From NCBI GenBank assembly GCA_015492715.1, contig WGEO01000014.1, positions 1 to 38,591 of the forward strand: a stretch of DNA of 38,591 bases. The letters are read 5' to 3'. The position numbers and the translations under genes are program-made. Shown one piece after another: positions 1 through 38,591 of the stretch; within the stretch, counting starts at the first letter, position 1; each line of letters begins with the position of its first letter. Source of the DNA: Phycisphaerales bacterium. GTDB lineage: Bacteria > Planctomycetota > Phycisphaerae > Phycisphaerales > UBA1924. The notes under the pieces are model-generated. The model saw only the letters and a program-made list of their open reading frames with translations, made no database searches and had not been told where the DNA came from.

Positions 1-1125
1 AGCCAGTGGGTGCTGGCGCGGGCGTTGGACACGAACGACACACCGCTGGCCCTGCGGGCGATCTCGGCGATCCAGCGGATCGCCGGGGCGGGCGACATGC
101 AGGAGCCGATTCTGTTCGTGGACCATCGCGGGTCCGCGGATCGGCGTCCGCTGATCGAGGCACTGACATATCCCAATCGTCGTGTGCAGTATGAGTCGGC
201 TCTGGCGCTGGCGCGCACGCAGCCCGAGCGGTTCTTCGACGGTGCCGAGCGCGTGGTGCCCCTGCTGAGCAGCGCGATCCGGGATGCCTCGAAGCGGTTC
301 GGCGTGGTGATCGCCCCGGATGCGGAGCGTCAGAGCGTGCTGCGCAGGCTGCTCGAGGGCGAGGGCTATCAGGTCATCGCGGGGGCTGGCCTCGACGAGA
401 TCCGGGCGCCGCTGTCGGATCTTCCGGGTGTCGATGTGGTGCTGATGGATGTCGAGAGTGATCGCGTCCGGGATCTGCTGGGGCGTGTGCGGAGCGACCC
501 GCGCCTGAGTGCCACGCCCGTGCTGGTGCTGACGCAGGGCGCGAACTTTGCGCAGGTGCGCAGGCGCCTCGATGGCGACGCGACCGTCGCCGTTCGACGG
601 ACGGGCATCAGCGAGGACGAGGTGCGGGCGACGCTCGCGACGCTCGTCGAAGAGGCATCGGGCGGTCCCATCTCCCCCGAGGAGGCCCGCCAGTACGCGA
701 CTCGTGCGATCGACGCGCTGCGGGATCTGGCGATCAGCCGCAACGCCGTGTTCGATGTGGCCGACGCCGCCCTCCCGCTGATCGCGACGCTGACCGAGAG
801 CGAGGGGCAGGTGAAGTTCCGCGTCGCCGAGGTGCTCAGCTGGATCAACCAGCAGCGGGTGCAGGTGGCGATGATGGAGGAGGCGCTGGACGCCGGTGGG
901 ATCGAGCGGATCGAACTGATGGAGCAGGTGGCCAACAGCGCCAAACGCTTCGGGAATCTGCTCGAGGCCCGCCAGATCGATCGCCTGATCGACTTCGCGC
1001 TCTCGGCCGAGGGCATCGAGGCGACAGCGGCGGCAAGCCTCATGGGCGCCCTCGATCTGCCCAATGATCGTGTCGTTCCGCTCATCATCTCGCAGGCGGG
1101 TCAGACGACGACGGCCTCGCGCTGA
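1..1125 (+). CDS. HEAT-like repeat protein with an embedded response-regulator receiver-like domain (5' partial, open at window start)
   Basis: Frame is open through base 1 (SQWVLARALDTND...). The middle segment FGVVIAPDAERQSVLRRLLEGEGYQVI...VDVVLMDVESD...ATPVLVLTQ looks like a receiver fold. It is flanked by helical repeat-like segments. Confidence 0.7.
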   Translation, partial: SQWVLARALDTNDTPLALRAISAIQRIAGAGDMQEPILFVDHRGSADRRPLIEALTYPNRRVQYESALALARTQPERFFDGAERVVPLLSSAIRDASKRFGVVIAPDAERQSVLRRLLEGEGYQVIAGAGLDEIRAPLSDLPGVDVVLMDVESDRVRDLLGRVRSDPRLSATPVLVLTQGANFAQVRRRLDGDATVAVRRTGISEDEVRATLATLVEEASGGPISPEEARQYATRAIDALRDLAISRNAVFDVADAALPLIATLTESEGQVKFRVAEVLSWINQQRVQVAMMEEALDAGGIERIELMEQVANSAKRFGNLLEARQIDRLIDFALSAEGIEATAAASLMGALDLPNDRVVPLIISQAGQTTTASR

Positions 1126-1218
1126 TCTCGACGCATGGCACCGATCCGGCGCGCCCGTGCCCCCCGAGGACGCGGGCGTTTCTCGTGGTGTTCGCCGTGA
1201 GCATGGGGTGTGTTCTCG

Positions 1219-1259
1219 GACGCACAGGGCGTATGCACTGCTGATAACCACGGTGCGTC
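1219..1259 (+). promoter_or_regulatory. Inverted repeat GACGCAC...GTGCGTC in the long leader upstream of the pseudopilin cluster
   Basis: Perfect 7-bp arms at 1219-1225 and 1253-1259 in the ~380-nt gap between the stop at 1125 and the ATG at 1507. Function unknown. Confidence 0.25.
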
Positions 1260-1506
1260 TGCCAGCGGGTCTTTCATAGGCCGCGTGATCGCTACATCCG
1301 GACCGGGGCGCAGAGGGTGGGCGTCGCATCCGGGCGAGACGAATCGCAGAGTTCCCGATGGAAGCACCGTCGTCGGGGTTCCGGGGGCGTACCCGGAGCC
1401 GCGGGCAAGGGCGCACACGCCCGCGCCGGGCCTGGCGCCGCGACGACACAGGAGGGGCGGCGTCGCCCCCGTGAGGTTGGCACGCGTGTCGAAGGAGTAT
1501 GGTCTC

Positions 1507-1914
1507 ATGAAGGTCAAGCGCATCGCGAATCGTGGTTTTACGCTGGTCGAGATTCTCATCGTCGTCGTGATCCTGGGCATCCTGGCTGCGGTCGTGGTGC
1601 CCCAGTTCACCAATGCCGCCGATGATGCCCGTGGGGGCAACATCGCCACGCAGGTGAGCACGATCCAGAATCAGATCGAGCTGTATCGTGCGAAGGAAGG
1701 CTCGTACCCGACCCTCGCCGAGATGCAGGCCGATTCGGCGGATCCCGACTTTGCCGGTCAGGGCTGGGGTGTCCTCGTGGATGGCAACTACCTGAAGAGC
1801 CCGGCTGCGAACCCGTACTTCAGCGGCAACGCCGCGTATGCCATCGCCGCCGACAACAGCGCCGCGTGGCAGTATGACGAGAACACGGGCGAGATCCAGG
1901 CGATCGTTCCGTAA
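1507..1914 (+). CDS. Type II secretion/type IV pilus-like major pseudopilin (GspG-like)
   Basis: MKVKRIANRGFTLVEILIVVVILGILAAVVVPQF: class III prepilin signal (G/FTLVE) plus hydrophobic helix. C-terminal head contains YPTLAEM...NPYFSG...AAWQYDENTGEI. AAGGAG upstream. Confidence 0.93.
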   Translation: MKVKRIANRGFTLVEILIVVVILGILAAVVVPQFTNAADDARGGNIATQVSTIQNQIELYRAKEGSYPTLAEMQADSADPDFAGQGWGVLVDGNYLKSPAANPYFSGNAAYAIAADNSAAWQYDENTGEIQAIVP

Positions 1915-1941
1915 TCGTCCGATTCTGATCCAGGCACAGAC

Positions 1942-1975
1942 ACGGCCGATCCCGGAAACGGGCTCGGCCGTTTTT
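1942..1975 (+). terminator. Rho-independent terminator-like hairpin after the first pseudopilin
   Basis: ACGGCCGA-t-CCCG-GAAA-CGGG-c-TCGGCCGT followed by a T tract, within 61 nt of the stop codon. Confidence 0.85.
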
Positions 1976-2018
1976 CACGGGAGCAGGAATGGGGCAGGAC
2001 CCCGAAGGAGAGCAAGCG

Positions 2019-2462
2019 ATGCGCATGGGCAGTCTGAGCGTGGGCAAGAAGAACGCATTCACGCTCGTGGAGATCCTGATCGTCGTCGTGATCCTCGGGA
2101 TTCTGGCGGCCGTGGTCACCGCACAGTTTGCCGGGGCCAGCGAGTCGGCTCAGGAGGAGACGACCCGCCATGAACTGCAGAAACTTCGGCGGGCGATCGA
2201 GATCTACATGACGCGCAACGGCAACGCCCTCCCCAATGTGGTTGCCGGCGACGGCACCTGGGGCGAGATCGTGCAGCCCGGGGAGTATCTGAGCGGTCCT
2301 CCGCAGAATTCCTGGGTCGGCGGACCGAACGCGGGCGTCATCATCATCCGGGACACGCCCGACGATGCGTACCAGACGACGCATGGGTGGATCTACGACG
2401 ACACGACGGGACAGGTCTGGGCCGGGGGCTTCGATGGCAACGACGAGCCGTATGCCAAGTGA
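2019..2462 (+). CDS. Second pseudopilin (GspG-like paralogue)
   Basis: MRMGSLSVGKKNAFTLVEILIVVVILGILAAVVTAQF. The prepilin helix is nearly identical to the first pseudopilin. AAGGAG at 2005-2010 precedes the ATG at 2019. Confidence 0.9.
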   Translation: MRMGSLSVGKKNAFTLVEILIVVVILGILAAVVTAQFAGASESAQEETTRHELQKLRRAIEIYMTRNGNALPNVVAGDGTWGEIVQPGEYLSGPPQNSWVGGPNAGVIIIRDTPDDAYQTTHGWIYDDTTGQVWAGGFDGNDEPYAK

Positions 2463-2581
2463 TTGGGGGAAGAACCTGCATGGACGCCTCAACCCGCAGC
2501 CGCGAGCGGTCGATCTGCCCAATACCCGGGGCGCGCGCGTGCGGGTCCGGGGGTGATGATCGGACCAAGGGAGTCTTCCCC

Positions 2582-2887
2582 ATGCGCAAGGACGGATATC
2601 GCAACGGCGTGCTGACGGCAATCGCGCTGCTTCTGGGCGTGCTCGTGCTGGGTCAGGGGAGCGGCCCAAGCCAGGCCGGGGCGGGCCAGATCCAGCATGC
2701 CGGGCAGACACTCACCCCGCCCGAAGGTGGGGGGATGATCAGCGCCGCCGAGCAGCGCAAGATGATGCTGCGCGAGTTGCAGGCGATGCGACGCCAGATG
2801 GAGGAGATGCGAGCCCTGATGAGCCGGGGCCTGAGCGTGAAGGTGACGGAGATGCCCGAGATCCGCCTGCCCAAGGATGACGGCTGA
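2582..2887 (+). CDS. Small single-pass/secreted protein with a Met-rich helical segment, in the pseudopilin cluster
   Basis: MRKDGYRNGVLTAIALLLGVLVLGQG signal/TM, then KMMLRELQAMRRQMEEMRALMSRGL. Collinear with neighbours. Confidence 0.6.
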   Translation: MRKDGYRNGVLTAIALLLGVLVLGQGSGPSQAGAGQIQHAGQTLTPPEGGGMISAAEQRKMMLRELQAMRRQMEEMRALMSRGLSVKVTEMPEIRLPKDDG

Positions 2888-2913
2888 TCGGCTCGGGCGG
2901 AGGGAGAGCGCCC

Positions 2914-3453
2914 ATGTGTGGACATCGTGCCCCTGGGTCGCGGGGGTACACCCTGGTCGAGATCCTGGTGGTCGTGACGATCATGGGGTTGTCGGCGGCG
3001 ATGGTGATCCCGTCGATGGCTCAGGCGGGGACCTTCCGGGTTCGCTCTGCCCTGCGCACACTGGTGGCGGACATCACCTTTGCGCAGTCCGATGCGATGG
3101 CCTTCCAGCAGGGGCGGGCGGTGGTGTTTTATCCTGAGGAGAACCGATATGTGGTCGTCCGGGTGACAGGTCCCGTCCTGGACCCCGTCAACGACGCGCT
3201 GTACGACCCGTCGCGCGAGGACGACATCATGGGCATGGACTTCGACGACGAGCGTTTCGGCGGGGCACGGATGACCTCGGCGCTGTTCGACGGCGAATCT
3301 GTGCTTATCTTCGATGAGTTGGGGGCACCCGTGACGGAGCCGCAGGGGACGACACCCAGCAGCGGTGGGATGATCACGATCGAGGGCGACGGCGAGGAAT
3401 ACTGGATCGCGGTGGACGGATTCACGGGACACATCACGACCGGACGGAACTGA
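2914..3453 (+). CDS. GspH/FimT-like pseudopilin
   Basis: GYTLVEILVVVTIMGLSAAMVIPSMAQAGTFRVRSALRTLVADITFAQSDAMAFQQGRAVVFYPEENRYVV is typical GspH/FimT N-terminal architecture. Confidence 0.85.
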   Translation: MCGHRAPGSRGYTLVEILVVVTIMGLSAAMVIPSMAQAGTFRVRSALRTLVADITFAQSDAMAFQQGRAVVFYPEENRYVVVRVTGPVLDPVNDALYDPSREDDIMGMDFDDERFGGARMTSALFDGESVLIFDELGAPVTEPQGTTPSSGGMITIEGDGEEYWIAVDGFTGHITTGRN

Positions 3454-3473
3454 ATCGCGGGGAGCAGCAGGGG

Positions 3474-3692
3474 ATGCGGAACGGATCGAGACGCCTGTCG
3501 CGGGTCGCCCTCGTGCTTGTGGGCGGGGGGATCTCCGTCAGTCTGCTGTTCTGGGCGAAACTCCGCCTTGTGACGCAGATTCCGCGCACGACCTATGCCG
3601 AGCCGGCGTCTCCGGGCGATGCGGCGGATCGCCCTGCGGACGAGTCCGAGGGTATGCGTGAGGACGATCGTCCGGACGATCCCGGGTCCTGA
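3474..3692 (+). CDS. Small membrane-anchored protein with charged C-terminal tail
   Basis: MRNGSRRLSRVALVLVGGGISVSLLFWAKLRL TM segment. Collinear in the cluster. Confidence 0.5.
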   Translation: MRNGSRRLSRVALVLVGGGISVSLLFWAKLRLVTQIPRTTYAEPASPGDAADRPADESEGMREDDRPDDPGS

Positions 3693-3926
3693 GTGGGCAG
3701 TTGGCATGGTCCGAGAATCCACCCGCGCAGGCTGTGCGGGCGGGGTGGTCTGTGCGCGTCGGGTCGTTCAGGGTTTCCATTTGGGTACAGCCCGCAGGGT
3801 TGACGCAAAGTCGCGCTGCGGGAGAGCCGAGAAAACGGGCTGACGAGCCCCGGGTTTCGGTCGTTCACCCGTGCGCGACGACGAGCCCAGGAAGGGGAGC
3901 ATGCACAGGCAGGCGCACAAGCGAGG

Positions 3927-6900
3927 ATGGTCATGCCCAAGCGTTGCGACGAGACGATGAGCGTTCGGACGGTTCGTCTGACGGCGGTTCTGAGCCTTCT
4001 TGCCGGGACTCCGACGGCGCTGGCCCAGGGGCTCGGCGAGATGGATCTGTCGGATCTTGCCGGGCTGGTGGGTCAGGTGGATCAGACGACGGAGGAGGCG
4101 AATGTCGACGAGCAGCCCAGCACGGGCCATGTGAATGTCGATGAGTACGAGCAGATCGAGCTGCACTTCCGGGACGAGGACATCGCGACGGCGCTGCAGT
4201 TGCTGGCGATGCAGAGCGAGCGGAGCATCGTGACGACGCAGAATGTGTCGGGCACGGTGACGGCAAATCTGTATGGGGTGAGTTTCGAGGAGGCACTCGA
4301 CGCCATCCTGCTCTACAACGGCTTCGGGTACATCGAGCAGGGCGGGACGATCTATGTGATGCCCAAGGAGGACATCCTGGCGTGGGAGCAGGCCCAGCGG
4401 AAGATGGAGACGGCGGTCATCCGCCTGAACTATCTGAACGCGGTGGACGCCGCCCAGTTCGCCCAGAGCATTCTGAGCCCGGAGGGCACGATCACGACCA
4501 ACGGGGTGACGCCGGACTTTCAGCTGAACGACAGCGTGCCGGTGGGCAAGGACAACTACTCGCTGGATGCCGTGCTGGTGGTGCACGACTATCCGGAGCA
4601 GATCCAGGAGATCCGGGATCTGGTTGCCCAGCTGGACACCAAGCCGATGAGTGTGCTCGTCGAGGCGACGATCCTGCAGAAGTCCATCAGCGATGCGTAC
4701 GGGTACGGCGTGGACTTCTCGATCCTGTCGAACCTCGAGTTTCTGGAGTTCGTGGGAGCGGGCGGCCCGCTGGGGGTCGTCGACAGCCTGATCAAGGGCG
4801 AGAAGGCCATCACGGGCGACAGCGGGGACAGCGGCGGCACGGCGCCGCTGCCGAGCGATGGTGGCGGCACGGGCATCGTGCAGAGCGTGGGCAACACGAG
4901 CGGTCCCGGCGGGCTGAAGATCGGTGTGGTCAGCAACGATGTCGCGGTGTTCGTGCGTCTGCTCGATGAGATGGGCGACACGACGATCCTGAGCAATCCG
5001 AAGTTGCTGACGCTGAACCGCCAGCCGGCGAGCGTGCAGGTCGGTCGTCGGATCGGGTATCTGAGCACGACGACGACGGACACGACGACGCAGCAGACGG
5101 TGGAGTTCCTCGACACGGGCACGCAGTTGTACTTCCGTCCGTTTGCGACGACCAACGGGGACATCCGTCTGGAGTTGCGTCCCGAGGTGAGCCAGCCGAT
5201 CATCCGGAGCGTGACGGACGCGACGGGGGCGGCGGTGACGGTCCCCGACGAGGACACGAGCCAGCTGTCGACGAATGTGCTCGTGCGCGACGGGCAGACG
5301 GTGGTGCTGGGCGGTCTGTTCACCGAGCGGACCAACAGCAGCCGGCGTCAGGTTCCCGTGCTGGGTGATGTGCCGATCTTCGGGCATGCGTTCCGCGGCG
5401 AGGACAACTCGGTCGATCGGGCGGAGATCATCTTCCTGATCACGCCGTCGATCGTCGAGGACGAGTCGATGGCCGACGCCGGGATCCGGGCGTTGGAGGA
5501 GGTGGACTTTGCGCGGGCCGGTGCTCGCGAGGGTCTGCTGTTCTGGAGCCGCGAGCGTCGCGCGAGCCAGCTCCTGGTCGATGCCCAGCGTCTGGCGGCC
5601 GAGGGCGATACGCGCCGGGCGTTGAACAAGGTGCAGCGGGCGTTGGCGCTCCAGCCGACGATGAGCGATGCGATCCGTCTGCGTGAGCAGTTGATTCATG
5701 ATCCGACGATCTGGCCCAGCCGGAGCGGGCTGGAGGAGGTCGTCAACCGCGAGACCGAGGCGCGGATCGACATGTTCCGTGAGGCGATCGAGCAGCGCCT
5801 GGCCCAGGAGCAGCAGGATGCCGCGAACGGTGATGCGCTTGCGGGTGTCGATGCGGGCGACCAGGGCGAGTCCTTCGGGGCCGACGAGGGCTTCTCGGGC
5901 GGCTCGTTCGATGGCGATGCCTCCTTCGATAGTGCAGGCGCGGGCGAGGCGGACCCGTCGTTCGGCGGGAGTGACTCGTTCAGTGGTGACGATTCGTTCA
6001 GTGGCGATGACTCCTTCAGCGGCGATGATTCGTTCGAGGCGAGCGACACCTTCGGCGAGAGCGTCGAGGGCCAGGACAACGCCAACGCTCAGCATGACGC
6101 CTTCGGTGCGACGGAGGACGAGCGCGACGCTGACAGCGGTGATGCGTTCGCGGACGGCTCGTCCGGCGAGGATAGCGCTGACGGCGAGGCGTTCGCGAGC
6201 GATCCGGTCGAGGACGATTCCTTCGGTGGCGATGGGTTCGAGTCGGGCGATCTCGCCCTTCAGGAAGAGCCCAGCACCGAAAGCGACGCCAGCGGCGATT
6301 CCGATGCGTCGTTTGCCGGTGCCGAGGACATGCCTTCACAGGGCGAAGCCTCGTTCGCCGACGGCGGTGATGCGGCGGCTGGCGATGACGATGCTTTCTC
6401 CAGCGAGATGGACGGCGACAGCGGCGAGATGGCGTTCGTCAGCCAGATCGAGGGCAGTTTCGAGCAGCAGTGGCAGATGCGTTCGGCGTATCTGGCGCTG
6501 GTGAACGAGCAGATCCAGCAGGCGATCGAGCGATTCGCCGATGAGCACGGGCGCTTCCCGACGCTGGAGGAGATGAGTGGCACGCCGGCGGACCCGTCTC
6601 GCGGCTCGTCGTTCGGGGCGTTCCTCGACCAGGGCTACATGAGCGAGGCGCCGGTGAATCCGTTCTTCCCCAGCGGCAGTGCGAGCAGCGTGGGCGAGAT
6701 CGGATCGCAGGCCGCGTTCGAGTACGACCCGCAGACGGGCACGATGCTCGCGAACATCGGGGATTTCACGAGCGTGATGGAGTCCGGCGACATGACGCCG
6801 GTCAGCGCTCAGACGCTCGCGTCGATGATGGAGCGTCATCTGCAGCAGCAGATCGAGGTCTTCCATCAGATCACGGGCTCGTACCCGACGCTCGAGCAGC

Positions 6901-7130
6901 TCCGCAGTGCTCCGATGGACGGTTCCAGCGCGACCAGTTTCGGGGTGCTGTTCGACGAGGGTCTGATCGACAGCGCGCCGGCCAACCCATTCTTCGCCGG
7001 TGAGCAGGCGACGAGTGTCGGTGCTCCGGGCGAGCACGCCGCATGGATCTATGACGAGCAGACGCACACGATCACGGCCGCCCGCGGGGTGTTTGCGAGT
7101 GCGGACGAGGAATCTTCGCCCGAGGACTGA
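3927..7130 (+). CDS. Secretin (GspD/PilQ family) with TPR-like segment, acidic Asp/Ser-rich linker and two C-terminal pseudopilin-head-like domains
   Basis: STN/N0-like segment (IELHFRDEDIATALQLLAMQSERSIVTTQNVSGTVTANLYGVSFEEAL), N1-like segment, and secretin core (VLVRDGQTVVLGGLFTERTNSSRRQVPVLGDVPIFGHAFR...EIIFLITPSIV). Start could be 3927, 3933 or 3957; 3957 gives the cleanest signal peptide (MSVRTVRLTAVLSLLAGTPTALAQG). Confidence 0.92.
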   Translation: MVMPKRCDETMSVRTVRLTAVLSLLAGTPTALAQGLGEMDLSDLAGLVGQVDQTTEEANVDEQPSTGHVNVDEYEQIELHFRDEDIATALQLLAMQSERSIVTTQNVSGTVTANLYGVSFEEALDAILLYNGFGYIEQGGTIYVMPKEDILAWEQAQRKMETAVIRLNYLNAVDAAQFAQSILSPEGTITTNGVTPDFQLNDSVPVGKDNYSLDAVLVVHDYPEQIQEIRDLVAQLDTKPMSVLVEATILQKSISDAYGYGVDFSILSNLEFLEFVGAGGPLGVVDSLIKGEKAITGDSGDSGGTAPLPSDGGGTGIVQSVGNTSGPGGLKIGVVSNDVAVFVRLLDEMGDTTILSNPKLLTLNRQPASVQVGRRIGYLSTTTTDTTTQQTVEFLDTGTQLYFRPFATTNGDIRLELRPEVSQPIIRSVTDATGAAVTVPDEDTSQLSTNVLVRDGQTVVLGGLFTERTNSSRRQVPVLGDVPIFGHAFRGEDNSVDRAEIIFLITPSIVEDESMADAGIRALEEVDFARAGAREGLLFWSRERRASQLLVDAQRLAAEGDTRRALNKVQRALALQPTMSDAIRLREQLIHDPTIWPSRSGLEEVVNRETEARIDMFREAIEQRLAQEQQDAANGDALAGVDAGDQGESFGADEGFSGGSFDGDASFDSAGAGEADPSFGGSDSFSGDDSFSGDDSFSGDDSFEASDTFGESVEGQDNANAQHDAFGATEDERDADSGDAFADGSSGEDSADGEAFASDPVEDDSFGGDGFESGDLALQEEPSTESDASGDSDASFAGAEDMPSQGEASFADGGDAAAGDDDAFSSEMDGDSGEMAFVSQIEGSFEQQWQMRSAYLALVNEQIQQAIERFADEHGRFPTLEEMSGTPADPSRGSSFGAFLDQGYMSEAPVNPFFPSGSASSVGEIGSQAAFEYDPQTGTMLANIGDFTSVMESGDMTPVSAQTLASMMERHLQQQIEVFHQITGSYPTLEQLRSAPMDGSSATSFGVLFDEGLIDSAPANPFFAGEQATSVGAPGEHAAWIYDEQTHTITAARGVFASADEESSPED
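5970..6041 (+). repeat. Tandem 18-bp repeat (4 copies) encoding SDSFSG-DDSFSG-DDSFSG-DDSFEA
   Basis: In-frame hexapeptide repeats read directly from 5970-5987, 5988-6005, 6006-6023 and 6024-6041. Confidence 0.9.
6451..6765 (+). other. Pseudopilin-head-like module 1 at the C-terminus of the secretin
   Basis: NEQIQQAIERFADEHGRFPTLEEMSGTPADPSRGSSFGAFLDQGYMSEAPVNPFFPSG...AAFEYDPQTGTMLANI parallels the 1507-1914 product NQIELYRAKEGSYPTLAEMQ...WGVLVDGNYLKSPAANPYFSG...AAWQYDENTGEIQAIV. Confidence 0.8.
6811..7085 (+). other. Pseudopilin-head-like module 2 at the C-terminus of the secretin
   Basis: ERHLQQQIEVFHQITGSYPTLEQLRSAPMDGSSATSFGVLFDEGLIDSAPANPFFAGEQATSVGAPGEHAAWIYDEQTHTITAAR. Same motif order as module 1; the PTLE motifs are 109 codons apart. 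Confidence 0.8.
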
Positions 7131-7188
7131 ATCGGACCTTGCGGTCAACCGATAACTCCGGCACACCCAGTCGCAAAGGAGACACGAG

Positions 7189-8433
7189 GTGAGCCGACGC
7201 ATGATCCAGCATGTCACGGGCCCCTTCGGGGCCCTTTTTCTGTCCTCGCTGATGCTCGCGGGCTGTGCCGGGCACGGCAAGCACACGAGCCAGGGGCTGA
7301 GCCTTGCGCAGATGCGCTCTGCGCAGATCAAGAGCAGCACCGAGTGGACCATGGCCCATCAGGCGTTCCTGGCGGGCAACCTCGACAAGGCGCTGCGCAA
7401 GATCGACGAGGCGATCTCGCTGAATCCGATGGTCGCCAAGAGCCATCTGCTCAAGGGTCGGATTCTGATCGAGAAGGGGCGTCTGGGCGATGCGCTGGAG
7501 AGTCTGGACCTCGCGATCGAGTTCAAGCCGGAAGATCCCGAGGCGTACTACTACAAGGGCACCGTCTACGAGCGTCTGGAGCGTAGCGAGGAGGCATTGA
7601 AGGCCTATCAGACCGCCGGGAGCCTCGATCCGGAGAAGGCCCAGTATGCGATCGCCGCCAGCGAGGTGCTGGTCGACATGGGGCGGATCGACGAGGCCCT
7701 GGCGGTGCTCGAGACCTTCGCCAGCGCGAATCAGGACAATCCCGCGATCGTGCAGACGATGGGCACGATCGCGATGCTGCAGGAGCGCTACGACGATGCG
7801 GCGCGTCTGTTCAACGAGGCCCGCCTCCTGAGCCCCGAGGACTCGGGGATCCTCGAGGACCTCGCCGACGCGTTGATGGCCGACGGGCGATTCGCGGAGG
7901 CGGAGTTCTACCTGAACACGGTGCTGGCGGATCCGGCGCACGCGGATCGTCGTGATCTGAAGCAGATGCGGGCCCGCTGTCTGATCGAGCTGGATCGTCC
8001 GGTCGAGGCGCGGGCGCTGCTGCTGGAGTTGACCCGGGGCGAGGAAGGCTCGCGCGATGCCGGCGCGTGGATCGAGTTGGGGCGTGTCGCCTGGCAGCTG
8101 CGCGACCTGACGAATCTGCAACTGAGCGCCGATCGCGCGACGCGTCTGGCGCCCGAGTCCAGCGAGGCCTGGCTGCTCATGGCACTTGCCCGGCGTGAGG
8201 CGGGCCAGGAGGTCGCCGCGCTGGACGCAACGGATCGGGCGCTCGCGCTCGACAACCGTAATCAGACGGTGCTGATGCTGCGCGGGCTGATCCAGCAGGA
8301 ACTCGGGCGCCACGACGACGCCCTGGTGACGCTCCAGCAGGCGTACATCCTCGACCCGAGCAACGAGAGCGTGCGCACCCTGATCGACACGGTTCGACGG
8401 GCAAAGGCGCTGGCCATCGTCGAGGACGAGTAG
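7189..8433 (+). CDS. TPR-repeat lipoprotein
   Basis: GTG start, SRRMIQHVTGPFGALFLSSLMLAGC lipobox, multiple TPR-like repeats (AFLAGNLDKALRKIDEAISLNPMVAKSHLLKGRILIEKGRLGDALESLDLAIEFKPEDPEAYYYKGTVYERL). AAAGGAG upstream. Confidence 0.85.
   Translation: MSRRMIQHVTGPFGALFLSSLMLAGCAGHGKHTSQGLSLAQMRSAQIKSSTEWTMAHQAFLAGNLDKALRKIDEAISLNPMVAKSHLLKGRILIEKGRLGDALESLDLAIEFKPEDPEAYYYKGTVYERLERSEEALKAYQTAGSLDPEKAQYAIAASEVLVDMGRIDEALAVLETFASANQDNPAIVQTMGTIAMLQERYDDAARLFNEARLLSPEDSGILEDLADALMADGRFAEAEFYLNTVLADPAHADRRDLKQMRARCLIELDRPVEARALLLELTRGEEGSRDAGAWIELGRVAWQLRDLTNLQLSADRATRLAPESSEAWLLMALARREAGQEVAALDATDRALALDNRNQTVLMLRGLIQQELGRHDDALVTLQQAYILDPSNESVRTLIDTVRRAKALAIVEDE
7218..7239 (+). terminator. Intrinsic-terminator-like hairpin plus T5 inside the lipoprotein signal-peptide coding sequence
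   Basis: GGGCCCC-TTC-GGGGCCC-TTTTT read directly from the sequence. Confidence 0.5.
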
Positions 8434-8457
8434 CACGAGAGTCAGACCCACACCCAG

Positions 8458-8488
8458 CAGCGCCGGGGGCTTCGGCCTTCCGGCGCTG
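8458..8488. terminator. Hairpin between the convergent TPR lipoprotein and recJ genes
   Basis: CAGCGCCGG ... CCGGCGCTG arms with a GGCTTCGGCC inner stem-loop, between the stop at 8433 (+) and the end of recJ at 8526 (-). Confidence 0.5.
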
Positions 8489-8525
8489 CCGTCGTGCGCC
8501 GAGGGCGATACGGCAGCCGGACCTG

Positions 8526-10283
8526 TCAGGTACGGCGCAGATCGACGAGCTCGGGCTCGGGACGCGCACCCCGGAAAGTGGAGATCGCCGGGGTGACGAT
8601 GAGGTCGAGGCGATCGCCCCTGTGGAGGTCGGGCAGGCGCTGCATCCATCGCCAGGCGACGATGCGCACTTCGTTCGTTCCCGATGCGATAGAAAGCGAG
8701 GCGTGCTCGCCGTTACGGCCGAACGAGCGGGGATCGCGTGCCAGGCGAGCGTCGCGAATGCGCAGATGGGGGCGTGGGTTGGCGCTGCCAAAGGGTGCCA
8801 TGCGCCGGAGGTCCTCGAAGGCGCCGAGTGTCAGTTCCTCAGCGCGGGCGTTCGTGTCGTAGACGATGGTCGGGATGGGCTCGCGGTGTGCCAACGCCGC
8901 AGCGCAGATCCCGCCGAACCGCTCGCGCAGCTCGTCGAGGCGGTCGCGCCGGAGGCTGAGCCCGGCGGCGTGGTCGTGTCCGCCGAAGGCCTCGAGCAGG
9001 TCCGCACACTGCAGGAGGGCGTCGTGCAGGTCGAAGCCCGGGACGCTTCTGCCGCTGCCTCGCAGGAGGTCGCCGTCTTCGCAGAGAAGGATCGAGGGTC
9101 GGCAGAGGGTCTCGGCGAGGCGCGAGCAGACGATGCCGACGACGCCCGGATGCCAGTCGCCCGCGAGCAGGACGGATCGCGAGTCCGGCGCATCCATCTC
9201 CAGTTCCTTTGCGCGTGCGAGCGCTTCATCGAGGATCCGGCGCTCCAGGCGTCGGCGTTCGTCGTTGAGGCGGGACAGGTCGCGGGCGATCTGCTCGGCA
9301 CGCTCGCCCGTGGCCGTGGTCAGCAGTTCGAGCGTCTGGCCCGCATGCCCGAGCCTGCCGCACGCGTTCATGCGGGGCGCCAGGCGAAAGCCCACATCCT
9401 CTTCGCTGACGGATTCACCATCCAGACGCGAGGCGACGACCAGGGCACGCAGTCCCTCGATGGGCGATGACCGGATTCGCGTCAGCCCGAAGCGGACGAT
9501 GGCGCGGTTCTCGTCCATGAGCGGCACGACATCTGCGATGGTGCCCAGGGCGCACAGGCCCAGCAGGTCGACCAGCAGGCGCCGCAGGTCCGGGTGGATG
9601 CGGGCCGACCCGCAATGGAGCGTGCACAGGCGCCATGCCAGTTTGTAGGCGACCCCGGCCCCGCAGAGTCCGCCGAAGGGGTATCGCGACCCCGGACGAC
9701 GCGGATGGACGACGCATAACGCCTCGGGCAGGTCGTCGTTGCTGGCCGGCGGGTTATGGTGATCGGTGATGATGAGATCGACGCCCAGCGTGCGCGCAAG
9801 GCGTGCCTCTTCGATCGCCGTGATCCCGCAGTCGACGCTGACGATGAGGTTCGTTCCCTGCTCGGCGAGGGTGCGGATCGCATCGGCGTTCAGGCCGTAG
9901 CCCTCGTCGAGGCGATGGGGGAGGTAGGAGCGGACCTCGGCAGCCGGCTCGATGGCCCGCAGGGTGTGGTAGAGGATGGCGCAGGCGGTCGTGCCGTCGA
10001 CATCGTAATCGCCATAGATGACGAGCCGCTCGCCACGACGCAGGCCGTCGAGGATGCGATGGGCGGCCTCGTCGAGGTCGGGGATCAGCGATGGATCGTG
10101 CAGATCGGTCAGGCTGGGCGACAAGAACCCGTCCGCCTTGTCGAGTCCGCGTGCATGAAGCACGCGTTCCAGGAGCGAGCCATCGGCCCTGATCTCGCCC
10201 CGGGGCTCCCACAGCCCCCGCTCGCCCCTGTCGCTGGCGTTCGGGTTCGTCCTGCCCTCTCGCGTCCGTGCGGCTACGCTCAT
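8526..10283 (-). CDS. recJ: Single-stranded-DNA-specific exonuclease RecJ
   Basis: DHH family motifs: RLVIYGDYDVDGTTACAIL, YLPHRLDEGYGLN, IVSVDCGITAIEEA, VDLIITDHHNPP, and downstream GDWHPGVVGIVCSRLAE. Confidence 0.95.
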   Translation of the reverse strand: MSVAARTREGRTNPNASDRGERGLWEPRGEIRADGSLLERVLHARGLDKADGFLSPSLTDLHDPSLIPDLDEAAHRILDGLRRGERLVIYGDYDVDGTTACAILYHTLRAIEPAAEVRSYLPHRLDEGYGLNADAIRTLAEQGTNLIVSVDCGITAIEEARLARTLGVDLIITDHHNPPASNDDLPEALCVVHPRRPGSRYPFGGLCGAGVAYKLAWRLCTLHCGSARIHPDLRRLLVDLLGLCALGTIADVVPLMDENRAIVRFGLTRIRSSPIEGLRALVVASRLDGESVSEEDVGFRLAPRMNACGRLGHAGQTLELLTTATGERAEQIARDLSRLNDERRRLERRILDEALARAKELEMDAPDSRSVLLAGDWHPGVVGIVCSRLAETLCRPSILLCEDGDLLRGSGRSVPGFDLHDALLQCADLLEAFGGHDHAAGLSLRRDRLDELRERFGGICAAALAHREPIPTIVYDTNARAEELTLGAFEDLRRMAPFGSANPRPHLRIRDARLARDPRSFGRNGEHASLSIASGTNEVRIVAWRWMQRLPDLHRGDRLDLIVTPAISTFRGARPEPELVDLRRT

Positions 10284-10314
10284 GGCGGGCAGCGTAGCAC
10301 ATGCGGGAGCGGTC

Positions 10315-10902
10315 ATGGTCCGGCTGACGAAGATCTATACCAGAAGCGGCGACGACGGCACGACGGGCCTCGTCGGAGGGGCGCGCGTGCCCAAGGACGA
10401 CCTGCGCGTCGAGGCCTACGGCACCGTCGACGAGGCGAACGCGTGCATTGGCTGGGCCATCAGTCAGGCGAGGCAGATCGTGGGAACAGGAGTCCGCGAG
10501 CGAGCGATCGCCCGTGAACTGTCGCTTGTCCAACACGAACTGTTCGATCTCGGGGCGGACTTGGCGACGCCGGAGGACGGAGGCGACGGCGCCCTGCGGA
10601 TCATGGCAAGCCAGGTCGAGCGTCTGGAAGGCGTCATCGACCGCTGGAACGAGGGGCTGGGCGACCTGAAGAGTTTCGTGCTTCCGGGGGGATCTGCACT
10701 TTCTGCGAGCCTGCATGTCGCGCGTGCCGTCGTGCGTCGAGCAGAGCGCATATGCGTGTCGCTGGCAGAACGCGAGCGGGTCAATCCGGAGGCAATCCGA
10801 TACCTGAACCGGCTGAGCGACCTGATGTTCGTCTTCGCCCGGGCAGCGAGCGACGGACGCGAGGTGCTCTGGGAGCCCGGCTCGACGCGCAGCGATCGCT
10901 GA
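10315..10902 (+). CDS. Cob(I)alamin adenosyltransferase, PduO/MMAB type
   Basis: MVRLTKIYTRSGDDGTTGLVGGARVPKDDLRVEAYGTVDEANACIGWA ... HVARAVVRRAERICVSLAERERVNPEAIRYLNRLSDLMFVFARAA. Confidence 0.93.
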   Translation: MVRLTKIYTRSGDDGTTGLVGGARVPKDDLRVEAYGTVDEANACIGWAISQARQIVGTGVRERAIARELSLVQHELFDLGADLATPEDGGDGALRIMASQVERLEGVIDRWNEGLGDLKSFVLPGGSALSASLHVARAVVRRAERICVSLAERERVNPEAIRYLNRLSDLMFVFARAASDGREVLWEPGSTRSDR

Positions 10903-10924
10903 GCGGTACACTGGCGAACGCGGC

Positions 10925-12319
10925 ATGGGCGACCGGACAACGACCATCTTCACGGCGGACTTTCGGCGGGCGTTCGCCGAGGAGACCAAGGGCCTGCTTC
11001 GCAAGCGCTTTCTGTGGTTCACGGGCCTCGTCGGTGCCTTCGAACTGATCAATGCCGGGGTCGGGATCGTGCTCTCGCTCTGGGGCAGTGGCACCGACCA
11101 TCCCCACGCGGGCGATCATCTGACCGGGCACCTGCTTCATCTGTTCGTCGGACCCGTCTTCCTCGCGGCGTTCGTGCTCGATCTGCGTCGCCGGCTCTCC
11201 GATGCCATGATCCTCGGGGCGACCACGGCCCTCGTGGTGCTCCAGGGCGGGATGAACATCCTGATCGTCTACCTGTTCGAGGTGGGGGATGCTGCGGCGC
11301 TGCCGACCTGGGGTCGCGCGCTGATCGGCGTGCTGTTCACTCACATCCTCGCCTGCGCGTTTCTTCCGTGGACGGTCCGCCAGTGTCTTCGCCCGATCGT
11401 CTGGCTCGTTGCGATCAACGCCATGTTCCTGCTGGGGGTCAGTGATCTGGACCCGCAGCGCCGTGTCCTCGTGCTGTTGCTGAGTCCATTGGTCGGGCTG
11501 CCCGGGGCAGTGATCTGCGCGGTGCGGCAACTCCGGCGGGCCGAGCGGTCCAAGTTCCGTTTTCTCCAGTCGCGGTACGGCGAGGTCCGCAGGGAACTCA
11601 TGGATGCCCGCAAGGTACACGAGGACCTCTTTCCGGAGGCGATCGAGACCGGCCCGATCCGCCTGCGATATCGCTATGAGCCGATGCGTCAGATCGGGGG
11701 AGATTTCCTCTTTGCCCGCAGGGGCGACGAGGGCAGTGTGCTGGTGGTGCTGGCCGATGTGACCGGGCACGGGATTCCCGCCGCTCTGACGGTCAATCGC
11801 CTCTATGGCGAGCTCGAGCGCCTGACCGCCGAGCGCCCGTGGATCTCCCCGGGTGAGCTGCTGGAGGGCCTCAATCGGTATGCCCACCTGACCCTGGCGC
11901 CGCATTCGATCTATCTCACGGCGTTCTGTGCGCGGATCGATCCCGATGGCGGGCGGATGACCTATGCCAGCGCGGGGCATCCACCGGCGTTCTTGCGGAC
12001 CGTCGACGGACGCGTCGAGGAACTCGCGTCGACGACGATCGTGCTGGGGGCGGTGCCGGCAGGCAGCTTCCAGGCGGGTCAGGAGGAGCGGGCCTTTGCC
12101 CTGGGCGATTCGCTGGTGCTGTATACGGATGGGGCGATCGAGTGCCACGGGAGTGATGGGCAGATGTTCGGCATCGACCGCGTGCGGGCGATCCTGGCAT
12201 CTGGCGATGTGCGCCCGGGCGAGTGGACACGGATCATGATGGAGCGGGTCGAGTCCTTCCGCGACGGTCCCGCACGCGACGACACCCTCCTCGTCGAGGT
12301 CTACCGTCCGTTGCACTGA
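10925..12319 (+). CDS. Membrane-anchored SpoIIE/RsbU-type PP2C phosphatase
   Basis: Several N-terminal hydrophobic helices, then MRQIGGDFLFARRGDEGSVLVVLADVTGHGIPAALTVNRLYGEL...MTYASAGHPPAFL...DSLVLYTDGAIE. Confidence 0.9.
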   Translation: MGDRTTTIFTADFRRAFAEETKGLLRKRFLWFTGLVGAFELINAGVGIVLSLWGSGTDHPHAGDHLTGHLLHLFVGPVFLAAFVLDLRRRLSDAMILGATTALVVLQGGMNILIVYLFEVGDAAALPTWGRALIGVLFTHILACAFLPWTVRQCLRPIVWLVAINAMFLLGVSDLDPQRRVLVLLLSPLVGLPGAVICAVRQLRRAERSKFRFLQSRYGEVRRELMDARKVHEDLFPEAIETGPIRLRYRYEPMRQIGGDFLFARRGDEGSVLVVLADVTGHGIPAALTVNRLYGELERLTAERPWISPGELLEGLNRYAHLTLAPHSIYLTAFCARIDPDGGRMTYASAGHPPAFLRTVDGRVEELASTTIVLGAVPAGSFQAGQEERAFALGDSLVLYTDGAIECHGSDGQMFGIDRVRAILASGDVRPGEWTRIMMERVESFRDGPARDDTLLVEVYRPLH

Positions 12320-12336
12320 CTGCGGGGAGCCTTGCC

Positions 12337-12642
12337 GTGCCCGATCTGACCATCCGTGATTTTCAGCAACTCATTCGAGAGCGTTATTACGAGACGGATT
12401 CGGCCCGCGGCACGCCGGGCACCTTCATGTGGCTGATCGAGGAGGTGGGGGAGTTGGCGACCAGCCTCCAGGAGTGCGCGCCCGACAAGAATCCCACGCC
12501 CGAACAGATCAAGAACATGGCAGAGGAGTTCGCCGATGTCCTTGCGTGGCTCGCGACGCTGGCGAATATCAACGGCGTAGATCTGAGCGAGGCGATCTCG
12601 AAGTACACGGATCGGGGTCGGGTCGAGGGGGTCAAGGATTGA
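12337..12642 (+). CDS. MazG-like nucleotide pyrophosphohydrolase
   Basis: GTG start. FMWLIEEVGELATSLQE...NMAEEFADVLAWLATLANINGVDLSEAISKY matches the EExxE..ExxD all-alpha NTP-pyrophosphatase pattern. Confidence 0.88.
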   Translation: MPDLTIRDFQQLIRERYYETDSARGTPGTFMWLIEEVGELATSLQECAPDKNPTPEQIKNMAEEFADVLAWLATLANINGVDLSEAISKYTDRGRVEGVKD

Positions 12643-12646
12643 GCCC

Positions 12647-12674
12647 TTGCCGGAGCGGTCGCGGGGGCTATCAT
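12647..12674 (+). promoter_or_regulatory. Candidate sigma70-type promoter for rpsL-rpsG
   Basis: TTGCCG-N16-TATCAT immediately upstream of rpsL. By-eye match only. Confidence 0.35.
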
Positions 12675-12708
12675 TCGGGCCCGATACGGGATGCTGTGAA
12701 GGACCCCC

Positions 12709-13080
12709 ATGCCGACGATCAATCAGCTCATTCGACAGCCCAGGAAGACCCCCAAGGCCAAGTCCAAGGTGCGCGATCTGGACGCATGCCCGCAGCGGCG
12801 CGGCGTGTGCCTGCAGGTCAAGACCGTGACGCCCAAGAAGCCCAACTCCGCCCTGCGCAAGGTCGCCCGTGTGCGTCTGAGCAACGGCAAGGAAGTGACG
12901 GCGTACATCGGGGGCGAGGGGCACAACCTTCAGGAGCACTCGATCGTGCTGGTTCGCGGGGGGCGTGTACGAGACCTGCCCGGCGTCCGCTACCACATCG
13001 TGCGTGGGGCTCGCGACTGCCTGGGTGTCGAGGGGCGCAAGCAGGGGCGTTCGAAGTACGGCGTCAAGAAGGGCAAGTAG
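12709..13080 (+). CDS. rpsL: 30S ribosomal protein S12
   Basis: [16 protein letters not shown]...[60 protein letters not shown]. Confidence 0.99.
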
Positions 13081-13172
13081 ATCGCCGCCGACGCGGCACA
13101 AGGCAAGTAATCGCCCGAGGCGGGCGGTGAACACGGCCCCGATTCGGGGCGGATGAGCCAGGAGCAGCAAGC

Positions 13173-13658
13173 ATGGCCGGCAGGATCACCAAGAGCGAGG
13201 AACAGCTTCGTCCGGACCCGAAGTTCAATGACCTCGTCCTCAGCAAGTTCATCAACTGTGTGATGCGTGACGGCAAGAAGAGCGTCGCCCAGCGCGTCGT
13301 CTACGAGGCGATCGACATCCTCGACGAGCGTGCCAAGAAGGAACCCGAGGCGCCCGACAGCGGCCTCGAGGTCTTCCACATGGCCGTCGAGAATGTGAAG
13401 CCCTATGTCGAGGTCCGCTCGAAGCGGATCGGCGGGGCCAACTACCAGGTGCCCAAGCAGGTGACGAAGCGTCGTCAGCAGTCGCTCGCCTTCCGCTGGA
13501 TCATCGGTGCCGCCCGCAGCGAGAAGGGACGGCCCATGGCGATCAAGCTGGCCGACGAGCTCTGGGCCGCCGCCAAGCGCGAGGGCAAGGCCATGGCGAC
13601 GCGTGAGCAGACCCACCGCATGGCAGAGGCCAACAAGGCGTTCGCCCACTTCGCCTGA
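13173..13658 (+). CDS. rpsG: 30S ribosomal protein S7
   Basis: DPKFNDLVLSKFINCVMRDGKKSVAQRVVYEAIDILDE...NVKPYVEVRSKRIGGANYQVPKQVTKRRQQSLAFRWIIGAAR. Confidence 0.98.
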   Translation: MAGRITKSEEQLRPDPKFNDLVLSKFINCVMRDGKKSVAQRVVYEAIDILDERAKKEPEAPDSGLEVFHMAVENVKPYVEVRSKRIGGANYQVPKQVTKRRQQSLAFRWIIGAARSEKGRPMAIKLADELWAAAKREGKAMATREQTHRMAEANKAFAHFA

Positions 13659-13760
13659 TTGCAGCGATCCTCTCGCGTGCTTCCTGCGAACAGTGGGATG
13701 TAACGCTGGCTGCCCATCGCGTGAAGACGCATGGAGCCTCGTGCCTCGGAGGATCCGTTC

Positions 13761-14915
13761 ATGCGTGCCCTGATTCTTGCCGGCGTGCTCGCCCTGTCAG
13801 CGTCGGTGTTCGCCCAGCCCGTGGGGACAGGAGGAGACAGCGTCCGCCGCCTTCCGTCCGATCGCCCCTTCGCCATGGGCTTTACCGCGTTTCCGTACGA
13901 TCTGTCATACGAGGCCGTCGAGGCGACCTACCGGTTCGTCGCGGACAACGGCGACCTGATCGCGTTTCATCACGATGCGGGCGTGCCGTGGCCCGAGGCG
14001 CTGGCGGGCGAGCCCTTCCATCCCAATCTCGTCGCCCAGATCGACGACGAGGTCGCACGCATCGTGCCGGGAAAGACGGTGTATGTCGCCGCGGCCTGCC
14101 AGAGTTCGGCGCGGGCGGGGGACCTGGCGCCCTACTGGGGTGAAGATACGGTCATGGCGTTGCCGCCGGACTGGGAGACCAGGACGCTCGACGATCCGGA
14201 TGTCATCCTCGCGTACACCAACTGGTGCCGATATCTGCTCGATCGGTTCGAGCCGGATTACTTCGCCTTTGCCATCGAGGCCAACGGCGGTTTCACGGGC
14301 ATCGGGGACCCCGCCCTCGGGCAGTTCCTGACGCTCGCGCAGGAGGTCTATCCGACGCTGAAGCGGGAGTATCCCGGCACGCCCATCCTGCTCAGCGTGC
14401 AGACGGGGTCTACCGAGTCCCATCGAGCGCCCTTCCTCGAGCTCACCCGCCGGATTCTTCAGCATTCGGACATGGTCGGAATCAGCACCTATCCGTACTT
14501 CGTGCGTCGGTTCGCCGGCTGGGATGCCTACACAGACCCCGACGAGATTCCCGCGGATCTCCTGACATCGATCACGGACCTCGCCCCGGGCAAGCCCGTT
14601 GCGATCACGGAGACGGGGTATATCGCGGAGGACCTCGATATCGATGCGTACGACATGCACATCCCGGGACGGCGCAGTTGGCAGACGAAGTATGTCTGGC
14701 GTCTGATGGAGGACGCCCACGCGCTGGACGCCGAGTTCGTCGTATGGTTCGTGCCATGGGATTACGACATGCTTCTCGAGACCCTCGAGGATCTCGGCGA
14801 GCCGTTCGATCCGTCGTTCTATATCTGGCGCGACAACGGGCTGCGTGACGGAGACGGCATCGACCGACCGTCGCTGTCGGCATGGCATCGTTGGCTCGCC
14901 CTGCCCCGGCGGTAG
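13761..14915 (+). CDS. Secreted TIM-barrel glycosidase-like protein
   Basis: Signal peptide MRALILAGVLALSASVFA. Barrel-like motifs AIEANGGFTG, GISTYPYF and PVAITETGYI, reminiscent of clan GH-A catalytic glutamates. GGAGG upstream. Confidence 0.6.
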   Translation: MRALILAGVLALSASVFAQPVGTGGDSVRRLPSDRPFAMGFTAFPYDLSYEAVEATYRFVADNGDLIAFHHDAGVPWPEALAGEPFHPNLVAQIDDEVARIVPGKTVYVAAACQSSARAGDLAPYWGEDTVMALPPDWETRTLDDPDVILAYTNWCRYLLDRFEPDYFAFAIEANGGFTGIGDPALGQFLTLAQEVYPTLKREYPGTPILLSVQTGSTESHRAPFLELTRRILQHSDMVGISTYPYFVRRFAGWDAYTDPDEIPADLLTSITDLAPGKPVAITETGYIAEDLDIDAYDMHIPGRRSWQTKYVWRLMEDAHALDAEFVVWFVPWDYDMLLETLEDLGEPFDPSFYIWRDNGLRDGDGIDRPSLSAWHRWLALPRR

Positions 14916-14920
14916 GGTCT

Positions 14921-14970
14921 CCTACACCATCCACTCGGTCTCGACGAGTGTCTGGCGCACCTTCTGCAGG
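14921..14970. repeat. Direct repeat copy A: duplicate of the pgi 3' end (LQKVRQTLVETEWMV*)
   Basis: 49/50 identity by eye with 17219-17268; one T/C difference at 14930 versus 17228. Confidence 0.95.
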
Positions 14971-14995
14971 GCAGGAATCTTGAAGAATGGCTCGC

Positions 14996-15955
14996 TCAGG
15001 ACAGGGCGCTCAGGATCTGAATCCATGCACGGACGATCCCATCGGAGATGTGTTGGGGCAGCACGCTTCCGAGCACTCCCAACACCAGCGGTGTATTCAG
15101 CAGGATGAGAACGAGACATATGCCGATCATGGGTATGAGCCGGGGGTGGCGTGTCTTCATATGCGTGAGTCCGCGCCCCAGCGCGAACATATGCCTGCGG
15201 GTCATGGGCTGAGAGGAGGATCCACACTCGGAACAGGGCGCATCGTTCGATCGGGAATAGCCGCACCTCGGGCAGACGAGATCGGTATCCAATTCACTCT
15301 GTATCGTTCTCCGTGCGGCGTGCCCGACGATGAGCAGGTAGGCCAGGGCGCTACCCGCCCGCATACCGGCGATTCCCGTCTGTCCGACCGCAAGCCCGCG
15401 CATGGGTCCTTCACCATGCAGGAGCGGCGCGTAGGCGAGCGTCCACCAGACACGATGGAGCAGCGCCACGAGTGCTGGAAGAGGCAGCGCCGCAATCGCC
15501 GAACGGAACGCGGTTCGCATCACGATCGCCGATGTGGATGAGCTGAAAGAACCGCGCACGGTCGGAAACCCGTACCTGAAGAATGTCGGGACGGCCAGTG
15601 TGCAGACACCGAGATGCAGTAGGACGAGTAACACCCCACGACCAGGCGCGTCCCGTGTGGCGACATGCCAGACAAGGCCTGTCCACCTTGTCTTTGATTC
15701 CCCTGTCGTCCGCACGCCTGTCAGCGTGGAGGGACCATGCGGAGGTCTGCCGGCCAGCGCCTCGACGGATAGTTGTGTCGCCGGCAGCATCGGCTCGAGC
15801 ATCAGCGCTCGCTGGTCAATCCATTCTGCGACGGGTCGGATATGGGTGAGTCCTGCGAGCAGGGCGCCGAGATACGCGCATACGACAATCACGAACAGCG
15901 TGCCGAAGCACCGGAGCCGCGTTGCTCGGATCCAAGAATGAACAATGTGGCGCAT
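14996..15955 (-). CDS. Multi-TM membrane protein with a CPRCGY...CSECG zinc ribbon
   Basis: MRHIVHSWIRATRLRCFGTLFVIVVCAYLGALLAG...VCPRCGYSRSNDAPCSECGSS. ATG at 15955 overlaps the TGA of the upstream ORF (TGATG). Confidence 0.6.
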   Translation of the reverse strand: MRHIVHSWIRATRLRCFGTLFVIVVCAYLGALLAGLTHIRPVAEWIDQRALMLEPMLPATQLSVEALAGRPPHGPSTLTGVRTTGESKTRWTGLVWHVATRDAPGRGVLLVLLHLGVCTLAVPTFFRYGFPTVRGSFSSSTSAIVMRTAFRSAIAALPLPALVALLHRVWWTLAYAPLLHGEGPMRGLAVGQTGIAGMRAGSALAYLLIVGHAARRTIQSELDTDLVCPRCGYSRSNDAPCSECGSSSQPMTRRHMFALGRGLTHMKTRHPRLIPMIGICLVLILLNTPLVLGVLGSVLPQHISDGIVRAWIQILSALS

Positions 15956-16951
15956 CACGGCGGGGGCACGCATGGATCGCTCCGAAGAACGGTTGTCGTT
16001 GTTGTCTCGGGGCCGGAGTCCGTGCCTGTCCCAGAGCATGTTCTGCACAAGAACCAGGTCTTTCCCATCTCCGTCCATGTCCGCGTCCCGGGTCGACTCC
16101 AGTAGCAGGTGTCCGTGCCCGGTGCCGTCTGGCGACGCCCCATCAGTGTCCATGGGCCTGTGCCCGGTGTCCACGCTCCGTACACGCGAGTGCAACCGGA
16201 GCAAGGCCACTGGCATGATGTCGACACCGTTGAGGCTCCAAAGAATGTCTCCTCGACGGTCGTTGTGAAGCCGTTCAGCATAGCCTCTACGCCGCTGTAC
16301 CCTTGTTCGCTGCATGGCAGAGAGCTATTGACTACCAGTGCAGAGAGCGTCGGGGCGACCGCCCATCCGTTGGCACAAAGCATGTCCATAGCCTGAGTTG
16401 GGTGCAATGAATGTTCCACGAACTCGGCCGCGGGATCGCCTATGAAGAGGCCGAGCGGCATCTCAAGTGGATCCTGTGGCGGTATTTGTAAGGCTTCAAA
16501 GTCGAAGGCGAGTGTTCCCAACTCCGGATCCGCGACGAACTGGGGGGCGGTTTCAAGATGTCTTCCTACCCACGCTGCTGCTTCACCCTTTGTCGCGTTC
16601 TGCCATCCCCACATCGTCCAGTGATCGCCGACCTCTCGCTGGAACCACAGAACGGTTACATTCCCAGTCACCGCGAGATTGGGGTCCATCCACGCCAGAA
16701 AGCCTTTGACCTGCTCACCCTCACCGGCGGGAGCAAAGGTCCAATTGCCTTCGGTGATTCGAATCCAGGACACCATCGGATCGACGCTGGCAGCCTGAGG
16801 CCATGACTGGCCTTTCACAACCGAAGGCACGAGCATGACAGTAAGTGCTAATGCCCCCCCTCAGCCCCCATGCCCTTCGAGAGGATGGGATGCGCTCCTG
16901 TGATGCAACAGAAGTCTGAGGTTCCCCGACATGTGTCGCTCTGTTGCTCAT
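15955..16951 (-). pseudogene. Secreted protein with FG-GAP/VCBS-like C-terminal segment, apparently frameshifted at a G7 tract and again near 16230-16310
   Basis: ORF 15955-16836 lacks a complete signal peptide. The frame starting at ATG 16951 (MSNRATHVGEPQTSVASQERIPSSRRAWGLRG) would join to ...ALALTVMLVPSVVKGQSWPQA if one G were removed at 16854-16860. Downstream, another frame carries RGDILWSLNGVDIMPVALLRL...TRDADMDGDGKDLVLVQN. Confidence 0.45.
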
Positions 16952-17218
16952 CTTCGCTCCCTTTCCCTGGCAGGCCCCACGATGGTGATGCACATGCTAA
17001 CGGATGGCATCATCGACCGCAAGAACCTGGCCCAAGGAACAGGATCATGTCCGGACATTGGAGATGGGATGTGGATAAATGCCATGGAGGGTGCGAATGA
17101 CCCGGAGGATTCACGGTTCTCGAACATGCGCGCCCGCTTCGATCCTCACAGACCGATCCGTGTGCCGGTGGCTGCGTTGACTCGCCCAGCCGCGCGGCGG
17201 CTCCTGTCCCGACACACG

Positions 17219-17268
17219 CCTACACCACCCACTCGGTCTCGACGAGTGTCTGGCGCACCTTCTGCAGG
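17219..17268. repeat. Direct repeat copy B: the authentic pgi 3' end
   Basis: Pairs with 14921-14970. Confidence 0.95.
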
Positions 17269-18635
17269 TGCTCCTCATAGCCCCGGCGCCCCATGAGCCC
17301 GAAGGTCGCCTGCTTGCCAAGTTCCACCGCGGGCTGGTCGTAGGCGTTGACGCCCAGCATCAGCCCCGCGTAGGCCGTCGTCATCTGCCACAGCCAGATG
17401 AACTCCCCCACATGTTGTGCGTCGATCGTGGGGAACCGGATGGTCAGGTTCGGGCGACGACTCTCCACCAGCGCATACTCGGTCGCCCGCTTCTCGGCAT
17501 TGAGCAGTTGTGCCAGCGTCTTTCCTTCGAGATATGCCAGTGCCTCGACGCCCAGCCCTTTCGGGATGGCGATGTCGTGCTCGCCGAAATCCTCGACCTC
17601 GACGAACGCGATGACCTTGTCATTGGGTCCTTCGCGGTAGAGCTGGACCTGCGAGTGCTGATCGGTGGTGCCCAGGGCCTTGATGGGCGTGAATCCCGCG
17701 AAGACCTCCTCACCCCGTGTATCGACGCGTTTGCCGAGGCTCTCGGCCCACAACTGGCGGAACCAGTCGGCCAGCATGTACAGCGCGTTGCTGTAGGGCA
17801 TCATGACATGATTCGTCTTGCCCTTGCGGGCCGCGAGCTCGACCAGCAGCGTGGCGAGCAGAGCCGCGGGGTTCTCACGCAGCGACGGGACGCGGCAGCG
17901 TTCGTCCATCGTCGCCGCACCATCCAGCAGCCCCTCGACATCGATCCCGACCATCATCGAACTGAAGAGCCCCACCGGGCTGAGCACGCTGAACCTGCCG
18001 CCGACGCCCTCGGGCACGGGGAGCGTGGCATATCCCTCGCGATCGCAGATCGAACGCATGGTGCCCTTGGCGGGATCGGTGATCGCAACGATCTGCTCGC
18101 GGTGACGGTCGCCAAGCTCGCGCCTGAGCATGTCGCGGACGATCATGAACTGGGCGGCGGTCTCGGCGGTCTCGCCCGATTTGCTGATCACATTGACGAG
18201 CGTGCGGTCCAGCCCGCCCAACGCCCGGCAGGCGTCGAGCACCGCCCCGAAGTTCGCCGGGTCCACATTGTCTACGACGAACAGACGGGGACGCCCCTCG
18301 CGCACGCGATCGTGCAGATTCCAGGTCGGCGGGTTCAGGGCGCTGTGCAGGGCGATGTTGCCCAGGGCAGATCCCCCGATTCCGAGCACGAGCAGGTTGT
18401 CGTATTGCCCCTGGCGTTCGTCTGCAACAGCCCGACAGGCCGAGATGTGCTCCTCGCGTAACGCGTGGGGCAGCAGGCGCCATCGCTCCCACCCCGTCCC
18501 GCGGGTCTCCTCCAGGCGGGCCGTCAGGTGCTCGACGGCCTTCTGGGCCTCGCCCGCCGGGTCCAGTCGCGCCGGATCCAGCCCGTGGAGCCCAACCCTC
18601 TCCGACAGACAGTTCGCATAGTCGATCCTGAGCAT
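17220..18635 (-). CDS. pgi: Glucose-6-phosphate isomerase
   Basis: LVLGIGGSALGNIALHSAL, LVNVISKSGETAETAAQFM, GVGGRFSVLSPVGLFSSMMVGID, LGTTDQHSQVQLYREGP. Confidence 0.96.
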   Translation of the reverse strand: MLRIDYANCLSERVGLHGLDPARLDPAGEAQKAVEHLTARLEETRGTGWERWRLLPHALREEHISACRAVADERQGQYDNLLVLGIGGSALGNIALHSALNPPTWNLHDRVREGRPRLFVVDNVDPANFGAVLDACRALGGLDRTLVNVISKSGETAETAAQFMIVRDMLRRELGDRHREQIVAITDPAKGTMRSICDREGYATLPVPEGVGGRFSVLSPVGLFSSMMVGIDVEGLLDGAATMDERCRVPSLRENPAALLATLLVELAARKGKTNHVMMPYSNALYMLADWFRQLWAESLGKRVDTRGEEVFAGFTPIKALGTTDQHSQVQLYREGPNDKVIAFVEVEDFGEHDIAIPKGLGVEALAYLEGKTLAQLLNAEKRATEYALVESRRPNLTIRFPTIDAQHVGEFIWLWQMTTAYAGLMLGVNAYDQPAVELGKQATFGLMGRRGYEEHLQKVRQTLVETEWVV

Positions 18636-18712
18636 GGCGACAGGATAGCGGGCGGGGCCCGTGTGGCACATGAGGGCAGCGGGCGGCGGGCACACGCGGG
18701 CTATGGTTGCCC

Positions 18713-19276
18713 ATGATCCATCCCTGGCATGATGTCACGCCCGGCGTCGCGAATCACGACCTGCCCGGGCATGTCCGCGCGATCATCGAGATCCCCAAGG
18801 GCTCCAGCAACAAGTATGAACTCGACAAGGTCTCCGGCATGCTCTGTCTGGATCGCGTCCTCTCCAGCGCCGTGTACTACCCCGCCAACTACGGGTTCAT
18901 CCCCCAGACCCTCGCCCAGGACGATGATCCGCTGGACATCCTCGTCTTCTGCACGGAGAAGATCCCGCCCCTGTGCATCTGCGACGCCCGCGTCGTGGGC
19001 ATGATGACCATGGTCGACGACGGGCAGCCGGACCACAAGATCATCGGCGTGCTCAGCAACGATCCGGAGTACGCCGAGTATCGCAACGCATCGAACTTCC
19101 CTCGCCACACCTTCAAGATGCTCAAGCGGTTCTTCGAGGACTACAAGATGCTGGAGGACAAGGAGGTGGAGGTGGACGAGATCATGCCCGCCGAGGCCGC
19201 CCACGCCGTGATCTCCGATGCCCTGGATCGCTACTGGCGCGAGCGTCAGCGGGGCGGGATGAAGGGACTGAGTTAG
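18713..19276 (+). CDS. ppa: Inorganic pyrophosphatase (family I)
   Basis: VRAIIEIPKGSSNKYELDKVSGMLCLDRVLSSAVYYPANYGFIPQTLAQDDDPLDILVF. Confidence 0.97.
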   Translation: MIHPWHDVTPGVANHDLPGHVRAIIEIPKGSSNKYELDKVSGMLCLDRVLSSAVYYPANYGFIPQTLAQDDDPLDILVFCTEKIPPLCICDARVVGMMTMVDDGQPDHKIIGVLSNDPEYAEYRNASNFPRHTFKMLKRFFEDYKMLEDKEVEVDEIMPAEAAHAVISDALDRYWRERQRGGMKGLS

Positions 19277-19330
19277 CGAGAACGGCTCTGTCGTTCTCCA
19301 TGGCATCGCCCTGCGAGGTATCCTCTTTCG

Positions 19331-19900
19331 GTGCATCACGACCTCGAACGCATCCTGATCGATCGCGACGAGATCGCCCTGCGGGTCCATGAACTGGGCG
19401 AGCAGATCGCCGCCGATCTGCTGGGCGAGCTCGATCGCGAGGGTTCGGCGCCGGACGCCTCGGGGAGGATCGTGCTGGTTCCGATCATGGTCGGATCGGT
19501 GATCTTCCTGGCGGACCTGATGCGCCAGTTGCCCATGAAACTCAGCCTCGGGCTCGTCGCCGTGACCAGTTATCCCGGGCAGAGCACAACCAGCAAGGGG
19601 GCGCAACTGAGGTCGGAACTGCCCACAGACTTGTCGGGCAAGCATGTGCTCATCATCGATGACATCCTCGACTCGGGACGCACGCTCGCGATGATCCGCT
19701 CGCTCATCCTCGAGCAGAACCCCGCAAGCTGCCGCATCTGCGTCCTGCTCGACAAGCAGACGGAGCGTGCCGAGGAGGTGCCCGTGGACTATGCGGGGTT
19801 CACGATCCCCGATGCGTTCGTCGTAGGCTACGGGCTCGATTACGACGGGCACTACCGCAACCTGCCCGACATCGGGGTATTGCGCGTCGAGGGAGCCTGA
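19331..19900 (+). CDS. hpt: Hypoxanthine phosphoribosyltransferase
   Basis: VAVTSYPGQSTTSKGAQLRSELPTDLSGKHVLIIDDILDSGRTL...VGYGLDYDGHYRNLPDIGVL. GTG start. Stop overlaps the next ATG (TGATG). Confidence 0.94.
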   Translation: MHHDLERILIDRDEIALRVHELGEQIAADLLGELDREGSAPDASGRIVLVPIMVGSVIFLADLMRQLPMKLSLGLVAVTSYPGQSTTSKGAQLRSELPTDLSGKHVLIIDDILDSGRTLAMIRSLILEQNPASCRICVLLDKQTERAEEVPVDYAGFTIPDAFVVGYGLDYDGHYRNLPDIGVLRVEGA

Positions 19901-21027
19901 TGTCGGCGTACATCCCTTCGGATGAGCAGGTGCACCTCTCGATCAAGCCGGCGCTGCGATCGATCGTCCTGCGTTCGCTCCCGACGGCCATCGGACTAGC
20001 GCTCACCGCCGCCCTGACCTCATGGGCGCTGGCGTCGACGGGATGGGCGGGGTCGCGCCGGCCGGTGCTCTACGCGGCCGGGGGACTGCTGGGGGCTCGC
20101 GTGCTGTGGGAGGTGCTCGTCTGGCTCAGCCGGCGGTATGTCCTGACCGACCAGCGCGTCATGAGCATCTCCGGCGTCATCGTCCGCCAGGTGCGCGAGG
20201 TGCCTCTGGCACGCGTGCAGAACACCGTCCTCGTGCGCTCCCTGGGAGAGCGCCTGTTCGGCCTTGGCACAGTCGGCGTGGCATCAGCCGGGAGCGCATG
20301 GATCGAAGTCGCGTGGGTCATGATCGCCCACCCGGCCCACCGACTCGACGCGATCCGACAAGCCATGCGGGGCCTGCCACGGCGCGAAGGCCCGTTGGTT
20401 ATCGGACTCGTCGGGGGCATCGGATCCGGCAAGAGCGAGGTCGCGCGCGTGCTCGCCGACGAGGGATGTGTCGTGATCGACTCCGACGCCGAGGCCCGCC
20501 GCCTGATCCAGTCTACATCGGTCCGCGACACACTGGTTTCCTGGTGGGGCGATGAGATCCTCGCCGAGGACGGGACCGTGGATCGAAAAAAGGTGGCGCA
20601 GATCGTGTTTTCCGATCCCGAGGAACGCAAGCGCCTGGAGGGTCTCCTCCATCCGCTGATTCACGAGGCTCGCCAGCGGAAGATACGAGAAAACGCGGAT
20701 GTCCCGGCGATCGTGATCGATGCGCCCCTGCTGTACGAGGCCGGGGTGGATCGCGAGTGTGACGCGGTCATCTTCGTGGATGCTCCCAGGGAGGTCCGCC
20801 TTGCCCGCGTTCGCGAGCATCGTGGCTGGGATGAGGACGAACTCGCCCGGCGGGAGGTAAGCCAGATGACCATCGAGGAGAAGCGGCGACGAGCGGATGT
20901 CGTGATCCGGAATGATGCGTCGCTGGAAGAACTCCGTCGACGAGTGCGTCGGGTATTCTCGGACCTTCGGGATCGGCTTTCTGGGACATCCGAGGCGAGA
21001 GGGCGGGATAGTGCCCAGGCTCGTTGA
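19900..21027 (+). CDS. coaE: Fusion: membrane-anchored bacterial PH (bPH2/YdbS-like) domain + dephospho-CoA kinase
   Basis: N-terminus: two hydrophobic helices then YVLTDQRVMSISGVIVRQVREVPLARVQNTVLVRSLGERLFGLGTVGVASAG. From ~20393: PLVIGLVGGIGSGKSEVARVLADEGCVVIDSDAEARRLI...IDAPLLYEAGVDRECDAVIFVDAP (CoaE P-loop and motifs). Confidence 0.93.
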   Translation: MSAYIPSDEQVHLSIKPALRSIVLRSLPTAIGLALTAALTSWALASTGWAGSRRPVLYAAGGLLGARVLWEVLVWLSRRYVLTDQRVMSISGVIVRQVREVPLARVQNTVLVRSLGERLFGLGTVGVASAGSAWIEVAWVMIAHPAHRLDAIRQAMRGLPRREGPLVIGLVGGIGSGKSEVARVLADEGCVVIDSDAEARRLIQSTSVRDTLVSWWGDEILAEDGTVDRKKVAQIVFSDPEERKRLEGLLHPLIHEARQRKIRENADVPAIVIDAPLLYEAGVDRECDAVIFVDAPREVRLARVREHRGWDEDELARREVSQMTIEEKRRRADVVIRNDASLEELRRRVRRVFSDLRDRLSGTSEARGRDSAQAR

Positions 21028-21052
21028 TGAATCGTGGATTCCCCGTGCGGGG

Positions 21053-21081
21053 TTGGCCGATGATGGAACCCCGGCTATACT
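21053..21081 (+). promoter_or_regulatory. Candidate sigma70-type promoter upstream of rho
   Basis: TTGGCC-N17-TATACT, located between the coaE stop and rho. Confidence 0.55.
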
Positions 21082-21329
21082 GCGTGCGGATCGCAAGTGG
21101 CCGCTCGCGGAGTCCGCCTGCGGCCGACCCTTGTGCCAGCATCTGGTGAACTCGGATCGGGTGTCGTTGTGGGGAGCGATCGACTCTACCGGCGGCTGAT
21201 CCGTTCCACGCACGCGGGATTACCACGATTGCGCCTGGCACCCTGATCGGGTGCATGCGTGAGTTGAGGGCGAGTTCATGCGAGGCCGAGTCCGGCGCCG
21301 CTTGCCCGTCTCGTTCAGAGAGAAGATCC

Positions 21330-23054
21330 ATGCCCAGTAAGACGAAGGACACGGTCGAGGAGGCCCCGAAGACCCGCACGCGCACGCGCAAGACGCAGGC
21401 GAAGCAGGAGGGTGAGCAGAAGGCCTCGGTCAAGAAGGCGGATTCATCGCCCGGCGAGTCCAAGGCCGCGACAGAGCCCACAGCGGGCGGAGATGCGCCG
21501 AAGAAGCCTGACAAGGCGGGTGACAGCCAGACGCAGAGTACTTCCTCGACCGGCTCTCAGGAGTCGGCATCCGCTGCGAGCGCCTCGTGCAATGGGAGTG
21601 CTCAGCAGCAGGGCGGGTCTCGCTCATCGCGTCGCAACAAGCGGAAGAAGCGCCGCGGGCAGCAGTCTTCCCAGGGCGGCGGGGCGCGGAGTGTGCCCGA
21701 TCATGTGCTTCCGTCCGATGCGGAACTCGAGCGCGAGGCGGCGGAGCTGGAGAAGGCGATCGCCAACGCCGAGGCCAAGGGCGAGCCGACGGAGTCGTAC
21801 TCGATCAGCGAGTTGCAGCGGATGAGCCTCGACGAGTTGTTCGAGGTCGCCGACAAGGAGGGCCTGGAGGACTTTCACCATGTGCCCAAGCAGGACCTGA
21901 TCTTCAAGATCCTCAAGGCGCGTGCCGCCAAGCAGGGGATCATGTTCGGCGAGGGGACGCTGGAGATCATGTCCGACGGGTTCGGATTCCTCCGCAGCCC
22001 CGAGCAGAGTTATCTGCACGGGCCGGACGACATCTATGTGTCGCCCAGCCAGATCCGTCGATTCGGGCTTCGGAGGGGGATGATCGTCAAGGGGGCGATC
22101 CGTCCGCCGAAGGAGTCCGAGCGGTACTTCGCGCTGCTGCGTGTGGACAAGGTCAATGGTCGGGATCCGAAGGCCATCCATGATCTGGTGAACTTCGAGG
22201 ATCTGGTGCCGCTCCATCCGCACGAGCGGCTGGTGCTGGAGACCGAGCCGAATGTGATCGAGACGCGGGTGGTGGATCTGGTGGCGCCGATCGGCAAGGG
22301 CCAGCGGGCGCTGATCGTTGCCCCGCCGAGGACGGGCAAGACGGTGCTGCTGCAGAAGATGACCAAGGCGATCAGCACGAACTACCCGGATGTGAAGATC
22401 ATCGTGCTGCTGGTCGACGAGCGTCCGGAGGAGGTGACGGACTTCCGACGCAACACGGATCCGAGCGTGGAGGTGGTCGCCAGCACCTTCGACGAGCAGG
22501 CCCATCGCCATGTGCAGGTCGCCGAGATCGTGATCGAGAAGGCCAAGCGGATGGTGGAGTTCGGCGAGGATGTCGTGATCTTCCTGGACTCGATCACGAG
22601 GCTGGCCCGCGCGTACAACACGGAGATGCCTCACTCGGGCAAGATCATGACCGGCGGGATCGATGCCGGCGCTCTCCAGAAGCCCAAGAAGTTCTTCGGC
22701 GCGGCCCGTGCGATCGAGAACGGGGGGAGCCTGACGATCATCGGGACGGCGCTGGTGGACACGGGATCGAAGATGGACGAGGTCATCTTCGAGGAGTTCA
22801 AGGGCACGGGCAACTCCGAGTTGCACCTGGACCGCAAGCTCATGGAGAAGCGGATCTACCCCTGCATCGATGTGGGGGCCAGCGGCACGCGTCGCGAGGA
22901 GCTGCTGCTCGATCCGAAGGAGCTCGAGCTGGTCCACCGCCTGCGCAAGGTGCTCAGCGACATGAATGTGGTCGAGGCGATGGAACTGCTGCGGACCAAA
23001 CTGCTGAAGGTCAAGACCAACGCCGAGTTCCTGATGACGATGTCCCTGGGCTGA
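21330..23054 (+). CDS. rho: Transcription termination factor Rho with a long disordered basic/polar N-terminal extension
   Basis: [119 protein letters not shown]-terminal ~125 aa rich in K/S/T/Q/A/G. Confidence 0.97.
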
Positions 23055-23162
23055 CGGGGTCCGGAGAACCGTGGCGGGGGCGCGGGCGTAGGGAGAGGCC
23101 CGGCGCTTGCGGTGCAGGCGCGATCGGGCCGATACTCCGGTCTGGAAGGAGCCTTGCACGCG

Positions 23163-25670
23163 ATGAGACCAGCGACGCATCCGTCCCGACTGTTCCTGAG
23201 CCTGCTGCTGCTTGTGTGGCTTGTCCCGCGGGGGTGGGGGGGTGTTCCACAGCCGTCACCCGAGGAGCCCCAGTCGCGAGCGGCCTATCTCAACGCGATC
23301 GTGGCGCGCGAGTTGACCCGCATCGCACTGATGGACTACCGCCTGCAGCCGAGCCCGCGGGCGGACGATCTGCGGATCCTCGGTGGCGCTCTGGCGATCG
23401 CCCAGGATCTCGACCCGACGAATCTCCAGCGGGCGCACCATCTCGTCGACATCGCCTATCGCCTGGGAGACGAGGACGCCCTCGAACGACGGACTCGTGA
23501 GGTGCTCCGCCTGGATCCGGGCGATACGGTCGCCGCGTTGCGATTGATTACGCTCCGGATCGGACGCCTGCAGACCATCGAGGAGCGGCTGGGTGCCTAC
23601 GAACGCTACATCGGGGCCGAGCGTCTGGACGCGGCGATCCGCAGCCGGCTCGCGCTGGACGCGGCCCTGCTGACGCGTGAGCAGGGCGACGAGCAGGGAT
23701 TCGTCCGTCTCCTGACGCGGGCGCTTCAACTGGACGCGACGAACAAGGATGCGGCGGCGCTGGCGGCGTCGTATTTCGCGGAGCGGATTCCCGACGACCC
23801 GGCGGGCAGGCTGGAGTTGTCGGTGAATGTGCTGCTCGCCGATCCGCTGGATGTGCATGTGCACCTGTCGATCGCCCGCCAACTCGCACGGATCGGGGCG
23901 TTCACCCAGGCCGAGCGATTCCATGCGCTGGCGCGCCAGATCCTCCAGGCCGAGCAGGGCCAGTTGAGCGAGGCGATGCAACTGGAGCGGCTGATTCTGG
24001 CGTGGCAGATCCAGGGTCCGGAGGTTCCCCTGCGCGAGTTGAGCGACTCGCTCGCGTCGCAGCGGTACATGGCCTCGCTGGAACTCCAGATGGCCCAGGC
24101 CGAGGGCATGTCGACGAGCGGCCTCACGAAGCCCGAGGACATCCGCCTGAGCGACGCGCTCGAGGCGCTGCGGATTCTGGCGGCCCATGCGGCGGGCGAT
24201 CAGCAGGTGCTGGGCGAGGCGATGCTCGACCTTCGCACGACGCTGGAGAAGACGAATCGTCTGGTTCTGAATCCGCAGGACCTTCCCGCAGGGACGACGA
24301 TCGAGCAGGTGCGCGAGCGGATCACACGCCTGGAGATGCTGCTGGTGCTCCTGCACGCGTGGACGGGGGTCGCGATGGAACAGATCGTCCCGAATCTGCC
24401 CCGTCTGCCTCAGGTCTCCGGCGAGAACGCCAATCCCCTGCTCCAGGCATTTGCCGCGATCTATACCGAGACACCCGAGAAGGCCGAGCGGCGGTTCCGT
24501 GATCTTCTGGAATCGGACGCGGCGGCGTGGGCGGGTCTGGGCCTGTCGCTGATCCGTCAGGGACGCGTCGACGAGGCGGTGCAGGCCTACGCCCGTCTGG
24601 CACGGATGGCTCCCCTGTCGCCCGAGGGGGCGTGGGCACGCAGCATGGCGTTGCAGCTGTCGGGTGTCGATGTCATGCGGTTCGAGGAGACCGAGCAGGT
24701 TGCCGAGATCGCGCGGGGTGTGCCGCTCTGGGTCGATCGCATGGTGCAGGACCCCTCGAGCGCCGTGCAGCTCAGCGCCGAGATGGAGCGGATGCAGGTG
24801 GCCCCGCTGGAGCCGATCCGTGTGCGGGTCCGGATCAGGAATCTCGCCCCGGTTGCCCTGGCGCTGGGTGCCGACCGCCCGATCCAGAGCCGTCTGCTGA
24901 TTGCTCCCAGCATCGATGTCGGCATCGACGCGCGGGATCTTGCGGCGCTGCCCGAGGTGGGCGAGTTGGAGCGGCGTCTCCGCCTGCTGCCACGCGAGGA
25001 ACTCACCGCGTCGCTGGATGTCGTGCCCGGGTTCACCGGCTGGTATCTGGACACGAGTTGCGAGGCTTCGGCCCGCGTGCGTGCTCGTGTGCTGCAGGGA
25101 TTCCGTCAGGTCCGGGGCAGGCTGATTCCCGGGGCCGTCGCGCTTGTCGATGAGACGGATCGCATCATCCGCACGGTTCCGTCCGAGAGCACGATGACGC
25201 CCGATGAACTGGCGCTCTGGATTCCCCAGTGCGGCGAGCAACAACTCCCTGTGGCGCTGCTCCATGTCCGTCGCCATCTCGTGGGCATGGGAGAAGAACT
25301 CAGCGACGAGCAGAAGGCGGCGCTCGTCGAGGCCTGCACGCAGCGGTACGACCGCCTCTCGGGAGAGGCCCGCGCGGCTTCGCTGCTGATCCTTCCCACG
25401 GCCCGCCTCGTGCCGGAACTCGATCCCTTCGAGCAGCACGCGATCGAGCGTGCCCGGGACGAGCAGGATCGGCGTGTGCTGGCGGCGTTGCTCCTGACGC
25501 GTGTCGTCAGTGCCGACAGTCCGCTGCTGACCCATGAGCGGGTGCTGGGTGATCCCGGGCTTGGAGCGATGGCCGGCGCGCTTGCGGCACGACTCGCCGA
25601 CGGCGGGACGGGGTATGCGCACGCGGGGCCGACCATCGCCGATCTGGCTCGCCCTGCGCAGGGGCAGTGA
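23163..25670 (+). CDS. Secreted or exported large TPR-repeat protein
   Basis: Signal peptide MRPATHPSRLFLSLLLLVWLVPRGWG. Helical repeats throughout (e.g. LEGLGLSLIRQGRVDEAVQAYARLARMAPLSPEGAWARSMA-like region). Confidence 0.75.
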   Translation: MRPATHPSRLFLSLLLLVWLVPRGWGGVPQPSPEEPQSRAAYLNAIVARELTRIALMDYRLQPSPRADDLRILGGALAIAQDLDPTNLQRAHHLVDIAYRLGDEDALERRTREVLRLDPGDTVAALRLITLRIGRLQTIEERLGAYERYIGAERLDAAIRSRLALDAALLTREQGDEQGFVRLLTRALQLDATNKDAAALAASYFAERIPDDPAGRLELSVNVLLADPLDVHVHLSIARQLARIGAFTQAERFHALARQILQAEQGQLSEAMQLERLILAWQIQGPEVPLRELSDSLASQRYMASLELQMAQAEGMSTSGLTKPEDIRLSDALEALRILAAHAAGDQQVLGEAMLDLRTTLEKTNRLVLNPQDLPAGTTIEQVRERITRLEMLLVLLHAWTGVAMEQIVPNLPRLPQVSGENANPLLQAFAAIYTETPEKAERRFRDLLESDAAAWAGLGLSLIRQGRVDEAVQAYARLARMAPLSPEGAWARSMALQLSGVDVMRFEETEQVAEIARGVPLWVDRMVQDPSSAVQLSAEMERMQVAPLEPIRVRVRIRNLAPVALALGADRPIQSRLLIAPSIDVGIDARDLAALPEVGELERRLRLLPREELTASLDVVPGFTGWYLDTSCEASARVRARVLQGFRQVRGRLIPGAVALVDETDRIIRTVPSESTMTPDELALWIPQCGEQQLPVALLHVRRHLVGMGEELSDEQKAALVEACTQRYDRLSGEARAASLLILPTARLVPELDPFEQHAIERARDEQDRRVLAALLLTRVVSADSPLLTHERVLGDPGLGAMAGALAARLADGGTGYAHAGPTIADLARPAQGQ

Positions 25671-25671
25671 T

Positions 25672-26601
25672 GTGGCACGGGTTCGGCGTGCGATCGCACG
25701 GGAACGGGAGCGATGGCGACGCCTGCGCACCGAGGGACTCAGCACGCGACGGCTGCTGGGCGCCCTCGCCGGGATGGCGTTGCTCGCGAGTGCTGTCTGG
25801 GTGGCACTGGCCCATGGCGAGGCACTCCAGGCTGCGCTGGGCAACGCCCGTCATGCATCGCCTGCGCTCGTCCTGCTGGCCCTCGGTCTGCCGCTGGCGA
25901 ACTGGCTGCTGATCAGCGCATCGTTTACGGCTTTGTATCGCCCCGAAACGCGCGTGCCGATGGGCGAGATGAGTGCGCTCGTTGCCGCGGCGTGGCTGTT
26001 GAACTATCTGCCCCTGCGCCCGGGGCTGGTTGCCCGCCTGGCCTATCACAAGCGCAGGCACCAGATCACGGTCCGGCGTTCCATTCAGGTGCTGGTCGTC
26101 AGCTCGATGCTCTCGGGCCTCAGTGCGCTGCTGTGCTCGGCGGTGGCGATTCTCCTGCCGCCGTCGGCGCCGTCGTGGGGTGTCGTCGCGGCTGTTCTAC
26201 TGCCGATGGCGCCGATGCTCGTCGGGCTGTCCAGCGAGAGACTCGGGCGTCTCTGCCTCGTGTTCTGCCTGCGATACCTCGATCTGCTCGTCTGGGTCGG
26301 CAGGTACTGGAGCGTGTTTGCCATCATCGGTGTGCCCCTGTCGCTGCGTGAGAGCGTGGCGCTGGCCATCGTCAGCCAGATCGCCCTGCTCGTGCCCGTG
26401 GCCGGCAACGGCCTGGGGCTGCGTGAGTGGGCGGTCGGGCTGCTCGCGGGGATGCTCCCGGCGTTTGCGGGCGTCGAGGGCACGCCGACCGGGCTCGCGG
26501 GCGACCTGGTCCATCGCGGCTTCGAGATCGCTGGTGCGCTTCTCGTGGGCGTGCCCGCGTTGTTCCTGCTGTCCCGGACCCTGCGCGACAACAGCCGATA
26601 A
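25672..26601 (+). CDS. Multi-pass membrane protein resembling lysylphosphatidylglycerol synthetase TM/flippase-like (UPF0104) family
   Basis: Eight or so hydrophobic helices. LNYLPLRPGLVARLAYHKRRHQ and VSQIALLVPVAGNGLGLREWAVGLLAGML resemble family motifs. Start (GTG 25672 or ATG 25615) uncertain. Confidence 0.6.
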   Translation: MARVRRAIARERERWRRLRTEGLSTRRLLGALAGMALLASAVWVALAHGEALQAALGNARHASPALVLLALGLPLANWLLISASFTALYRPETRVPMGEMSALVAAAWLLNYLPLRPGLVARLAYHKRRHQITVRRSIQVLVVSSMLSGLSALLCSAVAILLPPSAPSWGVVAAVLLPMAPMLVGLSSERLGRLCLVFCLRYLDLLVWVGRYWSVFAIIGVPLSLRESVALAIVSQIALLVPVAGNGLGLREWAVGLLAGMLPAFAGVEGTPTGLAGDLVHRGFEIAGALLVGVPALFLLSRTLRDNSR

Positions 26602-26702
26602 CCATCGCCCTGCGAGCCCCCGTTCCGATTGGCTGGCAGGGCGGGGCGATCCTGCCGATGCTCATGCTCGTATAGATTCTGGGCCCTACCCAGGGACGGG
26701 CG

Positions 26703-27815
26703 ATGGTCAGCAAGATCCAACAGGACCACCAGCGATTCCGCCAGATCGTGCGGGGCAAGATCCGCAAGGACCTGCGCCGATTCCTCACCAAGAGCGACAT
26801 CCTCGCCCGCGAGGGTAAACGCGTCGTCAGCGTTCCCATCCACGACATCGACATCCCGACATTCCGCTACGGCGACAACGCCGGGGGCGTCGGCATGGGA
26901 GAGGGCGACGAGGGCGACACCGTCGGGCAGCAGGGAGGCGACAACCCGGGCGGCGAGGAGGAAGGACGCCATGTGCTCGAGGTCGATGTCACGCTCGAGG
27001 AACTGGCGGATATCCTCGGCGACGAGCTGGAACTGCCCCGCATCAAGCCTCGCGGCGAGCATCGCGTCAGCACCATCAAGGACAAGTACACGGGCATCCG
27101 TCCGGTCGGGCCGGCGTCGCTGCGCCACTTCAAGCGCACCTACCGCGAGGCCCTCAAGCGCCAACTGATGACTGGCGCCTATGACCCGGACAATCCCGTG
27201 ATCATCCCCATCAAGCGCGACTTCCGCTATCGCTCGTGGAACGAGGTCAAGAAGCCCCAGTCCAACGCCCTCATCGTCTACATGATGGATGTGTCCGGCT
27301 CGATGGGCCAGGAGCAGAAGGAGACCGTGCGTCTGGAAGCGTTCTGGATCGATGCCTGGCTGCGACGGAACTACGAGGGTGTCGAGTCGCGATTCATCGT
27401 TCACGATGTGCGGGCCGCCGAGGTCGACAAGACCACCTTCTTCACCCTGCGAGAGGACGGCGGCACGCGCATCAGCAGCGCGTTCGCCCTCTGCCATCAG
27501 ATCCTCAAGGACCACTACGACCCCGCGGACTGGAACATCTACCTGTTCCACTTCTCCGACGGCGACAACTCGTCCGAGGCGGACAATCGCGAGTGCGTGA
27601 GGCTGCTCAATGAGCACCTCATCCCGCAGTCGAACATGTTCGGTTATTGCCAGGTCGCCAGCGCCTACGGCAGCGGGAACTTCATCAATGTGCTGAAGGA
27701 AGCGTTTCCCGATGGGGCAGCCGACGAGGCCGGCCCCCGCCTCATCCTCTCGAAGGTCAATGAGCGTGAGGATATCTACGACTCGATCAAGGCGTTCTTC
27801 ACGCCCGGGCGCTGA
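26703..27815 (+). CDS. YeaH/YhbH family (DUF444) vWA-like protein
   Basis: DHQRFRQIVRGKIRKDLRRFL...VSVPIHDIDIPTFRYGDN...ALIVYMMDVSGSMGQEQKETVRLEAFWIDAWLRRNYEGVESRFIVHD...EVDKTTFFTLREDGGTRISSAF. Confidence 0.93.
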   Translation: MVSKIQQDHQRFRQIVRGKIRKDLRRFLTKSDILAREGKRVVSVPIHDIDIPTFRYGDNAGGVGMGEGDEGDTVGQQGGDNPGGEEEGRHVLEVDVTLEELADILGDELELPRIKPRGEHRVSTIKDKYTGIRPVGPASLRHFKRTYREALKRQLMTGAYDPDNPVIIPIKRDFRYRSWNEVKKPQSNALIVYMMDVSGSMGQEQKETVRLEAFWIDAWLRRNYEGVESRFIVHDVRAAEVDKTTFFTLREDGGTRISSAFALCHQILKDHYDPADWNIYLFHFSDGDNSSEADNRECVRLLNEHLIPQSNMFGYCQVASAYGSGNFINVLKEAFPDGAADEAGPRLILSKVNEREDIYDSIKAFFTPGR

Positions 27816-28125
27816 AGAGGCATTCGGTGCCTTGGCGAGCAGGTGGCTCCTCGATGGACAAAGCCCCGGATCTCGTCGGTCTCGTGCCTGCTGCGTGCGG
27901 CAGCTGTCCGCCGTGTAGCCGGAACGAGGGGCGGGCTCGGCGTGAGATGATCTGCGTCTCCGGAGCAACGCCGATGTCCCATAACCGTGGAACGCCGGGG
28001 CGCTGCTGGTGCGATGGTTCGGTGTCCGAGTGGAGCAGGTCTGCTCCGGTGGGTGTTCCTCGAGGGGATGGCGGAAACCTCCTCGAATCGTGGGACGAAA
28101 CGGATATCATGGGCACCGTGAAGCC

Positions 28126-28614
28126 ATGATCCCGTTCTTTCTCGGATATGCCCTGCTCGTCTGGTGGCCCTGCGTGGTCTATCGCAGGCGGTGGCAGGGG
28201 TTTCTCGCTGTGGCTCTGGGGACGCTCGTGCTCGTCTCACTCATCCGCCTGCATATCCAGGCCGGGATATGGACGGGCGGACGCATCTTCGTACCGGTTT
28301 TTCAGAGCCTGCTGATTCCCTACACATTCCTCATCGCGGGCGTGGGGCTGTATATCAACCTTCTGCCGCGCACCCACGCTCGCGGATACTGCGGGCGGTG
28401 CGGGTACGACCTGACCGGTCTCGATCCGGACAAGCACACCTGTCCCGAGTGTGGGCGGGCGTTCGAGTACGCTCCACCCCCCAGAAGCGAGCCGGTGCAT
28501 GCCCCGGACATGCCGCAGGCCGTCGCCGATCCCGTCGCAAAGGCCAGGGCCCGGGCTCGTGCCGCCGAGCGCCTGCTCACGCGCACGCGGGCTTCTGCGG
28601 ATCATCCGCGTTGA
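28126..28614 (+). CDS. Small membrane protein with CGRCGYDLTGL...CPECG zinc ribbon
   Basis: MIPFFLGYALLVWWPCVVYRRRWQGFLAVALGTLVLVSL...YCGRCGYDLTGLDPDKHTCPECGRAFEY. Confidence 0.7.
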   Translation: MIPFFLGYALLVWWPCVVYRRRWQGFLAVALGTLVLVSLIRLHIQAGIWTGGRIFVPVFQSLLIPYTFLIAGVGLYINLLPRTHARGYCGRCGYDLTGLDPDKHTCPECGRAFEYAPPPRSEPVHAPDMPQAVADPVAKARARARAAERLLTRTRASADHPR

Positions 28615-29386
28615 GGAGCGTCAGCAGTTCGTCGTGGACCTTTCCGTTGGTAGCGATGCCCATGGGCGAACGCAGGTCGACCTCGCCCGACCAGTTCGTG
28701 TAGCGTCCGCGCGCCTCGCCCAGGATAACCGGCAGATGGGCGATGTCCCAGATCTTGAGCACGGGCTCGACGACGGCGTCGATGCGTCCCGTCGCCAGCA
28801 GCACATGGGCGTAGCAGTCGCTCCAGCCGCGCACAAGGGCGGCCTCGTCGATCAGCCGCCCGAACGCCCGGCTCTCTCCCGCCTGACGGAAATACTCCAG
28901 CCCCGTCGTGCAGACGGTGGCCTCGCCCAGGGCCGCGCATCCGGATACCCGTGCCTCAGCCTGCGGCCCGTCCCCCACGCGATGCCAGGCCCCGCATCCT
29001 GCCGCGCCGGAGATCGTCTCGTCCAGGGCGGGCAAGTGGCACACGCCGACGACGCTCCGCCCATCGCGCACGCACGCGACGAGCGTGCCATACAACGGCA
29101 CGCCGTGGATGAAGGACTTCGTGCCGTCGATGGGATCGAGCACCCAGGTGTACGGGCTCGATCCCTCGCTGGTGCCGAACTCCTCGCCGATGACGGCATC
29201 CTCCGGATAGGCCTGCGCGATCCGCTCGCGCATCACCTTCTCTGCGGTCCGGTCGGCGATGGTGACCGGCGATCCGTCGTCCTTGGCCTCTGCGTGGAGG
29301 TGTCGCCTGCCGAACCACTCGAGGGTCGCCCGCCCGCCCAGCAATGCCAGTTCGACCGCAAAACCGAGACGCTCGCTCTGGCTCAT
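28577..29386 (-). CDS. Inositol monophosphatase/histidinol-phosphatase family protein
   Basis: VIGEEFGTSEGSSPYTWVLDPIDGTKSFIHGVPLYGTLVA...VLKIWDIAHLPVILGEARG. ATG overlaps the addA stop (ATGA). Confidence 0.92.
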   Translation of the reverse strand: MSQSERLGFAVELALLGGRATLEWFGRRHLHAEAKDDGSPVTIADRTAEKVMRERIAQAYPEDAVIGEEFGTSEGSSPYTWVLDPIDGTKSFIHGVPLYGTLVACVRDGRSVVGVCHLPALDETISGAAGCGAWHRVGDGPQAEARVSGCAALGEATVCTTGLEYFRQAGESRAFGRLIDEAALVRGWSDCYAHVLLATGRIDAVVEPVLKIWDIAHLPVILGEARGRYTNWSGEVDLRSPMGIATNGKVHDELLTLLNADDPQKPACA

Positions 29387-32300
29387 GGCTCCATCTCGAT
29401 GATCGTTCCATCCGGGATGGCAACCAGAGCGCACGCGATTCGATCGGATGGAAGGGCGAGCATCTGCGCCAGTGCCGAGCGATAACTGGACATCTGGGCA
29501 TCGTAGCGCTGGCGGAGCGACGCCTCGTCCTCTCGATCCGTCTTGAAGTCGAGGATGATCGCCCGCTCGACGCGCGATCCTTCCCGGAAGACATGCACGC
29601 GATCGAACCTGCCGCTGACGAGTGTCGGCGTCGGTTCCTCGACGCGGACCACGAACGGACGCTCGCGCCAGAGTTCGCACGCTTCATCCGGCCTTGACAG
29701 CATCCTGCGCAGCGTCTTGCTCGTCAGGGCACGGCGGAACAGGTCCAGCCCGACATCGGCAACATCCGGGCTGATCATCCGCGCGATCCGCAGCAGTTCA
29801 TCGTCGTCCACATCAAAGTCGTCGATCCAGGCGACGCGTTCGAAGAGGGCGTGCACGATCGAGCCGACCCGGGCACCCGTGTCGCCTGACGGACGCAGGA
29901 TGGTCGCGGGTGCGAGGGGGGCCGCGGGACGAGACGCGGCACGCACCCCCAGACGCGCAGCCGGTCGCTTTCTCCGTGATCGCAACCGAATCTCCACGGC
30001 GCGGGGTGCAGCGCCCGCCTCGTCTTTCTCGGGCGCATCCATCCAGGAGTCGTCCCCCAACGAGAACAGCACGCCCGGACCACCGCCCTCTTTCGCAGAT
30101 TCGGGGGCGAGCGCCTCGCGCAGGATCCATGCGTGCGTGATGGCGCCGGGGTCTTTCGGTGGCGGGCCGATGAACAGGTCGAGGCTGGAGCGGGCACGCG
30201 TCATGGCGACATAGAGCACGCACAGTGCCTCCTCGATGCACTGCTGGCGGTGCGATTCGATGATCCGCCCCATTCGCTCACCGCAGAAGAGGCTTTCGTC
30301 CTTTGCCGGCATCCTCATCGCCCCGCTCACGGGTCCCAGGGGATCGGGGCGTTCGAAGATGACCCCATGTTCCTTCGGCTCGATCGACTTGTCGAGTTCG
30401 CAGAGGATCACCGCGTCGAACTCCAGGCCCTTGGCGTGATGGGTAGTCATCACGCGAACGGGGTGCATGGCTGGAAGATCGCTCCTGCGCGAATCGACCA
30501 TCTCAAGAAACACCTCCAGGCGAGGGCTGGTGCCGGCATCGAACGCGCCTGCCAGATCGATCAGCTGCTCGAAGCGGGCGTGCTCGTGTTGCACCATCGA
30601 ACTTGCCAGCGAGTTCCGGATCCTCACCAGCCACGGAGCAAGCCCGTGGCGAGCGACCTGCGCACGCACCTGTGCCGCCACGCGGGCGCCCTCCCTCGCA
30701 TCGAGCGGATCGAGCAGGCCGACCGCGGCTCCCAGCGGCGAGGTTCCCACCAGCATGCGGGCGGCACTGTCGTGCGGGTGCAGGGCCAGACGCAGCAGCG
30801 CGATCACGCACGCGACGGGGCGCGTGTCGCACAGCGTCGATCCTCCCTCCTCGCTGGCGGTGATCCCCCGCCGACGGAGCGCGTCGACGATCGGACGGAT
30901 CGCCTTGTTCGTGCGCACGATCACGCCGATCGACGCCCACGGTGCACCCCGACGGATCTCCTGCACGCGCTGGACGGCGGCCGCCAGCAGGGGGTTGTCC
31001 TCATCGTCGTCCTCGCTCGGTCCCGAGACCTCGGTCAGGCAGACCCGCCCGGGCATTTCCCGGTGAAATGCCTCGTGCTCCTGGAAGCGATCCTGCCAGG
31101 CCCCGCCCGCCTCCGGAGCCGACGCCAGCGCCGGATTCGTGCGGAGATGTCCGAAGACCCCATTGACGGCGTCGAGCACGACCTGGCTCGATCGGAAACT
31201 CATGGTGAGGGATTCGAGCCGGAGACGATCCCCGTACCGCTGGCCCAGGGCGTCCAGCAGGCTCGGCTCGGCATCGCGCCAGGTGTACAGCGACTGCTTC
31301 GCATCGCCCACGATCAGACAGGTGCGACCGTCGTCGGAACTCAGGATCTCGTCGAGCACGGGCAGCAGCAGGCGGAGTTGGATGACCGAGGTGTCCTGGA
31401 ACTCGTCGAGCAGCAGATGGCGAATCGTCAGGTCCAGCCGCTCGCCCAGTTCGGGCAGATTGCCCATGACCTCGCCGCGCACGAGCAGTGGGGGAATGTC
31501 GTCGAATCGCAGCAATCGGTGGCGGCGTTTGAGAGCGTTCTCGCTCTCGAGGTAGCGACGCGCCAGATCCCGCAGGGCGATGGATCGGCCGAATACCCGC
31601 TGCCGGACGACGGCGCTCAGGTGACGCACGATGGGTCGGAGGACCCACAGATGATGCCTGCTCATCTCGACCCGGGCGAACTTCGGGCTCTCCTCCAGCG
31701 CCCGCTGCACGAGTCCCATGGCGATCGCATCGTCGTAGCGCCGCTCGCGAAGACTGTCCACGAGGTTTGCCACGGCCTTCTGCCAGGTCTTGTTCCGTCC
31801 GCCCGCCGCGGTGACAGGCAGCTCCATATGTTCCAGCGCGTCGATCGCGTCGGCGAGTTTCTCCTCACTCAGCGGGCGAAGGCCCGGGCGGAGCGACTCC
31901 CACGGTTCGTCCTCGGGCACACTGCGAACGCGGTGGGCAGCGTTGCGCATCGCCTCCAGCACAGCCTTCCGGGGTGCAAGGCTGGGCTTGCCGATCAGCG
32001 CCTCGATCAGCAGCGCCAACTCCGCCTGATTCGACGAGGCCAGCGCGTGCTCGAGAGCCTGCTCGCGCAACGCCTCGTCGTGCTCGGGTTCCAGCGTTCT
32101 CCAGCCCGGCGGGAACTCCAGCGCAAGCGCAAACGCCGTCGCGACACGGTGCAGGAGCGCGTCGATCGTCGAGATGTTCAGACGGTCCAGTGAATCGAGC
32201 AGACGCCGGAGCATCGCGACGCCGTCCTGATGCTCGATCGTTCGGTCGAGATGCCGCGACAGATCCCGCAGGTTCTCCTCGCTCTCGATCGCACGCACGA

Positions 32301-32475
32301 GTCGCTGGCACAGGCGTTCGAGGATCTCGCCCGCCGCCGCACGGGTGAAGGTGATGGCACAGATCGAGGCGGGTTCCTCGCCCGCCGCCAGCAGCCGCAG
32401 AAAGTGCGTCGTCAGCGCGAATGTCTTGCCCGAGCCGGCGCTGGCACGGATGAGCCTGGAGGCGGGAACACTCAT
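29383..32475 (-). CDS. addA: AddA-like UvrD-family helicase/exonuclease
   Basis: RLIRASAGSGKTFALTTHFLRLLA (Walker A), LLLDEFQDTSVIQLRLLLPVL, IVGDAKQSLYTWRDAEP, VRVMTTHHAKGLEFDAVILCELD, LYVAMTRARSSLDL. C-terminal nuclease SGRFDRVHVF...AIILDFKTD. Confidence 0.93.
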   Translation of the reverse strand: MSVPASRLIRASAGSGKTFALTTHFLRLLAAGEEPASICAITFTRAAAGEILERLCQRLVRAIESEENLRDLSRHLDRTIEHQDGVAMLRRLLDSLDRLNISTIDALLHRVATAFALALEFPPGWRTLEPEHDEALREQALEHALASSNQAELALLIEALIGKPSLAPRKAVLEAMRNAAHRVRSVPEDEPWESLRPGLRPLSEEKLADAIDALEHMELPVTAAGGRNKTWQKAVANLVDSLRERRYDDAIAMGLVQRALEESPKFARVEMSRHHLWVLRPIVRHLSAVVRQRVFGRSIALRDLARRYLESENALKRRHRLLRFDDIPPLLVRGEVMGNLPELGERLDLTIRHLLLDEFQDTSVIQLRLLLPVLDEILSSDDGRTCLIVGDAKQSLYTWRDAEPSLLDALGQRYGDRLRLESLTMSFRSSQVVLDAVNGVFGHLRTNPALASAPEAGGAWQDRFQEHEAFHREMPGRVCLTEVSGPSEDDDEDNPLLAAAVQRVQEIRRGAPWASIGVIVRTNKAIRPIVDALRRRGITASEEGGSTLCDTRPVACVIALLRLALHPHDSAARMLVGTSPLGAAVGLLDPLDAREGARVAAQVRAQVARHGLAPWLVRIRNSLASSMVQHEHARFEQLIDLAGAFDAGTSPRLEVFLEMVDSRRSDLPAMHPVRVMTTHHAKGLEFDAVILCELDKSIEPKEHGVIFERPDPLGPVSGAMRMPAKDESLFCGERMGRIIESHRQQCIEEALCVLYVAMTRARSSLDLFIGPPPKDPGAITHAWILREALAPESAKEGGGPGVLFSLGDDSWMDAPEKDEAGAAPRAVEIRLRSRRKRPAARLGVRAASRPAAPLAPATILRPSGDTGARVGSIVHALFERVAWIDDFDVDDDELLRIARMISPDVADVGLDLFRRALTSKTLRRMLSRPDEACELWRERPFVVRVEEPTPTLVSGRFDRVHVFREGSRVERAIILDFKTDREDEASLRQRYDAQMSSYRSALAQMLALPSDRIACALVAIPDGTIIEMEP

Positions 32476-35222
32476 GAATCCGCCTCCTTGCTCCGATCGA
32501 GCAGCCCCAGCCCCGCGATCCATCGGAGCGTCTGCTCGTGGTGCGCTCCGAATCGCTCCAGAGCGTCAAACCGTCCCGACAGAATGCCCTCTGCGCACTC
32601 GCGCGCCGCCTCGTCGGCACTGGCAAGATCGTCTTTGTCCCACGGCGCAATATGCACATCGATCTGGTTCTGTTCAGGAAGCAGCGGGACGAACCCCAGA
32701 CGGACCGTCCTGCCCTCGACGATCTCGCCGGCGAGGTGGCGATACATGGGCAACTGCAGGTCCTTCCATGTCCCGTCCCGGCGTCGATGCGTGCTGTGTG
32801 GGGGCTTCGTGCCTGAGCCGCTCTTGTAGTCGATGATGCAGGCCTCGTCCCTCTCATCGTGGATGTCGATGCGGTCGATCCGCCCTCGTACGCCGAGCAC
32901 CCCCGCGTGGCACTCGATCGGGTACTCGTCGCCCTGCCGCTCGGTTGCCACGATTCGCCAGCCCGCCCGTCTGCGATCGCTCTGCCAGCGGGCGGCCCGC
33001 TCCAGCACCCGCCGCTGATATGCCAACTGCACCCGAACGACGGGAAGGGGTTCCTCGCCGAGGAGGTCCCGCGCAAGCGTCGCGTGCGTGTCCAGGAGAA
33101 ATGCCTTCAGCGTGCGTGGGTCATCGCAGTCGACGATCTCCGGGGCCGAGAGGCGCGCGAGCGTGCCGTGCAGCAGCGTCCCGACCGACGCACGGTCCAG
33201 CTCGCACGAGAAATCCCGTATCTCTTCCAGTCCGAGCACATGGCGGAGATAGAACAGGTAGGGCGACGCCAGATAGTCCCGGAGCGCGGTCACCCGCACA
33301 CTGTTCGGCACATCGTGCTCGACGATCGGGCGGGACCCGAACGCCGAGACCTGCGCCACCATCCCCTTGCGGGCAAGCCGCAGCGTGCAGGGCGAGTGCT
33401 CCGCCCACGCTCGGGCGATCGCAAACCACTGGCTGGTACGGAACAGCAGCCGGCTGGGTGCCACGGGGTCTCCATCGGCATTGCGCCGTCCGACGACGAT
33501 GGCCAGGTGATCGCGCGTGCGGACCAGCGTGTCCAGCATCAGCAGGTCGCGTGCCTCCCGGTCCGCGTCGGTCTCCAGGCCGAGCGTCTCACGCATCCGC
33601 TCTGTCAGCAGGACGGGCGTGCCCATCCGTGTCGGCACACAGCCCTCGTTGAACCCGCCGAGCACGAGCACACGCGCCGGATCGCTCGCGAGTTCGAGCC
33701 AGCCCACGCCCTCGATCGCGTCACCTTCCACATCCGGCGAGAGCCGTCGCGAGGCGATCTCACCGAGGACGAGATCGAGCGCCTCGACCGCGTCGAGCCG
33801 TTCCTCGCCGAGGCTGCCCAGTTCCTCGATCACTCCCGCGATCGCCTCCAGTGATGCACACAGCACGCGATCGCCGGCATCGTCGGGATTCGCCTCGTAT
33901 CTCTCGTACACCCGCCGAAGCACCCCGAGCATCGCATCGCGCCAGGCAACGGCATCGTCCTCATGCCTGCTCAGGAGTTCGCCTACCAGCGTGCGCACCT
34001 CCCTCCGTGCACGCTCGATCAGCGCCCTTGCGTATCTCTGATTGCCTCGCAGGGGCTCGTCGAACGCCGTCGCCAGGTGCTCGAGGCGATACGCATCAAG
34101 CGTCGCGATCGCCTCGCCCGGATACCGCTCGCCCAGTTCCGGGGCCAGCGATCGCTCCACATCCGGATGGCGGAGCAGATCCGTGATCCCGACGAAGGCA
34201 CGATCCCGAACCAGATCACGCACGAGCGCAAGGAGCACCCCGGGACGCGAGCGGGCAAGCGTCATGCCCCGCGACGGACGCACGCCGACATGCGAGGATT
34301 CTTCTCCCAGACGCACGAGGTACGGCGACAGTTCCTCGTTGCAGATCCCGATGGCAACCTCATCGACGAATCGCCCCCCGGCGTGCTCTCCGATCAGGGC
34401 AAGAGCAAGTTCCGCCTGCTCATGCAGATCGCCCGCAAAGTGCACATGCGTCTCGCGCAGGTCGATCTCTCTGCGATACCCGGGACGCACACACCCCATC
34501 GCATCCAGAGCGTCCGCATGCTCGGGTGCCACCTGCACCATCGCCTCGCCCGCGCATCGAGCAATGATGTACCGGGCGGCGGGCGGCAGGATCGCCACAC
34601 CTACAAGCACAATGGTCGGCAGGTGCTCGGGGACGCGCTCCAGAGCATCGACCACGGCCAGCCACGGATGCGACAGACCGCGTGCCGCCAGCCACTCCTC
34701 GCTCAGTGCCTGAACATCCGCCAGCGCCCGCCAGACTCCCGGCTCGCCCAGCCTCGCGTCATCCTCACTCCGGCGGGCCATCTCCCGTGCCCGCATTCCC
34801 GCCCGTGCGAGGTCGGCGAGCACACCCTCGAGCAGCGGCGCATACGCCTGCGCATCTGCCTGCGCCAGCCCGCTGGGCACCAGCCGCCGAAGCGTCTCCG
34901 CATCGACCCCTCGCAGCCCGTGCTCGACGCTCCGCACCAGCGCCATCCCGGGTGCGCCCGGACGCTCCAGAACCCCGAGCAGTCGTGCCAGGTCCTCCAC
35001 CGTCCCGATCGCCGGCGGGGCCAGGGCAAGCCCGCGCGCACGGGCCTGCTCTGCCAGTTCGCCCAGCAGGATCCGCCCGCCCCTGCGTGTGCCCGTCAGC
35101 ACGACCAGCCCCTGACCGTCCCCATCCGGCATCCACCGATCGAGCAGGCGGGACGCCGCCGCCTGCATCATCGCAGTGTCCATGCCCAGAAAGTGAACCG
35201 ACCGTTCGGCGATGGAAGACAT
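32472..35222 (-). CDS. addB: AddB-like double-strand break repair protein with PD-(D/E)xK nuclease domain
   Basis: Directly upstream of addA with ATGA overlap. Degenerate Walker A. VLVLGGFNEGCVPTRMGTPVLLTERMRETLGLETDADREARD. SVRVTALRDYLASPYLFYLRHVLGLEE. Nuclease GVRGRIDRIDIH...CIIDYKSG. GAGGAG precedes the ATG at 35222. Confidence 0.9.
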   Translation of the reverse strand: MSSIAERSVHFLGMDTAMMQAAASRLLDRWMPDGDGQGLVVLTGTRRGGRILLGELAEQARARGLALAPPAIGTVEDLARLLGVLERPGAPGMALVRSVEHGLRGVDAETLRRLVPSGLAQADAQAYAPLLEGVLADLARAGMRAREMARRSEDDARLGEPGVWRALADVQALSEEWLAARGLSHPWLAVVDALERVPEHLPTIVLVGVAILPPAARYIIARCAGEAMVQVAPEHADALDAMGCVRPGYRREIDLRETHVHFAGDLHEQAELALALIGEHAGGRFVDEVAIGICNEELSPYLVRLGEESSHVGVRPSRGMTLARSRPGVLLALVRDLVRDRAFVGITDLLRHPDVERSLAPELGERYPGEAIATLDAYRLEHLATAFDEPLRGNQRYARALIERARREVRTLVGELLSRHEDDAVAWRDAMLGVLRRVYERYEANPDDAGDRVLCASLEAIAGVIEELGSLGEERLDAVEALDLVLGEIASRRLSPDVEGDAIEGVGWLELASDPARVLVLGGFNEGCVPTRMGTPVLLTERMRETLGLETDADREARDLLMLDTLVRTRDHLAIVVGRRNADGDPVAPSRLLFRTSQWFAIARAWAEHSPCTLRLARKGMVAQVSAFGSRPIVEHDVPNSVRVTALRDYLASPYLFYLRHVLGLEEIRDFSCELDRASVGTLLHGTLARLSAPEIVDCDDPRTLKAFLLDTHATLARDLLGEEPLPVVRVQLAYQRRVLERAARWQSDRRRAGWRIVATERQGDEYPIECHAGVLGVRGRIDRIDIHDERDEACIIDYKSGSGTKPPHSTHRRRDGTWKDLQLPMYRHLAGEIVEGRTVRLGFVPLLPEQNQIDVHIAPWDKDDLASADEAARECAEGILSGRFDALERFGAHHEQTLRWIAGLGLLDRSKEADS

Positions 35223-35264
35223 TCGGCTCCTCGATGGCATCCCGCGTCCTACGGGCACGGATAA

Positions 35265-35272
35265 GGTATACC
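35265..35272. promoter_or_regulatory. Palindromic GGTATACC between divergent addB and the kinase gene; possible shared -10-like site
   Basis: TATACC reads identically on both strands and sits ~40 nt from each start codon. No convincing -35 on either side. Confidence 0.25.
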
Positions 35273-35312
35273 CCCGGGGCCCATCCCGCACGATTCGACC
35301 GACGGAGACGCA

Positions 35313-38300
35313 GTGGAGCACGACGAGCACACGCTGCCCGAGACGCAGGATTCCGGCGGGTCCTCGAACTCGCCCGATCCGTCCATCTTCGCATGGACCC
35401 CGCAGACGCCGGCCGAGGTCGAACTGGGCGACCGGGTCGGGCCTTACCGTCTCGACCGCCTCCTCGGACAGGGCGGCTTCGGCATGGTCTATCTCGCCGA
35501 GCAGATCGAGCCCGTCCGCAGACGCGTCGCCCTCAAACTCATCAAGCCCGGCATGGACTCCCGCCAAGTCCTCGCACGCTTCGCCCACGAACAGCAGGCG
35601 CTCGCGCTCCTCGACCATCCCCACATCGCCCACATCTACGACGCCGGCATGACTCCCGACGGACGCCCCTACTTCGCCATGGAACTCGTCGAGGGCGAGG
35701 CCATCACGAAATTCTGCGACCGCCACGCCCTGACCCTCCGCCAACGCCTCGAGCTCTTCCGCCGGGTCTGCGACGCCGTCCAGCACGCCCACCAGCACGG
35801 GATCATCCACCGCGATCTCAAGCCCTCGAACATCCTCGTCTCCATGGTCGACGGTCGCCCCACGCCCAAGATCATCGACTTCGGCGTCGCCAAGGCCATG
35901 GCCGATGACCCCTCATCCTCCCAGACCATCGAGGGACAGATCCTCGGCACGCCCGAGTACATGAGCCCCGAGCAGGCCGAGCACGGAGCCGGCGCCGCCG
36001 ACACTCGCTCGGATGTCTACTCCCTCGGCGTCATCCTCTACGAACTCCTCACCGGCGAGCGTCCCATCGACGCCGACACCTTGCGTGCAGGCGGCACCGC
36101 CTCGCTCCAGCGTGCCCTGCGCGAGGCGGACCCGCCCGTTCCCTCGACCCGTGTCCTCAGGTCGCGTGCGACGCCCGCCCGCCATGCCCCACGCATGGAT
36201 CCCCGAGATCTCGCCCGCAGGCTCCGGGGCGACCTCGACTGGATCACCATGCGCGCCATGGACAAGGAGCGCGAACGCCGCTATCCCTCGCCGCGCGACC
36301 TCTCCGACGACATCGGGCGCTACCTCGAGGGCCGCCCCGTGCTCGCCGGCCCGCCCACCCTCACATACCGCGCAGCGAAGTTCATCCGCAGGCACCGCAT
36401 CGCGGTCACGACTGTCATCATCATCCTCTCCCTCAGCGGCTCATTCCTCGGAGCGCTGGGATACCAGTGGATGGCATTCAACGCCTCGATCCGCCTGAAG
36501 AACACCGAACTCACCAGGGCCAATGAGGCACTCGAAACCGCGAACCGGACGCTCGCGTCGACCAATGAGACGCTCGATGCACGCAACCGCGAACTCGTGC
36601 GCACACGCGATGAACTCCGAGACCAGCGTGACGAGGCCCGCGAGGCCCGCGAGGAAGCCCTGACCCAGCGCGAGATCGCCGTCCAGAACGCGCGCAGAGC
36701 CGATCGTCTCCGACGCAGGGCCGAGCACGCCGCGTACGCGAACGAGGTCTCCCGCGCCCTCCAGAGCTGGGAGTTCGCCGACTTCCGCACGACCGTCCGC
36801 GCCCTGACGCACGCCGAGGAACTCGCCGGCGGATGGGAGATCGGTGCCATCCGGGCCGCGTTCGACCAGAGCGATCGCATCATCGATCTGACCCGGTTCG
36901 ACGCGGCCGCGGCCGCGTTCAGCCCCGCCCTCGACCGGTTCGTCGTCGCCACACACGATGGGCACATTCGCCTCGTCTCCCGTGACGAGAAGATCGAACG
37001 CACCAGCCCCGGGTCCGTCGACGACGAGATCGCCCGCGTCCGTGTCGCGCTGGCGGGCAACGCCTGCGTGACGCTCTCGCGGACGGGGCGCGTGCATGTC
37101 TGGGATCTCCGCACGCTCACCCCGATCTGCGAGGCCCAGATCGTGACGGGCGTGCCCTCGGCCGTCGCCATCAGCACATCCGCCACATGGATCGCAGTGG
37201 GCGACAGTTCCGGACGCGTCTCCATCCGCGACGCCCGCACGGGTGAGCCCGTCGCCACACGCCGCCCGCACGACACGCCCGTGCTCACGCTCGCATTCAG
37301 TCCCGACGACAGCGCCGTCATCAGCGCCTCGCAGGGACGCGACCTGGCACGCATGACCACCAACGCGTGGACGCTTCGCAGAGGGGCCCAGCCCGCGCCC
37401 GCACCGATCCGTGCTCTCGCCTTCGACGATCAGCGCATCCTGACCACCGACGAGGCGGGCACGCTCCTGGCGTGGGATACACAGACCCTCGCGCCCGATC
37501 CACTTGCCACCTTTGCTGTCCCCGCCCTTGCGATCGCTCGCCACGACGATCTCCTGGCCGTCGCCACAACCGACTTCGCCCTGCGTCTGCTCGCCCGCGA
37601 CGAGGACGGCACCGCCACGCCCATCGGCGACCTCTCGGGGCATCACGAGGCGATCGAGCAGATCTCCTGGATCGACGGAGGGCGTCTGCTCTCGATCGAC
37701 CGCGCCATGCAGGCCCGACTCTGGGACCTGCGCACGCCGGGTATCGAGAGCATCGCACCACGCCTGCACGACACGCGGATCGTTCGTGCCCTTGCGTCCA
37801 TCGACGGGCAGGTCATCGTCTCCTGCGCGGCAGACTCACTCCTGCGCATCTGGGACGCACGAACCCTCAGACCGGCGCGTCAGGCAGCACAGATCGCGTT
37901 GCAGGCTCCGCCGATCGACATGGCGGCCTTCGCCGAGGGCGTCGTCGTGCTCGACGAGCAAGCCGCGCTGCGCGTCATCGACCCCCTCACAGGCGACATC
38001 ATCGCCACACGCGTGCTCAGCGACGCGACCCCGACAGCGCTGGCGGTTCGCGCCCACGACGGGCTCGTCCTCGTGGCCCTGGATTCGGGCGAGATGCTCG
38101 TCCTGGACCCGACCACACTCGATACCGTCGATCGCATCGAGGCCCACGGGGCACGCATCAACGACATCGCGATCAGCGCAGACGGCAGCCGCGCCGTGAC
38201 GGTGTCCGACGATATGAGTGTGATCGTCTGGAGCGTCGATCGCCGATCCCCGATCCTCCGCATCGACGCCCTCGACCATCGACCCGTCGTCTGTGCCATC

Positions 38301-38591
38301 GATCCCACGGCACAGGTCATCGCCTTCGGGGACGATGCCGGCCTCGTGCATGTCCATGCCACCTCGTCGTCGGTCCTCGAATATCCGGGCGAGCGCCGCC
38401 ATGATCCCGACGCCGCACCCATCGGAGCACCGATCGCGGCCCTCGCGTTCAGCCCCGACGGACAGCGGCTCATCTCCTGTGATCGCGCCGGGCTCGCCGT
38501 CGTCTGGGATCCCGCCTACCCCGAGCCTGTCTGCCGCCTGACACAGGCCCCCGTGCCGATCACCCACGCCTCATTCGATCCCATCGACGAG
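35313..38591 (+). CDS. Serine/threonine protein kinase with TM helix, coiled coil and WD40-like beta-propeller (3' partial, open at window end)
   Basis: GTG start. VGPYRLDRLLGQGGFGMVYLAEQIEP...VALKLIKPGMDS...HQHGIIHRDLKPSNILV...KIIDFGVAKA...LGTPEYMSPEQA. TM AVTTVIIILSLSGSFLGALGY. Repeated WD40-like ends VWDLRTLTP, AWDTQTLAP, LWDLRTPG, IWDARTLRP, VWDPAYP. Absent from the supplied ORF list because it has no stop in the window. Confidence 0.95.
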   Translation, partial: MEHDEHTLPETQDSGGSSNSPDPSIFAWTPQTPAEVELGDRVGPYRLDRLLGQGGFGMVYLAEQIEPVRRRVALKLIKPGMDSRQVLARFAHEQQALALLDHPHIAHIYDAGMTPDGRPYFAMELVEGEAITKFCDRHALTLRQRLELFRRVCDAVQHAHQHGIIHRDLKPSNILVSMVDGRPTPKIIDFGVAKAMADDPSSSQTIEGQILGTPEYMSPEQAEHGAGAADTRSDVYSLGVILYELLTGERPIDADTLRAGGTASLQRALREADPPVPSTRVLRSRATPARHAPRMDPRDLARRLRGDLDWITMRAMDKERERRYPSPRDLSDDIGRYLEGRPVLAGPPTLTYRAAKFIRRHRIAVTTVIIILSLSGSFLGALGYQWMAFNASIRLKNTELTRANEALETANRTLASTNETLDARNRELVRTRDELRDQRDEAREAREEALTQREIAVQNARRADRLRRRAEHAAYANEVSRALQSWEFADFRTTVRALTHAEELAGGWEIGAIRAAFDQSDRIIDLTRFDAAAAAFSPALDRFVVATHDGHIRLVSRDEKIERTSPGSVDDEIARVRVALAGNACVTLSRTGRVHVWDLRTLTPICEAQIVTGVPSAVAISTSATWIAVGDSSGRVSIRDARTGEPVATRRPHDTPVLTLAFSPDDSAVISASQGRDLARMTTNAWTLRRGAQPAPAPIRALAFDDQRILTTDEAGTLLAWDTQTLAPDPLATFAVPALAIARHDDLLAVATTDFALRLLARDEDGTATPIGDLSGHHEAIEQISWIDGGRLLSIDRAMQARLWDLRTPGIESIAPRLHDTRIVRALASIDGQVIVSCAADSLLRIWDARTLRPARQAAQIALQAPPIDMAAFAEGVVVLDEQAALRVIDPLTGDIIATRVLSDATPTALAVRAHDGLVLVALDSGEMLVLDPTTLDTVDRIEAHGARINDIAISADGSRAVTVSDDMSVIVWSVDRRSPILRIDALDHRPVVCAIDPTAQVIAFGDDAGLVHVHATSSSVLEYPGERRHDPDAAPIGAPIAALAFSPDGQRLISCDRAGLAVVWDPAYPEPVCRLTQAPVPITHASFDPIDE

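Follow-up and report, generated by a model that had tools for sequence, protein, structure and literature searches.

A secretin with two pseudopilin-head modules on its C-terminal tail, and recurrent tail domains in a family of Phycisphaerales

The window, the 38,591-nucleotide stretch of DNA analysed here, comes from a fragmented Phycisphaerales MAG (2.68 Mb, 292 contigs) and contains a secretin gene amid genes for pseudopilins and small membrane proteins (Table 1). The arrangement recurs widely in the family as a cassette encoding a HEAT protein, the pseudopilins G1 and G2, a coiled-coil protein, the minor pseudopilin H, a small membrane protein, the secretin and a TPR lipoprotein. The last of these is possibly a pilotin-like partner of the secretin. 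Elsewhere on the contig lies a gene for a SpoIIE-type phosphatase (10925-12316), and in a congener (L149; here and below, L and G followed by three digits denote individual loci and genomes) a SpoIIE gene likewise lies close to the secretin.

Table 1. Coordinates of the features at the secretin locus, with the evidence for each assignment
Feature	Position	Strand	Evidence
GspG-like pseudopilin G1, closest gene to both modules	1507..1914	+	N_methyl 3.7e-8; TIGR01710 4.8e-17; head tree
Second pseudopilin G2; tails of related genera carry G2-type heads	2019..2462	+	Domain models, HMMs, head tree
Small membrane-anchored coiled-coil-like protein, cassette-conserved	2582..2887	+	Homologues at other loci
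GspH-like minor pseudopilin H	2914..3453	+	TIGR01708 1.5e-11
Small membrane protein, cassette-conserved	3474..3692	+	Homologues at other loci
Secretin with C-terminal tail	3927..7130	+	ORF; PF00263 1.1e-43
N0/STN domain	4149..4367	+	Pfam STN 1.5e-6; family N0 HMM built here
Secretin_N domain	4410..4649	+	Pfam 4.8e-7
Secretin core domain	4962..5459	+	PF00263
Helical TPR-like region after secretin domain, within family-conserved core	5514..5786	+	Homologues align to about residue 618; TPR-like from sequence reading
D/S-rich acidic linker, fast evolving	5838..6455	+	Composition; dN/dS about 0.53 in congener pair; Pfam blank
Module 1, pseudopilin head without alpha1-N	6456..6761	+	BLAST, HMMs, head tree, profile-profile
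Module 2, pseudopilin head without alpha1-N	6804..7076	+	BLAST, HMMs, head tree, profile-profile, AF2 model
TPR lipoprotein (LAGC lipobox), directly downstream of secretin	7189..8433	+	Pfam TPR; adjacent homologue throughout family

The secretin gene is a single open frame of 1067 codons, uninterrupted by any break. A signal peptide is followed by an N0 domain (about residues 80-147), one Secretin_N domain (residues 162-241) and the secretin core (residues 346-511), which scores 149 bits against a Pfam gathering score of 27.5. As a member of this family, the protein would be expected to form a multimeric ring in the outer membrane. GspD and PilQ secretins share its order of signal peptide, N0, one Secretin_N and core, as well as an adjoining TPR lipoprotein gene. 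Unlike them, the window secretin falls under the curated cut-offs of both class models, with 209.3 bits against 351.35 for the GspD equivalog TIGR02517 and 208.2 bits against 284.35 for the PilQ model TIGR02515, and adds an acidic linker of about 200 aa and two probably folded heads. The linker (residues ~638-843) is rich in D, S, G and F, carries a net charge of about -57 over 205 residues and has no match in Pfam. The modules, each of about 100 aa, occupy residues ~844-945 and ~960-1050, and their motifs AAFEYD (929) and AAWIYD (1038) are spaced by exactly 109 codons. An earlier note, made from the sequence of the window, had placed a secretin core, an acidic linker and two modules about 109 codons apart in one ORF; the ORF, the Pfam domains and the motif spacing agree on this architecture.

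The T2SS secretins that have been described terminate in an S-domain or a flexible tail; a pilotin lipoprotein binds the C-terminal S-domain, and ExeD and EpsD, both T2SS secretins, form pentadecamers (PMC6532946). By these precedents, the heads of the window secretin would be periplasmic and arranged around the ring. The tail would then resemble the S-domain in making the secretin C-terminus a periplasmic attachment site, whereas an S-domain is short, binds a pilotin and does not reproduce the fold of a different subunit of the machine.

In BLAST comparisons with the window G1 protein, module 1 is 37% identical over 81 aa (E 4e-15) and module 2 is 41% identical (E 1e-16), and the two modules are 43% identical to each other (E 8e-25). 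Shuffling gave z-scores of 20 for module 1 with the pilin, 20 for module 2 with the pilin and 30 for the two modules, with none of 1000 shuffles reaching the real score. A head HMM built from 33 other loci, leaving out the window pilin, matched both modules (E 1e-8 and 1e-12). In profile-profile comparison, the six modules of the window's genus matched G1 with 99% probability (E 3e-18) and G2 with 97.5%, against 0.2% for the GspH-like H used as a control; the modules were placed in no unrelated family. Chance similarity is ruled out by the shuffles together with the profile comparison, and the homology of both modules to the head of a GspG-like pseudopilin, which the earlier note had read from shared motifs, is confirmed at the level of sequence.

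What the modules match in G1 is the alpha1-C helix, the alpha-beta loop and the beta hairpin of GspG-type major pseudopilins (TIGR01710, PF08334). The alignment of module 1 starts at about mature residue 32 of G1, just beyond the hydrophobic polymerisation half of the helix. In contrast to GspG-type pseudopilins, the modules are fused, in tandem, to a different protein at its C-terminus and lack the prepilin leader, the methylated Phe and the TM/polymerisation helix. The tail gives no match to N_methyl, the class III leader, methylation motif and hydrophobic alpha1-N all being missing from it, and its maximum 19-residue Kyte-Doolittle hydropathy of 0.65 indicates no TM segment, which bears out a further observation of the earlier note.

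Pfam assigned the modules to no recognised family, and on the parent G1 its T2SSG model gave only a weak match just below cut-off (5e-4); the head assignment is therefore based on comparing the modules, pairwise and by profile, with pilins of the locus itself. Matches of the modules to HNH_repeat and HepT-like models fell below cut-off and were taken as chance. A first scan of the genome contigs with the modules alone as query returned nothing. Against PDB sequences, a profile of the modules alone ranked MutY (E ~0.1) over GspG (0.27-0.56), none of these being significant; with true pilins included in the profile, GspG matched at E 0.004, which is not independent proof because the query then contained pilins.

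The structural check suggested in the earlier note was answered in part. An AF2 model of module 2 (pLDDT 79.8) displays pilin-head topology, with an alpha1-C helix, an alpha-beta loop and a beta hairpin, and the best eight Foldseek matches in the PDB are pseudopilins or pilins (EpsG, PulG, PilA1), each individually insignificant (E > 1, TM ~0.4). The model of the tandem, calculated from three sequences, was too poor for use (pLDDT 39.9).

Both other genomes of the genus, the Phycisphaerales MAGs OFTM8 (G501) and OFTM188 (G502), carry the same tail architecture, with modules about 47-50% identical to those of the window. Between the congeners (L068 and L069), dN/dS from simple NG86 counts over short segments is 0.14 for the core, 0.28 for module 1, 0.20 for module 2 and 0.53 for the linker. 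The values for the modules lie below that of the linker: the modules are retained under purifying selection, and the linker is much less constrained. Elsewhere in the family, dN/dS is 0.13-0.16 for G2-type heads and 0.06 for a second N0 domain carried on the tail, so that captured domains range overall from 0.06 to 0.28 against 0.33-0.61 for the adjoining linkers in the same pairs. The fragmented state of the source assembly might invite the suspicion of an assembly or annotation artefact, but with the fusion present in two further MAGs at such divergence and under this pattern of selection, the chance of one is negligible, and the assembly chimera considered in the earlier note is ruled out.

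Of the 163 genomes of the family, 158 yielded a secretin orthologue. The 129 distinct secretins that were read sample each genus about once, with further relatives of positives added, and the frequencies that follow are therefore not unbiased. The operon is conserved, and the tail beyond residue ~620 is hypervariable in length and sequence and looks disordered. Profiles for the G1, G2 and H heads and for N0 were run on all tails. A pseudopilin head was present in 13 of the 129, from about eight of some 74 genera, and a second N0, lying far downstream of the core, in eight; one tail (L133, G459) holds both. G1-type heads occur in the window's genus and L081 (G532), and nine other tails carry G2-type heads; the heads thus derive from two pseudopilin paralogues. 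The second-N0 tails are those of genus g2 and its kin (L116, L121, L195, L205, L232 and L235), L131 (G426) and L133. None of the 129 tails was matched by the H HMM. The tail of L107 (G453), at first counted as head-less, has a head remnant at the end of the ORF; compared with the sister species, a frameshift interrupts it, through either a MAG error or real decay. Outside the family, 20 secretin loci from other families of the order have one N0 each and no heads, and in a search of 400 genomes of the order the secretin-sized ORFs with heads, among the matches listed, came only from the window's family. Several other long secretins, in the phylum and in the source genome, owe their length mainly to N-terminal or HEAT-like repeats and contain neither a head nor a second N0. 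The tails of most relatives have no recognisable domain, implying that the family can do without the module, which may represent lineage-specific tuning or even be neutral.

The origin of the tail domains was traced in two trees. In the head tree, the six modules of the window's genus fall in a single clade (100/98), divided into a module 1 set and a module 2 set, from which it follows that the tandem is older than the genus. This clade groups with the window G1 gene with moderate support (84/93), and the nine G2-type tails make up a clade of their own beside the G2 genes (99/94). Descent of the window modules from the adjacent GspG-like gene is well supported. The secretin-core tree requires at least three separate gains of heads (the window's genus, G532 and a further clade) and at least three of N0 (genus g2, G426 and G459). 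The same tail slot has repeatedly received domains of the machine in related genera, namely a G1 head, a G2 head or a second N0.

At the DNA level, tail and source gene are still similar in L105 (G2) and, for N0, in L116, L121 and L232, with both copies running in the same direction in every case. The tail of L109 (G470) contains an in-frame 67-bp copy of its own G1 gene, at 85% identity, that codes for the alpha1-C helix only and is missing from the close relatives L206 and L216. This copy is a recent capture, in which domain recruitment is caught mid-step, and the fragment itself may be neutral. The tail domains are thus recruited by duplication from the locus itself. At five head-bearing loci with all genes on the contig (the window, L081, L105, L132 and L133), the three pilin genes have been retained, so the tail is no replacement for them.

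How the pseudopilus is guided to the secretin and stopped there is an open question in T2SS and type IV pili, partly owing to the transient nature of the contacts. Secretin C-termini lie on the periplasmic side, and known secretin rings have 12-15 subunits; each ring of the window secretin would therefore display some 24-30 heads around the path of the pseudopilus. These considerations have led us to a model, to which we give somewhat less than an even chance, whereby the tail is a flexible acidic tether and the heads are non-polymerising mimics that act on the pseudopilus at the channel. The neighbouring pseudopilin gene was duplicated into the tail minus the codons for its first ~30 mature residues, and tandem duplication followed before the genus radiated. 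A head without alpha1-N would be unable to enter the membrane or polymerise, and might still bind the partners of the real head, be they neighbouring or minor pseudopilins or filament-borne cargo; this binding would dock or centre the pseudopilus there, or limit it. The roles that the earlier note proposed for the tethered heads, capping, gating or docking the pseudopilus or binding substrate, are compatible with these results. The second N0 on the tails of relatives would fit the same scheme, and the occurrence of both heads and N0 there suggests a rule of displaying a domain that the machine already recognises. A wider version, which we hold more tentatively, is that such tethers have evolved repeatedly by self-mimicry: tails would copy interaction domains of the machine, the array of heads would sense or limit the pseudopilus, and the slot would be re-tuned by fresh duplications from the locus.

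Pseudopilin heads contact secreted proteins, and a rather unlikely alternative to the docking model is that the many tethered heads concentrate cargo at the entrance of the secretin. Tail domains differ between lineages, as cargo might, and the identity of only 37-41% between modules and parental head would fit a new ligand, but the second N0 of other lineages is no obvious cargo binder. The main alternative, also unlikely in our estimate, is neutral capture, in which a disordered, weakly constrained tail takes up in-frame duplications and harmless folded inserts persist. The hypervariability of the tails, the partial recent copy in G470, and source genes at the same locus, several with remaining DNA similarity, would all be expected from such a process. 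For the heads and N0, the selection on captured domains and the domain boundaries argue against it: the domains have lower dN/dS than the linkers beside them, the cut points lie near the alpha1-N/alpha1-C junction, G2-type heads are retained across a deep clade, and G1, G2 and N0 are found in tails and the H head never. Doubtful, finally, is a purely inhibitory decoy, in which heads bound to the side or tip of pseudopili would stop them from passing the secretin and turn a pilus machine into a pure secretion machine; a head without alpha1-N could bind and not extend, and a ring of such heads, the TM segment being absent, would presumably act at the exit.

The docking model, like its alternatives, concerns a new architecture of a known machine and not a new machine. 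No published description of a secretin-pseudopilin fusion was found in the open-access literature, in keeping with the earlier note, which knew of none, nor was a comparable self-copying of machine domains onto a secretin tail. Several times, evolution has covalently tied the head of the filament to the channel, and it has likewise given the channel an extra N0 copied from its own. Should the heads have kept their ancestral partners, the fusions would be natural soluble probes of pseudopilus-secretin contacts. Different stages of recruitment coexist in the family: some tails hold single heads, others tandem heads, one a head together with N0, and one a fresh capture of 67 bp.

Other features were seen among the secretins surveyed. 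A secretin from another planctomycete family (L273, G003) also has a folded C-terminal addition, here a HEAT-like repeat extension; it belongs to the same phylum, but the domain is unrelated and includes no pilin head or second N0. The source genome itself has a second secretin (L264, C110:2-5509), encoded in an 1836-aa open frame in which many repeated units resembling Secretin_N precede the core. L161, titled 'Cyanobacteria bacterium CYA', has a typical Phycisphaerales locus, and the title looks misassigned. The tail of L117 (G488) contains a tandem array of about five WW.SPEF..F...W repeats. A short hairpin-like motif, for example VIPLPGGGALHVEWP or IPMHGGLVWIAIPRGMF, is located near the tail end in L088, L089, L099 and L122, in L080, L083, L108 and L115, and in L109, and many tails terminate in a V-P-T/E-like motif; these tail-end motifs are possibly docking peptides.
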